64,000 bases of DNA, taken from contig CALYQL010000013.1 of assembly GCA_945285915.1 (NCBI GenBank), forward strand, positions 1 through 64,000. Direction: 5' to 3'. This stretch comes from an uncultured Bartonella sp. (GTDB lineage Bacteria > Pseudomonadota > Alphaproteobacteria > Rhizobiales > Rhizobiaceae). Both the position numbers and the translations under genes were made by a program. The notes below the pieces were generated by a model that made no database searches, was not told where the DNA came from, and saw nothing but the letters and a program-made list of their open reading frames with translations. Below are positions 1 through 64,000 of the stretch, piece by piece (position 1 is the first letter of the stretch; the number at the start of each line of letters is the position of its first letter).

Positions 1-53
1 TTTGTTACGTCTTCGGCAAGGCGTGGATTGGAATTGCCGCAGAAAAGTTTCAT
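1..53 (-). CDS. prs: Ribose-phosphate pyrophosphokinase, 5' end only
   Basis: Only the first 17 codons lie in the window; the gene runs off the left edge. They read MKLFCGNSNPRLAEDVT. This matches the start of bacterial PRPP synthetases (MKxFxGNSNxxLAxxV), which make phosphoribosyl pyrophosphate from ribose 5-phosphate and ATP for nucleotide, His and Trp synthesis. A GAGG motif sits about 7 bases before the ATG. In Rhizobiales prs is commonly next to the pgeF-midA-lgt genes found here, which supports the call. The Cys at residue 5 replaces a small residue usual in the family. The call rests on a short stretch plus synteny. Confidence 0.75.
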   Translation of the reverse strand, partial: MKLFCGNSNPRLAEDVT

Positions 54-294
54 GACTTGGCCTCAGAAATTGCATGGGAATTTTCTGCAGCGTTTTTAGC
101 CTGTTGTCGAGAGATTGCAAGGGTTCAAGTAAAAACTCTGCTTTTTTTCTTGTAAGTGTTTTGTTTTTGCATCGTTGATGGGCAATTAAACACAATGAAA
201 AAGGCTTATTTCGTTTTATTTGATGAAAAATGAAACAAATAGGCTAATATTTTGGCATAAATATTAGCCGGCTTTTTAAAAGTTAAGAACAGAT
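54..294. other. Intergenic: prs leader and pgeF 3' region
   Basis: AT-rich spacer between two minus-strand genes. It must hold the prs promoter and leader. No promoter hexamers can be assigned with confidence. The only clear structure is a hairpin at 242-269. Confidence 0.5.
242..269 (-). terminator. Hairpin after pgeF, possible terminator
   Basis: Inverted repeat GGCTAATAT / ATATTAGCC with a 10-base loop, about 25 bases past the pgeF stop. On the minus strand it is followed by a T-rich but interrupted stretch, so termination is plausible rather than certain. It separates pgeF from prs. Confidence 0.4.
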
Positions 295-1083
295 TTATTT
301 GTTATCCAGCATAATGACCGATATTTGCCGTCCATAATCTGCTTCATTGCGATGCGTTTTACGACGATAAGAAAAGAACCGCTTTTCATCTTCATAAGTG
401 CATAAGTCGAGGCCATCAGCTTTAACCCCAGCTTGCTGTAAGCGGTGGTGAATAAACGCCCAAAGGTTGAAAAGATAGTGATCGGTTTTATCCGTTTGAT
501 GAAAAAAACGATCGAATGTATGATCTTCATTCAAAAAAGTTTGTCGGAATTCTTGGCTGACTTCATAATTTTTTGGTCCGATGCATGGACCAAGAGCTGC
601 TGTAATATTGCGCCTTTCGGCACCCAATGTTTCCATTGTTGCTATGGTGTTTTCTATAACGCCACCTAATGCTCCACGCCAGCCTGCGTGTGCCGCCCCA
701 ATAACACCGGCATTATGATCGGCAAAAAGTACGGGTCCACAATCAGCAGTCAGTATACCAAGAGCCAAGTTGGGTTTATTGGTGACCAAGGCATCTGCTT
801 TGGGTTTTTCACCAGAGAAAGGCTCATTTGCTACAATCGCTAGTGATGAGTGGACTTGGTAAACAGTTAAAAGGTTTGGAAGCGTTACGCCCATATAATC
901 TGCCACAATGGTTCTATTTTGCAGCACATTTTCAGTTGTGTCATCGGATCCTTGTCCGACATTCAAACTTGCATATATGCCGGTCGATACACCACCTTCA
1001 CGCGTAAAAAAGGCATGATTAATACCGTTATTCTTCAACTTTGACAGTTCTGACGAAAAAACCGGTGAAGCAGCATATGTCAT
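295..1083 (-). CDS. pgeF: Peptidoglycan editing factor / purine nucleoside phosphorylase PgeF (laccase-domain, YfiH family)
   Basis: 262 aa, the normal family length. The family (DUF152, YfiH/YlmD) consists of cytoplasmic zinc enzymes with purine nucleoside phosphorylase and adenosine deaminase activity; in E. coli the protein also removes misincorporated residues from peptidoglycan precursors. The metal-binding signature is intact: His78 in VYQVHSS, Cys115 in TADCGP and His132 in AHAGWRG, with GPCIGP around residue 165. It is the last gene of the minus-strand run lgt-midA-pgeF, about 60 bases after midA, an arrangement common in Brucella and Bartonella. The older label 'polyphenol oxidase/laccase' is probably misleading. 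Family assignment is firm; the in vivo substrate is inferred. Confidence 0.92.
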   Translation of the reverse strand: MTYAASPVFSSELSKLKNNGINHAFFTREGGVSTGIYASLNVGQGSDDTTENVLQNRTIVADYMGVTLPNLLTVYQVHSSLAIVANEPFSGEKPKADALVTNKPNLALGILTADCGPVLFADHNAGVIGAAHAGWRGALGGVIENTIATMETLGAERRNITAALGPCIGPKNYEVSQEFRQTFLNEDHTFDRFFHQTDKTDHYLFNLWAFIHHRLQQAGVKADGLDLCTYEDEKRFFSYRRKTHRNEADYGRQISVIMLDNK

Positions 1084-1146
1084 AATAAATCCTATAATCG
1101 CCTTGTTATGCTCGGTTGAATTGCAACTTGACCCGAAATTTCCGCA

Positions 1147-2256
1147 TTATGTGTTGTTATAAAATACCGGATCTATACCAGTGGTTTTGTCACTTAACGC
1201 AAATATTTTAAAGAGTTTCCCCATTTGGTCTGGGGCTGCCAGTCGGTTAACCTGCGTTTCTATGTCATTTTGCACATCCACGGTTTTACCATGGCCTAAT
1301 TGACCAGCACGTTCAAGAAGCCCCATGCGTATCAAAAATTCACCTTGTTCTAAAATTGCGGTTTGGCAATTTTGTTGTTCGGCAATGACTTTTAATGATG
1401 AAAAGTCAACATGGCTTGTAAGGTCATGATGGCCAGGGGCTTCAAAAATATTTTTATATTGGTGGTGCGAAAGGGCTTGCAGTGTGTCGCCATAGGGAAG
1501 ACCATCAGAACCATAGTCGATGATTAGGCCAGTACCACGATTTTTAGCAATATATTGGGCGATCTCTTCAACAAGATGATTACGGATTGGTGAAAACTCG
1601 AAAATACTTTCATCAGGCAAAGAATGGTATTTGGCTGGAAGTGCTTGGTCATCCAATTGGTTTCCGCCGAGAACAAAAGCGAATGTATCATCATGACCAA
1701 TCGTGATTAAACGCTCATGCCATTTGCCATCAAGTTTTACAAATTGATTAATGGGCAATGCATCCAGCAATTCATTAGCAAACAATATGATTGGTTTATT
1801 TTGAATATTGGAAAAGGCAGAAAACCATTTTATCGAAATCTGATGATGCGTGAGCTTGATCTTCTGTTCTTCGATAAGACGTTGGCTGGTTTCTATCAAA
1901 TTAACCTCGGCGGCATTCAAACAATCAGGCGCAAGCTTTTTGATCGTTCTTAAAACATCATCCATCAATGTGCCGCGGCCAGGTCCCATTTCACATAGGA
2001 TAAAGTCCTTTGGTTGTTTGAGCGAAATCCAACTATTAATCACCCAAATACCGATAAGCTCACCAAACATCTGGCTGACTTCTGGTGCTGTTATAAAATC
2101 GCCCTCACGTCCAAACGGTTTTTTTGTTTGATAATAGCCATCTTTGGGATCACCAAGTGCCAGCATCATATATTGACTGACCGTGATAGGTCCCTGAAGC
2201 TTGATAATTTGACGAATTCTTGCTTCCAGATCGGACATGGGGCATTTCTCAGCCAT
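1147..2256 (-). CDS. midA: SAM-dependent methyltransferase, MidA/NDUFAF7 family
   Basis: 369 aa class I methyltransferase of the DUF185 (Methyltransf_28) family. The glycine-rich SAM site ExGPGRGTL lies near residues 89-97, preceded by the family motif GREGDFITAPEVSQMFGELIG region (49-69). The mitochondrial homologue NDUFAF7 methylates an arginine of a complex I subunit and is needed for complex I assembly; a similar role is inferred here. It lies 2 bases downstream of the lgt stop, so the two are almost certainly cotranscribed and translationally linked. The ATG at 2256 is used; an in-frame Met at residue 7 is an alternative start. No signal peptide is seen, consistent with a cytoplasmic enzyme. 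Confidence 0.92.
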   Translation of the reverse strand: MAEKCPMSDLEARIRQIIKLQGPITVSQYMMLALGDPKDGYYQTKKPFGREGDFITAPEVSQMFGELIGIWVINSWISLKQPKDFILCEMGPGRGTLMDDVLRTIKKLAPDCLNAAEVNLIETSQRLIEEQKIKLTHHQISIKWFSAFSNIQNKPIILFANELLDALPINQFVKLDGKWHERLITIGHDDTFAFVLGGNQLDDQALPAKYHSLPDESIFEFSPIRNHLVEEIAQYIAKNRGTGLIIDYGSDGLPYGDTLQALSHHQYKNIFEAPGHHDLTSHVDFSSLKVIAEQQNCQTAILEQGEFLIRMGLLERAGQLGHGKTVDVQNDIETQVNRLAAPDQMGKLFKIFALSDKTTGIDPVFYNNT

Positions 2257-2258
2257 TG

Positions 2259-3113
2259 TTAAATATTTTTATTTCTGATTGCACGGCTGATAGCGTAAAT
2301 GCCAAAAATGACCATTGGTAGCGACAAAGCCATACCATAGGTAAAACCTGTGTTATCAAATATATTCTTGAACCATAGCGGATCTTCTTCTGGAACCCTG
2401 AACAGTTCGGAAACCATACGGGCAATGCCATAGCCCATAATAAATGTACCAGACACAATTCCTGGTTTGCGCAATGCCTTGAATGCGAAAATCAAAACCG
2501 CAAGCACAATGAATAGAATGACACCTTCCATGAGTGCTTCGTATAATTGGCTTGGGTGGCGGGGCAGGTAATCCGGATCGCGCGAGAAACATACAGCCCA
2601 AGCAACATTGGTTATATTGCCCCATAATTCCTGATTGATAAAATTACATATTCTAACAACACCCAAACCTACCGGTACGCCGGCTGCAATCGTGTCAAAT
2701 GTGGTCCAGATACCAATGCGGTTTTTCAACGCAAACCAGACCATTGCTATGATTGTGCCGATAAGACCACCGTGAAAGGCCATACCGCCGTCCCAAACGG
2801 CAATTATTTCCGCGGGGTGAGAAAAATAATATTGCGGATCCCAAAACAACACCTGTCCGAGGCGTCCGCCGATGACAACCCCCATTGCCGCCCAAACAAC
2901 AAAATCTCCCAGTTTTTGTGTTGTCATGGGAGGCGTTTCATTATGCCAGAGAGATTTGTTATTTAATAAAACTGTACCATACCACCATGCAAACAGGATA
3001 CCAACAACATATCCCAGCCCGTACCAGTGAAGTGCTATTGGACCAATGTTTACAATTACAGGATTTAAAAAATCTGGAAAGGCGATAGCAGGACAAATGG
3101 GTAAATCGTTCAT
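2259..3113 (-). CDS. lgt: Prolipoprotein diacylglyceryl transferase
   Basis: 284 aa inner-membrane enzyme that transfers diacylglycerol from phosphatidylglycerol to the lipobox Cys of prolipoproteins, the first step of lipoprotein maturation. Several hydrophobic helices are evident. The family motifs are present: AFHGGLIG near residues 106-113 and the signature R-x2-NFINxExxG ([12 protein letters not shown]), followed by RHPSQLYEA. It is the first gene of the lgt-midA-pgeF run, transcribed away from ubiK. The start [20 protein letters not shown] matches rhizobial Lgt N-termini. Confidence 0.96.
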
Positions 3114-3491
3114 TGTTGAATATTTTTCCTATTTTTCAGCAAAGATGGCTGAGGACGGTTCCATGGTCAAGTCACAGTTTTATCAATTATCAAGATTGAA
3201 TAGCATTTTTGCCTGAGCTTATTGTTAACGATCTTGATTATAATTGTTGGCGAGAAAGAAACCATGTCAAAGATTTGTAAAGCCGTGGAATTTTGCCGGT
3301 ATCATATAATTTGAATGCTAGGGTGATATGAGGGTGATGCTGGAGCAATAGAACAATAATGCAGGGTAATGCGGGCGATATTTATAAAAAAATAGCATGG
3401 ATCTTATATTGCAACCAAAAGCAGCTATCCAACTTTTGAAAAAATGTTCTATATAATGAAACTCGAACGATATTGAAAAAGGATAAGCGAA
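3114..3491. other. Divergent promoter region lgt/ubiK
   Basis: 378-base spacer between the divergent lgt and ubiK genes. It must contain promoters for both. I see no conserved RNA, no strong dyad and no repeat. Short open frames here have neither good ribosome binding sites nor recognisable products. Confidence 0.5.
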
Positions 3492-3791
3492 ATGAGTAAC
3501 GGACCTAACCGTGTTCTTGATGAACTTGCAAAACTGATGACCGACGCGGCAGGTGCTGCGCAAGGAATGCGTAAGGAGGCCGAAACAGCTTTTCGTGCTC
3601 AGGCTGAACGTATTTTGAATAAGATGGACGTTGTGCAAAGAGAAGAGTTCGAGGTTGTAAAAGAGATTGCAACCAAAGCAAGAACCGAAGTTGAAGAGTT
3701 AAAAAAACGCCTTGATGCTGTAGAGAATAAAGCTGGTGCATCATCTCAAGTGACACATTCGGGTGGTTCTTCGGATAAAGCTCAAAAATAA
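3492..3791 (+). CDS. ubiK: Ubiquinone biosynthesis accessory factor, UbiK/YqiC (BMFP) family
   Basis: 99 aa. The BMFP domain covers about residues 5-85 and is largely amphipathic helix and coiled coil (REEFEVVKEIATKARTEVEELKKRLDAVE). It ends in a short low-complexity tail. In gammaproteobacteria UbiK associates with UbiJ and helps ubiquinone synthesis; the Brucella homologue is a membrane-fusogenic protein. The start is ATG 3492 preceded by AAAGGATAAGCG. It is a single-gene unit with a clear terminator at 3851-3886. Confidence 0.88.
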   Translation: MSNGPNRVLDELAKLMTDAAGAAQGMRKEAETAFRAQAERILNKMDVVQREEFEVVKEIATKARTEVEELKKRLDAVENKAGASSQVTHSGGSSDKAQK

Positions 3792-3850
3792 TCCCCAATT
3801 TTTCGTGGCTGTGAATAAGTCAGAAAAATGCTTAAGACAGAGTCTGTTAC

Positions 3851-3886
3851 AACGGATCGTGAATCTATTTTCGATCCGTTTTTTTA
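3851..3886 (+). terminator. Rho-independent terminator of ubiK
   Basis: Stem AACGGATCG / CGATCCGTT with a 12-base loop, directly followed by a run of Ts. It lies 60 bases past the ubiK stop. Confidence 0.85.
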
Positions 3887-4137
3887 TTCTTAAACAGTTT
3901 TTTAGAACAGGGGGGCTAGCACTCTGACTCTAGATCAATACACTGAAAACACAAGATGATTCGTATTCGGGCTAAGGTTTGTATTTGTAAAAAGCCTGAT
4001 TATGTTTTCATTTAAGCTGTGCCGTTCGTGTTTATGCGTTTTCAGTTTAATGCGATTAATTTTGACCATAGTGGTAAACGCTGTGGTGGGGTTCTGCATT
4101 GGCACTTAAAGAGCATTATTAGGAGTTGGGGAATAAA
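3887..4137. other. Upstream region of ybjN
   Basis: About 250 bases with no gene. It must hold the ybjN-csaA promoter. No repeat, RNA structure or operator stands out. Confidence 0.4.
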
Positions 4138-4638
4138 ATGAGGCTTGCCTTCGGCAATACGGAAAGAAAATCACACCCTGTCGATCTGATCGAGCAGGTT
4201 GCGGATATACATGATTGGTCTTTTGAGAGAACAGCGAAAGATGAAATAACAGTTAGTGTTGAAGGACGCTGGACAAATTATCATATCGCGTTTTCTTGGA
4301 TGGAAGCGCAGGAAGCTTTGCATCTGTCTTGTGCCTTTGACATGACGGCTTCAAAAAGACGGCAAGAAGAAATTCGCCGTTTGCTTCTTTCTATCAATGA
4401 AAAACTGCTTATGGGTCATTTCGATTTTTGGGAAGACTGCGGTTCTGTCATTTATCGGCAGGCCCTGTTGCTTTCTGGTGGATTACATCCTTCTGATGCG
4501 CAGGTTGAAACCCTGTTGGTCAACGCATTGGAGATTTGTGAAACCTATTATAGCGCTTTCCAGATGGTCGCCTGGTCTTCTGTGTCTGCAGCACATTCTT
4601 TGCAATATTCGCTTTTTGAAACAATGGGAAATGCCTGA
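4138..4638 (+). CDS. YbjN domain-containing protein
   Basis: 166 aa counted from ATG 4138. An upstream in-frame TTG at 4126 directly abuts AGGAG and is a poor start; GGGGA lies 6 bases before the ATG. The protein belongs to the YbjN family (putative bacterial sensory transduction regulators with a type III secretion-chaperone-like fold). Residues 13-45 fit the conserved start of the domain (HPVDLIEQVADIHDWSFERT). The biochemical role is unknown; E. coli YbjN affects motility and stress phenotypes. It is followed by csaA after about 20 bases and is probably cotranscribed with it. In many rhizobia proC lies next to ybjN; no proC is present here. Confidence 0.85.
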   Translation: MRLAFGNTERKSHPVDLIEQVADIHDWSFERTAKDEITVSVEGRWTNYHIAFSWMEAQEALHLSCAFDMTASKRRQEEIRRLLLSINEKLLMGHFDFWEDCGSVIYRQALLLSGGLHPSDAQVETLLVNALEICETYYSAFQMVAWSSVSAAHSLQYSLFETMGNA

Positions 4639-4657
4639 TTTCTAAGGAGGACTTGAA

Positions 4658-4996
4658 ATGTCCGAGATAGCATTCGATGATTTTTTGAAAGTAGATATTC
4701 GTGTTGGTAAAATCGTTGAAGCTAAGGCTTTTCCCGAGGCACGCAAGCCTGCCTATAAACTGAAAATAGATTTTGGCGGAGATATTGGCGTTAAGAGTTC
4801 GTCTGCGCAGATAACAGTGCATTATGATCTCAATGAACTTGTTGGACGTGAAGTCATTGCGGTGGTCAACTTTCCGCCACGCCAAATTGGCCCATTCATG
4901 TCTGAGGTGCTAACACTTGGCGTTCCCGATCAAGATGGCAATGTGGTGCTTCTAGCGCCGACAAAAGACGTGCCAATCGGCGCACGTATGTTTTGA
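4658..4996 (+). CDS. csaA: tRNA-binding protein / export chaperone CsaA
   Basis: 112 aa, typical for CsaA. It is an OB-fold of the EMAP/MetRS-C tRNA-binding type: FDDFLKVDIRVGKIVEAKAFPEARKPAYKLKID is the start of the tRNA_bind domain, and NFPPRQIGPFMSEVLTLG is the conserved second half. CsaA is a homodimer that binds the tRNA elbow and has been linked to secretion chaperoning in Bacillus. A perfect AAGGAGG lies 8 bases before ATG 4658. It is downstream of ybjN and convergent with the small gene at 5035. Confidence 0.93.
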   Translation: MSEIAFDDFLKVDIRVGKIVEAKAFPEARKPAYKLKIDFGGDIGVKSSSAQITVHYDLNELVGREVIAVVNFPPRQIGPFMSEVLTLGVPDQDGNVVLLAPTKDVPIGARMF

Positions 4997-5034
4997 TCCA
5001 TTTGACGGTAGTATGCCTATACCGAACCAATAGG

Positions 5035-5217
5035 TTATTTTTTATTATCGGGAAGAGTTGAACGTTTCGTTGAGGCGAGATCTTTCAACTCTTTTTCTGT
5101 CATGGATTGTTCCATTTTCTTAGAAGCACCTTTAAGCGCATTAACTGGTGTCTTGCCCCGTTTCGCTGAAAGGGCGGCGCCGGCTGCTTGCTGTTGTACT
5201 TTTGAACGTGCAGGCAT
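5035..5217 (-). CDS. Small DUF3008 family protein
   Basis: 60 aa, strongly basic, soluble, without a signal peptide or membrane segment. The sequence MPARSKVQQQAAGAALSAKRG followed by a K/A/S-rich stretch and ELKDLASTKRSTLPDNKK matches the small DUF3008 proteins of Rhizobiales. A GGAG-type site (AAAGGAGAAAC) precedes the ATG. Function is unknown; I know of no assigned biochemical role. It lies between convergent csaA and the histidine kinase gene. Confidence 0.8.
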   Translation of the reverse strand: MPARSKVQQQAAGAALSAKRGKTPVNALKGASKKMEQSMTEKELKDLASTKRSTLPDNKK

Positions 5218-5334
5218 TATGTTTCTCCTTTAAAACATTAAATATCTGAACAGCCTTTATTCAAATAAAAACAAAGGTTTTCAGGAATTCATCAATCTTA
5301 AAAGCGAAACGTTATTTGGCGATAGAAGGTTCCA

Positions 5335-6675
5335 TTAAAGCGGCACTTCCACCTTTACGCGAAGTCCCCCAAGAGGACTATCGTCCAAAGTAATATTGCC
5401 GCCATGACTGCGTGCAATGTCTTGTGCAATCGAAAGCCCCAAACCAGTGCCGCTTGCGTCTTGATTTCTGGCTTCGTCCAAACGGAAGAAAGGCTTAAAG
5501 ACCTCTTCTCGCATATTAACGGGTATACCGGGACCATCATCATCAACCGTTATGACAAGTTCATCCTCAGTATGCAGAATATTAACTTCAACTTTTTTAG
5601 CATAACGAAAGCCGTTCGATACAAGGTTGCCGATAAGGCGTGAAAAGGCTTTCGGTTTCAGTTGAACATGAGAAGACCCCTCAATGTGAAACGAGAAACC
5701 ACGCTTGCGCAATTGGGCATCAGACGACAATTTTTGCATCAATGCCTCTAGGTCAAGATCTCCAGATTCTTCAGGACCTTCACCACGTGCAAAGGCAAGA
5801 TAGCCTTCCAGCATATTTTGCATATCTGAAATATCCTGTTCCAGTGGTGTTGTATCGAAACTGCCACCAGCAAGCGCAAGTTGAAGCTTGAAGCGTGTCA
5901 AAATCGTTCGCAAATCATGGCTGACGCCCGAAAGCATCATTGTTCGTTGTTCAATCTGCCGTTCAATTCTTTTGCGCATACGAAGAAATGCAGTGCCAGC
6001 CAAGCGTACTTCTTCAGCGCCACGTGGATGAAAATCTTCAGGTAGCGGTCGTCCACGTCCAAAACTGTCAGCCGCTGCAGCCAATTGCTGGATAGGTTTA
6101 ATTTGGTTGCGTAAAAAGAAAATAGCGATAATCAGCAATACAAGTGCCGTACCAATCATCCAGCTTAAGAATATTCCAGTATTGGATGCATAGGCTTGCG
6201 AGCGCATGGCAAACACTCTCAAAACGCTATTATCAAGGCGTATTCTTATTTCAACAAGGTCAGAATCACCAACCGTATCAATCCAAAATGGTCTGTTGAT
6301 TTGTCGTGTGATTTCCTCACTCAAAAAATAGTCCAGAATGGCAAAGAAAGGCTTAGGGCCAGGAGGAGGTAAGGGATCAGGTGGAAGAATAGAAATATTT
6401 AATCCCATACGTTGTTGAGCAATACGGGTTATTTTTTCATAATTGTCATCTTGCGGGTAGGTTTCAAGAATATCAATGATCGCCGATATGTCATGGACCA
6501 CAGCCGTTGATAAGCGCTCGGTGACCATTTGCCAATGACGTTCCATAAAAACATAGGCGATAACCGATTGCAGCAATACCATTGGTGCAATAATGATAAT
6601 CAAAGACCGCGCATATAAGCGCTTTGGCATTCTATTTGCCAGCCAATGTGCGAAACTTTTAATTGGCGCGGCCAT
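5335..6675 (-). CDS. EnvZ-like sensor histidine kinase
   Basis: 446 aa, two membrane helices (about 22-43 and 168-188) enclosing a periplasmic sensor segment. HAMP domain about 190-243. DHp phosphoacceptor His253 is in SGVSHDLRTILTR. The HATPase_c domain has N box Asn355 (NLVSNGFRYA), G1 DDDGPGIP (379-386) and G2 TGLGLS (411-416), all intact. The pattern is EnvZ/OmpR-class. It lies 8 bases after its partner regulator at 6684 and is surely cotranscribed with it. The stimulus is unknown: it resembles the rhizobial EnvZ-like kinases rather than ChvG/ExoS, which carries a longer sensor. Start MAAPIKSFAHW chosen; no better upstream Met. Confidence 0.9.
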   Translation of the reverse strand: MAAPIKSFAHWLANRMPKRLYARSLIIIIAPMVLLQSVIAYVFMERHWQMVTERLSTAVVHDISAIIDILETYPQDDNYEKITRIAQQRMGLNISILPPDPLPPPGPKPFFAILDYFLSEEITRQINRPFWIDTVGDSDLVEIRIRLDNSVLRVFAMRSQAYASNTGIFLSWMIGTALVLLIIAIFFLRNQIKPIQQLAAAADSFGRGRPLPEDFHPRGAEEVRLAGTAFLRMRKRIERQIEQRTMMLSGVSHDLRTILTRFKLQLALAGGSFDTTPLEQDISDMQNMLEGYLAFARGEGPEESGDLDLEALMQKLSSDAQLRKRGFSFHIEGSSHVQLKPKAFSRLIGNLVSNGFRYAKKVEVNILHTEDELVITVDDDGPGIPVNMREEVFKPFFRLDEARNQDASGTGLGLSIAQDIARSHGGNITLDDSPLGGLRVKVEVPL

Positions 6676-6683
6676 TTCTCATC

Positions 6684-7391
6684 CTATTCGATTGACAGTT
6701 TATAGCCAATACCACGCACTGTCTGTAACCAGACAGGATTGGCAGGATCTTTTTCTATTTTTCGCCGTAAACGGTTGATTTGCACATCAATCGTGCGTTC
6801 CCCAACGTCACCTTCACCGGTAGCAAGTTCATGGCGTGGGATGGTTATTCCAGCATGTGTTGCAAAAATAATCATTATTTCTTGCTCGCGGTCTGTGAGC
6901 TTGATGACTTCTCCAGCATTTTTTAATTCGCGTTTGGAAATTGAAAAAGTATAGGGGCCAAAAACAACCTGTTCGATTTTATTTTGGCTCGCAGGCATAC
7001 CACGTCGCAAAATCGCATTAACCCGCAAAAGGAGCTCTCTCGGGTCAAATGGCTTTGGTAGATAATCATCAGCACCAGCTTCTAAGCCATCAATGCGGTT
7101 GTCTGTTTCCGACAAGGCGGTCAACATTAGTATAGGAACCGATTTTGTTTCACGAAGCGATCGAGTTAGGGATATTCCATTTTCTCCCGGCATCATCACA
7201 TCTATAATCAACAAATCGAAATCTAAACCTAAAAGTTTTCGGCGCGCTTCATCTGCACTGGCGGCTACAGAAACGCGAAAACCATTTTGGACAAGAAATT
7301 GCGATAATAAACTACGAATACGTGTGTCATCATCGATTACCAATAAATGCGGAGCATCATCTGAAAAATTTTTGATTTGTTCTGTCATCAT
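6684..7391 (-). CDS. OmpR-family response regulator
   Basis: 235 aa from the first ATG of a tandem pair at 7391. The frame is open further upstream to 7577, but that part has no family similarity. Receiver domain 13-130: acidic pocket D20-D22, phosphoacceptor Asp64 in LIIDVMMPGENG, Lys113 in LPKPFDPREL. The C-terminal winged helix (about 140-233) ends with the trans_reg_C signature VGERTIDVQINRLRRKIE and TVRGIGYKL. It is the first gene of the two-gene operon with the kinase at 5335 and is divergent from the MBL gene. Targets cannot be read from the sequence. Confidence 0.92.
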   Translation of the reverse strand: MMTEQIKNFSDDAPHLLVIDDDTRIRSLLSQFLVQNGFRVSVAASADEARRKLLGLDFDLLIIDVMMPGENGISLTRSLRETKSVPILMLTALSETDNRIDGLEAGADDYLPKPFDPRELLLRVNAILRRGMPASQNKIEQVVFGPYTFSISKRELKNAGEVIKLTDREQEIMIIFATHAGITIPRHELATGEGDVGERTIDVQINRLRRKIEKDPANPVWLQTVRGIGYKLSIE

Positions 7392-7602
7392 TTTAAAAAA
7401 GCCTATTATGCAATAAAGTTTATCGAAAGAATGTGGCACTGTCGAGTGATGTTGTCTTGTTTCCCGTTCTGCTTTATCTGTTAAGTTGAATAAGTTGCCA
7501 AAAATACTGTCATTTATTTTGATAACATAACGAGGCATAGAGAAAATAAGGCTTAGCCGTAAAAAGCACATGTACACTCATAGAAATCACAAGGAGGATT
7601 TG

Positions 7603-8247
7603 ATGGGTAAGTTGGCCGCAGAAATTATACCTGTTACGCCGTTTCAACAGAATTGCACCCTTCTTTATGATAGTGAAAGTAAAGTTGGTGTTTTGATTGA
7701 TCCCGGTGGAGAATGGCCGGTGATTGCCAAGGCCATTGAAGATAATGGCATAACAATTGAAGCGATTTGGATAACGCACGCCCATGTCGATCACGCCGGC
7801 GCTGCAATGCAAGCAAAAGAAGCACTTAATGTACCGATTTTAGGGTCGCATCACGCTGATAAACCACTTATGGATAGTCTAACTATCAAAGCTGCCGATT
7901 ACCGTCTTCCTGATGTGCGAAATTGTGTGCCAGATCAATGGCTTGAAGAGGGCGATATTGTTACTTTTGGTGAGCATATTTTCCGTGTCTATCACACACC
8001 GGGGCACGCACCGGGACATGTTATCTATTTTAATAATGAAGCCCGATTGGCTATTGTTGGGGATGTGTTATTTCATAATTCAATTGGTAGAACAGATTTT
8101 CCGTTTTGTTCGCATGAAGATCTTATGCGCTCATTAAAAGAAAAAGTTCTGACATTGGGGGATGATGTGACATTTATCAGTGGTCATGGACCGATGAGCA
8201 CTATTGGCGAAGAGCGGTTATATAACCAGTTTTTACAAGGGTTATGA
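7603..8247 (+). CDS. MBL-fold metallo-hydrolase (glyoxalase II-like)
   Basis: 214 aa from ATG 7603, which has a perfect AAGGAGG at 7591-7597. An upstream ATG at 7570 has no such site. The metallo-beta-lactamase signature THAHVDH (H59, H61, D63, H64) is intact, with further ligand histidines in HTPGHAPGH, the bridging Asp in VGDVLF and the final ligand in ISGHGP. Length and motif layout fit the YcbL/GloB-like group of binuclear zinc hydrolases that act on thioesters such as S-lactoylglutathione. The exact substrate is not determinable. It is a single gene, convergent with the BA14K gene. Confidence 0.9.
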   Translation: MGKLAAEIIPVTPFQQNCTLLYDSESKVGVLIDPGGEWPVIAKAIEDNGITIEAIWITHAHVDHAGAAMQAKEALNVPILGSHHADKPLMDSLTIKAADYRLPDVRNCVPDQWLEEGDIVTFGEHIFRVYHTPGHAPGHVIYFNNEARLAIVGDVLFHNSIGRTDFPFCSHEDLMRSLKEKVLTLGDDVTFISGHGPMSTIGEERLYNQFLQGL

Positions 8248-8340
8248 TTGTCATCTGTCAAACTGACAGAAATTGATATGTCTTATTGGTTCATAGATTG
8301 AACTTAATGTCGTGCACAGATTTGACTTGATGCGTCATAT

Positions 8341-8374
8341 AAAAAATCGTTTCCGGTACAAAACCGGAAACGAT
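8341..8374 (-). terminator. Terminator of the BA14K gene
   Basis: Perfect 11-bp stem ATCGTTTCCGG / CCGGAAACGAT with a 7-base loop. On the minus strand it is followed by six Ts, so it terminates the gene ending at 8402. It could also slow the convergent transcript. Confidence 0.85.
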
Positions 8375-8401
8375 ATTATCTATTAAATTCAACTGTAGAA
8401 C

Positions 8402-8869
8402 TTAGTTACAGAAATGGTCTAATCCATCAACACCGCGATAGGTTCCTGTGCGTGGATTGAATGACCGGTATTTGCTTGAGCAATACGAATGCCATGCTGG
8501 TGTCCACGGTTGATAAACCGGCTTATAGGCAGTTGGGCCTGATGGATAATAGGCGGGAGCTGGCGGGTAATAAGCTGGTGGTGGTGCCTGATAGATGACC
8601 TGTGGCTGTGATGGTTGAGACAAAGCGCTACCAATAATAGCACCTGCAGCCAAACCAACAACACCAGCTGTAACAGCTCTACCGCTGCCGTGATGATGGT
8701 GATGATGGTCACGGTAACGTGGACCGTCCCAATAACGTGGCCCTGGACCACCCCAGTGACGTGGGCCTGGCCCGTCCCAATGATCATGTGCTGATGCTGT
8801 TGCCAATGGTGCAGCAACTGTCATCGCAGAGATCGTTGAAAGCACCATTATTTTGATCAATTTATTCAT
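8402..8869 (-). CDS. BA14K family secreted protein
   Basis: 155 aa from ATG 8869, preceded by AAAGGAG; an upstream Met at 8896 lacks such a site. A cleavable signal peptide is clear (MNKLIKIMVLSTISAMTVAAPLATASA). It is followed by a His/Gly/Trp-rich low-complexity stretch (RYRDHHHHHHGSG and WDGPGPRHWGGPGPR), a hydrophobic Ala/Gly segment resembling a glycine-zipper (VTAGVVGLAAGAIIGSAL), a Pro/Tyr-rich linker, and the C-terminal BA14K motif WHSYCSSKYRSFNPRTGTY ... DHFC. Brucella BA14K is an immunoreactive lectin-like protein. Here the protein is likely periplasmic or envelope associated. The histidine run could bind metal, but that is speculation. Confidence 0.85.
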   Translation of the reverse strand: MNKLIKIMVLSTISAMTVAAPLATASAHDHWDGPGPRHWGGPGPRYWDGPRYRDHHHHHHGSGRAVTAGVVGLAAGAIIGSALSQPSQPQVIYQAPPPAYYPPAPAYYPSGPTAYKPVYQPWTPAWHSYCSSKYRSFNPRTGTYRGVDGLDHFCN

Positions 8870-9011
8870 GGCGCAACTCCTTTGGATTTGTTTCATGACA
8901 ACAATTCTATTAGTTGAAAGATGAACGCAACCTGAATGATATAGTCATATTAATATAGTAAACACCAACTTAATAAGCTTTTTTGATCACATTATATATT
9001 CATGTGTAATA

Positions 9012-9039
9012 AAAAACCGGATCAATCGATCCGGTTTTT
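9012..9039 (-). terminator. Terminator of cold-shock gene at 9065
   Basis: Twelve-bp perfect stem AAAAACCGGATC / GATCCGGTTTTT with an AATC loop. The T-run forms part of the stem in either orientation. It lies 25 bases beyond the csp stop. Confidence 0.85.
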
Positions 9040-9064
9040 CAAAAACTCTAAAAGGAATTAGCTA

Positions 9065-9280
9065 TTAGCCGATAACGGTAATGTTTACAGCTTTCGGGCC
9101 TTTGCCACGACGATCAGGTTCTGTGTCGAATGAAACTTTTTGTGCATCATTAAGACCTGTAAGACCAGAAGCTTGAACGGCTGAAATATGGACAAATATA
9201 TCTGCGCCGCCATCATCAGGCTTAATGAAACCAAAACCCTTGTCATTGTTGAAAAACTTTACTTCACCGGTCTGAGCCAT
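9065..9280 (-). CDS. cspA: Cold-shock domain protein
   Basis: 71 aa single cold-shock domain (OB fold). RNP1 is KGFGFIKPDDGG and RNP2 is DIFVHISAV. These proteins bind single-stranded RNA/DNA as RNA chaperones. ATG 9280 (MAQTGEVKFFNNDKG) was chosen because the family begins there; the 27-codon upstream extension of the frame is not conserved-looking. It is the first of two csp genes in the window (the other is at 26769). The 5' region is long and free of other genes, as expected for a cold-regulated leader. Confidence 0.92.
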   Translation of the reverse strand: MAQTGEVKFFNNDKGFGFIKPDDGGADIFVHISAVQASGLTGLNDAQKVSFDTEPDRRGKGPKAVNITVIG

Positions 9281-9965
9281 AGAATGTTTCCTTGTAGTCC
9301 ACCTGAAAATCAGGTTTAATTTTTTAAAAAACCGCCTTACGCACCATACGCAAAACGGCACTATGCAGGCAGTTCTTGAAGTCTGGAAAGCACTCTATTT
9401 ACCAGTTTTCACCGGCCCAAGACTTATAGCGGTCATGGCGCGCCTGTTAATGGTCTTCCAATGTTCGTAAAATGCCCGAACGAGGTGAGATTGCTTTAAA
9501 AACAAGAATTTGGCAAGTCTTTTCTTGTTGAAATTCTTTTATTTATTTAAAAAATACCGAATAGATTGTTTTAAATATTTCTACTAGCGAGACTTATTGC
9601 TAAAAAGAGTAGAAATATAAACGTATAAAATTCTGTTAGATTGTCAAAAAATAGCTATTTTTTCTATTCTTTACCGGCAAAATATTATATTTTTCTTGTT
9701 GTTAGGCGCTTAGAGCTACAAAGACAGGCATTGGGTGTGAATTGCAAAAAACTGTCAATTTCAAATATAACTCGCAATAGAAAATCCGTTATATTTCATT
9801 TTTCATGTAATGAACGCTTAACATTCAATCTATAAAGTCTATCGCCAGTGAATGCAGCCCATCTTAACACCCAAGCTGATAAGGATTCCGTGTAAGGCTT
9901 ATTAAGAGCTGCATTGCTGACGATTATTGCACGCTATTTTTGTTGAAAAGAAGACAATTTGTAAG
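9281..9965. other. Long intergenic region between csp and uvrB
   Basis: 685 bases with no supported gene. The csp-proximal part probably contains the csp promoter and 5' leader. The remainder, downstream of uvrB, is AT-rich. Small plus-strand open frames here have no recognisable product or good ribosome binding site. No repeat or RNA family was recognised. Confidence 0.5.
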
Positions 9966-12767
9966 TTACCGACCAGGTCTTCCTGTTTTTCCCGGGCGAC
10001 GGCGCTTGCGGGCAACTTCTACTGGATCTTCAAACGAACCAATACCGATACGTTCACGTTTGACCGGCTTTGCATCGTTACCTGCTGGAATTTCTGTCCG
10101 TTTGACTGTCATTTCGTCCAAGGTATTTTTACGGAATTTTCCAGATGTTGCGTCATTACGTAAAATGCCGACGTCCATATTGGGGCCCATATGATCTAGA
10201 TCAGGTTTAGCAAATAGGCCTTTACCCTTTTTGACGCTATCCTCAATTGTTTTCTCAACATTGCGGGTTAACGGATCATCGGAAATAGCCAATTCCGTTT
10301 GTTGTAAACGCTTGATTTCGTCGCGCAACCGTGCTGCTTCCTCAAAGTCGAGATCGGCAGCAGCATCGCGCATGAGTTTTTCAAGATGTTGAATATGGGT
10401 GGTAAGATTATTACCAACCATATTTCCGTCATTTGCAAATTCGGAAATATCCGCCCGCACATGATCACGTTCGTAAACTGAATCAAGAATATCTGAGATA
10501 TTCTTTTTCACACTTGATGGCGTGATATGATGTTCAATATTATAGGCTTGCTGTTTTTCGCGACGGCGTGATGTTTCGGCCAACGCCCGTTCCATAGAAC
10601 CAGTTTTGTTGTCGGCGTATAATATAACACGGCCATCCACGTTACGTGCGGCACGCCCTATTGTCTGGATAAGGGACGTTTCAGAGCGTAAGAAACCTTC
10701 TTTATCGGCATCGAGAATTGCCACGAAACCACATTCAGGAATATCCAACCCTTCACGCAGCAAGTTGATACCAACTAGAACATCAAATGCACCAAGTCGT
10801 AAGTCACGGATAATTTCAATGCGTTCCAATGTATCAATATCGGAATGCATATAACGAACCCGCACACCTTGTTCATGAAGATATTCGGTCAAATCTTCTG
10901 CCATGCGTTTGGTGAGAACAGTGACAAGACTTCTATAACCTTGTTGTGCGGTTTTACGAATTTCTCCCAAAACATCATCAACCTGATTATGCGCAGGACG
11001 AATTTCCACCGGTGGATCGATAAGTCCAGTTGGACGAATAACCTGTTCGGCAAAGACACCGCCAGCTTGTTCCATTTCCCATGCACCAGGGGTGGCTGAT
11101 ACTGTGATGGTTTGAGGACGCATCGCGTCCCATTCCTCAAAACGCAAAGGTCGATTATCCATACATGATGGCAAACGGAACCCATATTCGGCCAATGTTG
11201 CCTTACGACGGAAATCGCCGCGATACATTCCACCGATTTGCGGAATCGTCACGTGACTTTCATCGGTGAAAATAATGGCATTGTCGGGAATATATTCGAA
11301 CATGGTGGGTGGTGGTTCACCCGGTTGTCTGCCTGTAAGATAACGAGAATAATTTTCAATGCCGGCACAGCTACCCGTTGCTTCTAACATTTCGAGATCG
11401 AAAGTTGTGCGTTGTTCCAACCTTTGGGCTTCTAGTAAACGTCCAGCGCGATTAAGTTCATCAAGTCTGTCACGCAATTCGGCTTTGATGGATTTGATTG
11501 CCTGATTCAGGGTAGGGCGTGGCGTGACATAGTGTGAGTTTGCGTAAATTTTAACGGATTTCAAATCACCCGTCTTTTTACCTGTCAGAGGGTCAAATTC
11601 CGTGATTGTATCAATCTCATCACCAAATAAGGAAATGCGCCATGCGCGGTCTTCCAAGTGGGCGGGAAAGATTTCTATTGTATCTCCGCGAACACGGAAT
11701 GAACCACGCACAAAGTTGATATCTTGACGGCGATATTGCTGCGCTACCAGATCAGCCAACAACTGGCGTTGGTCAAGCTTATCTCCAACCTGCATCTGGA
11801 ATGTCATGGCAGTATAAGTTTCTACCGAACCAATACCATAGATACACGAGACAGAGGCCACAATAATCACATCATCACGTTCAAGAACAGCACGGGTCGC
11901 TGCGTGTCGCATGCGATCAATCTGTTCATTGATCGATGATTCTTTTTCTATATAAGTATCTGATCTTGGGACATAGGCTTCAGGTTGATAATAATCGTAA
12001 TAGGATACGAAATATTCGACAGCATTATTTGGGAAAAAGCTCTTGAACTCGCCATAAAGCTGTGCAGCCAATGTCTTGTTTGGCGCAAGGATCAGAGCAG
12101 GTCTTTGCGTTTCTTCGATAACTTTCGCCATCGTATAAGTTTTACCAGAACCCGTCACACCCAATAAAACTTGTGTACGATCGCCACTTTTTATTCCTTC
12201 TACAAGGTCTTTTATAGCTGTTGGCTGGTCACCAGACGGCAAAAACGGTGTTTCCATTTTAAATGGAATGCCACCTTCCGATTTTTGAGGGCGCACGGGA
12301 CGATGCGGTGTCCAAAGTTTACCATTCTTGAAAAGTGGGTTTCCTGACGCAATCAAAGCAGAAAGTGCCTCGACCGTTGCGGTTGCGCCGCTTGGTAATA
12401 TGGAGGGTGCATCCTCCAGTCCGACATCAAGCCCCGCTACAGGGTTAAGGCCGGCTGCAGCGCGTTGTTTTGCGGTTGCTGCAGCACCAATTGATGTACC
12501 CCTCGACGTTCTAGCAGATTTTTTTGCCTGTGATGCAGGTTGCTGTGACTTTGCTGTATGCGACTTTGACTTGGATTGCTGCGGCTTCAACTCTTGTGAT
12601 TTAAGCTTTTGGGGCTTTTTCGCGGCTTTTTCGGCCTCTTTGCCAATGCTTTCCGCCCAATCTGCAATAGTTCCGGTTAATGGAATACCATCTAAAGGCA
12701 TTTGTGGGGCTTCCGAAAAGCCAGTTGCCGAAGTTTTCTCAGAACGCTTTTTTTTGGTGACTGTCAT
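9966..12767 (-). CDS. uvrB: Excinuclease ABC subunit B
   Basis: 933 aa, well above the ~670 aa of E. coli UvrB. The catalytic core starts near residue 168 ([13 protein letters not shown]). Walker A GVTGSGKT is at 203-210; the beta-hairpin region ([12 protein letters not shown]), DEAD-like helicase motifs and the UVR motif near the C-terminus ([24 protein letters not shown]) are all present. Extra length comes from a ~165 aa N-terminal extension rich in K, Q, S and A, and a ~110 aa basic C-terminal tail ending in [14 protein letters not shown]. Similar extensions occur in rhizobial UvrB proteins. UvrB loads at UvrA-marked DNA damage and recruits UvrC. An internal start closer to the core cannot be excluded. 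Confidence 0.95.
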
Positions 12768-12889
12768 AGCCCATTATATGGGATATATGAAATAAATTGA
12801 AAGAGGAAATTCTCTGAAAACACCGTATAAACAACGAATTTCAGCAAGTTAATTAGATAAATGTAATTTTCTCTAAAGAAATTTACGAA

Positions 12890-12927
12890 TAAACAAAAAA
12901 TCTGACTGATAATGAAACCAGTCAGAT
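12890..12927 (-). terminator. Terminator of the SH3-protein gene
   Basis: Stem ATCTGACTG / CAGTCAGAT with a 10-base loop. On the minus strand it is followed by six Ts and more T-rich sequence. It lies about 120 bases past the stop at 13049. Confidence 0.8.
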
Positions 12928-13048
12928 CGTTTATATTTCCATTTTAATGCTTTTGCCGTGTTTCCAAGGTCATCAAAGTTGAAAACCATGCCTTTTAAGG
13001 AACAAGGCACCTTTTACGAATTAAGGCAGGCAGCAATTTCACAAAATA

Positions 13049-14197
13049 TCAATTGCCTCCTGGTGAAGGCATATCACCTGGTGATGGCATACCAGAATCT
13101 CCACCATCATTATTGGAATTTGATGGCGCACTAGGTGATGGCATGTCCCCTGGAGATGGCATTTCAGCCTCGTGTTTTTGCTCCGGCTCATGTCGTGGCT
13201 CAGGGGCAGGCTGCGGTGCAGATGCATGCTGTTCACTTGGTGAAGGCATATCTCCCGGAGATGGCATCGGTGCTTCATGCCTCGGCTCAGGCTCATGTCT
13301 TACCGGCTGTGGTGGCGCCTCCCGTTCATGTCTAGTAGGGGCTTCTGACCGTACTGGTGGTGACGGCATCTCCTGTTGAGGTCTATATTGCGGCTCGTTT
13401 TTGTGCTGCGGCTCTGGTCTCGTTGGTGGAGATGGCATTTGTGGTTCAGGCTTGGAATGTTTTTTGCGGTCATGCTTATCTGTCCGGCGATTTCTATCAT
13501 CATCCCAACGGTCGCGTCTGTCATTATCCCACCGATCACGCCGGTTGTTATCCCAACGATCACGTCTATCATCGTTCCAACCACGCGGAGGTGGCGGCGG
13601 TGGCGGACGGTTATGTCCGTCCCAACGTGGTGATCTATCACGATATTGGCGATAACGACGTGAATCATCATAATCGTCATCGTAATAATATCCACCACCG
13701 CTAACAATAGTGGACTGTGAGTAGGTTGGATATGTCTGGGTAGTTGAATAGCTTGGTTCTTCTGGATAGTCCGCATAAACCGGCGCGGAACCACTATTGG
13801 TTTTTGCTGTGGTTTTTGTAGTCTTTTTTACCGGGGTAGTCGCCTTTGGTTTTGCCGTGGTTGTTTTGGCTGTATTGTCTTTAGTACTACTTGCACTGCT
13901 TTTTAAAACCTCGGAAGGACTCTTATAAGTATTATACAATACTTCACTGGTACTAAAAGCAAAATAGCGCGCCGCAGCCCAACCAGTGCGGACATTATAA
14001 CTGATTTGGCACCAACTTCCGCGGCATGACTGCACTTCCACTACTTGACCAGCTTCTATCGTGCCACGCAGGGCATAGTTTGTTCCCGGGCCTTCCCGGA
14101 AATTAATCTTGGCGGTTGCTATAGCTTGCGCCGCGTTTGATGCTGTCGAGGCCAATAGGAACGAGCCAAACAGCAAGGAACCCAGAATTTTTTTCAT
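13049..14197 (-). CDS. Secreted SH3b-domain protein with repetitive Pro/Arg-rich tail
   Basis: 382 aa from ATG 14197, preceded by GAGGAAACA; the frame is open upstream, but the signal peptide starts here (MKKILGSLLFGSFLLASTASNAAQA). A bacterial SH3 domain covers about residues 22-85 (ATAKINFREGPGTNYALRGT, WCQISYNVRTGWAAARYF). The rest is low complexity: a Lys/Thr/Ala linker, a Tyr/Asp-rich part, RRDRWD(D/N) repeats, a run of seven prolines and, at the end, several MPSPGDMPSP copies. Bacterial SH3 domains of this type usually bind peptidoglycan or other envelope ligands. The tail is likely extended and may vary in length between strains. Function of the tail is unknown. Confidence 0.82.
   Translation of the reverse strand: MKKILGSLLFGSFLLASTASNAAQAIATAKINFREGPGTNYALRGTIEAGQVVEVQSCRGSWCQISYNVRTGWAAARYFAFSTSEVLYNTYKSPSEVLKSSASSTKDNTAKTTTAKPKATTPVKKTTKTTAKTNSGSAPVYADYPEEPSYSTTQTYPTYSQSTIVSGGGYYYDDDYDDSRRYRQYRDRSPRWDGHNRPPPPPPPRGWNDDRRDRWDNNRRDRWDNDRRDRWDDDRNRRTDKHDRKKHSKPEPQMPSPPTRPEPQHKNEPQYRPQQEMPSPPVRSEAPTRHEREAPPQPVRHEPEPRHEAPMPSPGDMPSPSEQHASAPQPAPEPRHEPEQKHEAEMPSPGDMPSPSAPSNSNNDGGDSGMPSPGDMPSPGGN
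13052..13300 (-). repeat. Coding tandem repeats (MPSPGDMPSP units)
   Basis: Within the 3' end of the SH3-protein gene, the motif GGAGATGGCAT and its relatives recur. Three copies of MPSPGDMPSP are encoded, interspersed with Pro/Glu/His-rich spacers. This arrangement favours slippage and length variation. Confidence 0.7.
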
Positions 14198-14491
14198 TGT
14201 TTCCTCAAGATAAACATTTCTATAGACCCTATAGAGAGTTATTAAGCAAAAGTCACAAAAAACGAAAGTGTTCCATGCGTTATTACCATTAAACTTTGTA
14301 TCATTCGGAGATATTCTGTTATCTGACCTTGTTAATAATTCGCATGTGAATATCGGGAAAATAAAATTTTGAGTGAAAAATTTTGCTAATATGATATATG
14401 GTAACATATAAGACGGGTTCTGGGAGCAGTCCTAGAGGCCGTTTATTTTTATGCTTCTAAAAAATGCAGCAGGGAAGGAAAGGATACGACT

Positions 14492-14965
14492 ATGGAAAAA
14501 TATCCGATGACGACAGCAGGATACGCTCAGCTCAAGGAAGAGCTTCGTTGGCGTCAGCAAGACGAGCGTCCACGTATCATTGAGGCGATAGCAGAAGCAC
14601 GCGCACATGGCGATCTTTCTGAAAACGCAGAATACCATGCCGCAAAAGAAGCACAAAGTCACAATGAAGGCCGTATCAATGAACTTGAGGACTATGTAAC
14701 ACGTGCAGAAGTCATTGATGTGGCAAAAATGTCGGGTGACAAGGTAAAGTTCGGTGCAACAGTCAAGCTGGTTGATGAAGATACCGAAGAAGAAAAAACC
14801 TATCAGATCGTTGGCGATCAGGAAGCAGATGTCAAGAAAGGCAAAATATCTATTTCCTCACCTATAGCACGTGCTTTGATTGGTAAACAGAAAGGTGACT
14901 CTATCGAGGTGAATGCACCCGGTGGAGCTCGTGGCTACGAGATTATCGCAATAGAATTTATTTGA
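14492..14965 (+). CDS. greA: Transcription elongation factor GreA
   Basis: 157 aa, normal length. The N-terminal coiled-coil has the catalytic acidic tip ([18 protein letters not shown], with D-x-x-E-N), and the C-terminal FKBP-like domain ends [18 protein letters not shown]. GreA stimulates RNA cleavage by backtracked RNA polymerase. GGAAAGGA precedes the ATG by 8 bases. The stop overlaps the possible TTG start of the glycosyltransferase gene downstream, so the two are cotranscribed, as in Brucella. Confidence 0.96.
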
Positions 14966-14976
14966 TTGGTTTAGCT

Positions 14977-16035
14977 ATGCGTGTGCCCTTAGAGGATACA
15001 GAAATCATTGCACCAAACTTTAAGAAACGCCTATCGGGTGTTACTTCTACTATTGTGCAGCTTATTCCTCTACAAAGAAAAAAGGGTTTACGCATATCGA
15101 CCTTAGGTCCAGGTTTGCCTGATACACTACCTTCTATCGGATTTGGTAGCTTGTTTGGCCTTTGGAAAAAACCTGAAAATCGACCATTTAGAATTTGGCA
15201 TGCACGGCGTAATGTTGAAATGATTGCCGGCATTTTCATGCGTGATATTTTGCGTATGAAAATACGGCTTATTTTTACATCAGCTGCTCAGCGCCATCAC
15301 AAGCCATTCACCAAATGGCTTATCAGACACATGGATAAGGTCATTGCAACCAGCGCCCGTTCTGGAGCTTTTTTGGAAGTTCCTTATCAGGTCATTATGC
15401 ATGGCATTGATTTGGAACGGTTTACGCCGCCTGCTGTTGCTGACGATACATATGCTGCTACCAAACTTCCCGGCAAATTTGCAATTGGCTGCTTTGGTCG
15501 TGTCCGGCATCAAAAAGGCACTGACTTGTTTGTTGATGCAATGATTTCTCTTTTACCAAATTATCCTGATTGGACGGCTATTATAACAGGGCGAACCACT
15601 GCGGAACATCAGGAATTTGAACAGAAACTGCGACAAAAAATTGATAAAGCGGGTCTTAAAGACAGGATCCTTATTCTTGGTGAGGTGGATGATATACGCG
15701 TTTGGTATCGTCGGATCACTCTTTATGTCGCACCGTCGCGCAATGAAGGTTTTGGTTTAACACCTTTGGAGGCGATGGCATCTAAAACGGCGGTGGTTGC
15801 CAGTGATGCCGGTGCTTATCGTGAGCTTGTAAGTGAGGGAACAGGCACGGTTGTTCCAGCTGGTGATGGCGCTCAATTAACGGCTGCTATTGAACCTTAT
15901 TTGGCTGATCCGGTCATGACAATGGCGGCTGGAGAAAAAGCTTTGCAACATGTACGGGCAAATTTTCCATTAGATAAAGAAGCAAGTGCTATTGGTGAGG
16001 TTTATCAAGCACTATTTGCAGATGCTCAAAAATAA
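14977..16035 (+). CDS. lpcC: LPS-core glycosyltransferase, group 1 (LpcC/WadC-like mannosyltransferase)
   Basis: 352 aa from ATG 14977; a TTG at 14962 inside greA is a possible alternative. GT4-type GT-B fold: the C-terminal donor-binding half holds IGCFGRVRHQKGTDLFVDA, LILGEVDD and the E-x7-E motif in SRNEGFGLTPLEAMA. The gene following greA in Brucella and rhizobia is the LPS-core mannosyltransferase (lpcC; the Brucella orthologue at this place is, to my recollection, wadC). The protein probably adds a core mannose on the cytoplasmic face of the inner membrane. Family and context are firm; sugar specificity is inferred from synteny. No strong ribosome binding site: translation probably couples to greA. 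Confidence 0.85.
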   Translation: MRVPLEDTEIIAPNFKKRLSGVTSTIVQLIPLQRKKGLRISTLGPGLPDTLPSIGFGSLFGLWKKPENRPFRIWHARRNVEMIAGIFMRDILRMKIRLIFTSAAQRHHKPFTKWLIRHMDKVIATSARSGAFLEVPYQVIMHGIDLERFTPPAVADDTYAATKLPGKFAIGCFGRVRHQKGTDLFVDAMISLLPNYPDWTAIITGRTTAEHQEFEQKLRQKIDKAGLKDRILILGEVDDIRVWYRRITLYVAPSRNEGFGLTPLEAMASKTAVVASDAGAYRELVSEGTGTVVPAGDGAQLTAAIEPYLADPVMTMAAGEKALQHVRANFPLDKEASAIGEVYQALFADAQK

Positions 16036-16094
16036 ACACGCTCAATAAAAGCGTTGAGAAGCGATGAGAATTGCAACGATCTTATAGCAAGAAT

Positions 16095-16565
16095 TTATAA
16101 AATGAATGGCGGTTCGTCTTTAATAAGACGGATTGTTAAGGCTGTTCTGACTGAACCAACATTGGAAGCGGCGGTCAGTTGTTCGATAACAAAACTCTGA
16201 AAACTTTTTAAATCCGGTGCAACACAATGCAAGAGAAAATCTGATTCGCCAGAAACCATCCAAGCTTTTCTAACAAGAGGCCATTGATAGGCCATGGCTG
16301 CAAAACCGCGCAGATCTGCCTCGGACTGCCGATGCAGGCCAACAAAACAAAAGGCTACCAGATCCTGGCCAATTGTTGCACCATTCAGGATAGCTTGATA
16401 GCCTTTTATAATACCTTCTTGCTCTAGTCTTCTCACGCGCCGTAAACAGGGGGGCGCCGATATACCAACCTTTGAAGCAAGTTCAACATTGGTAATACGT
16501 CCGTCGATTTGCAATTCTTTGAGGATTTTCCAGTCGATTGAATCAAGGTCGGCTTTGATTTGCAT
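16095..16565 (-). CDS. Lrp/AsnC family transcriptional regulator
   Basis: 156 aa. N-terminal winged HTH (residues ~5-60: LDSIDWKILKELQIDGRITNVELASKVGISAPPCLRRVRRLEQEGII) followed by the RAM (Lrp ligand-binding) domain. These proteins form octameric or dimeric DNA-binding assemblies that respond to amino acids. It is about 70 bases downstream of trkH on the same strand and may be cotranscribed. The corresponding gene sits at the same place in Brucella. The regulon is unknown. Confidence 0.9.
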   Translation of the reverse strand: MQIKADLDSIDWKILKELQIDGRITNVELASKVGISAPPCLRRVRRLEQEGIIKGYQAILNGATIGQDLVAFCFVGLHRQSEADLRGFAAMAYQWPLVRKAWMVSGESDFLLHCVAPDLKSFQSFVIEQLTAASNVGSVRTALTIRLIKDEPPFIL

Positions 16566-16638
16566 GAGACTTTGCTTTGTATTCGTTCAGTTGATGTCTT
16601 GATCTATCACCGGAAAATAAAAACGTCACGCATTAAAA

Positions 16639-18039
16639 CTATTTTCTCCAGAAAGCTGGTGTAAAAAGAATAATAACGGTCACAATTTCCAATCGACCAG
16701 CGAGCATGAGAAAACTTAAGATCCACAAGGCCCAGTCACCAACAGTAGAAAAATTACCGACAGGACCAATAGTATCGCCAAAACCCGGGCCAACATTTGA
16801 TAATGCCGTAAGGGCGCCTGTAAAAGCCGATACAAAATCTAATCCAGTAATGACCAACAACATGGCGCCAATGACCAAAGTTGTCATATAGAGACACAAA
16901 AATAACAGCACTGTTTGCGCTATATCTCCTGAAACATCAGAACCGCCATAACGCACTTTCATAACCGTATTGGGGGATAAAAGGCGGGTAAGACTGACTT
17001 TGGTTAATCGCCATAAAATTATTAACCGGTTTATTTTTATACCACCAGAGGTTGAACCGGCACACCCGCCAATAAAAGATGCCAGAAAAAATACGCCCAA
17101 TGCAAAGGGTCCCCAAAGAAGATAATCTTCTGCCACGTAACCTGTTGTAGTTATAACCGAGACAAAATGAAAAATGGCATCAAGAAAGGCGCGGTGAAAG
17201 CTGAAACCATAATGGAAGCGTAACCAGGTTGCCAATGAAAAGCTTGCTATGAGAATGATTGCCAGAAAAACAACCACCTGTGGATCAGCCAAGCGTTTGG
17301 AACGTTCTGGCAAAACCAATTTTACATATAAAATAAAGGGAAGTGCCGACAACAACATAAATATTGTTGCAATAATTAAAACGGATGGTGTTTGCGAAAA
17401 GTAACCAAGTGACGCATCATGGGTTGAAAAACCAGCCGTGGCAACTGTTGTCATGGCGTGGTTGACGGCATCAAACATTGTCATGCCAACTGCAAAATAA
17501 GACAACATACAAAGAAGTGTTAGTCCGAGATAGGCGATAATAATGCCGTTGGCGATTTGATTGACACGTGGAAGAACCTTTTCCGATCGATCAGACGATT
17601 CCATGTTGAATAGTCGAACACCACCGACGCGCAATGATGGCAATAATAGTAGTGCTAAAGCGATAAACCCGATGCCACCAATCCAGCAGAGTAACGAGCG
17701 CCACAGCAATATGCCGCGCGGAAGAGAATCAAGCCCTGTTAGAACAGTAGCGCCCGTTGTTGTGATCCCTGAGACGGCTTCAAATACTGCCGCAGCCAAT
17801 GAAATGGGCAAATGGGAAAAATAAAGCGGCAATGCCCCGAGAAAACAACCAGTGAACCACAGACAGAAGGTCAGTAAAAACCCCAAACGCGCTGAAAACC
17901 TGCATACAGCGCCGCGCGTTGAAAGCAATATCAGTGTTGCAAGCATGATTGTTGTTGCGGCAGAACGGATAAAGACAACCCAATCGCTGTTTCCGGCGCG
18001 CAAATCAGCTAAAGCCGGCAACAACATGGTAATACCCAT
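16639..18039 (-). CDS. trkH: Trk-type potassium uptake protein TrkH
   Basis: 466 aa from ATG 18039. This is a polytopic K+ translocating subunit with the four pore loops of the TrkH/KtrB superfamily (e.g. SGITTTGATVL, TTVATAGFSTHD, SVITTTGYVAED, TALSNVGPGFGDTIGP). TrkH normally works with the NAD-binding TrkA, not encoded here. The family usually has about 15 more N-terminal residues forming the start of helix 1. That stretch is present in frame (FRFVSNVCARFALI), but no ATG, GTG or TTG precedes it before the stop codon at 18094-18096. An ATT at 18082-18084 with AGAGG six bases upstream could be the real start. Divergent from trxB. Confidence 0.93.
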   Translation of the reverse strand: MGITMLLPALADLRAGNSDWVVFIRSAATTIMLATLILLSTRGAVCRFSARLGFLLTFCLWFTGCFLGALPLYFSHLPISLAAAVFEAVSGITTTGATVLTGLDSLPRGILLWRSLLCWIGGIGFIALALLLLPSLRVGGVRLFNMESSDRSEKVLPRVNQIANGIIIAYLGLTLLCMLSYFAVGMTMFDAVNHAMTTVATAGFSTHDASLGYFSQTPSVLIIATIFMLLSALPFILYVKLVLPERSKRLADPQVVVFLAIILIASFSLATWLRFHYGFSFHRAFLDAIFHFVSVITTTGYVAEDYLLWGPFALGVFFLASFIGGCAGSTSGGIKINRLIILWRLTKVSLTRLLSPNTVMKVRYGGSDVSGDIAQTVLLFLCLYMTTLVIGAMLLVITGLDFVSAFTGALTALSNVGPGFGDTIGPVGNFSTVGDWALWILSFLMLAGRLEIVTVIILFTPAFWRK

Positions 18040-18326
18040 TATCAGCGCAAAACGGGCACAGACATTGCTAACAAAACGAAAAATGGCGAACCTCTAACCG
18101 AACAATAATAGCTTATTTAAAAACCAATTCTTTTTCTCTTATATGACCTTTTTTTCACCTTACAATCTTTAACTTTGTTATCCCACCCCTTACTTGCGAG
18201 ATAAATGTAAACAGTATTGCGTATTGCCTTGAAAAAGCATGGCCAACACAATAAGTTCGATTAAACACTATAAAATGTATAACATTTTCCGACCATTTAT
18301 CTATTATAGGAAAGAGGGTTCCTCTT
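18040..18326. other. Divergent promoter region trkH/trxB
   Basis: Spacer with divergent promoters. The trkH-proximal part may actually be coding (see trkH). No strong operator seen. Confidence 0.4.
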
Positions 18327-19289
18327 ATGTCTGAACGCCATACATCCGTTCTTATTGTTGGTTCAGGGCCGGCAGGCTATACGGCTGCAATTTATGCATC
18401 GCGCGCTATGTTAAAGCCGGTACTTGTAACGGGCTTGCAACAAGGGGGGCAGTTGACCATTACCGACGAGGTAGAAAATTATCCCGGTTTTATTGAACCT
18501 GTTCAAGGACCATGGCTGGTTGACCAGATGGCGAAACAAGCTGAAAAAATGGGTACGGAATTTGTGTATGACATTATTACACGCGCTGATCTATCCAAGC
18601 GACCTTTTACGCTTTATGGGGATTCAGGTGCTGTATATACGTGTGATGCTTTGATTATCGCAACCGGTGCGCAAGCACGATGGCTTGGTCTTGAAAGTGA
18701 GCAGACATTCATGGGTGGTGGTGTTTCTGCTTGCGCAACATGTGATGGCTTTTTCTATCGCGGAAAAGACGTGATTGTCGTGGGTGGTGGTAACACAGCT
18801 GTAGAGGAAGCACTTTATCTTTCACATTTGGCAAGATCGGTAACGGTTGTTCATCGACGGGATGCTTTTCGCGCTGAAAAAATTATGCAGGAACGCTTGC
18901 TGGCGCGTGAAAATGTAAAGGTAATCTGGAACCATGTCGTTGAAGAAATAGTTGGTAATCCAGCTAAGCCACCTATGGGGGCTACAGTGACAGGTGCGCG
19001 TCTGAAAGATGTAAATTCCGGTAATGAAATGTTATTGGAAGCACAAGGAATTTTTATTGCGATTGGCCATGCTCCGGCTGTAGATCTTTTCAATGGGCAG
19101 TTGCGGCAAAAACCAGGTGGCTATTTATGGACAGCACCCGATTCAACGGCAACAAGTATTGAGGGTGTTTTTGCTGCAGGTGACGTCGCTGATGATACAT
19201 TTCGTCAGGCTGTGACGGCTGCTGGTCGGGGCTGTATGGCAGCACTCGAAGTCGAGCGTTTTCTTGATTTGGGAACGTTGCAAAAATAA
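18327..19289 (+). CDS. trxB: Thioredoxin reductase
   Basis: 320 aa homodimeric flavoenzyme that reduces thioredoxin with NADPH. FAD site GSGPAG at 12-17, redox-active C136-A-T-C139-D and NADPH site GGGNTA at 153-158, with the second FAD motif GVFAAGDVAD near the C-terminus. All catalytic parts are intact. AGAGGGTTCCTCTT precedes the ATG, so the ribosome binding site is part of a small inverted repeat. It is adjacent to a VtlR/LsrB-like regulator, as in Brucella and Sinorhizobium; LsrB is redox-responsive in S. meliloti, making the neighbourhood meaningful. Confidence 0.97.
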   Translation: MSERHTSVLIVGSGPAGYTAAIYASRAMLKPVLVTGLQQGGQLTITDEVENYPGFIEPVQGPWLVDQMAKQAEKMGTEFVYDIITRADLSKRPFTLYGDSGAVYTCDALIIATGAQARWLGLESEQTFMGGGVSACATCDGFFYRGKDVIVVGGGNTAVEEALYLSHLARSVTVVHRRDAFRAEKIMQERLLARENVKVIWNHVVEEIVGNPAKPPMGATVTGARLKDVNSGNEMLLEAQGIFIAIGHAPAVDLFNGQLRQKPGGYLWTAPDSTATSIEGVFAAGDVADDTFRQAVTAAGRGCMAALEVERFLDLGTLQK

Positions 19290-19422
19290 ACTCGTTTCGG
19301 GTGTATGATATATTATCAGAGTTGAATTGTTTGAAATGGCTCTGATTTGATTTTTCTGTGGTGTGTTGCCAAAAGCATCATTCCACAGAATAGCAAGTGG
19401 TGAATAAAGAGGAGTGAGAGAC

Positions 19423-20328
19423 GTGGCTGCGCCTTTGGATTGGGATAAATTAAGAATTTTCCATGCAGCGGCAGAAGCAGGGTCTTTTACCCACGCAGCG
19501 CAAACGTTGCATATGTCCCAATCGGCTATTTCACGACAGGTTTCTGCTCTTGAACAGGATGTCGGAGTTCCTTTATTTCAACGCCATGCACGTGGACTTA
19601 TCATGACGGAGCAGGGGGAGATTCTGTTTCGTACCGCGCATGATGTGCTGATGAAGCTTGAAAATGTCCGTTCCAAGTTAAGTGAAAGCCGTGAAAAACC
19701 TACTGGACATCTTTGTGTTACGACAACTTTCGGCATGGGGTCGGGGTGGCTTGCTGCGAGAATGCCGGAATTTCTCAATCTCTATCCTGATATTCAAATT
19801 CAACTATTGCTTGATGATGAGGAACTTGACTTAACAATGCGCCATGCCGATTGCGCATTGCGATTACGCCAGCCGCAGCAACCTGATTTGATTCAACGTC
19901 GGCTCTTTACGGTTCATATGCACGTTTATGCCTCGGCAAGTTACATTGCCAATTATGGTAAGCCTACGGAGCTGGAGGATTTGGATGATCACCGTATTAT
20001 TTCATTTGGTGAGCCTGTTCCAAGTTATTTATCAGGGTTGAATTGGTTGGAATCAGCAGGAAGAAACGACGGTTCTGTTCGTGTTCCTACTTTGCAGATA
20101 AACAATGTTCTCTCAATCAAGAAGGCAACGCTTAACAATCTCGGTATTGCTGTTTTGCCGGATTATATCGTGAGTGAAAGCGATAATCTGATTAAACTAT
20201 TTCCTGATGTTACTGAGATTCCATCATTTGATACGTTTTTCTGTTATCCTGATGCGTTGAAGAATTCGGCAAAATTGCACGCTTTTCGTGATTATATTTT
20301 TGCAAAAGCAAGAAACTGGTCATATTGA
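19423..20328 (+). CDS. vtlR: LysR-family regulator, VtlR/LsrB type
   Basis: 301 aa from GTG 19423, which has AAGAGGAG eight bases upstream and aligns with LsrB N-termini (xxLDWDKLRIFHAAAEAGSFTHAA). An earlier GTG at 19414 lies within that site. N-terminal LysR HTH (residues 8-66, LDWDKLRIFHAAAEAG through VGVPLFQRHARGL), then a PBP2-type effector domain. Two arguments support the VtlR/LsrB identity: the N-terminal sequence, and the order trxB - lysR - AbcR sRNA - aminotransferase, which matches Brucella and Sinorhizobium. In Brucella abortus VtlR activates abcR2 and small-protein genes and is needed for virulence. Effector unknown. Confidence 0.87.
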   Translation: MAAPLDWDKLRIFHAAAEAGSFTHAAQTLHMSQSAISRQVSALEQDVGVPLFQRHARGLIMTEQGEILFRTAHDVLMKLENVRSKLSESREKPTGHLCVTTTFGMGSGWLAARMPEFLNLYPDIQIQLLLDDEELDLTMRHADCALRLRQPQQPDLIQRRLFTVHMHVYASASYIANYGKPTELEDLDDHRIISFGEPVPSYLSGLNWLESAGRNDGSVRVPTLQINNVLSIKKATLNNLGIAVLPDYIVSESDNLIKLFPDVTEIPSFDTFFCYPDALKNSAKLHAFRDYIFAKARNWSY

Positions 20329-20682
20329 GCCTCTTGTATCACATATCCCAAATTAGCTGTTTTAGACAATTATCCATGGCGAAATTCCAAAGTCCAATCG
20401 GGTTTTAAGCGTTAGAGCTGTGTTAATCGCGGTTAAGCGATTCGATATGGGGTATGATTGCCGCATATCCCGTGGGATAATTTAACATATTTACGACTAA
20501 ATGTTTCATTTTAGTACATATTGTATGTCTAATTTTTGTTCGAAAATTTAAGATGTAAAAATCGCGTTGTAGCTTCTATGCTTCCAAGTCATAGCTCATT
20601 TAAAATACTTTTAATAAGTGTTTGTTATTTAAGATTAAAATTAAATTTTTAAGAAGATTTCTAAAAAAAAATATAGTGAGCT
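20329..20682. other. AT-rich spacer between vtlR and the AbcR-type sRNA
   Basis: About 350 bases, very AT-rich toward its right end. I see no gene. A second AbcR copy, found in tandem in some rhizobia, is not visible here. Confidence 0.5.
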
Positions 20683-20697
20683 ATGCATATTGTGCAT
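20683..20697 (+). promoter_or_regulatory. T-N11-A dyad, candidate VtlR binding site
   Basis: ATGCATATTGTGCAT is an interrupted palindrome (ATGCA / TGCAT) containing the LysR-type T-N11-A signature. It lies about 60 bases before the likely start of the AbcR-type sRNA, the right place for a LysR activator. The link to the adjacent VtlR-like gene is inference. Confidence 0.5.
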
Positions 20698-20749
20698 GGC
20701 TGGCTTGCTTAAAATTTGATTGTTTAATGCCTAAAAAAAATGCATAACC

Positions 20750-20878
20750 AGCTCATCTCAAGAGGACGTCTCCTCCCATTGCGTTTCTTGAGTGTTCCCC
20801 TCTGGAGGTTTTATCAGATTGACTTTAGTCTCTGAATACCTTCAAACTTTAGCCGGACATTTGTCCGGCTTTTTTTTT
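20750..20878 (+). ncRNA. abcR: AbcR-type trans-acting small RNA (alpha-r15 family)
   Basis: About 125 nt; the 5' end is approximate. First hairpin: CTCAAGA (20757-20763) pairs with TCTTGAG (20786-20792) and presents the loop CGTCTCCTCCCATTGCG. It is followed by a single-stranded stretch GTTCCCCTCTGG and then a strong intrinsic terminator. Both pyrimidine stretches are anti-Shine-Dalgarno sequences, the hallmark of AbcR sRNAs, which bind Hfq and repress many ABC-transporter mRNAs. The location between an LsrB/VtlR-type gene and an aspartate aminotransferase is the known abcR locus in rhizobia. No protein is supported here. Confidence 0.82.
20851..20878 (+). terminator. Intrinsic terminator of the AbcR-type sRNA
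   Basis: Eight-bp stem AGCCGGAC / GTCCGGCT with a four-base loop and eight or more Ts directly after. This is the Hfq-dependent sRNA type of terminator. Confidence 0.9.
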
Positions 20879-21222
20879 GCTTGTTTTTACTTTTATAAAG
20901 CTGCCGATGGCATTGCTATGATGATTAAGGCATCGGCAATATCTTACTATCGTTATTTTATGAACTGGAAGAACAGATAGTTTATCTTTCAATTGTATTT
21001 TTTAATTAATTGAAACACGGATAGTTGATTGCTTGATTGTTCTTGAAATTAAAAAAATAAAAATATCTGAAATGTATTGAATTATATGTTCAATGATCTT
21101 GGTATTTAAAATTTTATTCAAAATAGAAAACGATAAATCTATTGATTATCGAATTTATTATTCTTTGTGTGATGAAACAAAAACAAACTTCATTTGTTAT
21201 TATTTTTAAAGCTAAATAACAA
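20879..21222. other. Very AT-rich spacer
   Basis: About 340 bases between the sRNA and the aminotransferase terminator. No gene, RNA or repeat recognised. One long open frame that begins inside the sRNA is not credible as a gene. Confidence 0.5.
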
Positions 21223-21245
21223 AAAACCGCCATGAAGGCGGTTTT
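21223..21245 (-). terminator. Terminator of the aspartate aminotransferase gene
   Basis: Stem AAAACCGCC / GGCGGTTTT with a five-base loop. The T-run follows on the minus strand. It lies 25 bases past the stop at 21270. Confidence 0.85.
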
Positions 21246-21269
21246 GTTGATTAGTATTCTGACTGCAAC

Positions 21270-22484
<1,215 letters not shown>

Positions 22485-22609
22485 TCAAATAATACTAGCA
22501 ATAGGCAAATGTTTTAGATCTATTACCTTCAATTAAAAGGTATGTCGCAAGCGCATTGAAAGTGCAAGAAGTCTCTAATCAATTTCTTGTTGAGTGGTAG
22601 CAATAACGC

Positions 22610-23044
22610 TTACTGTTGTTTATCAATCCGTTCATAAATGGCATCAAAGCGTTTTTTGGCGACACCAGGCTGTTTGTGATCTCTATAGGACTGTGGCAAA
22701 GAAGCATCGCCAACTTTTACCAGCATTATCATGCCCATGGCATAATGGGGAATGCATTTAATGCCGTAATAGCCGGTCTTATCGAATTTTACTTCCAATT
22801 CTTCATCAATTTTACCTTTGAAAGGCGTTGCGCCTTCCGGAATCATATCATCAATACTTGCAGCATTATGACTTTTCTGTGTGGCAATAAACTTAATACT
22901 ATCACCTGGTTTTATAGCGAGAAAATCAGGCTCGAAAACCATACTTCCAGAGGTTCCCCTATTAAGCATTTTTACTTCATAGGTTTCTGCATGAGCTAAT
23001 GGAATAAATGAAATCATAAATAATAACGCTAAAAATTTTTTCAT
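22610..23044 (-). CDS. Pseudoazurin (blue copper protein)
   Basis: 144 aa with a signal peptide (MKKFLALLFMISFIPLAHA). Type 1 copper ligands are complete: His59 (KSHNA), Cys97, His100 and Met105 in GIKCIPHYAMGM, with pseudoazurin spacing. It is a periplasmic one-electron carrier; in denitrifiers it donates to nitrite or nitrous oxide reductase. No such reductase is seen in the window. Its ATG overlaps the TGA of the upstream ABC ATPase (ATGA), so it is the last, translationally coupled gene of the cobalamin-riboswitch operon. A cupredoxin there is unexpected. The partner is unknown. Confidence 0.93.
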   Translation of the reverse strand: MKKFLALLFMISFIPLAHAETYEVKMLNRGTSGSMVFEPDFLAIKPGDSIKFIATQKSHNAASIDDMIPEGATPFKGKIDEELEVKFDKTGYYGIKCIPHYAMGMIMLVKVGDASLPQSYRDHKQPGVAKKRFDAIYERIDKQQ

Positions 23045-23826
23045 TTTTTATTATCCTCTTTAAGTAAACATGATGGTCTGTAATGTATTGATATAATACC
23101 ATCATCATAATCGGTAATCATTGCCTTTGCATGAAAGATTTTTTCAATTAATTGGCTCGTCAACACGTCTTTTGGTGTTCCTATCGTGACAATTTGACCT
23201 TTATTGAGAACAACAATTCTATCACAAAACATTGCCGCGTGGTTAAGGTCATGCAAGGCGATCATTGTGGTCAGGCCAAGATTACGGACAAGACCAAGAA
23301 TTTCCAATTGATGTCCAATATCCAAATGATTTGTCGGCTCGTCGAGAATAAGCGTTTGTGGTTCTTGTGCAAGCGCTCGTGCGATATGGATACGTTGTTT
23401 TTCACCACCCGACAGGCTGTTCCATAATCGGTTTTCAAAACCAGACAAATTGACTTTCTGTAAGGCATCTTTAAGTGTTTGTTCGTCTTGATCCGACCAT
23501 AAAGAAAATAGTTTTTTATGGGGGAGGCGGCCAATTTCTATTGCATGGTACACCGTGATGTTTTCATAGGTGTCGCTTTGTTGATCGACGTAAGCAATGA
23601 TCTTCGCCAATTGACGCCTTTTAATTTGTGAAAAGGGGGTCCCGTTAAATTCCACCGTGCCCGTTGTTGGCTCTACAAGACCAGCGAAGATTGAAAGTAG
23701 GGAGCTTTTACCAGCACCATTGGGGCCGATAATGCCTAAAACTTCATTATCATTGAGCTGTAACGAGACATCTTTAATGATTGTATGGCCATTTACTTCC
23801 AAATGCAGGTTTGAGCCGCTAATCAC
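23041..23826 (-). CDS. ABC transporter ATP-binding protein, cobalamin/iron-complex type
   Basis: 261 aa single NBD. Walker A GPNGAGKSSLL near residues 34-44, signature LSGGEKQR, Walker B LILDEPTNHLD and H-loop IALHDLNHA all intact. FecE/BtuD-like. Start ATG overlaps the TGA of the permease gene (ATGA). It energises the importer encoded with 23823 and 24848. The upstream cobalamin riboswitch makes corrinoid (or cobalt) the most likely substrate; siderophore or haem are alternatives for this family in general. Confidence 0.92.
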   Translation of the reverse strand: MISGSNLHLEVNGHTIIKDVSLQLNDNEVLGIIGPNGAGKSSLLSIFAGLVEPTTGTVEFNGTPFSQIKRRQLAKIIAYVDQQSDTYENITVYHAIEIGRLPHKKLFSLWSDQDEQTLKDALQKVNLSGFENRLWNSLSGGEKQRIHIARALAQEPQTLILDEPTNHLDIGHQLEILGLVRNLGLTTMIALHDLNHAAMFCDRIVVLNKGQIVTIGTPKDVLTSQLIEKIFHAKAMITDYDDGIISIHYRPSCLLKEDNKK

Positions 23827-24848
23827 GATGAATGACCTTTCTGTCTTAGCAGCAAAACTGCAAATATTGGTGCGCCAATCAAAGCGGTAACAATACCAAC
23901 CGGAAAAACTATTCCAGGAATAATGATACGAGAGATAATATCCGCAGCAATGAGAAATAAAGCCCCCATTAAGGCTGAAGCGGGAATGAGTCTTTGATGT
24001 TTTATTCCAACAATTAATCGGGCAGCGTGAGGCACAACAAGGCCAACAAAACTTATTGTCCCCATGATGGAAACCATAACAGCTGTTAGCAGTGCAACTG
24101 TGGTTATCAATATTATGCTGGTATATTTAACCGATATTCCCAATGATTTTGCCGAACGAGAACCGAAGACAAAAGCGTCGAGAACACGCGAAAAACTCAA
24201 AAATATCAAAAAGGCCAAAACAGTTATTGGAAAAGCCAGAGAAGCGTCACTCCATCTTGCGCCGGATAAATTGCCAATCATCCATGAAAATATATTGGCT
24301 CTTCCTTCAAGAGGGGTGAATATCATTAGGATCAAAGCGGATAGGGCGTTAAATAACATAGCACTTGCGATACCTGCCAGAATAATGGCGGTAGTATTTC
24401 GGCCAGAATAATAAGCAAGAAGGATTACAAACAGAAATGACAAAAGCCCACCGAATAAGGCGCCAGTTGATAGTGATAGAACACCAACGCTAAAGCCGAA
24501 TGCTACAATCATAGCTGCACCTGCTCCAGCTCCCGACGATATTCCTAAAAGATAAGGCTCCGCTAATGGATTGCGTAACAAAGCTTGTAGGGCAACCCCA
24601 CACATTGCAAGACCTGCTCCACAACAGGCACCAACGACAGCACGTGGGATGCGCCACAGCCAGATGACACGGCTGTTGAAAATATCAATATCATATCCCG
24701 CATGCCAAAGCTGATTGGCAATTGTTTTTAGAAAGTCGGAAAACGGAATAGGGGTTTCACCAATTGCCGCACCAGCAACAATTGCTGCTAGCAACACAAA
24801 TATTGCTAGCAGAAAAATGCAAATGGTGCGGCATACTTTAGCAGACAC
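23823..24848 (-). CDS. FecCD/BtuC-type ABC transporter permease
   Basis: 341 aa with about ten membrane helices. FecCD family sequence runs through LWRIPRAVVGACCGAGLAMCGVALQALLRNPLAEPYLLGISSGA region, and GTISFVGLVVPHAARLIVG is the cytoplasmic coupling loop. The start is a GTG overlapping the TAG of the binding-protein gene by one base. It forms the membrane pore of the BtuCDF-like importer. Cobalamin is inferred from the riboswitch 1.5 kb upstream in the same transcript. Confidence 0.92.
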   Translation of the reverse strand: MSAKVCRTICIFLLAIFVLLAAIVAGAAIGETPIPFSDFLKTIANQLWHAGYDIDIFNSRVIWLWRIPRAVVGACCGAGLAMCGVALQALLRNPLAEPYLLGISSGAGAGAAMIVAFGFSVGVLSLSTGALFGGLLSFLFVILLAYYSGRNTTAIILAGIASAMLFNALSALILMIFTPLEGRANIFSWMIGNLSGARWSDASLAFPITVLAFLIFLSFSRVLDAFVFGSRSAKSLGISVKYTSIILITTVALLTAVMVSIMGTISFVGLVVPHAARLIVGIKHQRLIPASALMGALFLIAADIISRIIIPGIVFPVGIVTALIGAPIFAVLLLRQKGHSS

Positions 24849-25882
24849 TATTTATCCAACCCAAGTTTGACAATTGCATCTGCCAGCGTTTCAATGCCGT
24901 CGATTGTTCGCATAGTGGTATTCATGGATTGGACATCCATCACGACAAGTCGATTATTTTCCACCGCAGGCAATAATTTGGTAACGGGGTCATTTTTCAA
25001 ATATTGTTCTTTTATCGCGACGTCATCGGCAGGAAAACGGCGTCTATCCATTTTTGCCAACACAATAATTGTAGGATTTTTCTTGACGATTGTTTCCCAG
25101 CCAACTGTCGGCCATTCGTAATTTGATTCAATAATGTTATTAATACCAAGAATGTTCATGATATAACCCGGAGCACCAAGATTGCCGGCAACATAGGGGT
25201 CTATATCCAAATCGGCACTTGAATACCAGAAAACTGCACTAATCTTGCCTTTTGGCAAACGTTGCACTTTTTCAATAGCGGCGTGTTCTCTATCTTTCAG
25301 TTCCTGAACAAGCTTTTTTCCGCGGTCTGGCACGTTGAAAATGACCGATAGTTCTGTAATCTCCTGATAGATCATGTCCATTGTAAACGGCTTACTGCGT
25401 AAACCATCACTTCCGGCCATATTGTCTTTCCCAACGCAATCTGCGGGTGCAGTATATACGGGAATACCAAATTCGTTGAATTGGTCATAGGTTGCAGAGC
25501 TACCTGCCGGTCCTATTACCCATTCTTGATGGCTTGCAACAAGATCAGGCTTTTCAGCAATTATACTTTCAAAGCTTGGTACATCGTGTGAAAGCACCTT
25601 GACTGTTTTGTTAACAGCCGAAAATTGTAGCAATACATCTGAATACCACAATGCCGTTCCCTTTACCTTGTCTGCCAAACCAAGTGCATACAATATTTCT
25701 GTTGTGTTTTGTCCAACAGAAACAACGCGCGTTGGTGCTTTTGTAAAGGTAATGTCGCGACCGCAATTTTTTAATGTTAACGGGTAACGTGTTTCTTCTG
25801 CTGTGACCGATTGTAAGGCGACAAAAGAAAAGCAAATAGCGATAAATGCGTTGGCAATAAGCTTGGATTTTTTCATAGTCAT
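24848..25882 (-). CDS. Periplasmic binding protein of cobalamin-type ABC importer
   Basis: 344 aa, signal peptide to about residue 28 (MTMKKSKLIANAFIAICFSFVALQSVTAEE; a second ATG is two codons in). Class III periplasmic binding fold: RVVSVGQNTTEILYALGLADKVKGTALWY in the N-lobe, a long helix, and LPAVENNRLVVMD near the end. Related proteins bind corrinoids, siderophores or haem. It is the first conventional gene after the riboswitch. The spacing before its ATG lacks a strong ribosome binding site, so its translation may depend on the preceding small ORF, which ends about 100 bases upstream. Substrate is inferred. Confidence 0.88.
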   Translation of the reverse strand: MTMKKSKLIANAFIAICFSFVALQSVTAEETRYPLTLKNCGRDITFTKAPTRVVSVGQNTTEILYALGLADKVKGTALWYSDVLLQFSAVNKTVKVLSHDVPSFESIIAEKPDLVASHQEWVIGPAGSSATYDQFNEFGIPVYTAPADCVGKDNMAGSDGLRSKPFTMDMIYQEITELSVIFNVPDRGKKLVQELKDREHAAIEKVQRLPKGKISAVFWYSSADLDIDPYVAGNLGAPGYIMNILGINNIIESNYEWPTVGWETIVKKNPTIIVLAKMDRRRFPADDVAIKEQYLKNDPVTKLLPAVENNRLVVMDVQSMNTTMRTIDGIETLADAIVKLGLDK

Positions 25883-25983
25883 TATTTCAAACTTCTATAT
25901 TGAGATGCAATTGTCTTATGCGCACAAGGGCCGCCTAAAAAGACCATTGCATATTTCAGGAAATCTTATGATCTTTTGGGAAA

Positions 25984-26232
25984 TCAGATTGAATTATCTT
26001 GATTGTGCTTAAGGACTTGGCTGTTTTGCACATTGAAAACTGTCAAATCACCGGTTTGCGAATTGCAAACCAAAAAGTTAGTGTTTTGCGAATTGCAAAC
26101 CGAAAAATTAAAGTTTTGCGGATTGCAAACCAAGAAATCAATGTTTTGCGGATTGCAAAACAATAGATCACTATATTCCAAACATAATTGAAGTTTGTTT
26201 GCGCCATTTCGGGCAAATGTAGAATTCTGCAT
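25984..26232 (-). CDS. Small repeat protein ORF in riboswitch leader
   Basis: 82 codons from ATG 26232, preceded by AGGAG with seven bases spacing, one of the better ribosome binding sites in the region (a GTG at 26253 is an alternative). It lies directly downstream of the cobalamin riboswitch aptamer, so that RNA should control it first. Residues ~27-72 are five near-repeats of ten residues with consensus F-L-V-C-N-(P/S)-Q-N-x-(N/D). No signal peptide or membrane helix. Not recognised from any family. The coding repeats coincide with 30-bp DNA repeats that each contain a dyad, so it could equally be a regulatory leader rather than a functional protein. Confidence 0.45.
   Translation of the reverse strand: MQNSTFARNGANKLQLCLEYSDLLFCNPQNIDFLVCNPQNFNFSVCNSQNTNFLVCNSQTGDLTVFNVQNSQVLKHNQDNSI
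26021..26170. repeat. Five 30-bp tandem repeats with internal dyads
   Basis: Exact 30-base period: the TTTGC core begins at 26025, 26055, 26085, 26115 and 26145. Each unit holds an inverted repeat; the best is GGTTTGCGAATTGCAAACC at 26053-26071. The outer copies are degenerate (first and last). As RNA each would form a hairpin; as DNA, thirty bases is close to three helical turns, so the dyads face the same side. Located in the transcribed leader of the cobalamin-type operon. Confidence 0.9.
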
Positions 26233-26282
26233 TAATAATCTCCTCGCACCCACCGTGCTTTAGGTTTCTTTCTAACAAGGGC

Positions 26283-26470
26283 GTTTCCCTTTTTTGACGG
26301 CAGGTCTCCTGGCTCGCGATAAACACACCATCATCAACCTTCCCATGAAATATAGTGGCTTGGGCTTTTGCCCGTAGATGTGGTGCTAGCGCCTACAGTT
26401 GCGGGGGCAGCCACGGATAAAACTCCGATAAGGGTCAGTTTTCCCGTGTTCCCTATTATTCCTCTTAAGA
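26283..26470 (-). ncRNA. Cobalamin (B12) riboswitch
   Basis: On the minus strand, in order: GGGAACACGGGAAAACTGA, then GGCTGCCCCCGCAACTGTA, then AGCCACTA, GGGAAGG, and the B12 box GAGCCAGGAGACCTGCC (26296-26312). These are the conserved elements of the adenosylcobalamin aptamer in the correct order and spacing. The expression platform follows at about 26230-26285, with AAGGG/CCCTT and GCAC/GTGC pairings close to the AGGAG of the small ORF. This suggests translational control, with repression by cobalamin. It controls the minus-strand importer operon. Confidence 0.95.
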
Positions 26471-26631
26471 GACATCTTAAGATGGAACCGTCTAGCGATA
26501 TTTATAGGCAATTTCACGCCGATATCAAGCGGTGTTCAAGACGAGGAAATATTTTATGTGAACTGAAAGAAAGGAATGGCAATATGCTGAGCGACAAATG
26601 GCAATATGTTGACCGAAAATTTATGCCATAG
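26471..26631. other. Promoter region of riboswitch operon
   Basis: About 160 bases between the riboswitch and the csp terminator. The operon promoter should be here. I cannot assign it by eye. Confidence 0.4.
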
Positions 26632-26660
26632 AAAAAGCCCCATTCAAACGAACGGGGCTT
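26632..26660 (-). terminator. Terminator of cold-shock gene at 26769
   Basis: Stem AAGCCCC / GGGGCTT with a 12-base loop. Five Ts follow on the minus strand. Confidence 0.75.
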
Positions 26661-26768
26661 AAAATATCAGAAACAGTCAACAAACTGCTTTAGTGTTTTA
26701 CAACAAACGCATCCAACAAAGTAGATTTTGGCAACAAAGCGGATTTTGGGTTTATTGAAACAGAAATA

Positions 26769-26978
26769 TTAGGCAGCAGCGAGATTGCCTGCTGCTGATT
26801 TGCCTGAACGACGATCCTGAACGATGTCGTAAGAAATTTTTTGACCTTCGTTAAGGGCGCGCATACCTGATTGTTCAACAGCAGAAATATGCACAAACAC
26901 ATCAGCGCCACCATCATCAGGTTGAATAAAGCCAAAACCTTTTGTTGTATTAAACCATTTAACTGTACCAGTAGACAT
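26769..26978 (-). CDS. cspA: Cold-shock domain protein
   Basis: 69 aa. RNP1 KGFGFIQPDDGG and RNP2 DVFVHISAV are intact. ATG 26978 (MSTGTVKWFNTTKG) was chosen on family start and the GGGAG nine bases before it. The tail is Ala/Gly-rich (SGKSAAGNLAAA). RNA chaperone of the CspA family, related to but distinct from the copy at 9065. Divergent from the SbmA-like gene; the long 5' region fits a cold-responsive leader. Confidence 0.92.
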   Translation of the reverse strand: MSTGTVKWFNTTKGFGFIQPDDGGADVFVHISAVEQSGMRALNEGQKISYDIVQDRRSGKSAAGNLAAA

Positions 26979-27275
26979 AGGAAACTCCCTAAATAAATAA
27001 TTGAAATCGACATATGTGATATGTCGACATGAGGTAGATCGAAATTTTGAAAGGGGAGTTTCGTATAAAGTGCTTTGCACAAAGGTAGAAAGTCGCGCAA
27101 CCGAAAAATCGATATGCACCTCATTATATGTTCATATCAATAAAAGCAAGTATTATTCACATTAAATTTGCAAGACGTTCTTGCTTTTGCCATTTTGATT
27201 GCCGACACTAAATAAAATTATGATCGCGGCAGGATCAAGGTGTAAGAATGTGATTGTCGCATAGGGGTGGAAGTT

Positions 27276-29096
27276 ATGGCCAAAGATGGCGGTGATAAAA
27301 ACGGCACTATGGCAGAAAACCCAGTTGAAGCAACACCGGGTTTATTGCAGGAAGGTGTCGTCAAAAACACTGGCTTTTACCATCAGGCCAAGCTGCTTTA
27401 TATTGCTTTTTGGCGGTCCCACACGCGCAATACGTTGATCGCTACCTTTATTGGTATTCTTGTTCTTATTATCCTGATTGGGCGTGGACAGCTACAAATC
27501 AATGAATGGACCAAAGATTTTTGGAACGCGATTAGCCGTAAGGATTTACACGAATTCATTTTCCAGCTTGGCGTATTTTTTGTCATAGCGTTGGTATTGC
27601 TGATCTTCAATATTATCCAAACTTTCCTCAATCAATATCTCAAGATGAAGTTGCGCGAGGGGTTGACGGACGATCTTATTAGCCAATGGATGAAGCCTAA
27701 ACGTGCTTTCAGGCTGACAATGGCGGGTGAAGTTGGCGTCAATCCAGATCAGAAATTGCATGAAGATGCGCGCCATTTGGCAGAATCGACAGCAGATCTT
27801 GGAATAAATCTGCTGCAAGCGAGTGTTACGCTCATTATTTTTATCCCAACTTTATGGTCCACCACAGCAGGTTTTGTTTTCAGTTTTTCAGGCTACAGTT
27901 TCCCATTACCCGGTTATATGATCTGGGCCGTATTGCTTTATGTCAGTGGGGCATCTTTTCTGACATGGTTTGTTGCCAGAAATCTGGTTACAATAAATGC
28001 CAACCGCTATGCCCGAGAGGCCGATTTGCGTGCCGCATTGATGCATACCAATCGTTCTATTGATGCGATAACCCTAATGGGGGCGGAACGTGATGAAAAA
28101 CATTATCTTGATGGTCGCGTCCAAAATGTTCTTGATGCGATATGGCACATTGTTGTTGCAACCACAAAATTGACAGGTATCACCGCAGGTTATGGTTGGG
28201 TCTCAAATGTTGCGCCCTATATCATTGCCTCACCAATCTATTTCGGCGGTGGCATTGACCTTGGTGGTTTGCAGGCAGCTGTGCAGGCATTCAATCAGGC
28301 ACACCAATCATTAAGGTGGTTTGTTGACAATTACGGCGCTCTTGCTGACTGGCGTGCTACGATGCTGCGTGTTGCAACTTTTCGGCAGGCTGTCGTACAA
28401 ATGGATGGTGTCGATCATTTGCGAATGGGGCATATTATTGTTAAAAACAATGATGCAGATGCCATGTCTTTCGATGATTTATGCATTCAAACAGCAACTG
28501 GTCATCTTACGATGAAACCAGCGAATGTTTTTATCAAGAAAGGGCAAAATACCCTTATTTATGCGCCGCAAGATGTCGATAAAACAATCCTTTATAATGC
28601 CTTGGCTGGTATGTGGCCTTGGGGCGAAGGTACGGTTGGATTGCCCAATGCGTCTTTGCCAAATTATATGCCGGATGCTCCTTATATTCCGCCAGGCACA
28701 TTGCGCAAAGTGCTGCTTTATCCCGCAAAAGACGTAAAACCAACAGATGAAGAAATTAAACAGGCATTAGAAATAACCGGTCTTAGCGAATATTTTCCTG
28801 CTCTTGACGAAGAGGAGGTGGATTGGGAACGTCGTCTTAATGATGTGGAACGCCGTTCTCTGGCTTTTGCGCGGGTTTTACTTGTCAAACCAGAATGGAT
28901 TGTCGCCAATCAAATAATGGACGGCATTGATGAAGAAATACGCAAACGAATTGCTTCCGTGGTATTCGAGCATTTGAAGGAAACGACTTTTGTTTATATC
29001 AGCCGGCGCAATGACGAGAGTTACCTTTTTGATATGACTGTCGAGGTTCAGTCTACCGCCAATAAAGAGGAAACAGAAACGGTAACTGGCAATTAG
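27276..29096 (+). CDS. SbmA/BacA-like membrane transporter with degenerate ABC ATPase domain
   Basis: 606 aa from ATG 27276 (GTG 27267 is an alternative; AGGGG precedes the ATG). The N-terminal ~390 residues form an SbmA_BacA-type membrane domain with several helices and the conserved INEWTKDFWNAI, FFVIALVLLIFNIIQTFLNQYLKMKLRE and EADLRAALMHTNRSIDAI stretches. The C-terminal ~200 residues have the length and layout of the YddA/Rv1819c ABC ATPase, but the motifs are lost: Walker A is replaced by APQDVDKTIL (430-439), the Q-loop Gln by Asp in MPDAPYIPPG, the signature by LNDVERRS (521-528), Walker B by IVANQIMDGID (542-552), and the H-loop His by SRR (576-578). ATP hydrolysis is therefore unlikely; transport could be proton-driven as in BacA. 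Homologues move peptides, bleomycin or cobalamin. Convergent with ftrD. Confidence 0.88.
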   Translation: MAKDGGDKNGTMAENPVEATPGLLQEGVVKNTGFYHQAKLLYIAFWRSHTRNTLIATFIGILVLIILIGRGQLQINEWTKDFWNAISRKDLHEFIFQLGVFFVIALVLLIFNIIQTFLNQYLKMKLREGLTDDLISQWMKPKRAFRLTMAGEVGVNPDQKLHEDARHLAESTADLGINLLQASVTLIIFIPTLWSTTAGFVFSFSGYSFPLPGYMIWAVLLYVSGASFLTWFVARNLVTINANRYAREADLRAALMHTNRSIDAITLMGAERDEKHYLDGRVQNVLDAIWHIVVATTKLTGITAGYGWVSNVAPYIIASPIYFGGGIDLGGLQAAVQAFNQAHQSLRWFVDNYGALADWRATMLRVATFRQAVVQMDGVDHLRMGHIIVKNNDADAMSFDDLCIQTATGHLTMKPANVFIKKGQNTLIYAPQDVDKTILYNALAGMWPWGEGTVGLPNASLPNYMPDAPYIPPGTLRKVLLYPAKDVKPTDEEIKQALEITGLSEYFPALDEEEVDWERRLNDVERRSLAFARVLLVKPEWIVANQIMDGIDEEIRKRIASVVFEHLKETTFVYISRRNDESYLFDMTVEVQSTANKEETETVTGN

Positions 29097-29151
29097 ACAA
29101 TGCTAGGCCAATAAACCGATAGGTAAAAGTGGTTGGTGTTATTACGCATCT

Positions 29152-29231
29152 GTTTAACGAACTGCTTGTTTGTTTAACACAGTGCTTGGTTGTTTGACGC
29201 ACCACTTGCTTGTTAAATGCATAATTTAGTT
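29152..29231. repeat. Four degenerate 20-bp tandem repeats
   Basis: Units begin at 29152, 29172, 29192 and 29212 with a consensus close to GTTTAACGCACTGCTTGTTT. They fill the spacer between two convergent genes. No coding potential is apparent. Confidence 0.75.
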
Positions 29232-29367
29232 GCACAATAAATTGGCTTTAATGCATCATCTTTTAAAAATAGCGGCGATATATCGAGTAACTGAGTGATA
29301 AATTCAAATAGCACCGAATATGCCGCTCTATCTTTATGAGATATTATCGCGCTTTTTAGATTTTTAT

Positions 29368-30744
29368 CTACCAGCCCCAGAACATCAACCACCACGCATA
29401 TACGATTGGAGTGGTAGCGAAAGCGAATAAAACAAACGCTATCAATTTCTGTAAAAGGCTTGAAGACGTATTTTTCAGGATACGGGCAGCAAGATAGAGA
29501 CTCCAGATCGCAGTTCCGCCCAGAATTATGGCGCGGGCGTAAGAAAGCCACCAGAATGTAATTCCATCATACATCAACAATTTGACTGTTGTTGCAGTGA
29601 GACCCAAAAATAAACCTGCAGCCGCGAGCGGCAGGAATGCTTGTGCCAAATGAGAAAACAATGATGGTTTTTTGATAATAGATGCAATGATCCACAGCAC
29701 GGCTGACAAAAACATACCGTAAATCAAACCACTGCCCAAAATATAACTGGTAACACAAAAGCCATCGAGCCAATTGAAACTATCATTATTGGCGGGGTGA
29801 TTGGTCAAAATCCACCATGGTGCTGTGGGATCAAGAGGCCAGAAAATATTATGGGCAACCAACCAATCGGCCAATTTTTGTTTGAAGACAACAAACCAAG
29901 GGCTTACCGTCCAAGTAAATGCACCAATGGCAACACCAATCATACCAAATAGTAATAACCGTGTTTCCCATGGGTTATTGCTTTTATCGTCACCATAAAC
30001 AACCACTTCTTCATTGACGGAACGTGGCATTAATGCCACGGCATCACGAAAACCGGCACAGCGCGCGCACATATGACAAGCAGAAACACCGTGAAGCTGG
30101 TGTATGTTAATCATAGGCGGACAATTGGGATTTTCTGGATGGCTACCATGAAATTCAGACCATTTTGCCTGATCGGTTTTAAATGAAATGGGTGCCAAAC
30201 GCGATAAAAGATTGAAGACGCCATTTACCGGACAAAGATACCGACACCAAACGCGCGTACCTCTTCCGAAAAAATATCCGACGAGCATGGCTGCAGCCGT
30301 TGAGCCGCCGAGTATAAGAAGTGCAGCTTCTGCATAGTCGTAAACGCTGATAAGTTGCCCGTATAACGTCGTTAAGACAAAAGCCACGGCAGGCCAGCCA
30401 CGCCATTTTAACCAACGCGGTATGGTTTTATTTCTGCCTATTGTGCGGCTGGTATATTCGGAAAGGGCGCCTTCCGGACAAAATACGCCGCACCAGAAAC
30501 GTCCCATAACCAGCATAGATAGAATAACAAATGGCCACCAAATCCCCCAGAAAACAAATTGGGCAAATAATACAATATTGTCCAGAATATGGGCTTGCCT
30601 TGGAGGCAATGGCATGAAAGCAGGCACAAGTAACAAAAACAGATATATGGCTACAACACACCACTGGATGGATTGAATCACCTTTTTGTGGCGATGCATG
30701 ACAGCGCCAAGATTATAAACAAAAGAGGTGATTATCTGCGACAT
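29368..30744 (-). CDS. ftrD: Polyferredoxin-like membrane protein of ferrous iron transport system, FtrD
   Basis: 458 aa, multiple membrane helices. NapH/CcoG-like Cys motifs are visible: FWCGVFCPEGALSEY, VWCRYLCPVNGVFN and ACHMCARCAGFRDA. In Brucella abortus FtrABCD is a ferrous iron importer needed for virulence, in which FtrD is thought to accept or pass electrons during the oxidation-coupled uptake by FtrB/FtrC. It is the last gene of ftrA-B-C-D here, 24 bases after ftrC. The first Met (MSQIITSFVYN) is preceded by no better start. Fe-S content is inferred from the Cys motifs. Confidence 0.88.
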   Translation of the reverse strand: MSQIITSFVYNLGAVMHRHKKVIQSIQWCVVAIYLFLLLVPAFMPLPPRQAHILDNIVLFAQFVFWGIWWPFVILSMLVMGRFWCGVFCPEGALSEYTSRTIGRNKTIPRWLKWRGWPAVAFVLTTLYGQLISVYDYAEAALLILGGSTAAAMLVGYFFGRGTRVWCRYLCPVNGVFNLLSRLAPISFKTDQAKWSEFHGSHPENPNCPPMINIHQLHGVSACHMCARCAGFRDAVALMPRSVNEEVVVYGDDKSNNPWETRLLLFGMIGVAIGAFTWTVSPWFVVFKQKLADWLVAHNIFWPLDPTAPWWILTNHPANNDSFNWLDGFCVTSYILGSGLIYGMFLSAVLWIIASIIKKPSLFSHLAQAFLPLAAAGLFLGLTATTVKLLMYDGITFWWLSYARAIILGGTAIWSLYLAARILKNTSSSLLQKLIAFVLFAFATTPIVYAWWLMFWGW

Positions 30745-30768
30745 GATGTCTGGTTTCTTCGTTGGTGG

Positions 30769-31608
30769 TTACGAGTGGGCGACAACGTTCTTTCTTGACT
30801 TTCGTGAACAAAGAACGATGGCAACAACCCAGTAAATTACCAATACAGCAACTTGCATGAATGACGGTTCCGCGTGATACCCCGTCAACCCTGTCAGCGT
30901 GCTATTATCAGGAATAAGCGAGCTGGTGCTCCATAATGGATCGTCCATAAAACTATATAACCATTCTGGCAAATCATAGGCAGAAATTTGAGCGGCAGCT
31001 TTATCAAAAGCTGTAACCAGAAGGCCACCACCTATCAGCAACAAGACAAATTCGCTTCCCAAGAAAAACCATTTCCAAGGAATGATTTTTGAAAATTTCT
31101 GGAGTGCCCAAAATGTTGCAAGTGCCAGTATAAAACCAAGAACACCGCCGAGAATGAACATACCAAGTGAAGAACCATTCTGTTGCGCGCCAACACCGGC
31201 TAGAAAAACAACAGTTTCAGACCCTTCACGCGCCACAGCTATCATAGCCAGAAGTAGAATGCCAAACCCACCGGAAGATTGCAGACTTTGTGCGGCTTCT
31301 TGTTCCAACACATGTTTCATGCCGCTACCATGCCTGTGCATCCAGACAATCATCTGCATGATAAGCAAAGCTGCCACAGCCATCATCGCAGTAAAGAACC
31401 ATTCACCACCGGGCCCGGCAAACCAATTACCGGCAACCCAAAAAGCAATAGCCAAAAGCCCTGCGAGCAATAGACCTAAACCGGTACCAATCCAAAGACG
31501 GTTTCTAAGCGTCAAAAGGTTTTCGCGACGTAGCCATGTATAAAGAATACCAATGACAAGAAGTGCTTCTACACTTTCACGCCATACAATAAAAAGAGGT
31601 GCACCCAT
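30769..31608 (-). CDS. ftrC: FTR1-family iron permease FtrC
   Basis: 279 aa, seven predicted membrane helices. The two REXXE iron-translocation motifs of FTR1 permeases are present: RESVE near residue 10 and REGSE near residue 135. It transports iron handed over after oxidation by the cupredoxin FtrB. It lies between ftrB (11 bases upstream) and ftrD, so a single operon is evident. E. coli EfeU and yeast Ftr1 are distant relatives. Confidence 0.94.
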   Translation of the reverse strand: MGAPLFIVWRESVEALLVIGILYTWLRRENLLTLRNRLWIGTGLGLLLAGLLAIAFWVAGNWFAGPGGEWFFTAMMAVAALLIMQMIVWMHRHGSGMKHVLEQEAAQSLQSSGGFGILLLAMIAVAREGSETVVFLAGVGAQQNGSSLGMFILGGVLGFILALATFWALQKFSKIIPWKWFFLGSEFVLLLIGGGLLVTAFDKAAAQISAYDLPEWLYSFMDDPLWSTSSLIPDNSTLTGLTGYHAEPSFMQVAVLVIYWVVAIVLCSRKSRKNVVAHS

Positions 31609-31619
31609 TTTGCGCGATC

Positions 31620-31943
31620 CTATTTAACCACAATATCGAAACCAGCCATATCCATATGAAATTCGTCGATAAAATGATAACTTCCTGCCTTTAAAGGATG
31701 AATAACAACAAAGGATTCAACCCCAGGACCAAGCACTTTTTCAACGCGCATGGATAGGTTCTCAAATTCCGCAGGGCCGCTACCAATATTTTTGACGGAA
31801 ATTTTAAAGCGTTGTCCTTCCGGAACCTCTATTGATTGCGGATCAAACACACCGTCCTTAATCGTAATATTGTAGAGTGATAATGAATCGGCATTTGCGA
31901 TTGCAGGAAAGATAAATAACAATAAAGCCAATATTATACGCAT
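31620..31943 (-). CDS. ftrB: Periplasmic cupredoxin FtrB
   Basis: 107 aa with a signal peptide (MRIILALLLFIFPAIANA). Cupredoxin_1 domain: FDPQSIEVPEGQRFKISVKN, then ENLSMRVEKVLGPG and HPLKAGSYHFIDEFHMDMAGF. The E-x-x-x-M and H-x-D/M pattern resembles the copper sites proposed for FtrB/EfeO-type cupredoxins. It is proposed to oxidise Fe2+ before transport by FtrC. Gene order places it between ftrA and ftrC as in Brucella. Confidence 0.88.
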   Translation of the reverse strand: MRIILALLLFIFPAIANADSLSLYNITIKDGVFDPQSIEVPEGQRFKISVKNIGSGPAEFENLSMRVEKVLGPGVESFVVIHPLKAGSYHFIDEFHMDMAGFDIVVK

Positions 31944-32141
31944 AGTCTTAGCCTTTTAAAAATCAGACCGGCTGGAGAGGTCATTCCGGCCGGTCTGCTA
32001 TATAGGTTTACTTGTAACGGCATACCATCAAAAGTAAACCCTAACCCAATATTCTCGCTTTTATAACGAGCAATAAAACATAATTTGATGTTTTATTGTT
32101 TAGGAATGTATCAATTTGATATTCCCATTCGTGGAGAATTA

Positions 32142-32678
32142 TTAGTAACCGCCTTTTTTACCTGTACCAGCATAAGTGAAGTCATATTCAACGACACACT
32201 TATCAAACCAAGGTGCAACACCTGTTTCTTTATCAACGTGGCGACCAAACATCGATTCTTTTGATGGAGGTAATACAGTAAATTTCAAGTGATATTTACC
32301 AGCGCCTTGCATCTTGATGTTTTCACCATAGTGAGGACCATCATTGGCAACCATTGGGTGGAAATGACCGCTCATTGGTTCTTTTGAACCTTCCTTGGTC
32401 AATTCGTAAGAAACTTGAAGATAAGGAGCCCATGAACCTTCAGGCAAACCGTTTTTGTTGTCTTCTGTCGCATGGATATCAGCTTCCAAATGGACATCCG
32501 ATTTGGCGGCAGCAAGCATAATGCCTTCTGGTTCCATCTCGATAGGTTGGAGGTAAACAGCTGCAATTTCCAAACCACCACATTTTTGTGGTTCACCAAT
32601 TGGATATTCCACTGCAAGGGCAGGGGTTGCCAACAAGGCACAAGAAGCTGCAGCCATAATAAATTTATTTAAGTGCAT
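32142..32678 (-). CDS. ftrA: Periplasmic iron-binding protein FtrA (P19/Tp34 family)
   Basis: 178 aa from ATG 32678, which has TTGAGGTAAC upstream; an in-frame extension to 32768 lacks both site and family similarity. Signal peptide MHLNKFIMAAASCALLATPALA. The Tp34/P19 fold is evident: EYPIGEPQKCGGLEIAAVYLQPIEMEP, then LEADIHATEDNKNG and GHFHPMVANDGPHYG, which supply the Met/His/Asp/Glu copper and iron ligands of Campylobacter P19. It binds ferrous iron in the periplasm and is the first gene of ftrABCD. About 200 bases separate it from ftrB, so a secondary hairpin or promoter may lie between. Confidence 0.92.
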   Translation of the reverse strand: MHLNKFIMAAASCALLATPALAVEYPIGEPQKCGGLEIAAVYLQPIEMEPEGIMLAAAKSDVHLEADIHATEDNKNGLPEGSWAPYLQVSYELTKEGSKEPMSGHFHPMVANDGPHYGENIKMQGAGKYHLKFTVLPPSKESMFGRHVDKETGVAPWFDKCVVEYDFTYAGTGKKGGY

Positions 32679-33454
32679 AATAGTTACCTCAATATCAAAA
32701 AACATGACTAGCAATATCATGTTTCGTCGATGCAAGGAAGTTAAATTTTTTAAAAAGGATAGTTGCACGCGATTGTGAGGGGAGGGGCGGATAGTGTTTG
32801 TTGAAGAGTTCTGAATGATATCTGTAAGGTAAGTTATTATTTAACTAAAAAGCGTGTTTTTCTTTAAAAAATCATGAAAATTCAGCCAATTTTTTGATTG
32901 CGGTTGTATTCGCATGGAAGTTTAATTGGCATGAAAGTTTGATTAGCGGTGCAGCCTTCTTCGCTTGTTAAATATCTCTGTTTTTTTAATTACCTTGGTT
33001 ATTCGGATAATTTCCATCGTAGATGTAAAAGCATATCGGCGTGCATTAAAATGATTATTAAACACGATGTTTGAAACATATTTCTCCTATTAAGCGGATA
33101 GTATCTGCCACTTTTAGCATTGCAGTATTGGCTGCACGTAAAAAAGGACATTTCCAGCGCTGAGCTAACCTTTTACAAAAGCCAATATAGCCAGCAATTA
33201 TTGTTGTGGCGCAAAGGGTAATGAGCATAAAGGGCTTATGAGAATAGATAATAGACAGTCTCTATCCTTCGAGAAATGCAGCTATTTTAGCAAACCGTAA
33301 TTACGTATTATGACAATAGATACTCGCTTCCAGCATTGTTCGCTATTTGAGATTGCGGCAGTGACTGTTTGACGGCAATCTTTGTTAAAAATATCAGTTT
33401 AAGCACAGCGGATTTTCGTATTTTTCAATGCAAGGTATAAATTTTTCAAGATGT
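32679..33454. other. Long intergenic region upstream of ftrA
   Basis: About 780 bases without a supported gene. It must include the ftrABCD promoter, which in Brucella is iron-regulated. I could not assign an Irr or RirA operator by eye. It contains a short 17-bp tandem duplication at 32912-32945. A possible decayed gene cannot be excluded but no product was recognisable. Confidence 0.45.
32912..32945. repeat. 17-bp tandem duplication
   Basis: GCATGGAAGTTTAATTG is followed directly by GCATGAAAGTTTGATTA (14 of 17 identical). Noncoding, upstream of ftrA. Confidence 0.65.
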
Positions 33455-33488
33455 AAAAAAGCTACGGCGTAAATCTATGTCGTAGCTT
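33455..33488 (-). terminator. Terminator of carB
   Basis: Stem AAGCTACG / CGTAGCTT with a 14-base loop. Six Ts follow on the minus strand. It lies about 25 bases past the carB stop. Confidence 0.75.
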
Positions 33489-33511
33489 TCAATAGTATAT
33501 AACTGCAAATA

Positions 33512-36500
33512 TTAAACAGTGTATTCTTGTAATGGGCGCACCTGAATGGTGCCGGCTCTTAACGCTTCAATTGCTTCTGCAACAGATTCAGCGCCAGACA
33601 TTGTGGTATAATAAGGCACTTTTTGCATCAATGCAGCTCGACGCAGTGATTTTGAATCCGAGATTGCACTTGCAGTATCTGTTGTATTGAAGACAATTTG
33701 AACCTGACGGTTACGAATAGCATCTTCAATATGAGGACGCCCTTCCAGAACCTTATTAATCTTGTCGGCTTTTATACCATGTTCGGCAAGAAATTTCTGT
33801 GTTCCGGTTGTTGCAAGTATTTTAAAGCCGAGTTTGGCCAATCTCTTTACCGGTTCAAGCACGCGAACTTTGTCATCGTCTTTAACTGAAACAAACAGAG
33901 TTCCTTCGTGCGGAAGATCGTTTCCAGCTCCAAGCTGGGCTTTTGCAAAAGCCAAGGCAAAATCATAGTCCAACCCCATAACTTCACCGGTAGACCGCAT
34001 TTCTGGCCCCAACAAAGTATCAACACCTTGGAAGCGGGCGAATGGGAATACCGCTTCTTTGACAGCAATATGCGGTTTTGCCTGTGTTTTTGGCAAACCA
34101 CCATAACTATCAAGTGCAGCGGATAATTTATCACCAGACATAATTCGCGCGGCAACTTTAGCAATAGGTCGTCCAACCGTTTTTGCAACAAAAGGCACGG
34201 TGCGAGACGCGCGCGGATTGACTTCCAACACGTAAATAACGCCGTCTTTTACAGCGTATTGAACATTCATCAAACCACCGACATGTAATGCTTTTGCAAG
34301 TTCGATTGTTTGACGTTTTAGCTCCTCAACGATTTCAGGCGATAGGGTATGAACAGGAAGAGAGCAGGCTGAGTCACCAGAGTGGATACCAGCTTCTTCG
34401 ATATGTTCCATAATACCAGCGACAAATGTATCTTCACCATCACATAGACAATCGACATCAACCTCAATTGCATTGGTAAGATATGTATCAAACAGAAGTG
34501 GATTTTTACCAAGCAATGTATTGATTTGGCCAGTTTTGTCGTTTGGATAATGTGCCTTGATCTCTTCTGGAACCAGTTCAGGAACAGTATCCAAAAGATA
34601 GGATTGTAGACCGCGCTCATCATGAATGATTTGCATGGCTCGACCACCCAAAACATAAGAAGGACGCACAACAAGAGGGAACCCTAAATCCTTGGCGACA
34701 AGACGTGCCTGTTCAACCGAATAGGCAATGCCGTTTTTAGGCTGGGTCAAATCAAGTTTAATCAGTAATTTCTGGAAACGGTCGCGGTCTTCTGCAAGGT
34801 CAATAGCATCAGGTGACGTGCCAAGAATTGGAATACCGGATTTTTCCAGTGATGAAGCCAGTTTCAATGGTGTTTGCCCACCGAATTGGACAATAACACC
34901 AACAAGCTCGCCATTTTCTTTTTCTGCTTCCAATATTGATAAAACATCTTCTGCAGTTAGCGGCTCAAAATATAATCTGTCAGACGTATCATAGTCTGTT
35001 GAAACCGTTTCTGGATTACAGTTGACCATGATGGCTTCATATCCAGCATCATGCAGTGCGAAGGCAGCATGACAACAACAATAGTCAAATTCAATACCTT
35101 GACCGATACGGTTTGGACCGCCACCCAAAATGACAACTTTCTTACGGTCTGAAACATGGGCTTCAGAGCGCAGCTCACCTGCAAACGGTACCTCATAGGT
35201 GGAATACATATAGGCTGTTGGTGAGGCAAATTCTGCTGCACATGTATCAACGCGTTTGAACACTGGTTTTACGCCAAGATCATGACGGATTTGGGTAACA
35301 TCATCTGTTTCAAGCCCAGTCAAGCTGCCAAGGCGAGCGTCGGAAAATCCCATAGCTTTGAGCATGCGGAAATTTTCGGCATCCTTTGGTAAGCCATGTT
35401 CGCGGATCCGATGCTCCATATCAATAATTGATGCAATCTGCTCCAGAAACCATGGATCAATTTTGCTGATCTGATGGATTTCATTCAAAGGCATGCCCAT
35501 ACGCATAGCCTGTGCAACGTACCGCAAGCGATCGGGCGTTGGTGTGCCGATAGCAGCACGGATAGCATTTTTCTCGTCACCTTCTGCGTGCTCAGGAATT
35601 GTAATTTCATCAAGACCTGTCAGCCCCGTTTCCAAACCACGCAATGCCTTTTGCAAGGATTCTTGGAAAGTACGGCCAATAGCCATAACTTCACCGACAG
35701 ATTTCATTGCTGTTGTTAAGGTATGTGAAGCACCAGGAAATTTTTCAAAGGCAAAACGTGGAATCTTGGTTACAATATAATCGATTGATGGCTCGAAAGA
35801 AGCAGGTGTGGCACCACCGGTAATGTCGTTTTCTAATTCATCCAAAGTATAGCCGACAGCCAATTTGGCCGCGACCTTGGCAATAGGAAAACCAGTTGCT
35901 TTGGAGGCTAGAGCTGATGAACGCGAAACTCTCGGGTTCATCTCGATAACAATTAAGCGGCCATTTTCAGGATTAACTGCAAATTGCACATTGGAACCGC
36001 CTGTTTCAACGCCAATCTCACGTAACACGGCAATAGAAGCGTTACGCATAATCTGATATTCTTTATCCGTAAGTGTCAGTGCTGGTGCCACTGTAATCGA
36101 GTCACCAGTATGAACGCCCATTGGATCAAGATTTTCGATCGAACAAATAATAATGCAGTTGTCCTTCTTATCGCGGACAACTTCCATTTCAAATTCTTTC
36201 CAGCCTAGAACACTTTCTTCTATCAGCACTTCCGTGGTTGGCGAAGCCTCAAGGCCACGTTCGATAATTTCATAGAATTCAGACCGGTTATAGGCAATAC
36301 CACCACCTGTACCGCCTAAGGTAAAGGAGGGACGAATGATTGCAGGCAGGCCAACAAAATCCAAGGCTTGTCCAGCCTTGCCCGTCGCATGGGCGATATA
36401 ACGTTGCTTGCGGTCACCAGCACCAAGATGCCATTCTTCTTCCAGTTTTTCTAAGGCTTTATCCAGTGCCTCACCAGAAAGCTCTGCCTTGAGTTTTTCA

Positions 36501-36997
36501 CACATGGCGTCATGGCGTTTGCGATCTTCGTCTTTTATTTCCGTTGCATTGGCCAGCATCGACTTTGGTGTTTCAAGACCAATTTTAGCCATCGCTTCAC
36601 GGAATAATGCGCGGTCTTCGGCTTTATCGATTGCTGTAGCGTCCGCACCAATCATTTCAACATTGTATCGTTCAAGCACACCCATTCTTTTTAGCGAAAG
36701 GGCGGTATTAAGCGCTGTCTGCCCACCCATTGTCGGCAATAGGGCATCTGGCCGCTCACGTGCAATGATTTTGGCCACAACCTCAGGGGTTATCGGTTCA
36801 ATATAGGTTGCGTCGGCCAGATCTGGATCGGTCATAATTGTTGCCGGATTGGAATTGACCAGAATAATCCGGTATCCTTCTTCTTTCAGTGCCTTACAGG
36901 CCTGTGTACCGGAATAGTCAAATTCGCATGCCTGACCGATAACAATAGGACCCGCACCGATGATGAGGATGGATTTTATATCTGTGCGTTTTGGCAT
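33512..36997 (-). CDS. carB: Carbamoyl-phosphate synthase large subunit
   Basis: 1161 aa, the rhizobial length (E. coli 1073). Two ATP-grasp halves are clear: the first from [30 protein letters not shown], the second from [22 protein letters not shown]. There is a C-terminal MGS-like allosteric domain from about residue 1020 ([12 protein letters not shown]). CarAB makes carbamoyl phosphate from bicarbonate, ATP and glutamine ammonia for arginine and pyrimidine synthesis. carA lies about 3 kb away at 39950, separated by a peptidase and an MFS gene, so the two subunits are not in one operon. AGGAAAAAACC precedes the ATG. Confidence 0.97.
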
Positions 36998-37219
36998 GGT
37001 TTTTTCCTATAGCAAACACCCGCGCGGATAAAAACCGGCAGGTTGAACGTTTCAATTTTCAAGGCTAAGCTTGCCTTATAGGTAAAGTTGCAGAGAAAGT
37101 AACCCCTAAAAATAATCTTTTCTGTCATTTTTTATATTTAATCACAGCTCAATCTCTTCTCTTAAGGTTTTTGACCTTTATATGCTTAACAGCAGGTTTC
37201 AGTTAAGAGGGCAAAATCC

Positions 37220-38119
37220 ATGCGCTGGGAAGGTCGTCGACAGAGTGACAATATAGAAGACGAACGCGGGCAGCAGGGACCATCAGATCCCGTTTTTCGT
37301 ACAGGTTTTAGCGGCATTGGTCTTAGCCTTTTATCGCGCGGCGGGATAAAGGGTATCGTTATTCTGGTTATTATATTTATCGGATTGAATTTTTTTGGAT
37401 TTAATCCGTCTCGATTTTTGTTTGGTGATGGAGCATTGGTTCGGGATAATGCCACACCCAACACGGCAGCGCAGCACCAACCTTTGGATACGAATGATCG
37501 GCGTAGCCGTTTTATTGCAACTATATTGGCTGAAACAGAAGATACTTGGGGCGAAATATTCGCCCAACATAATGCAAAATATAAACCACCAATATTGGTG
37601 CGTTATTCGGGCACAACACGTTCTGCTTGTGGTCTTGCATCGGCCGCAGTAGGGCCCTTTTATTGTCCTGCAGATGAAAAATTATATCTTGATGATCGTT
37701 TTTTCGACCAACTTAGTAACCAGTTTAAAGCACCGGGAGAATTTGCTCAGGCTTATGTTATTGCTCATGAGGTAGGTCATCATATTCAGAATTTGACTGG
37801 CACACTTGCCGCAGCAGACCGGCAACGCGCGCATCTTAACACTTCAGCGTCCAATGCGTTATCTGTTAAGACAGAGTTGCAAGCAGATTGTTATGCTGGC
37901 ATCTGGGCGCATTCCACCGAGCAAAAAGGCTTGTTGGATAATGGTGATATCGATTCTGCCCTTAATGCAGCCGCAAAAATTGGTGATGATACATTACAAA
38001 GACAAACCCAAGGCTATGTTGTTCCTGATAGTTTTACACATGGAACATCCGCGCAACGTGTCAATGCCTTTAAGCAGGGCTATCAATCTGGACAAATGGA
38101 GGTATGCAGTACCTTATAA
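37220..38119 (+). CDS. Neutral zinc metallopeptidase, YpfJ family
   Basis: 299 aa. It begins with the family's MRWEGRRQSDNIED motif, followed by one membrane helix (about residues 42-60, IKGIVILVIIFIGLNFFGF), and a periplasmic peptidase domain. The zinc site HEVGHH (H183, E184, H187) lies in YVIAHEVGHHIQN, with ELQADCYAGIWAH supplying the third ligand region. The family (KPN_02809, DUF1232-unrelated) has no established substrate. It is divergent from carB. All catalytic residues look intact, so an active membrane-anchored protease is likely. Confidence 0.9.
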   Translation: MRWEGRRQSDNIEDERGQQGPSDPVFRTGFSGIGLSLLSRGGIKGIVILVIIFIGLNFFGFNPSRFLFGDGALVRDNATPNTAAQHQPLDTNDRRSRFIATILAETEDTWGEIFAQHNAKYKPPILVRYSGTTRSACGLASAAVGPFYCPADEKLYLDDRFFDQLSNQFKAPGEFAQAYVIAHEVGHHIQNLTGTLAAADRQRAHLNTSASNALSVKTELQADCYAGIWAHSTEQKGLLDNGDIDSALNAAAKIGDDTLQRQTQGYVVPDSFTHGTSAQRVNAFKQGYQSGQMEVCSTL

Positions 38120-38186
38120 CTCTTGGATTATTTTCCGGTCATTTCACGGTAAAACGCATGATGCATATCTAATTGGCTGACACAAT

Positions 38187-38222
38187 TTTAATGTTGTAAG
38201 TTAGTTTAATGTCGTAAGTTAG
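38187..38222. repeat. 18-bp tandem duplication
   Basis: TTTAATGTTGTAAGTTAG is followed at once by TTTAATGTCGTAAGTTAG (17 of 18 identical). Noncoding, in the ~320-base spacer between the metallopeptidase and MFS genes. Nothing else was recognised in that spacer apart from the presumed MFS promoter. Confidence 0.85.
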
Positions 38223-38441
38223 AATCGGCGTATTTATTGCCATCTACGTTTATTATGACAATACGCGCATATTGTTACATTGGCTAGAGTTTCCAAGCCT
38301 ATTTAAGCTGTTGAATGTGGTTTCCAATTTATGGACGAAATCGTTTACCCGATATAGTACCGCTATTTCATATTGCTTGTGGTTTTACACTTTCATTGAT
38401 GCTGAGATGGCAATATAGCCTAGGCTCATTTTATAAATTGG

Positions 38442-39719
38442 ATGAAGATAATGGCACCCGCCTTGGATACAAAATTTGTCCGTAAAGGACTGGTTCTTGT
38501 TTTTATAACCTTGTTGTTGGATATTATCGGAATTGCCATAATTGTACCGGTTATGCCGGAATATCTTAGCCAATTGACCGGTGATGATATCAGTAAAGCT
38601 TCTGTAGATGGTGGCATCTTGCTCATGGTTTATTCCACGATGCAGTTTCTATTTGCCCCTTTTATTGGCAATCTTTCCGATCGGTTCGGGCGCAGACCCA
38701 TTCTCCTATTATCCATCATTACTTTTGCGGTGGATAATTTGATTTGTGCCGTGGCGTGGAGCTATTCCATGTTGTTCATCGGCCGCATTCTCGCCGGCAT
38801 TAGTGGTGCAAGTTTTTCAACCTGTTCTGCTTATCTTGCAGATATTTCCGATGATAAAACACGAACACGCAACTTCGGCTTAATCGGAATAGCATTTGGT
38901 GTGGGATTTCTGCTCGGCCCACTTATCGGCGGAATATTGGGAGAATGGGGGCCGCGCTTGCCATTCTATTTTTCGGCTGGATTATCTTTTATCAATTTTC
39001 TGTTTGCTATGTTCATGTTGCCTGAAACACTTGAACCGTCCCTGCGTCGTCGTTTTGATATAAAAAGAGCAAATCCATTGGGCGCAGTCATGCAGCTTCG
39101 CCATTATCCAACAGTATTATGGGTTTCATTGGCCTTTTTCCTCTATTGGCTAGCGGAAGCCGTTTGGCCATCAACATTGGCTTTTGTTGCTAAAGAACGG
39201 TATGATTGGAGTGAGTTTTCAATCGGCTTCGCCTATGCTGTCTTTGGTGTAGGGCAAAGTTTGGTTATGGGGATCCTGTTACCCTATATTGCCAAGCGCT
39301 GGAGTAATTGGCGCATTTCAATGGTGGGGTTGTGCTTTGCGCTGGTTGGTATGGTTGGCTATACCTTTGCGATCGAAGGGTGGATGATTTACGCCGTTTT
39401 TGCTTTTACCATGCCAGAATATATCGCCCATGTGCCAATGCGCTCAATTGCTTCTGCGCAGGTTCCAGCTAATGCACAAGGTGAGTTACAAGGTGCTTTA
39501 ACCTCGCTGACCTCGATTACTTCTATGATTGGACCGGTATTTTATACGTCATTCTTCAGTTATTTTACCAGTGATAATGCGCCGTTCAAGTTTTTGGGGG
39601 CGCCCTATGCCGCAGCATTTTTTGTTCTATTGGCAGCAACACTGGTTTTTGCATTTTGTGTGCGTGAGGACAAAAAGCCTAACTGCAAAACACTGTTAGA
39701 CACGGCAAAAGATGAATAG
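38442..39719 (+). CDS. MFS transporter, TetA (TCR) group
   Basis: 425 aa with twelve predicted helices. The MFS motif A is present in the loop between helices 2 and 3 (GNLSDRFGRRPILLLSI), and motif C-like Gly/Pro-rich sequence in helix 5 (GVGFLLGPLIGGILGEWG), both typical of drug:H+ antiporters. It is most like TetA-type tetracycline efflux proteins, but chromosomal members of this group in Rhizobiales are often of unknown substrate. No TetR regulator lies beside it. Two ATGs nine bases apart (38442, 38451) are possible starts. Confidence 0.88.
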   Translation: MKIMAPALDTKFVRKGLVLVFITLLLDIIGIAIIVPVMPEYLSQLTGDDISKASVDGGILLMVYSTMQFLFAPFIGNLSDRFGRRPILLLSIITFAVDNLICAVAWSYSMLFIGRILAGISGASFSTCSAYLADISDDKTRTRNFGLIGIAFGVGFLLGPLIGGILGEWGPRLPFYFSAGLSFINFLFAMFMLPETLEPSLRRRFDIKRANPLGAVMQLRHYPTVLWVSLAFFLYWLAEAVWPSTLAFVAKERYDWSEFSIGFAYAVFGVGQSLVMGILLPYIAKRWSNWRISMVGLCFALVGMVGYTFAIEGWMIYAVFAFTMPEYIAHVPMRSIASAQVPANAQGELQGALTSLTSITSMIGPVFYTSFFSYFTSDNAPFKFLGAPYAAAFFVLLAATLVFAFCVREDKKPNCKTLLDTAKDE

Positions 39720-39755
39720 CGAATTTGTTTTACAAATATAAATCTTCGTTAGCAT

Positions 39756-39870
39756 CGCATAAATTTGTGACGGCGTATGCTACATAAATTGCAGCCACAT
39801 ACATTTGCGGTAGCGTAAGCGACATAAATGGCAGTCGAATAAATGGCAGCCACATAGATAGCGGTCGCAG
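39756..39870. repeat. Degenerate ~17-24 bp repeats
   Basis: The element ACATAAATGGCAGCCACAT and variants recur at about 39758, 39782, 39800, 39822, 39839 and 39855. Spacing is irregular. The region fills the gap between convergent MFS and carA genes. Confidence 0.65.
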
Positions 39871-39878
39871 ATTGCTAA

Positions 39879-39902
39879 AAAACCCGCCATAGGGCGGGTT
39901 TT
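39879..39902 (-). terminator. Terminator between MFS and carA (bidirectional)
   Basis: Ten-bp stem AAAACCCGCC / GGCGGGTTTT with a four-base loop. T-runs are available on either strand; on the minus strand it follows carA. Confidence 0.85.
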
Positions 39903-39949
39903 ATGATAAGGCCAAGCGGCTTTATAATTTATACTGCCTATTTGATATT

Positions 39950-41146
39950 TTATGCAGCCTGTTTGTGCTTGCGTATAAGCTCAGCAAAACGCTGAAAAAG
40001 ATAATGGCTATCTTGTGGACCTGGGGAAGCTTCAGGATGGTGTTGCACTGAAAATACCGGCTTTCCTGATACTTTAATGCCACAATTGGAACCATCAAAC
40101 AGTGAGATATGGGTTTCTTCCACGCCATTTGGCAAGCTATCGGTATCAACAGCAAAACCATGGTTCATGGAAACAATTTCCACCTTGCCAGTTTCTTTGT
40201 CTTTTACTGGGTGGTTGGCGCCATGATGACCTTGGTGCATTTTAACTGTCTTTGCACCCATAGCCAATGCAAGCATCTGGTGGCCGAGACAAATACCAAA
40301 TAATGGTATGCCAGTTTCAACCAATTTGCGGATAGTGGGAACGGCATATTCTGCTGTCGCAGCAGGGTCGCCTGGGCCGTTTGACAGAAAAACCCCATCG
40401 GGATTGAGTGCCAAAATATCTTCAGCACTTGTTTTTGCCGGTACAACCGTCACACGGGCGTTAAGGCCAGCAAGCAAGCGCAAGATATTGCGTTTTACAC
40501 CATAATCAATTGCAACAATATGGATATCCTGTTTGGTTTCTTCACCATAACCCTCATTCCATACCCATGGTATCTGTTTCCATTCGGATGATTGCCCAGA
40601 TGTGACATCTTTGGCAAGATCAAGACCTACCAAACCGCTCCACTTCCGTGCGCGTTCTTTAAGTGCTGCAATATCGAACTGACCATTTTTATCATGGGCG
40701 ATAACAGCATTTGCCAAGCCCTTTTCACGGATAAGTGCGGTTAGTGCGCGTGTATCAATGCCAGATAAAGCGATGATGCCGCGTGCTTTCAACCATTGAT
40801 CCAAACCTTCGGAAGCGCGGTAGTTTGATGGGTGGGTGATGTCGGCTTTGAAAACAGCACCAACAGCCCCATGGCGTTGAGCAGGATTTAAATCCTCAAT
40901 ATCTTCATTATTTGTGCCGACATTTCCAATGTGAGGAAAAGTGAATGTAACAATTTGTCCAGTATAGGACGGATCGGTAAGAATTTCTTCATAGCCTGTC
41001 AAAGCAGTGTTGAAGCATACTTCCGCTTCTACGGCACCTGTTGCTCCTAAACCTTTGCCCTCAATTACAGTGCCGTCTGCTAATACTAAGAGCGCGGTGG
41101 GTTTTGTTGTTCCCCAAGGTGAAGTCGTTTTTGCGGTATCAGTCAT
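39950..41146 (-). CDS. carA: Carbamoyl-phosphate synthase small subunit
   Basis: 398 aa. N-terminal CPSase small-chain domain (ALLVLADGTVIEGKGLGATG...) and a class I glutamine amidotransferase domain with the nucleophile Cys286 in FGICLGHQM and the His-x-Glu dyad in VQHHPEASPGP. It supplies ammonia from glutamine to CarB (33512). Divergent from yqeY. Unlinked from carB by two unrelated genes, as in several Rhizobiales. Confidence 0.97.
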   Translation of the reverse strand: MTDTAKTTSPWGTTKPTALLVLADGTVIEGKGLGATGAVEAEVCFNTALTGYEEILTDPSYTGQIVTFTFPHIGNVGTNNEDIEDLNPAQRHGAVGAVFKADITHPSNYRASEGLDQWLKARGIIALSGIDTRALTALIREKGLANAVIAHDKNGQFDIAALKERARKWSGLVGLDLAKDVTSGQSSEWKQIPWVWNEGYGEETKQDIHIVAIDYGVKRNILRLLAGLNARVTVVPAKTSAEDILALNPDGVFLSNGPGDPAATAEYAVPTIRKLVETGIPLFGICLGHQMLALAMGAKTVKMHQGHHGANHPVKDKETGKVEIVSMNHGFAVDTDSLPNGVEETHISLFDGSNCGIKVSGKPVFSVQHHPEASPGPQDSHYLFQRFAELIRKHKQAA

Positions 41147-41406
41147 GGCTTGCTCTCAATTAAAATCTCGATTTAACAATGCGTGCTTATTGATCTCAAG
41201 CAAAAGCAGCAGATAACTTTCATCTGCTCAGCAATTGTGTTTCCAATATACGGCTAAGGTTTGTGATATAGGAGCTTTAAGCCATAAGGTAAAGGGTAGA
41301 TACTGCTTTTCCATGGCTTTTACCGATAATTTTTGGCAAATTGCATTGCAGAATTGATATCTATTTTGTACATGAGGGCGTATTACAACAAGGAGCAGAA
41401 AATATC

Positions 41407-41859
41407 ATGTTGCGTGATGATATAAACAATGCATTGAAAACAGCTATGAAGGAACAAGATAAAGCGCGTCTTTCAACGCTTCGCCTTATCAATGCAGCCG
41501 TCAAGGATCGTGATATTGCTAATAGAGGTGAAGGTAAAGCAGCTGTTGATGATACAGAGCTGCAATCTATCCTCGCCCGTATGATAAAACAGCGTGAAGA
41601 ATCGGCAAAAATGTATGATGAAGGTGGGCGGCCAGAATTGTCTGCGGCTGAACGCGCTGAAATCGAAATCATTCGTGAATTTTTGCCGCGCCAACTTGAC
41701 GATGCCGAAGTGGAAAAAGCCATTGCTGATGCTGTTGAAGCCACGCAAGCCGAAAGTCTACGTGATATGGGCAAAGTGATGGCCTGGCTTAAAGAACGTT
41801 ATAACGGGCAGATTGATTTTTCAAAAGTAGGCGCAATTGTGCGTGAGAAATTGAAATAG
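41407..41859 (+). CDS. yqeY: GatB/YqeY domain protein
   Basis: 150 aa from ATG 41407, which has CAAGGAG upstream. The extension to 41341 lacks these features. YqeY domain: MLRDDINNALKTAMKEQDKARLSTLRLINAAVKDRDI, helical, resembling the tRNA-binding tail of GatB. It is thought to influence tRNA-dependent amidation, but the role is not proven. In Rhizobiales it sits between carA and dnaG, as here. It ends in a strong terminator. Confidence 0.92.
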   Translation: MLRDDINNALKTAMKEQDKARLSTLRLINAAVKDRDIANRGEGKAAVDDTELQSILARMIKQREESAKMYDEGGRPELSAAERAEIEIIREFLPRQLDDAEVEKAIADAVEATQAESLRDMGKVMAWLKERYNGQIDFSKVGAIVREKLK

Positions 41860-41888
41860 AAGATCATTTGAAAAAATGACTGATAACA

Positions 41889-41918
41889 AAAGGCACCTTG
41901 CGGGTGCCTTTATTTTTA
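41889..41918 (+). terminator. Terminator of yqeY
   Basis: Stem AAAGGCACC / GGTGCCTTT with a five-base loop, then TATTTTTAT. Located 30 bases past the stop. Confidence 0.88.
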
Positions 41919-41951
41919 TAATCTTTTGGGATTTTTATCGTCTTGCGTGGT

Positions 41952-42203
41952 TCAACCACGAATAAGGCGGCCAAGCCATATTAAGATACACGCGCCGATA
42001 AAACCAGAAATTAGATATCCAAACGCACCAGCAAAGCTTACCCCGAAAAGTCCCAAGAGGAAGCTTGCCAATGATGCCCCTACAATGCCGAGGATAATAT
42101 TTAAAATTAGCCCCGTATTGCTTTTCATAAAAGTTTTAGCGGCCCAACCTGCCAAGCCGCCAATGATAATGGCAGCTATCCAACCAACGCTTGCATCTTC
42201 CAT
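41952..42203 (-). CDS. GlsB/YeaQ/YmgE family membrane protein
   Basis: 83 aa from the second in-frame ATG, which has AAAGGAGATCTC directly before it. Three short Gly-rich membrane helices: WIAAIIIGGLAGWAAKTFM, LILNIILGIVGASLASFLLGLFG and AFGYLISGFIGACILIWLG. The family (transglycosylase-associated, misnamed) is small stress-induced membrane proteins of unknown function. Convergent with yqeY, divergent from dnaG. Confidence 0.9.
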   Translation of the reverse strand: MEDASVGWIAAIIIGGLAGWAAKTFMKSNTGLILNIILGIVGASLASFLLGLFGVSFAGAFGYLISGFIGACILIWLGRLIRG

Positions 42204-42527
42204 GAGATCTCCTTTGCGCATATTTGGTTCTGTTCACAATTGGATAATTGCGAGTGTTTCAATCAGAGATTAAATTTAGTGCGGATAAGGTGGATATCAA
42301 GTGGTCACATTTGTCTGCTGGCGGCTCTAATTGCCCTATCAAGCTTTACCGTATTTGAAAGGCTAGCTTTATGTTTAATGCGCTGTCATTGGGCGTATAG
42401 CTGAGACTGCTGCATATTAATGGTGTGGCAGAAAGCAAAAGGTTAACTGCGTTTATAGACAATTGTTGGAATCATAAACAAGAATGGTTAAATACGGTTG
42501 GAATTTTAACAGTCATAGCGAGAGCTG
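42204..42527. other. Divergent promoter region glsB-like/dnaG
   Basis: 324 bases with presumed promoters for both genes. No gene, RNA or repeat recognised. Confidence 0.4.
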
Positions 42528-44483
42528 ATGCGATTTTCGCCCGATTTACTTGACGAGATTCGTGCACGGTTACCCATTTCCACGGTTATCGGGCAGAGGA
42601 TGACTTTTGACCCTAAAAAAAGTAACCCATCAAGAGGTGATTTTTGGGGGTGTTGTCCTTTTCATGGCGAGAAAACCCCCAGTTTTCATTGTGAGGATAG
42701 AAAAGGGCGGTACCACTGTTTCGGTTGCGGTGTCAGTGGCGATATTTTTACGTTCATTTGTGAGTTGGATGGTATTCCTTTTCCGGAAACGGTTGAACGT
42801 CTTGCCAGTCAGGCTGGCGTTAGAATGCCGGCACGCGATGTAGAAAGCGAAAAACGGGAAAAAGTAAAAGCCGATCTCTATAGCGTTATGGCAATGGCCG
42901 CGGATTTTTTTGCCAAATCGTTACAGGGCGATGAAGGTAGTTTTGCGCGTAGCTATCTTAACCAAAGGCAAATGACACAGGCGCTTGGCAAGCGTTTTGG
43001 CATTGGTTATGCGCCAGATCAGCGCACTGCCTTAAAGGACGCGCTGATTGCGCGCGATATTTCTGTTCAACAGATGGAAGAATGTGGATTGGTTGTCTCG
43101 AATGAAGATATGCCCACTCCCTATGACCGGTTCAGAAATCGCATCATGTTTCCGATTGAGGACTTACGCGGCAGAATAGTTGCCTTTGGTGGGCGGGCTT
43201 TGGAAAAAAATGTGCGGGCAAAATATTTGAACAGCCCCGAAACCATTTTATTTCATAAAGGCAAGATGCTTTATAATGCGCGCCGCGCACGTACAGCCAG
43301 TCAACCTTCGCAAGGCAATCCGGCGCGACCAATATATATTGTCGAGGGCTATATGGACGTCATAGCTCTAGCAAAAGCAGGTGTTGAGACGGCTGTGGCG
43401 CCGCTTGGTACGGCTTTGACCGAAGATCAAATCACTTTGTTATGGCGCATGGGGCCAGATCCAGTCTTTTGTTTTGATGGCGATGATGCAGGCGTTCATG
43501 CGGCATTTCGCGCGGCAGAACGCATTTTGCCTTTATTAAGGGCAGGGGTTTCTGCAAGCTTTGTTCTGTTGCCAGATGGAAAAGATCCCGATGATATTGT
43601 AAAAAGTGGTGGCTCTGAAGCCGTTCAGGCAGAACTTGCAAAAACTATTCCGTTAGCAGAGCTTTTGTGGCTCAAAAATACAAATGGACGGACATTTTCC
43701 ACGCCTGAAGAGCGCGCTGGTCTTGAACGGGACTTAAAACAATCCATCTTTACGATAAAAGATGAAAGCCTGCGCCATTATTATCTGCAAGATATGCGGG
43801 AAAGATTACGTAATTTCTTTCGTCCAACTTTTAATAACAATTTTTCTGGCAAGAATAACTTTTCCAGTAAGTATCGTGCCGGTAATAAGCGGGGCAATGA
43901 CTATGGCGGTGGGCCAAGCAGCAGTCTGGCCAATTCAAACCTTGTGCGTCATACCGCAAATTTTATTCCGCTGCGGGAAGCTGCAATATTGATGACTTTG
44001 GCGTGCCATCCCGAGCTATGGTACGAAGATTTCGAAACTCTGGCAAAACTTGAGCTGGAAAATGTATCCCTTATCGGCTTACATCGCGCAATGCTTGAGA
44101 TCATGGGGGAATGGCAGCCTAATGATGCTGAGGCAATGATGCAATTGTTAGGCAGTAAAGGGCAAGGGGAGATTCTTAAGCAAATTCGTGAGCTTTTGCT
44201 AAAAACCGGAATGCGCAGCGCTTTTGCCGAAGCACCGATTGAAGATGCCCGTGAAGCATTAAAACAAGCTGTATACTTGCATCTTCGCGCACATAACCTA
44301 CATAAACGGTTACGCGATATAGAAGCTCAGCTTCTGGAGAAACCGGATAGCGAGATTTTTACTTTATTGCGTGATGTCAAAACAGAGCTTGAACGGACAG
44401 AGGCCGTTGAGGCTTTGATTGAAGGATTCGGTCGTTGGGAAGACAACGAATCGAATCAGAATGAGCCGAATAGTAATAAATGA
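42528..44483 (+). CDS. dnaG: DNA primase
   Basis: 651 aa. CHC2 zinc ribbon C43-x2-H46 ... C64-x2-C67 (CPFHGEKTPSFHCE, YHCFGCGVSGD). RNA polymerase core with the Toprim motif EGYMDVIALAKAG and the metal site DGDDAG. After about residue 435 there is a Gly/Asn/Ser-rich linker (residues ~435-465) followed by the C-terminal helicase-binding helical domain. It synthesises RNA primers at the replication fork with DnaB. It is upstream of rpoD, the macromolecular-synthesis arrangement usual in proteobacteria, although rpsU is absent here as in other alphaproteobacteria. Confidence 0.97.
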   Translation: MRFSPDLLDEIRARLPISTVIGQRMTFDPKKSNPSRGDFWGCCPFHGEKTPSFHCEDRKGRYHCFGCGVSGDIFTFICELDGIPFPETVERLASQAGVRMPARDVESEKREKVKADLYSVMAMAADFFAKSLQGDEGSFARSYLNQRQMTQALGKRFGIGYAPDQRTALKDALIARDISVQQMEECGLVVSNEDMPTPYDRFRNRIMFPIEDLRGRIVAFGGRALEKNVRAKYLNSPETILFHKGKMLYNARRARTASQPSQGNPARPIYIVEGYMDVIALAKAGVETAVAPLGTALTEDQITLLWRMGPDPVFCFDGDDAGVHAAFRAAERILPLLRAGVSASFVLLPDGKDPDDIVKSGGSEAVQAELAKTIPLAELLWLKNTNGRTFSTPEERAGLERDLKQSIFTIKDESLRHYYLQDMRERLRNFFRPTFNNNFSGKNNFSSKYRAGNKRGNDYGGGPSSSLANSNLVRHTANFIPLREAAILMTLACHPELWYEDFETLAKLELENVSLIGLHRAMLEIMGEWQPNDAEAMMQLLGSKGQGEILKQIRELLLKTGMRSAFAEAPIEDAREALKQAVYLHLRAHNLHKRLRDIEAQLLEKPDSEIFTLLRDVKTELERTEAVEALIEGFGRWEDNESNQNEPNSNK

Positions 44484-44852
44484 TTCGCTTTTTTTGCGCG
44501 AATCAGCCACGAAAGCCCAAGCGGGCAATGGTGACAGGCAAAAAAATCAGTTTAAGGACGCATGAAAGACACATGTTTGATTTAACCAATGGGTGAATTT
44601 TGCTTGGGTTAGTCAGAAAGTGGCAAACGATTAAGCGTAGGAAAATTGTTATAGCGGCAGAATTGGAGCGTAGTTTGGTGGCTTGTAACGGGTTATCGTG
44701 GATAGAATGCTCAAAAGTTAATCCTTTTTAAAAATAGTTAGCCTTAGAAGGCTGGCTTGGGAAAAGCCTAAATTAGTGGCGGGTTTAGTAAAAGTTACAG
44801 AAAATGCAGAACGCGATCTGTTCTAAATGTAACTGAGCGGAGTTAAGACGGA
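44484..44852. other. dnaG-rpoD spacer
   Basis: 369 bases. Presumed rpoD promoter(s) and leader. No gene or RNA family was recognised; no terminator stands out, so read-through from dnaG is possible. Confidence 0.4.
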
Positions 44853-46874
44853 ATGGCAACAAAGGTAAAACAGACAGAAAATGCAGAGACCGAACGCGAA
44901 GTCAGTAGTGATGGTCCTCTTTTAGATCTGTCCGATGATGTCGTAAAGAAAATGATCAAGGTCGCAAAAAAACGCGGCTTTGTAACAATGGACGAGCTTA
45001 ATGCAGTTCTTCCATCAGAAGAAGTAACTTCCGAACAGATAGAAGACACCATGGCGATGCTTTCCGACATGGGTATCAATGTTGTGGAAGACGACGAGGA
45101 AGCCGAGGCTGATTCCGAAGGTGAAGAGGAAGAGACCGTTGAAGGTGGTGACCTTGTTGAAGCTGGTGGACGCGCGCTCGCTACGACAACAAAACGTGAG
45201 GTTGGCGATCGTACAGACGACCCTGTGCGTATGTATTTGCGTGAAATGGGGGCTGTTGAGCTACTTTCTCGTGAAGGTGAAATAGCCATTGCAAAACGCA
45301 TAGAAGCTGGTCGCGAAACGATGATTGCTGGCTTATGCGAAAGTCCATTGACCTTTCAGGCTCTTATTATTTGGCGTGAAGAGTTGAATGAGCAGCGGAT
45401 TTTGTTGCGTGAAATCATTGATCTTGAAACGACTTATGCCGGACCTGAGGCAAGGCAAGCGCCCATTATTGAGCGCGTGGAAGAGATAAAACCAAAGGAC
45501 GAAGCACTACGCCGCCCATCACATGATGACGACGACATAACAAATGTCGGCGGTGATATGGGTGAGGTTGAAGATGATGACGAAGATGATGAGGCCAACT
45601 TATCATTGGCCGCAATGGAAAATGAACTTCGCCCACAGGTAATGGAAACACTTGATTTTATTGCGGACACTTATGTGAAACTGCGTAAATTGCAGGATCA
45701 GCACGTTGAAAGCAGTCTTGCAGACCATGATGACGGTGCGCTTTCGCCAGAGCAACGCAAGACCTATAAAAAGCTTAAGGAAGATCTTGTAAAATCGGTT
45801 AAGTCTCTGTCACTCAACCAAAACCGTATCGAAGCATTGGTTGAGCAGCTTTATGATATTAACAAACGCCTTGTGAAAAATGAGGGTAAGTTAAAACGCT
45901 TGGCAGATTCCTATGGTGTTCGCCATGACGAATTCCTGAAAGAATACCAGGGGCGTGAAATGGACGCCGACTGGGTCAATTATATCTCAGCCTTGAAGGG
46001 TCATGGTTGGAAAGAATTTGCCACACGCGAGGTAAAATCAATTCAGGATTTGCGTATTGAGATTCAATCGCTGGCACAAGAAACAGCAATCTCTATTGGT
46101 GAGTTCCGCCGTATCGTCAATCAGGTACAAAAAGGCGAAAGAGAAGCCGCCATTGCTAAAAAAGAAATGGTTGAAGCCAATCTTAGATTGGTTATCTCTA
46201 TTGCCAAGAAATACACCAATCGCGGTTTGCAGTTCCTTGATCTTATTCAGGAAGGCAATATTGGCTTGATGAAGGCGGTTGATAAATTTGAATATCGCCG
46301 TGGCTATAAATTCTCGACCTATGCAACATGGTGGATACGTCAGGCTATTACGCGTTCAATCGCCGATCAGGCGCGGACAATTCGTATTCCGGTGCATATG
46401 ATTGAAACAATCAATAAGATTGTTCGTACATCACGTCAGATGTTGCATGAGATTGGTCGTGAACCGACACCGGAAGAATTGTCGGAAAAGCTTGCTATGC
46501 CACTTGAAAAAGTGCGTAAAGTTCTGAAAATTGCTAAAGAACCAATTTCATTGGAAACACCAGTGGGTGATGAAGATGATTCACATTTGGGCGATTTTAT
46601 TGAAGATAAAAATGCACTTCTGCCAATTGATGCTGCTATTCAGGCTAACTTGCGTGATACAACCACGCGTGTTCTAGCGTCCTTAACACCACGTGAAGAG
46701 CGTGTTTTGCGTATGCGTTTCGGAATTGGTATGAATACGGACCATACATTGGAAGAAGTTGGTCAGCAGTTTTCTGTTACGCGTGAACGTATCAGACAGA
46801 TTGAAGCAAAGGCATTGCGTAAGCTCAAACACCCAAGTCGGTCTCGCAAGTTAAGAAGCTTTCTTGACTCATAA
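44853..46874 (+). CDS. rpoD: Primary sigma factor RpoD (sigma-70)
   Basis: 673 aa. Region 1.1 at the N-terminus ([23 protein letters not shown]), an acidic nonconserved region with long D/E runs (about residues 65-100 and 225-255), then regions 2-4: [55 protein letters not shown] (2.1-2.4), [22 protein letters not shown] (3) and [30 protein letters not shown] (4.2). It directs RNA polymerase to housekeeping promoters. GGAG lies 12 bases before ATG 44853. A strong terminator follows. Confidence 0.98.
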
Positions 46875-46883
46875 GATTGGGAA

Positions 46884-46920
46884 GAGACGCAATTTTACAG
46901 ATTGCGTCTTTTTATTTTTA
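46884..46920 (+). terminator. Terminator of rpoD
   Basis: Stem AGACGCAAT / ATTGCGTCT with an eight-base loop, then a long T-rich tail. Confidence 0.9.
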
Positions 46921-46939
46921 ATGGGGCAGGGAAACTCAA

Positions 46940-47233
46940 ATGTCTTTTTTTAAGAAGCTGTTTGGCAAAACAGATAATAAGCAATCGGATAATTCCAGTA
47001 ATGATAATGCTGAAATCGAATATCAAGGCTTTATGATAAGGGCGACCCCTTATGAAAATGAGGGGCAATTGCAAAGTTGTGGCGTTATCTCGAAAACGAT
47101 TGATGGTGCTTTGAAGCAACACAGATTTATCAGGGCTGATCGCTTTACCAATATGAATGACGCGGTGACAATGGTTCACATCAAAGCGCGCCAAATCATT
47201 GATGAGCAGGGTGAACGTATCTTTGATAATTGA
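46940..47233 (+). CDS. HlyU family protein
   Basis: 97 aa. It starts MSFFKKLFGK, then EIEYQGFMIRATPYENEGQLQSCGVISK and FIRADRFTNMNDAVTMVHIKARQIIDEQG, which match the small PF10115 (HlyU) proteins of alphaproteobacteria. Despite the name these are not homologous to the ArsR-type HlyU of Vibrio; no HTH is visible. Function unknown. GGCAGGGAAACTCAA precedes the ATG, only 65 bases past rpoD and beyond its terminator. Confidence 0.82.
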   Translation: MSFFKKLFGKTDNKQSDNSSNDNAEIEYQGFMIRATPYENEGQLQSCGVISKTIDGALKQHRFIRADRFTNMNDAVTMVHIKARQIIDEQGERIFDN

Positions 47234-47347
47234 ATTGAACTGTATAATTTGGTTCAAGTCTTACGATAAGTGATGAAAGCTATCAATTTAAAAGCATGGA
47301 AATATTTTTATGTGCTGCTTGCTGTTGAAAAGGGGCATTGACATTTT

Positions 47348-47806
47348 ATGACAGCAGAAATGCCGTTTTGGAAAACAAAAAGACTTGAGCAACTTACAAA
47401 TGCTGAGTGGGAAAGCTTGTGTGACGGCTGTGGTCTTTGTTGTCTTCATAAGCTTGAGGATGAAGATACTGGCGAGATATATGCAACGAGTGTTGCGTGC
47501 AAACTGTTGAATGCAGAAACATGCCAATGTGCTGACTATCCCAACCGCAAATCTATTGTGCCAGATTGTATCAGGCTGGATATTAAAACAATTCGGTCGG
47601 TTCGCTGGTTGCCAAAAACCTGCGCCTATAAGCTGATAGATCAGGGAAAAGATCTTGAATGGTGGCATCCTCTTGTATCGGGAAACGCCAAAACGGTGCA
47701 TGAAGCGCATATATCAGCACGCGATAAAATTCGTATCCACGAAGATGCGTTGGAATCTGATGAAGATTATCTAAACTATCTAGAGGGTCCAATAAACGCA
47801 GATTAA
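47348..47806 (+). CDS. YcgN family cysteine-cluster protein (UPF0260)
   Basis: 152 aa. The family pattern begins [37 protein letters not shown] and continues with C-x8-C-x-C ([17 protein letters not shown]) and DC(I/L)RL. The multiple cysteines (CDGCGLCC) suggest metal or Fe-S binding, but this has not been shown. Length is typical. Downstream of the HlyU-family gene on the same strand; convergent with the SIMPL gene. Confidence 0.92.
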
Positions 47807-47930
47807 ACCAGCCCATAATAGTTATGCAATATAGGCTGGCTTGCGAGCAAAATTGGCTTAAAACCATTGGTCACGAGAATTTACCACGTCCCTTGATTAC
47901 GATTTTAGCACAAGAACAATCGCATTGGGA

Positions 47931-48671
47931 TTATTGGTCAATGGCAAATATGACGGTTACATTGACACGATATGCAAGTTCGCCTGAAGAGAGATGTGTT
48001 GGTGCTTCATAATCATATTGTGATCTGCTTGCTAGACGAGAACCAAAACCACTACTGCCAGCGTCTTCATTAATCGAGATAATGGATCCCAATTTAATAT
48101 TTGCAGCTTGTGCCAAAGTATTTGCTTGGTCGATTGCTTTAGCGACAGCTTTTTTACGTGCCTCTGTATAATAAGGGGTTTGGTCTGCATTAATAAATGT
48201 TACGCCACTAATGGCTGTTGCACCAGCTTCCAAAGCGTTATCTAACGTACTACCAGCTTTGTTGATATCTCTGATATTGACGGAAAGGTAATTATAAATT
48301 CTGAAATTGGCATCGACTGGTTTTTTGCCTTTTTCATTTTTCTCAACAGGCGACAAGGAGAGATTTAAGGTTTGGAGGTCACGTTGTTCAATACCATTCT
48401 TTTTTAAAGTATTGATAACATTATTCATTGCTTTATTGCTGTTCTCAAGCGCGGATTGCGCTGTTTTTCCGTAATTTATGACAGCAAGATTTAATGATGC
48501 CATATCTGGTTCGGCAAATGCCTCACCGGTTGCGGTAACTGTGATAGACGGTTGTTTTGTTGCACCACCTTCGGCATAAGCAGTAAGCGGCATGATGCCA
48601 AAAGTAAGCCCCAAAGTAATACCCATTAAAGGTTTAACGACAGCAATGTTACGAACTGAAAAGGTAGACAT
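47931..48671 (-). CDS. SIMPL-domain periplasmic protein, BP26/Omp28 type
   Basis: 246 aa. Signal region up to about residue 33 (VVKPLMGITLGLTFGIMPLTAYA) then a SIMPL (DUF541) domain: ITVTATGEAFAEPDMASLNLAVINYGKTAQSALENSNKAMNNVINTLKKNGI, ending in YRVNVTVIFAIDQ. The Brucella member is the immunodominant periplasmic antigen BP26/Omp28, which forms oligomeric channel-like rings. The physiological role is unknown. Sequence identity to BP26 looks moderate, but domain, length and location of signal agree. Confidence 0.85.
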   Translation of the reverse strand: MSTFSVRNIAVVKPLMGITLGLTFGIMPLTAYAEGGATKQPSITVTATGEAFAEPDMASLNLAVINYGKTAQSALENSNKAMNNVINTLKKNGIEQRDLQTLNLSLSPVEKNEKGKKPVDANFRIYNYLSVNIRDINKAGSTLDNALEAGATAISGVTFINADQTPYYTEARKKAVAKAIDQANTLAQAANIKLGSIISINEDAGSSGFGSRLASRSQYDYEAPTHLSSGELAYRVNVTVIFAIDQ

Positions 48672-48835
48672 TTTAGAACCAATCCCGAAATTTAATCTAT
48701 TGCTTGCTTAACGAAATAGAGTGAGAAAAATAAGACAAAAGTGACCATTTGATAGTTTTTTTCAAAAAAGGTGGATAAGTTGGACATGAGGTACTTGTGT
48801 CATGATAAAAATTAGGCTATTGGACGGGCACCGTG

Positions 48836-48912
48836 GGGCCTGTAGCTCAATTGGTTAGAGCCGGCGGCTCATAACCGCTTGGTTGGGGGTTCGAGTCCCT
48901 CCGGGCCCACCA
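48836..48912 (+). tRNA. tRNA with CAT anticodon (Met or lysidine-modified Ile2)
   Basis: Complete cloverleaf with encoded CCA. Acceptor GGGCCTG / CGGGCCC, D stem GCTC / GAGC, anticodon stem GGCGG / CCGCT with loop CTCATAA (anticodon CAT), T arm GGGGG-TTCGAGT-CCCTC. The acceptor stem starting GGGCC is typical of tRNA-Ile2(CAU) whose C34 is converted to lysidine, but elongator tRNA-Met is the default label. Initiator tRNA is excluded because it lacks the three G-C pairs of the anticodon stem in the initiator form. Confidence 0.93.
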
Positions 48913-49669
48913 CATTTTTCTTCCTATTAAGGAAGCTTTTCCCTATTATAGTCATCATTACCTTACCGTTTAATATCAATGTTATTCGGCGGTTTACTGC
49001 GTCTAATTGATGGTTGATCGGTAACTGTGTGGCGAAAATGATTTCTATGTTGAAAAACATGAAGAGTATCAGCCAACAATGTTTTCACGCCGTGACAGAG
49101 ATGATCGGTTCAGCAAAGATAAAAACGTTCGCGTCTTTCATCTTGTCATATCGTCTGTGCGATGCAGTCGTTTGTGCGCTGAATATAAGATGGATAGGAC
49201 TTTGTTGAAACAACTGCTGTTGGTTTGAATTGTTGCTTTCCACTCAATGCGGTGATTGTTTTATGTTTGCGATAAATTTTTCGATAAATAAGGCGTGCTT
49301 TGAAATAAGGGTTATCTGAATTTGATAGTGACGATTTCAAAACTAAAAGGATTTAAGAACGCGAATCTTGAAGATTGTCAGTTTAGATTTATCCATAATT
49401 GCAGTTTTATCGATGGTTGATGTTATCCTGTATCGTGATTTTTACCCATCAATTTAGATGGCATGACAATTCTCTAGAACCCCAACAAATAACTAAAGTA
49501 TTTTTCTCAATTCCCTCAATAGCATCATACATATTGCCTAAACATTATGTTGAACGGCAATATGCTTGCCCTTGAAGAAAAATGTTCATACCATACCTTC
49601 AAACTAACCGGTTCATCTGCCTAATAATCAAAACAAAGGTTTTCCGGTTTAATCAGGAGGTATAATCCC
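48913..49669. other. Long intergenic region after the tRNA
   Basis: 757 bases with no supported gene. It contains the gabD promoter near its right end. No integrase, direct repeat of the tRNA 3' end or RNA family was found. Short open frames have no recognisable product. Confidence 0.5.
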
Positions 49670-51115
49670 ATGAAATTGAATGATCAAAGCTTGTTAAAAG
49701 ATAAATGTCTTATTGATGGCAAATGGCAAGCAGCGGAAGACAATGCAAGGATTGCCGTTACCAATCCAGCAGATGGCGAAATAGTAGGGTATGTACCTTC
49801 TTTAACGGCAAAGCAGATTGAAGGTGCTATAAACGCATCAGAAAAAGCATTCAAATCATGGCGTGCATTACCTGCGGCAAAACGTTCTGCTTTATTGCGT
49901 AAGTGGTTTGATTTGATGATTGAATATGCGGATGATCTTGCCATGATTATGACCTGTGAGCAGGGCAAGCCGCTTAAAGAGGCGCGTGGTGAAATTCTTT
50001 ATGCTGCATCTTTTGTTGAATGGTTTGCAGAAGAAGCAAAGCGCGCCTATGGTGATACTATTCCTTCACCGCAGGTCAACCAGCGCATCACGGTTATAAA
50101 ACAGCCAATTGGTGTGACGGCGGCTATAACCCCGTGGAACTTTCCTGCTGCAATGATTACCCGTAAGGCGGCACCAGCATTGGCGGCAGGCTGTACAATG
50201 ATTGTGCGTCCGGCAAGTTTAACGCCATTAACAGCTTTGGCACTTGGAGAGTTGGCGCAAAAAGCTGGCATACCGGCAGGCGTATTACAGATTGTTACTG
50301 GCAAATCGTCCAGCATCGGTAAAGTTTTGACCGAAAGTCAAATTGTACGCAAACTGTCTTTTACAGGCTCAACTGAAGTTGGGCGGGCGCTTATGGCAGA
50401 ATGCGCCCCGACTATTAAGCGTATATCACTTGAATTGGGGGGAAACGCGCCCTTCATCGTATTTGATGATGCTGACCTTGACGCTGCTGTTAAAGGAGCA
50501 ATTGCCTGCAAATATCGTAATGCAGGACAAACATGTGTTTGCGCCAACCGTATTTTGGTACAATCTGGTGTTTATGATGCATTTACTAAAAAGTTGAAAC
50601 AGGCTGTGCAAGCTTTAAAAGTGGGCAACGGCATAGATTCAACAACAGATATAGGACCATTGATTGAAGAAAGTGCTCTTAAGAAAGTTGATGAACATAT
50701 TGCTGATGCCGTAGAAAAAGGTGGTAAATTGGTTCTCGGTGGAAAAAGGTTGGGGGGATTATTTTACGAACCAACCATCATGACCAATATCACATCAGAT
50801 ATGCGTTTTGCACGTGAAGAAACATTTGGTCCAGTTGCACCACTCTTTAAATTCGATAGTGAAAGCGAAGCAATAGAAATGGCCAATGACACAATTTTTG
50901 GTCTTGCAGCCTATTTCTATACTCGCGATTTTGCCCGTGCTGTCAGGGTGAGTGAAGCATTGGAATATGGTATGGTTGGTCACAACACAGGTCTTATTTC
51001 CAATGAGGTGGCGCCATTTGGTGGTGTTAAACAGTCTGGCATTGGACGAGAGGGGTCAAAGTACGGCATCGAAGAATATATGGAAACGAAATATATTTGT
51101 GATGCTTTAGACTAG
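49670..51115 (+). CDS. gabD: NAD(P)-dependent succinate-semialdehyde dehydrogenase
   Basis: 481 aa aldehyde dehydrogenase. Catalytic Cys289 is in NAGQTCVCANRI and general base Glu255 in SLELGGNAPF; a second Cys two residues on is typical of GabD. The nucleotide-binding Lys of the KPA motif is Arg170 here (IVRPASLTP). PWNFPAAMITRKAAPALAAGC is the expected GabD sequence. It oxidises succinate semialdehyde to succinate. CAGGAGG precedes the ATG. An iron-type alcohol dehydrogenase follows after 80 bases, suggesting a route from 4-hydroxybutyrate via the semialdehyde to the TCA cycle. No GABA transaminase lies beside it. Confidence 0.92.
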   Translation: MKLNDQSLLKDKCLIDGKWQAAEDNARIAVTNPADGEIVGYVPSLTAKQIEGAINASEKAFKSWRALPAAKRSALLRKWFDLMIEYADDLAMIMTCEQGKPLKEARGEILYAASFVEWFAEEAKRAYGDTIPSPQVNQRITVIKQPIGVTAAITPWNFPAAMITRKAAPALAAGCTMIVRPASLTPLTALALGELAQKAGIPAGVLQIVTGKSSSIGKVLTESQIVRKLSFTGSTEVGRALMAECAPTIKRISLELGGNAPFIVFDDADLDAAVKGAIACKYRNAGQTCVCANRILVQSGVYDAFTKKLKQAVQALKVGNGIDSTTDIGPLIEESALKKVDEHIADAVEKGGKLVLGGKRLGGLFYEPTIMTNITSDMRFAREETFGPVAPLFKFDSESEAIEMANDTIFGLAAYFYTRDFARAVRVSEALEYGMVGHNTGLISNEVAPFGGVKQSGIGREGSKYGIEEYMETKYICDALD

Positions 51116-51196
51116 ACGGGATAGGAAAATGACACCCTTATGCTGACTGCATGTCACACGCAGTTAAATGCATGATGTAAACTTGGGAGCGGATTC

Positions 51197-52351
51197 ATGC
51201 AGGCTTTTTGTTTTAATTCGGTACCGTCTGTCACTGTTGAATGGGGTGGGGCGCGCCATTTAGGCGAATTTATCGATCGGTATTATGATGGACGCAGGGT
51301 TCTTATTGTAACCGATGAAAGCCTCCATAAAAGTGGTATTTTAGAACCAGCAAAAATTTCGTTGGAAAGCAATGGTTTCAAGGTCGTTGTCTTCGATCAA
51401 GTTGTTACCAATCCAACTGAAATTATGGCTCTTGATTGCGCAAATAAAGCAAGGGCAGCAGGTGCCAACATCGTTATTGGCTTTGGTGGCGGCTCGTCGA
51501 TGGATGTGGCAAAAATAACAGCCGTACTATTGGCATCGGATCAAAAGCTGAAAGATATTTATGGGCAAGATAATATAACGAGTAAAAGGCTGCCGCTTGT
51601 GCAAATTCCTACCACGGCTGGGCCAGGTTCGGAAGCAACCAATGTTTCTGTTCTGACAGTGGGGGCGGCAACCAGAATGGGTGTTGTTGCACAACAACTG
51701 TTTGCCGATAGGGTTTTGCTTGATGGTGAACTGACAATTGGTTTGCCGCGCGATCAAACGGCAGCAACGGGCATTGATGCTATGGTGCACGCGATTGAAG
51801 CTTATACTGGTAAGATCAAGAAAAATCCTGTTTCAGATGCTTTTGCGTGTGAAGGCTTAAAGCTTCTGGCAGATAACATTGTATCGACCTATGAAGATGG
51901 GAATAATAAAGACGCCCGTGAAGCGATGCTGCTTGGTGCGCATATGGCTGGGCAAGCCTTTGCCAATTCGCCGGTTGGAGCCGTTCATGCATTGGCACAT
52001 CCTCTTTGTAGCCATTATCACTTGCCGCATAGTTTGGCGAACACACTTATGCTGGTACCTGTTTTAAGATTTAACCAGCAAGCTGCTGAAAAATATTATG
52101 CCCAATTGGCAAATATATTGGGTGTGGGCGGGCAACAGACTATCGCGCAGCAATCTGAAGCATTTATAACTTTTATTGAAACAATCATGCAAAGAACAGA
52201 TGTTCCACGTCATCTAGCCGATGTTGGCGTGGCATATGACAGTTTGCCTGTGCTTGCAACCGATGCGGTCAAGCAAACGCGCTTGCTCGTTAATAATCCG
52301 ATAAATGTCACCGAAACGGACGCCTTGGAACTTTATAGGCAAGCTTATTAA
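51197..52351 (+). CDS. Iron-containing (group III) alcohol dehydrogenase
   Basis: 384 aa. N-terminal NAD-binding half with GFGGGSSMDVAKI and IPTTAGPGSEATNVSV; C-terminal metal-binding half with TGIDAMVHAIEAYTG and NSPVGAVHALAHPLCSHYHLPHSLANTLM, which carry the Asp/His metal ligands. The position 81 bases after gabD suggests it is a 4-hydroxybutyrate dehydrogenase feeding succinate semialdehyde to GabD; this is inference, because the family includes many substrates (1,3-propanediol, lactaldehyde, maleylacetate). GGGAG lies nine bases before the ATG. Confidence 0.88.
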   Translation: MQAFCFNSVPSVTVEWGGARHLGEFIDRYYDGRRVLIVTDESLHKSGILEPAKISLESNGFKVVVFDQVVTNPTEIMALDCANKARAAGANIVIGFGGGSSMDVAKITAVLLASDQKLKDIYGQDNITSKRLPLVQIPTTAGPGSEATNVSVLTVGAATRMGVVAQQLFADRVLLDGELTIGLPRDQTAATGIDAMVHAIEAYTGKIKKNPVSDAFACEGLKLLADNIVSTYEDGNNKDAREAMLLGAHMAGQAFANSPVGAVHALAHPLCSHYHLPHSLANTLMLVPVLRFNQQAAEKYYAQLANILGVGGQQTIAQQSEAFITFIETIMQRTDVPRHLADVGVAYDSLPVLATDAVKQTRLLVNNPINVTETDALELYRQAY

Positions 52352-52610
52352 AAACTTATAGAATAGCTTGAATATTGGTGCGCCCAATCGGGTTTTCAGG
52401 ATAAAAACCGTAACAATAAGTGGGCTAAATGATAAATAGCTAAATGCTATTTTATAGGTTGATTATTTTGGCGAATGCATTGGTTCTCTTGCGCTAAAAT
52501 GTAACTTGCTCATCACTCTGTCATCTTTATCAAATGAATTTATACGCAATGTCATTTGGCACTTGTTACTGGTGCCATGACTAAGCCATCTTAAAGATTA
52601 AAAGCCATTT

Positions 52611-53420
52611 CTAACGCACTTCAACCGGCACAGTTAATGAGCCATTCCAACCATCAGGTGGGGTGGGAATAGGGCTAGATTTACGAACGATTTGCAATGC
52701 CAGTGCGTCAATTGACGGGTCACCCGAGGAACGGGATGTGCGAGCGCTGGTTATATTACCCTGCTTGTCAAAGCTGAATGTAACGTAAGACGATGATTTG
52801 CTTGGCGCACCTGGTCTTTTGGTTCTTGCTGCAACAAAGGCGATGCGTCTTTGAACCTTGTTTTGCCATGAAGCAACCAAATGCCCGTCACTACCAAATT
52901 GTCTATTGGTTGTAGGTGCTGCAAATGTTGGGCCGTTCTTGGCGGCAATCTGTGGACCTTTTGCCTTCTGCGTCTGGTCTGCCTTTTTTACGTCCTTTTT
53001 CGGATCCGCTTTTTTAGGCTCGACTTTTTTGACCTTTTTTACTTCCTTAGGAGGTAGAGGCTTTTTAACCTCTTCAACCATTTCAGACTTTTGCGGTTCA
53101 GGCTGTGGTTCTGGTTGGGGCTCTACCTTTTCAGGTTCATCTTGAACAACTTCTTTGGGTTGATCTTCAACCTTTTCTTCAACTTTCTCTTGCTTGACAG
53201 TTTCTTCCTGAATATCTTCCGATACGTCTTCAATGTCAGGAGCCATCGGCTCTTCTGCAAACTCAAGCATAATTGCCTCTTGCCCACCCATGACAGCGTT
53301 TCTGTCATTTTGTAGTGCAGCCGCAAGAAGGCCAACACCGGCATGCATACCGAGTGCTATTATGGCTGCGCCAATCCATAAAGCGATATGACTTGGCTCT
53401 TTTGTTTGTGTCAGCATCAT
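52611..53420 (-). CDS. tonB: TonB family energy transducer
   Basis: 269 aa. N-terminal membrane anchor (HIALWIGAAIIALGMHAGVGLLAAAL, residues ~11-36), a long periplasmic Pro/Lys/Glu-rich linker (about 60-145: PEPQPEPQPEPQ, PLPPKEVKKVKKVEPKKADPKKD), and a C-terminal TonB domain (about 185-269: YVTFSFDKQGNITSARTSRSSGDPSIDALALQIVRKSSPIPTPP). It transmits the proton-motive force from ExbB-ExbD to TonB-dependent outer-membrane receptors for haem, siderophores or cobalamin; ExbBD are not in the window. A perfect Fur-like palindrome lies about 310 bases upstream (53731-53745). Confidence 0.9.
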   Translation of the reverse strand: MMLTQTKEPSHIALWIGAAIIALGMHAGVGLLAAALQNDRNAVMGGQEAIMLEFAEEPMAPDIEDVSEDIQEETVKQEKVEEKVEDQPKEVVQDEPEKVEPQPEPQPEPQKSEMVEEVKKPLPPKEVKKVKKVEPKKADPKKDVKKADQTQKAKGPQIAAKNGPTFAAPTTNRQFGSDGHLVASWQNKVQRRIAFVAARTKRPGAPSKSSSYVTFSFDKQGNITSARTSRSSGDPSIDALALQIVRKSSPIPTPPDGWNGSLTVPVEVR

Positions 53421-54083
53421 TTTGTGTCGCCGCGTAGAAGACCCGTTAAACTGTATTTTCAGCCTTTTAAAACTGTAATTTTAAAAGCCATAAAATTTAA
53501 AAGATTGAATGAAAGTCGTAATTTTTATCTCTAAAAACAATCAGTTGTCCGTGTTACTCATTGCTATAACACATCGCTTTCTGCTTGTTTATCATGATTA
53601 TTGAATTACGTTTTCATAAAGCCTTTCGTCATTTTTCATGGATTATTATGAGAGAGATTAGGAAATTTCCAATCAAACCCATTATAGTCCAATCAAAATC
53701 ATTATAATTATCCATACCAATCATGCGAATGAATGATAATCATTCTATCTATGAAGAATTAGACCAATATCCAATCATCACACAATTCATGATATTTTTT
53801 GTCAACTTAAATATTTTGCGACACTTGTCAAGTTTATTCAAAAATACTTTTTGGCTATTATGTATTTAAAAAATACAATAAATACAGTGTGTTATATGAT
53901 TATTTTAAAAGTCTAATGAAAAAAATAAGGATTTATCCTCATATTTCTAAAAATATTTTCATGGCGTTTACCGAAAGTAGCGGAAAACGACTGTCTTATA
54001 AGCTTTAGCAGGACGCAAACTGTACATCAGTTTTAAAGCAACAAACCTGATTGAAAAATAGGTTCGCTTAAAATAGGCTAGAG
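53421..54083. other. AT-rich region upstream of tonB
   Basis: About 660 bases without a supported gene. It contains the tonB promoter and, at 53731-53745, a palindrome resembling an iron-regulator operator. The remainder is very AT-rich and shows no coding potential. Confidence 0.45.
53731..53745. promoter_or_regulatory. Fur-like palindrome, candidate iron-regulated operator of tonB
   Basis: GAATGATAATCATTC. Its core AATGATAATCATT matches the centre of the classical Fur box GATAATGATAATCATTATC. In Rhizobiales, Fur/Mur and Irr rather than classical Fur handle metal control, so the binding protein is uncertain. Located upstream of tonB. Confidence 0.5.
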
Positions 54084-54112
54084 TAAAACCGGACATGATA
54101 AAATCACATCCG
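54084..54112 (-). terminator. Terminator of VOC gene
   Basis: Minus-strand stem CGGATGTGAT / ATCATGTCCG (two G-U pairs) with a three-base loop, then GTTTTAC. About 40 bases past the stop. Confidence 0.5.
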
Positions 54113-54152
54113 ATTAAAATTAAACCGGATTAATGGCGTTGCCGATGGTTTT

Positions 54153-55019
54153 CTAAGAAGCGCTCACAAATTCTATAACAACACCAGATGTAAAATCAGG
54201 TGATAGAGCAAGGCTATGTTGTGGTGTTTCAAGAAAATCAACTTTGTTTTCTGTGAGCACCGATTTTGTTTTCTCCAAATTTTCGACCAAGATCGATAAT
54301 GCTGCATAAGCATTTTGCGGTGTCTTTGTAAGATCAAAAGATGGATATTTTTCTTGAATGGCTTTATCGGTTAGCACCAGAATATCGGCCGATGCTTTGC
54401 CAGTATGAATTCTAATTGCATCATGTTCTTTTGTAATATCACTATCGGCAAAAAGCCGCGCATAGGCTTTGGCTGTATTTTCTGGCGATTGTGATATGAT
54501 GCTTATGGCAGCTATTCCCAAAGCGCCATTTTCATGATGAAGCGATTCCGGACGCCAGACCAATTGTTTTGTATTATGCTGACACATAAAAACAATGCCA
54601 TTAGGAACTTCGCTTTTATCAAAAGACAAAGTGTTAAACGAAGCAATGCCTTCTTGACCATCGGGTAAGGGGAGCGGACGTGAAAAATGTGCAATATCGC
54701 TTACATGAAAACCAAGCTTTAGCAGTTCTTGCCGCGCAGATGTTGCACTGTCGATACGTCCGGCAATGGCATAAAGCCCTTCGCCGTATTGGGATAGTTG
54801 TTCGCGTTTATCACGATTTGCTGGAGTATTTTCAACAATACCCAACAATTCAACATAATCATTGGCGAACATTATTGTATAATTCGCGCTACCTTGATCT
54901 TTACTGTGCAAGCCTTTGGGAGACAGTGTAAACCCTAGTCGGGCATAATGTCTGGCACTTTTGTCCAAAGTGTTTACGAGTATAAAACAATGATCTATGC
55001 CTTGTATTGGGTGGCTCAT
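54153..55019 (-). CDS. VOC family protein (glyoxalase-like domain)
   Basis: 288 aa. It begins IQGIDHCFILVNTLDKSARHYARLGFTLSPKGLHSKDQGSANY, the Glyoxalase_3 (PF13468) start with metal-ligand His10, and has a second betaalphabetabetabeta unit from about residue 165 (NGALGIAAISIISQSPENTAKAYARLFAD). The enzyme activity is unknown; family members include dioxygenases, lyases and resistance proteins. It is alone, divergent from the peptide-type ABC transporter operon. A conserved ligand pattern cannot be fully checked by eye. Confidence 0.8.
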   Translation of the reverse strand: MSHPIQGIDHCFILVNTLDKSARHYARLGFTLSPKGLHSKDQGSANYTIMFANDYVELLGIVENTPANRDKREQLSQYGEGLYAIAGRIDSATSARQELLKLGFHVSDIAHFSRPLPLPDGQEGIASFNTLSFDKSEVPNGIVFMCQHNTKQLVWRPESLHHENGALGIAAISIISQSPENTAKAYARLFADSDITKEHDAIRIHTGKASADILVLTDKAIQEKYPSFDLTKTPQNAYAALSILVENLEKTKSVLTENKVDFLETPQHSLALSPDFTSGVVIEFVSAS

Positions 55020-55460
55020 GTGAAAAATCCAATGGTAAAAATTAACAGCTGCTAACAGTCTATTATATTTGATTTGCCTTTATATCTGATTTTCCATTGT
55101 GTTTTCGAGTGGCATATTTTTGCCATTGATAAGAATAATAATACAATTTTTTATATTAACTGGGTTTATTGATTAATTATTTCCGAACATAACAAAACAT
55201 CTCTCTATATATAATATGTATTTCTTATAGATCGTAAAATTGTAATTCTTTTTGTTTTTTAAGATTCGTCTATCTTAAAAGTCTTTATTGATAAACTTGC
55301 ATTATAATATTTTCAAAAATAAAAGGGAAAAAGTTTTTAATTAAATCAATAATTGGGAAAATAAATTTTAAATTTCGGCAAAGTGTAACAGAGTCATATG
55401 TTCTTAAAAAAATGGGGAAGCTTTATCCTTTTCGCAACAGATAGGATCGGAGTAATCCCT
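55020..55460. other. AT-rich divergent promoter region
   Basis: About 440 bases, among the most AT-rich stretches in the window. It must hold promoters for the VOC gene and the ABC transporter operon. No repeat, RNA or operator was recognised. Confidence 0.45.
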
Positions 55461-57095
55461 ATGCCCATAAAACCTTTTTTTAGATCGTTCATTCTTGCCA
55501 GCGCTGTATTAGGCGGAATTTCACTGCCGATGGTTTGGGCTAAAGCTGACCAACCAGCAACTGGTGGAACGCTTGTTTACCTTGATAAGCAGGTACATAC
55601 CAACCTTTATCCGCCGCTGGCCGGCACATATACGAATGGCGGTATTCTTAACCAGATAACAGACCGTTTGACATGGCAAAATCCGAAGACTTTGGAAATT
55701 GAGCCTTGGCTTGCCCAGTCATGGGAAATCAATGATGATAAAACAATTTACACATTCAAATTGCGTCAAGGTGTAACATTTTCAGATGGTACACCCCTTG
55801 ATGCCGCAATTGTGGCCAAAAATTTTGACACATATGGCAAGGGCAACAAGGATTTAAGACAACCCATTTCGGAAGTTGTCAATAATTATGACCATAGTGA
55901 AGTTGTCGACCCGCAAACTGTCAGATTTTATTTCAAACATTCTTCGCCAGGTTTTTTGCAGGCAACATCGACCATCAATTCCGGAATTGTTTCGGCAAAA
56001 ACATTGGCATTGTCTTTTGACCAGATGGGAGACGCAACAAAAATTGTTGGCAGTGGACCATTTGTGATTGAAAGTGAGACATTGGGCAAGCAAATCGTGT
56101 TTAAGGCGCGCAAGGATTATAACTGGGCGCCTAAAAACTTAACCCATCAGGGCAGAGCTTATCTTGATGAGATGAAATATCTCACAGTACCAGAAGACAG
56201 TGTGCGGATCGGCGCTTTAATTGCAGGACAAGCCAATTTTATTCGCCAATTGCAAGCTTATGACGAGGCGAGGGTAAAGAGTTCTGGCAATATTGTTTAT
56301 TCTGTGGGGACACGCGGTATCAATAATTCTATTATCTTCCGGCCAGATAATCCTTTGGTTGCCGATTTGAAGGTGCGTCAGGCTTTGGTTAGCGCAACAG
56401 ATAGGCCAGAAATTCTAAAAACCCTTTATTCGTCCAATTACCCATTGGCCACCTCACTTATGGCGCATAATGCTTTCGGCTATTCCGATCAGAGTGCAAA
56501 ACTGAAATTTGATCTGGAAAAAGCCAAAGCACTGCTCGATGAAGCAGGTTGGAAAATTGGTGAAGACGGTGTTCGTACCAAAGATGGTCAGAAACTGGTT
56601 TTAACGGCTTATGAAGCAATACAGCAGCCACAAAGCAAGGCAATGTTACAGCTCATTGCACAGCAATGGAAACGTGTTGGTGTGACGCTTAATGTGAAAA
56701 CCTTTGATGGCTCGCATTCGGTTATTGATAATCTGGATCCACAAAAAACGCCAGTTATGCCGCATATGGTGGGGCGTGCCGATGCCGATGTCTTGAAGAG
56801 TTTGTTTTATCCGAAAAATCGTGATGCGCTGCTACAAAAAGGTGGTTTGAGCGATAAGGTCAAAAGTTTTGTCGATGATAATCTCAACCATCAATTGGAG
56901 CAGATTTCGATAGAAACCTCGCCAGATAAGCGCAACTCATTATTAATTGAGGCAACAAATTACATTCTCGATCAAGCTTATGCCATTCCCATTTTTGAAG
57001 AACCACAAGTCTATGGCGGTTCACCCAAGGTCAAGAATGTCGAGTTTGAATCAGTCGGTCGTCCAAGCTTTTACAATACATGGATTGGCCAATAG
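55461..57095 (+). CDS. Peptide/nickel-type ABC transporter binding protein
   Basis: 544 aa from ATG 55461, which follows CGGAGTAATCCCT; the upstream extension from 55398 has no signal character. Signal peptide MPIKPFFRSFILASAVLGG... to about residue 28. SBP_bac_5 (family 5) fold: GGTLVYLDKQVHTNLYPPL, LAQSWEINDDKTIYTFKLRQGVTFSDGTPLDA, VGSGPFVIES and FRPDNPLVADLKVRQALVSATDRPEIL. Members bind peptides, nickel or glycans; this one resembles the group found with a fused double ATPase. First gene of a four-gene operon; ligand unknown. Confidence 0.9.
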   Translation: MPIKPFFRSFILASAVLGGISLPMVWAKADQPATGGTLVYLDKQVHTNLYPPLAGTYTNGGILNQITDRLTWQNPKTLEIEPWLAQSWEINDDKTIYTFKLRQGVTFSDGTPLDAAIVAKNFDTYGKGNKDLRQPISEVVNNYDHSEVVDPQTVRFYFKHSSPGFLQATSTINSGIVSAKTLALSFDQMGDATKIVGSGPFVIESETLGKQIVFKARKDYNWAPKNLTHQGRAYLDEMKYLTVPEDSVRIGALIAGQANFIRQLQAYDEARVKSSGNIVYSVGTRGINNSIIFRPDNPLVADLKVRQALVSATDRPEILKTLYSSNYPLATSLMAHNAFGYSDQSAKLKFDLEKAKALLDEAGWKIGEDGVRTKDGQKLVLTAYEAIQQPQSKAMLQLIAQQWKRVGVTLNVKTFDGSHSVIDNLDPQKTPVMPHMVGRADADVLKSLFYPKNRDALLQKGGLSDKVKSFVDDNLNHQLEQISIETSPDKRNSLLIEATNYILDQAYAIPIFEEPQVYGGSPKVKNVEFESVGRPSFYNTWIGQ

Positions 57096-57126
57096 GTAAG
57101 AGTTTTACAACGAAAAATCAGCTCTA

Positions 57127-57164
57127 GCAGGCGTCTATAACGTGATATGCGATGAGACGCCTGC
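57127..57164 (+). other. Intercistronic hairpin after the binding-protein gene
   Basis: Ten-bp perfect stem GCAGGCGTCT / AGACGCCTGC with an 18-base loop, 30 bases past the binding-protein stop. No T-run follows. Such hairpins between the first and second genes of ABC operons usually stabilise the mRNA of the highly expressed binding protein or attenuate read-through. Confidence 0.65.
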
Positions 57165-57328
57165 CTTATCGGGATTTTGAATTGTATGGTCTATCCCTTG
57201 TCTATGACGAATTTTTCAGCCCCCAAACGTCCAAACCGTTCAATGCTCGCGCATTCAACGTCAGATCATTCAACTGACATGACGCCTTATTTTACTTCAA
57301 TGTTTTGCTAATTTGCAGGATTATAGAC

Positions 57329-58270
57329 ATGCTTCGTAACAGCCTTTTTCGCCTTTTGCAGGCCGTTATTGTTCTTTGGGTTGCCTTTACCGGAACATTT
57401 ATATTGTTACAGGTCATGCCAGGCGATGCAGTCCTTCTCAAATTCCTTAATCCAGAATATGGCCTCAATGCGCAACAGATTGCTGAGCTGCGTTCTACCT
57501 ATGGCATTGATGCACCGCTCATTGTGCAATATTTCAAAACATTAAGTAACTTCCTCAAAGGGGATTTTGGCTATTCTGTCCAAGCGGGCGTACCGGTGCT
57601 TAGCCTTATTACAACCAATTTACCGGCAACCTTAAAACTCGCTGGCTGCAGTTTTGTGGCCGCTGTTATCTTAGCCTTTATCATTGCGTTTATCGCCTCA
57701 TTTGCACCTTTCCAATGGTTGAAGAATTTTATACAGGCGCTACCCGGTTTATTTTTGGCTATTCCTTTGTTTTGGCTGGGAATTATTCTGGTGCAGATCT
57801 TTTCATTCTATTTGGGCTGGGTGTCAGTGATTGTTCCAGGTCCAATCGAAGCAATGGTTTTGCCAGTGGCTGCATTGGCCATTCCGATATCTGCACCATT
57901 GGCGCAAATCCTTATGCGCTCGCTTGATGAGATAGAAACGCGACCCTTTGTTATGGTGTTGCAAGCCAAAGGGGCATCAAGATTTCGGATATTGTGGGGA
58001 CATTGTTTGCGTAATGCCGCTTTGCCTGTGCTTACAATAGCGGGATTGCTATTTGGCGAATTGATTAGCGGTGCGGTTGTAACGGAAACAGTTTTTGGCT
58101 TGAACGGCATTGGTAAAATTACCGAGCAGGCTGTGCGCTCACAAGATGTCAGTGTTTTACAATCAATAGTTGTAATTTCGGCGGCGGCCTTTGTCTGCAT
58201 TAATTTGGTTATTGACCTATTATTTCCACTGATTGATCCAAAATTAAAGATAGGAAAGGGGAGGGCATAA
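57329..58270 (+). CDS. ABC transporter permease (DppB-like)
   Basis: 313 aa from ATG 57329 with GCAGGA upstream; a TTG at 57305 in frame is less likely. Six membrane helices; N-terminal DppB/OppB topology with FILLQVMPGDAVLLKFLN, and the EAA-type cytoplasmic loop LDEIETRPFVMVLQAKGASRFRILWGHCLRNAALPVL. It forms the pore with the next gene, whose ATG overlaps this stop (TAATG). Confidence 0.92.
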   Translation: MLRNSLFRLLQAVIVLWVAFTGTFILLQVMPGDAVLLKFLNPEYGLNAQQIAELRSTYGIDAPLIVQYFKTLSNFLKGDFGYSVQAGVPVLSLITTNLPATLKLAGCSFVAAVILAFIIAFIASFAPFQWLKNFIQALPGLFLAIPLFWLGIILVQIFSFYLGWVSVIVPGPIEAMVLPVAALAIPISAPLAQILMRSLDEIETRPFVMVLQAKGASRFRILWGHCLRNAALPVLTIAGLLFGELISGAVVTETVFGLNGIGKITEQAVRSQDVSVLQSIVVISAAAFVCINLVIDLLFPLIDPKLKIGKGRA

Positions 58271-59124
58271 TGAGTAAGAACGTGTCTTTAACAGCCCTTG
58301 ATGTGACCCCAAAACTGCGTTTAACAGGAACTCGCAGAATACGTTTTGGATTGGTTCTAGCAATTATTATTGTCGTAACAGCATTGGCCTTTGTGGTTAT
58401 GCCACAGCTTTTCACCTCTTATAGCCCCATTGATGAAGTGGGTGAGCATATGAGCGCGCCTAGCATGCAACATTGGTTGGGAACCGATGAGCTTGGACGC
58501 GATCTTTATGCCCGTATAGTTTACGGGGCCGTTCACTCATTAACTGGTGCATTGGCGGCTGTTTTGTTTGGCTTTGTTGTCGGTGGTTTGCTTGGGCTTG
58601 TTTCAGGTAGTGCCGGTAGTTTCATTGATTTGGTGATTATGCGTTTTGTCGATGTTCTTCTGGCTATACCATCATTGCTATTGTCATTGAGTATCATAAC
58701 ACTTCTAGGTTTTGGTAGTGTTCAGGTGGCATTGGCTGTGGGGGTTACTTCGGTTGCCGGCTTTGCGCGCCTTTCCCGTGCGGAAGTGGCACGTATCAAA
58801 AACCTTGAATATATCGAGGCAGCCTATGGCTCTGGTGCAACCTTCATCAAGGTGCTGTACCGGCACATATTGCCAAATGCTCTTTATACCATTGTTGGTT
58901 ATGCTGCGTTGCAATTTGGGCATGCGCTATTACAAATCGCGACATTGGGTTTTCTAGGATATGGCGTGCAACCACCAACGCCTGAATGGGGCTTGTTAAT
59001 TGCAGAGGGTCGAAACTACATCGCAACAGGCTGGTGGCTTACTGTAATGCCAGGACTATTTGTTATCGTGCTTGTTGTTGCCTTTCATCGCATAAGCCGC
59101 GCATTAATCGGGAAGAATGTATGA
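58270..59124 (+). CDS. ABC transporter permease (DppC-like)
   Basis: 284 aa. N-terminal helix (RFGLVLAIIIVVTALAFVVMP), then the DppC/OppC signature HWLGTDELGRDLYARIVYGA, and the EAA-type loop VAGFARLSRAEVARIKNLEYIEAAYGSGATFIKVLYRHILPNAL. Partner of the DppB-like permease. The stop overlaps the ATG of the ATPase gene (ATGATGG), so all are translationally coupled. Confidence 0.92.
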   Translation: MSKNVSLTALDVTPKLRLTGTRRIRFGLVLAIIIVVTALAFVVMPQLFTSYSPIDEVGEHMSAPSMQHWLGTDELGRDLYARIVYGAVHSLTGALAAVLFGFVVGGLLGLVSGSAGSFIDLVIMRFVDVLLAIPSLLLSLSIITLLGFGSVQVALAVGVTSVAGFARLSRAEVARIKNLEYIEAAYGSGATFIKVLYRHILPNALYTIVGYAALQFGHALLQIATLGFLGYGVQPPTPEWGLLIAEGRNYIATGWWLTVMPGLFVIVLVVAFHRISRALIGKNV

Positions 59125-60746
59125 TGGAACAGCCACTTCTTTCAGTCGAAAATGTTTCTGTCGCCTATTATGATAATGGAAGATGGAGCCCTGTGACGCA
59201 TGATGTAACGTTTTCGTTGCATAGCGGAGAATCGATTGCTTTGGTCGGCGAATCTGGTTCAGGAAAAACCACGACGGCGCAGGCAATATTAGGATTATTG
59301 CCCGATAACGCTCGGAAAGTGGCTGGCCGTGTGCTGCTTAACGGACAGGATTTGAGTCATTGGTCGCAAACGCGTTTGCAGCATATAAGGGGTAAGGTTA
59401 TGAGCCTTATTCCGCAGGATCCAACCTCTTCACTTGATCCGCTGATGAAGGTAGGAAACCAGATTGCTGAAGTGTTTCGTATTCATAATGCATTGCCTTC
59501 CAGTCAAATCCGCACACGTGTCATCGAATTGTTGGAAGAAGTTGGCTTGAATGAGCCAGAAAGACGAGCCAACCAATATCCGCATGAATTATCGGGGGGA
59601 ATGAAACAACGCGTTCTTATTGCAATGGCTATAGCCTTAAAACCGCAATTAATCATTGCCGATGAGCCGACATCAGCGCTTGATGTTACCGTTCAAAAAC
59701 GCATACTCGATCTTATTGGCGATATTAAACAGGAATATGGCGCGTCATTGTTGATGGTAACCCATGATCTTGGCGTTGCATCTGACCGTGCCGACAAAAT
59801 AATTGTTATGCAACAAGGTCGTATTCAAGAGATAGGCGACAGTCAGGCAGTCTTGTCGTGCCCACAATCTGCTTATACAAAAAAGCTTGTTGCAAATGAC
59901 CCGTCATTGACATTTGCAGTACCGCGCAAACCACTGGAACATAGTGATAAGTTTCTTGTCGAGGTTGATAATCTTGCAATAGATTATTCTGGAGCGAAGA
60001 AATTTCGCGCTGTCGAAAATCTTTCTTTTCGCGTTCAACGTGGCACAACACATGCCATTGTTGGAGAATCTGGTTCTGGTAAAACCAGCACAATAAGAGC
60101 TTTGTGCGGATTTATAAAACCAAGTGCCGGTCGTATTGTGGTTGATGGCACAGATATGGTCAATTTGAAGGGAGAAAAGTTGCGTCATTTCAGGCGCCGT
60201 ATCCAGTTGGTCTATCAAAATCCTTTTTCTTCGCTTGATCCACATTATACCATTGGTAAAATCATTGAGGAGCCGTTGTTGAATTATCAACACGATGATG
60301 CGGCCAGTCGTCGTGCTCGTGTCTTGGATTTGTTGGATCAAGTGGAATTGCCAAAGTCTGTTTTTGATCGCAAACCACGTAGCCTTTCTGGCGGTCAGAG
60401 ACAGCGTGTTGCTATTGCACGCGCGCTGGTGCTTGATCCTGAAGTTCTTGTGCTAGATGAAGCGGTATCAGCGCTTGATGTAACCGTGCAGGCGCAAATT
60501 CTGACATTGTTGGATCGTTTGCAACGCGACAAATCTTTGACCTATATTTTTGTCAGTCACGATTTATCCGTGGTGCGACAAATATCCGATACTGTAAGTG
60601 TGTTAAAAAATGGCCATTTGGTTGAAAGTGGCACGGTCGAGGAAATATTTACCTATCCCAAAAGGGCTTATACGCGCGATCTTATTTCAGCAATTCCGGG
60701 TAAAGCAAATGCGCTTCATCATTCTCTGCTCGGGGCTCAACTTTAA
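59121..60746 (+). CDS. Double-domain ABC transporter ATPase (DppD-DppF fusion)
   Basis: 541 aa from ATG 59121 (a second ATG is adjacent). Two complete NBDs. First: GESGSGKTTTAQAIL, LSGGMKQR, LIIADEPTSALD, THDLG. Second: GESGSGKTSTIRALC, LSGGQRQR, LVLDEAVSALD, SHDLS. Both look functional; in the second, the usual DEP is DEA. This is the fused form of the usual DppD plus DppF pair and powers the importer encoded by the three upstream genes. Start chosen by the overlap with the permease stop; the longer frame upstream lies inside the permease gene. Confidence 0.93.
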   Translation: MMEQPLLSVENVSVAYYDNGRWSPVTHDVTFSLHSGESIALVGESGSGKTTTAQAILGLLPDNARKVAGRVLLNGQDLSHWSQTRLQHIRGKVMSLIPQDPTSSLDPLMKVGNQIAEVFRIHNALPSSQIRTRVIELLEEVGLNEPERRANQYPHELSGGMKQRVLIAMAIALKPQLIIADEPTSALDVTVQKRILDLIGDIKQEYGASLLMVTHDLGVASDRADKIIVMQQGRIQEIGDSQAVLSCPQSAYTKKLVANDPSLTFAVPRKPLEHSDKFLVEVDNLAIDYSGAKKFRAVENLSFRVQRGTTHAIVGESGSGKTSTIRALCGFIKPSAGRIVVDGTDMVNLKGEKLRHFRRRIQLVYQNPFSSLDPHYTIGKIIEEPLLNYQHDDAASRRARVLDLLDQVELPKSVFDRKPRSLSGGQRQRVAIARALVLDPEVLVLDEAVSALDVTVQAQILTLLDRLQRDKSLTYIFVSHDLSVVRQISDTVSVLKNGHLVESGTVEEIFTYPKRAYTRDLISAIPGKANALHHSLLGAQL

Positions 60747-60982
60747 TGAGGACATCAAGGTAAAGCTGCAAGGGGTTGCAATAAGATATGACTACTATCA
60801 AGCACTGTTTTGCAGTGTTGAAATCAAGTGGTTTATGTTTTTAAGTGATTTTAGTTCGCATGATAACAGCTGAAAATGCGTGATGTTATTCAATGGCTTG
60901 AACACCTCAAACATCAAAGCGGTTTAACAGGACTGTGGTCATGTCATCCACAAGCCTAGTGAAGCTTTGTTAAGGGTCGCAG
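60747..60982. other. Spacer after ABC operon
   Basis: No gene supported and no clear terminator seen. It leads into the repeat region. Confidence 0.4.
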
Positions 60983-61150
60983 TTGGCAAGCATAAGTCAG
61001 TCGATTGGCTTAAGTCAGTTAATTGGCAAAGCCTGTTGATTGGCAAAGTGCCAGTCGATTGTCGTAAGGCTGGTTTGTATAAGGCTAGTCAGCATTGACA
61101 GAGTTGTTGATGGACATAAGTCCTTTGGCTGGCATAGGTTTGTTGATGGG
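60983..61150. repeat. Degenerate ~18-bp repeats
   Basis: The element TTGGCAAAGxCxGTxGA and variants recur with TTG at 60983, 61005, 61023, 61040, 61059, 61075, 61095, 61107 and 61125. Spacing is mostly 16-22 bases. It fills the gap between the convergent ABC operon and the amino-acid ATPase gene. Confidence 0.7.
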
Positions 61151-61185
61151 AATTATAGTTCAACAAATACGCGATCAGGTACTGG

Positions 61186-61968
61186 TTAGTTTGCACGGAT
61201 TGAACGGGTAAATTCTCTACAACGATCACTTGTTGGATTGTCAAACACCTGTTCTGGTGTGCCTTCTTCTTCGACACGCCCTTGGTGTAAAAACATGACA
61301 CGGCTTGAAACATTGCGTGCGAACCGCATTTCGTGGGTTACAAGCAGCATGGTGCGCCCTTCATCAGCAAGTTGCTGGATGACCCTTAACACTTCACCGA
61401 CAAGCTCCGGATCTAGCGCAGATGTCGGTTCGTCAAACAACATAACAGCTGGTTCGACACATAATGCACGTGCTATTGCAACGCGTTGTTGTTGTCCGCC
61501 AGAAAGATGGCTGGGATAGGCATCACGTTTGTCATAGAGACCAACTTTTTCTAACAATGCGAGAGCTTTTGTTTGCGCATCTTTCTTAGGCATTTTGTGA
61601 ACGTGAACCGGCGCTTCCATGACATTTTGCAACACAGTCATATGAGGCCAGAGATTGAAATTTTGAAAAACCATACCAAGGCCACGCCGCACGCGCTCAA
61701 TCTGTTTGCTGTCTGCTGGTATCTGCTGGCCTTTTCTATTTGTTTTTAGCTTTATTTCTTCGCCATTGATTATAAACTGCCCACGATCGGGTGTTTCAAG
61801 AAAATTAATACAGCGTAGAAAAGTGCTTTTGCCAGAACCGGAAGCACCGATGATAGAGATAACATCACCACGGTGCGCATCGAGGGATATGCCTTTCAAC
61901 ACGTCCTGCGAGCCAAATTTCTTATGCACGTCTTTTATCGAGAGTGTGAGTGGTGGCGTATCTGTCAT
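61186..61968 (-). CDS. Amino-acid ABC transporter ATP-binding protein (HisP/OccP type), orphan
   Basis: 260 aa. Walker A GASGSGKSTFLRC, Q-loop VFQNFNLWPHMT, signature LSGGQQQRVAIARAL, Walker B VMLFDEPTSALD and H-loop THEMRFA, all intact. The insert ADSKQIERVRRGLGMVFQ is typical of basic/polar amino-acid importers (HisP, OccP, AotP). No permease or binding protein lies on either side: repeats downstream, phage-like genes upstream. It may serve a transporter encoded elsewhere or be a remnant of a dispersed operon. Confidence 0.88.
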   Translation of the reverse strand: MTDTPPLTLSIKDVHKKFGSQDVLKGISLDAHRGDVISIIGASGSGKSTFLRCINFLETPDRGQFIINGEEIKLKTNRKGQQIPADSKQIERVRRGLGMVFQNFNLWPHMTVLQNVMEAPVHVHKMPKKDAQTKALALLEKVGLYDKRDAYPSHLSGGQQQRVAIARALCVEPAVMLFDEPTSALDPELVGEVLRVIQQLADEGRTMLLVTHEMRFARNVSSRVMFLHQGRVEEEGTPEQVFDNPTSDRCREFTRSIRAN

Positions 61969-62272
61969 TTGAAAAATTACCCAAGGTTTTTCTCAACATT
62001 ACCATTTTGTAGCACCCAAGAAACAAAAAAATGTTGAACGGCCTTTTATACTGACAGTTTTCTGGCATGAAGTATTCCAATTATGAACTAGCGTTTTTCA
62101 GGTAAAGTGTATGAACACACAAACCGTGCAATGGTCTTGCCCACAAATGGGGGTGCCTGAAAATATTATGAAATGAGGAGTTTCTTCCATATTTTTTGCC
62201 ATATCATTTAAAGAAAAACTATCACTGGTCAGCAAACTATATGACTTAACAGAAACAAGAACAATAAACGAC
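61969..62272. other. Spacer between ABC ATPase gene and phage-like genes
   Basis: About 300 bases. It should hold the promoter of the minus-strand ATPase gene. No other feature recognised. Confidence 0.4.
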
Positions 62273-62304
62273 AAAAAGGCCGACCAGTATTAACTGGCCG
62301 GCCT
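62273..62304 (-). terminator. Terminator after the holin-like gene
   Basis: Twelve-bp stem AGGCCGACCAGT / ACTGGCCGGCCT (one mismatch) with a four-base loop, followed by TTTTTGT on the minus strand. Confidence 0.85.
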
Positions 62305-62317
62305 GTTGTTATGAGTA

Positions 62318-62668
62318 TTATTCAAGATCTGTCTTATTATTGTGTATTAGCTTGATAGCCGTATCAATGATGGATACGCCGAGTGCCCCGCAAAGAAATC
62401 CAGCAAGACCGATAATTTTGTCGGGCATGACATAGCTCTTGTCAACAAGATCAAATTTATCAAGTATGTGAAGTATGGCTTGGGCAGCCAATTCTGCCCC
62501 GTAAATTGCACATAAGGCACCGCCGAGCCATTCGGCAATGCGTTGTGTCCAATTCTTTATGGGACCATGAATTTGGTAGACAAATGCGCCAAGCGCACCT
62601 GCAAGCCCCGTCAAAATAACATAAAGACTGTAAGCAAGCCAATCTGGTGGAATATTTTTTTGTGGCAT
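62318..62668 (-). CDS. Putative holin-like small membrane protein
   Basis: 116 aa from ATG 62668 (TTG 62677 is an alternative). Three hydrophobic segments: LAYSLYVILTGLAGALGAFVYQI, AEWLGGALCAIYGAELAAQAILHIL and KIIGLAGFLCGALGVSIIDTAIKLI, with a charged tail NNKTDLE. Three-helix architecture and position near a GH24 endolysin are typical of phage holins, which release the endolysin to the periplasm at lysis. I do not recognise a specific holin family. It ends in a strong terminator. Confidence 0.6.
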   Translation of the reverse strand: MPQKNIPPDWLAYSLYVILTGLAGALGAFVYQIHGPIKNWTQRIAEWLGGALCAIYGAELAAQAILHILDKFDLVDKSYVMPDKIIGLAGFLCGALGVSIIDTAIKLIHNNKTDLE

Positions 62669-62943
62669 AATGTTCAATGTTTCTGTTCATGTCACAATCA
62701 ATTATTGTTTCGGTCCTTTGGTGAAATAGAACACTGCTGTGTGACAACTGTCTTGGCTTTCACCAAAGGTCATATAAAAATCAATCGTGAATGGATTGGT
62801 ATTATATCTGTATAGATTTTGATTGTTTTGGCATGAGATGACCGCATTGTGCGGTATTATTTTTATTGTTAGGTTGCATTCAATGCGGCTTGAATGTGGC
62901 AATTGCTGCGTGGCGGTAATTGGCAAGCAATGGCGTGGGGCAT

Positions 62944-63609
62944 CTACCGTGTTTGCTCACGTAAGCGTACAACAAAAAAACAAATGCCAGTAGCAGCCGC
63001 TGCAACCATAATGGCGGCTAATGCCCATTGGAACGGACCAGAACCGGTAGCAATACCGGTAAGTCCAGAGGCTGCACTAATAACAGGTCCTACTACTTCG
63101 GGTTTTAAAACTGCATTGTGTTTTAACGGCTGTGGTGTTTCATAACTTGATGATACAAAGGAACCCTTTGCCCACAAACCCGCTTCAGCAGAACGGCGGT
63201 TAACAAGACCTTGCACCCTTTTGCCTCCATCATTAACCCATTTCATGAGTTCGGAAGGGACTGCGCTGTAATCACCTTTGTTGAGTTTTTTAAGCAAAGT
63301 CGATTTTTTAAAAGCGCTGATACCAACATTATAGCAAAAGGATACAAGTGCTGAAAACTGGTTGTCAGACAATTTGACTGTGACAGATGTTTCGACAGCC
63401 TTTTCATATAAAGCGAGATCATTGATGAGGATCTCTTCGGCTTTTTCTTCGGTAATTTTCAAATCTTTATAAGGCTTTGGCAATCCCGCGGCTGCCGTAT
63501 GTCCGTAACCAATTGTCCAGACACCGCCTGTGTCTTGATAGGCTTTTGTCCGTAACCCTTCCCATTGTTTGATGGAATTAAGGCCGGTTTGGTCTATTTT
63601 TCGTGTCAT
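62944..63609 (-). CDS. GH24 endolysin (lysozyme) with C-terminal membrane segment
   Basis: 221 aa. The T4-lysozyme-type (GH24) domain covers about residues 5-145: catalytic Glu in IKQWEGLRTKAYQDTGGVWTIGYGHT gives the E-D-T triad; later VSFCYNVGISAFKKSTLLKKLNKGDY and WVNDGGKRVQGLVNRRSAEAGLW are conserved. Unlike SAR endolysins, the membrane helix is at the C-terminus (PFQWALAAIMVAAAATGICFFVV, about 192-214), followed by a basic tail. It degrades peptidoglycan; with the nearby holin-like gene it forms a lysis pair of a prophage or a Bartonella-type gene-transfer agent. Confidence 0.88.
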   Translation of the reverse strand: MTRKIDQTGLNSIKQWEGLRTKAYQDTGGVWTIGYGHTAAAGLPKPYKDLKITEEKAEEILINDLALYEKAVETSVTVKLSDNQFSALVSFCYNVGISAFKKSTLLKKLNKGDYSAVPSELMKWVNDGGKRVQGLVNRRSAEAGLWAKGSFVSSSYETPQPLKHNAVLKPEVVGPVISAASGLTGIATGSGPFQWALAAIMVAAAATGICFFVVRLREQTR

Positions 63610-63626
63610 GACTAACTTTCACATAA

Positions 63627-63651
63627 TAAAAAACCTCGCCGGAGCGAGGTT
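63627..63651 (-). terminator. Terminator between truncated gene and endolysin gene
   Basis: Eight-bp stem AACCTCGC / GCGAGGTT with a CGGA loop, followed by Ts on the minus strand. It closes the transcript coming from the right edge before the endolysin gene. Confidence 0.8.
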
Positions 63652-63780
63652 GATATTTACAATTTACAAGTGGAACCGACTAAAGTTTCCAACGATGAAA
63701 CACTATCAGCTTTTCTGTTTCCATGGTGGAATGCAAAAATTGGTTCTTGAAAATATATTGCCAGTTATAAGGGGTGGCAA

Positions 63781-64000
63781 TTAACAGGGATTAGGCCAGT
63801 TAAGTTCAGCGAAAACAGCTTTGGCAGACGTAATATCTTTAGCCGTGCCAATTTTGCTTTTTGTTTCAAGGCGCGTTGCTTCAATGGCTGCACCGATTTG
63901 CTGCCAAATTGCATAGGCATGTGTCACGGTTTCAGCAACTTCAATTAAGGAGTTGCCATCAATGCCTAAGCTCGCCTTTAAGAGAAGATAATCATCTTCC
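63781..64000 (-). CDS. Unknown gene, 3' end only
   Basis: Minus-strand frame open from the window edge to a TAA at 63781, 72 complete codons visible. The peptide reads EDDYLLLKASLGIDGNSLIEV at the edge, continues helical (ETVTHAYAIWQQIGAAIEAT), and ends ITSAKAVFAELNWPNPC. No signal or membrane segment. Not recognised. It is upstream of an endolysin and holin-like gene, so a phage or gene-transfer-agent structural or packaging role is possible. A terminator follows its stop. Confidence 0.6.
   Translation of the reverse strand, partial: EDDYLLLKASLGIDGNSLIEVAETVTHAYAIWQQIGAAIEATRLETKSKIGTAKDITSAKAVFAELNWPNPC

Follow-up and report, generated by a model that had tools for sequence, protein, structure and literature searches.

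In the minus strand of a bee-gut Bartonella contig, a cobalamin riboswitch is separated from the importer operon that follows it by a small open reading frame, which raises the question of what this frame does between the two. In ordinary RF00174 members the SD that is masked is that of the regulated gene, whereas here the first start codon behind the riboswitch belongs to a content-poor upstream ORF (uORF). The locus lies in a stretch of 64,000 nucleotides (the window), in which the minus-strand order is cobalamin riboswitch, P13 hairpin, AGGAG, 82-codon ORF and BtuF-like importer operon. The closest named records to the host are uncultured Bartonella MAGs with 97-98% protein identity, with B. 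apihabitans, B. choladocola and B. apis next closest at 78-81%. A first-pass annotation of the DNA had suggested that the small ORF may either act as a translated leader relaying the riboswitch signal or encode a Cys/Asn-rich repeat peptide.

The aptamer (26282..26507, on the minus strand like all features of the locus) scored 88.7 bits in cmscan against a cut-off of 31.5, aligning over the full RF00174 model (positions 1-189 of 189). Within it CCCGC at 26401..26405, in a context that is CTGCCCCCGCAACTGT in all 38 leaders compared, is the L5 half of a proposed kissing loop, as by-eye complementarity indicates that it can pair with GUGGG in L13. The expression platform contains the P13 hairpin GCAC-GGTGG-GTGC (GCACGGTGGGTGC, 26246..26258) and, just 5′ of it, CCU at 26262..26264, a proposed anti-SD1 that pairs in the MFE fold with AGG of the uORF SD. 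This SD (SD1, AGGAG, 26240..26244) stands 7 nt before the ATG (26232) of the uORF, which runs for 82 codons and a stop (25984..26232). SD1 lies within an extended P13 in the MFE folds of 8/14 Bartonella leaders, the window included, and of 21/27 other Rhizobiaceae, with 6/14 Bartonella folds lacking such masking; in one Bartonella genome (G063) a CUC:GAG pairing takes the place of the CCU:AGG of the window. On these predicted folds the masking of SD1 by the extended P13 is plausible.

The placement of the small ORF and the strengths of the two ribosome binding sites proved to be as first annotated, with SD1 binding the anti-SD at -8.4 kcal/mol and the importer RBS GAAGTTTG (SD2, 25888..25895) at -0.4 kcal/mol, and the lack of a known family was likewise borne out by searches of the uORF against Pfam (best E 0.12) and NCBIfam, neither of which gave a match. 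SD2 is followed by genes for a BtuF-like periplasmic binding protein (24848..25882; Pfam PF01497, Peripla_BP_2, E 6.9e-36), a FecCD/BtuC-type permease (23823..24848; PF01032, E 9.7e-82) and an ABC ATPase (23041..23826; PF00005, E 5.7e-38). The first product is BtuF-like by Pfam but falls below every NCBIfam cut-off, its highest scores there being to models of siderophore EitA and F420-0 transporters, and we infer a cobalamin-related cargo from the riboswitch upstream. Related operons can carry tandem binding-protein genes, two or three per operon, as in L108 (G096) and L033/L034 (G063).

The middle of the window uORF, between a cbiM-like start and its end, is occupied at 26052..26171 by tandem repeats in frame, whose 30-nt units are each near-palindromic (GGTTTGCaattcGCAAACC). 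TRF reported a 30-nt unit at 26055-26163 (3.6 copies, 87% matches, score 155), while a separate repeat search found in-register copies over 26022-26171. The repeat core TTTGCGNATTGCAAA was considered as a genome-wide element and rejected, as it had 9 genome matches at no more than one mismatch, 4 of them inside the array, while the reversed control gave 3. For the single window ORF the open frame alone is modest evidence, as 35/1000 dinucleotide shuffles also stay open. There is also no conserved run of one regulatory codon of the kind expected of an amino-acid attenuator, with the Cys/Asn repeats absent from 11/14 relatives.

Comparison across the genus separates the frame from its repeats. 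The binding protein and the riboswitch co-occur in the same 14/71 Bartonella genomes, and in all 14 loci an SD and an ATG frame stand behind GCACGGTGGGTG, counting G063, in which the uORF ATG reads in frame into the binding protein to give a product of 377 aa. Repeats are present in three of the 14, namely the window (82 codons), G060 (72 codons, one unit fewer) and G059 (82 codons), whose repeat number differs by whole 30-nt units; the repeats are recent. A further genome, G058, has a uORF of 124 codons and nine repeat-free Bartonella have uORFs of 147-165 codons. The distance from uORF stop to importer ATG is 13-17 nt in nine of the 14 and reaches 131 nt in G058; in the window it is 101 nt, and in its group 101-102 nt. 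Since 3/14 carry the repeats and 14/14 the frame, the repeats, unlike the frame, are a local feature. The first-pass annotation had counted the absence of repeats in relatives against its proposal, and this absence, seen in 11/14, tells against a function of the Cys/Asn repeats while leaving the ORF itself untouched.

The first-pass annotation had also proposed a check of related genomes for codon-level conservation (synonymous excess). In seven alignable genomes of the B. apis group, in which the uORF was compared with the importer gene, the pooled pN/pS was 0.90 for the uORF and 0.09 for the importer gene, with uORF changes distributed over codon positions 1, 2 and 3 as 41, 50 and 52. Nevertheless, no in-frame stop was seen in any of the seven uORFs, although at least 143 changes separate them and some 6.5 nonsense changes would be expected (P ~0.0016). 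This group has two indels in the stretch from P13 to the importer ATG, of 3 and 15 nt and both in frame, whereas the indels of the 287 nt upstream measure 1-2 nt, with two of these falling at the edge of the alignment. Among dinucleotide shuffles of the nine ORFs of 147-165 codons only 1-6/1000 stay open, compared with 9/1000 for G058 and 35-49/1000 for the window group. One observation runs counter to this: reading the uORF alignment (L024-L032) in frame +2 gave a pN/pS of 0.53, below that of frame 0, despite many stops. The B. apis group keeps the frame and not the amino acids, and the sequence comparisons suggest that across a bacterial family translation as such, and not its product, is under selection.

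That the pattern extends to the family is indicated by other Rhizobiaceae leaders. Relatives of the binding protein were matched in 72/247 family genomes, from which 27 loci outside Bartonella and outside the sister genus g27 were taken as the best-scoring rather than as a random sample. All 27 have RF00174 and a P13-type hairpin with an SD and then an ATG or GTG behind it, and a separate uORF of 20-45 codons is present in 24/27, the exceptions being L097 (in frame into the binding protein), L106 (an overlapping ORF) and L101 (5 codons). The starts of uORF and importer were picked by rule, with L100 and L104 re-picked where the first-choice ATG was too near the SD. As chance alone often leaves ORFs of this length open (323-925/1000 shuffles among 23 scored), the outgroup argument rests on position and SD and not on length. 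The finding that uORFs are a habit of the family led to a simple story of cbiM decay, with Bartonella as one arm, being dropped, and since uORFs are common across the family their origin and their function are kept apart here.

In the outgroups, uORF codons co-vary with the importer SD. The pairing tests left out L033 (a fusion), L097 (in frame), L101 (5-codon ORF) and L106 (overlapping ORF). Outgroup uORF segments UUUCUCCCG, UUUCCCC and GUAUUUCCC face the SDs CGGGAGAAA, GGGGAAA and GGGAAAUAU, respectively, and over 24 outgroups the matched uORF-SD2 pairs exceeded permuted pairs by two measures (0/5000); because related species are not independent, neither this nor the permutation counts that follow are strict probabilities. 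When windows were scanned along the message, the two over the SD gave z -4.22 (0/2000) and -2.68 (16/2000), while eight windows off the SD gave no signal (z -0.56 to +1.47); with six near-duplicates removed the remaining 18 rows gave z -3.90 (0/2000). Shuffled uORFs hide SD2 less well than native ones in 21/24 outgroups (Wilcoxon p 6.6e-6) and in 9/13 Bartonella (p 0.027). Removal of the upstream sequence raised SD2 accessibility in 18/24 outgroups and 11/13 Bartonella, the shuffled-uORF test being preferred because any shortening should raise accessibility.

Within single leaders the predicted pairing varies. The partner of the importer SD in L024 is uORF nucleotides +356 to +376, at a probability of 0.85-1.00 over most positions, in L031 the SD pairs with other partners (p ~0.8), and the SD2 of the window pairs mainly with the early codons of the importer gene itself (p ~0.48; 0.87 in G060). 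Duplex scores of single leaders had a mean z of -0.83 in the 24 outgroups and -1.50 in Bartonella, falling in the best 5% of shuffles in 4/24 outgroups, and RNAalifold on the outgroup leader alignment returned P13 and no uORF-SD2 helix. The window uORF does contain CAAACTTC (26190..26197), an exact 8-nt complement of the importer RBS GAAGTTTG. This pairing was rejected as a mechanism and is not claimed for the window, because the duplex ranked 31/200 among shuffles and the fold places the RBS in another helix.

Taken with the SD-ATG frame in 14/14 Bartonella and the separate uORF in 24/27 outgroups, the leader role first suggested for the small ORF gains ground, and we consider it probable that the ORF is a translated relay whose RBS is masked by the riboswitch, with importer expression needing passage of ribosomes through the uORF. 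When cobalamin binds, the L5-L13 kissing loop would hold P13 in place and CCU:AGG would extend it, so that SD1 is masked and ribosomes are kept out of the uORF, while without cobalamin SD1 would be free and the uORF would be translated. Expression of the importer genes, which have a start site that is either weak or sequestered in the fold, would depend on this passage of ribosomes. Across most of the Rhizobiaceae leaders examined, and strongly in the B. apis group, uORF codons are predicted to pair with the importer SD and therefore a translating ribosome would open it. For the last step in the window lineage the candidates would be release of the SD, protection from Rho and reinitiation, the last of which would be hard because the uORF stop lies 101 nt upstream of the importer ATG. 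Translation of the uORF, its response to B12 and the dependence of the importer on it are inferred, and the best reading is that the frame matters and the peptide sequence does not, with the repeat peptide a mere by-product of the need to keep the frame open. Such a relay would explain how the importer gene affords a weak start site.

The start of the Bartonella uORF points to where the frame may have come from. The exact hairpin-SD-ATG pattern of the window was found in 14/394 family genomes, three of them Bartonella, and in the other 11, whose leaders have the same 13-mer hairpin, the ATG each time begins a CbiM-like protein. Two of these proteins were confirmed by Pfam (PF01891, E 1.4e-16 and 6e-15), with ten others 61-97% identical to the first. 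In the sister genus g27 the operon runs from the riboswitch through cbiM and three binding-protein genes to the permease and the ATPase, while CbiM is absent from 71/71 Bartonella genomes. The 33 nt after the uORF ATG have a mean identity to cbiM starts of 0.41-0.55 in Bartonella compared with 0.25-0.31 in the outgroups, and 8/13 Bartonella starts exceed the null maximum of 0.518 set by 1902 control ATG 33-mers from related loci; the window start has a mean identity of 0.45, with 10/1902 null 33-mers reaching 0.449. In an aptamer tree, from which 5/11 cbiM aptamers were left out for want of an anchor, the 14 Bartonella aptamers join those of g27 cbiM with support of 92/93, short of the level that the tool marks with a star, in a fork that also holds the long-branch outgroup row L097 and with a long-branch warning from the tool, and four other cbiM aptamers were placed elsewhere. 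It is likely that the bee-gut Bartonella uORF goes back to the start of a cbiM gene that stood between riboswitch and importer genes and was later lost from the operon. The uORF as a CbiM relic beyond its start was rejected, with no similarity to CbiM past the first codons (hhalign probability 0.2%) and no Pfam match for four uORFs of relatives. A broader proposal, that the family has a two-stage B12 switch in which a content-poor uORF with anti-SD codons co-evolves with the importer SD, and in which Bartonella made a relay of a dead cbiM under frame-only selection that tolerated in-frame growth of repeats, is tentative and falls a little short of even confidence.

Other explanations of the open frame fare less well. 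That the uORF encodes a functional Cys/Asn-repeat peptide would suit its good SD and the in-frame change of the repeats in G060, but is extremely improbable given that the repeats are confined to three relatives, that amino acids in the B. apis group are near neutral, that no family matches and that even the three repeat-bearing genomes differ per pair by 0-2 synonymous as against 5-13 nonsynonymous changes. The repeats could instead be DNA operators or RNA hairpins with the open frame incidental, a reading in keeping with the near-palindromic unit and with a leader more stably folded than shuffles (z -2.64); the 30-nt period and frame conservation, the keeping of the frame in the 11 relatives without repeats and the failure of the pattern to spread through the genome make this very improbable as well.

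A functionless, decaying cbiM remnant, open only because its decay is recent, would account for the cbiM-like start, for the loss of cbiM from the whole genus and for the riboswitch-cbiM-importer operon of the sister genus. It is improbable nonetheless, as the stops expected from the changes in the seven B. apis-group sequences are missing and several separate lineages are still open, while the lack of CbiM similarity outside the start makes the decay old. Transcription polarity, in which the sole role of uORF translation is to protect the nascent leader from Rho and no pairing with SD2 is needed, is unlikely but of some weight. It is the best fit to the window lineage, whose uORF ends 101 nt before the importer, and would agree with gaps of 101-131 nt in 4/14 Bartonella and with the way in which long uORFs of 72-165 codons stay open although their amino acids are near neutral; Rho-linked uORFs behind M. 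tuberculosis riboswitches are described in two reports (PMC12810186, PMC11260477). Polarity leaves unexplained the SD2-specific co-variation in the outgroups.

By analogy, the nearest precedent for such a relay is uPPE2 of M. tuberculosis, where a B12-riboswitch-gated uORF is needed for PPE2 expression, in an arrangement that the authors call a relay (PMC11260477). The likeness to ppe2/uPPE2 lies in a B12 riboswitch upstream of an SD-bearing uORF, with the control proposed in the present case, and a uORF with its own SD directly behind the riboswitch platform was found in 14/14 Bartonella. In uPPE2, termination-reinitiation occurs at an AUGA stop/start overlap behind a class IIb riboswitch (PMC11260477), whereas in 13/14 Bartonella the uORF stop lies 13-131 nt upstream of the importer ATG, outgroup uORF codons co-vary with SD2 and the Bartonella uORF start resembles the lost cbiM. 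As the window has a gap of 101 nt and no stop/start overlap, its uORF is relay-like yet not a member of the uPPE2 type. Another Rhizobiaceae riboswitch acting on translation at a distance is the S. meliloti metA SAM-II riboswitch, with a masked SD that controls translation from AUG2, 74 nt downstream, but there AUG1 and AUG2 are in frame, the ligand is different and a terminator lies between (PMC9373788). That in-frame layout occurs here only in G063 (Bartonella) and L097 (outgroup). In Salmonella, translation of a small ORF promotes that of a Mg2+ transporter with folded ribosome-binding sites, but the ORF is intergenic and the passages at hand do not show a B12 riboswitch (PMC8092293). The searched passages of an S. 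meliloti small-proteome report do not mention cobalamin or B12 (PMC10117765), and searches of one open-access library brought up no description of this leader for Rhizobiaceae or Bartonella. A small ORF behind a riboswitch is readily passed over or entered as a hypothetical protein; a decayed first gene of an operon offers a possible route to the origin of such uORFs, and co-variation between uORF codons and the RBS of the next gene is testable.

Several other features were observed in these genomes. A 22-nt direct repeat (AATGGCAATATG...) at 26575-26618 closely precedes the riboswitch and may belong to the promoter region. A second riboswitch type, AdoCbl RF01482, is present elsewhere in genomes of the window group (L062 (G000:C54), L060 and L061), scoring 60.6 bits in the window's own genome. 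Bartonella nrdHIEF leaders stand behind another cobalamin riboswitch and show by eye a GGAAG-ATG mini-ORF of ~9-11 codons (e.g. MSKILNHFS) before nrdH in L035, L039, L041, L042, L050, L052, L057 and L058, with none seen by eye in leader L059. The window also contains an alphaproteobacterial ar15 sRNA at 20755-20877 (59 bits).
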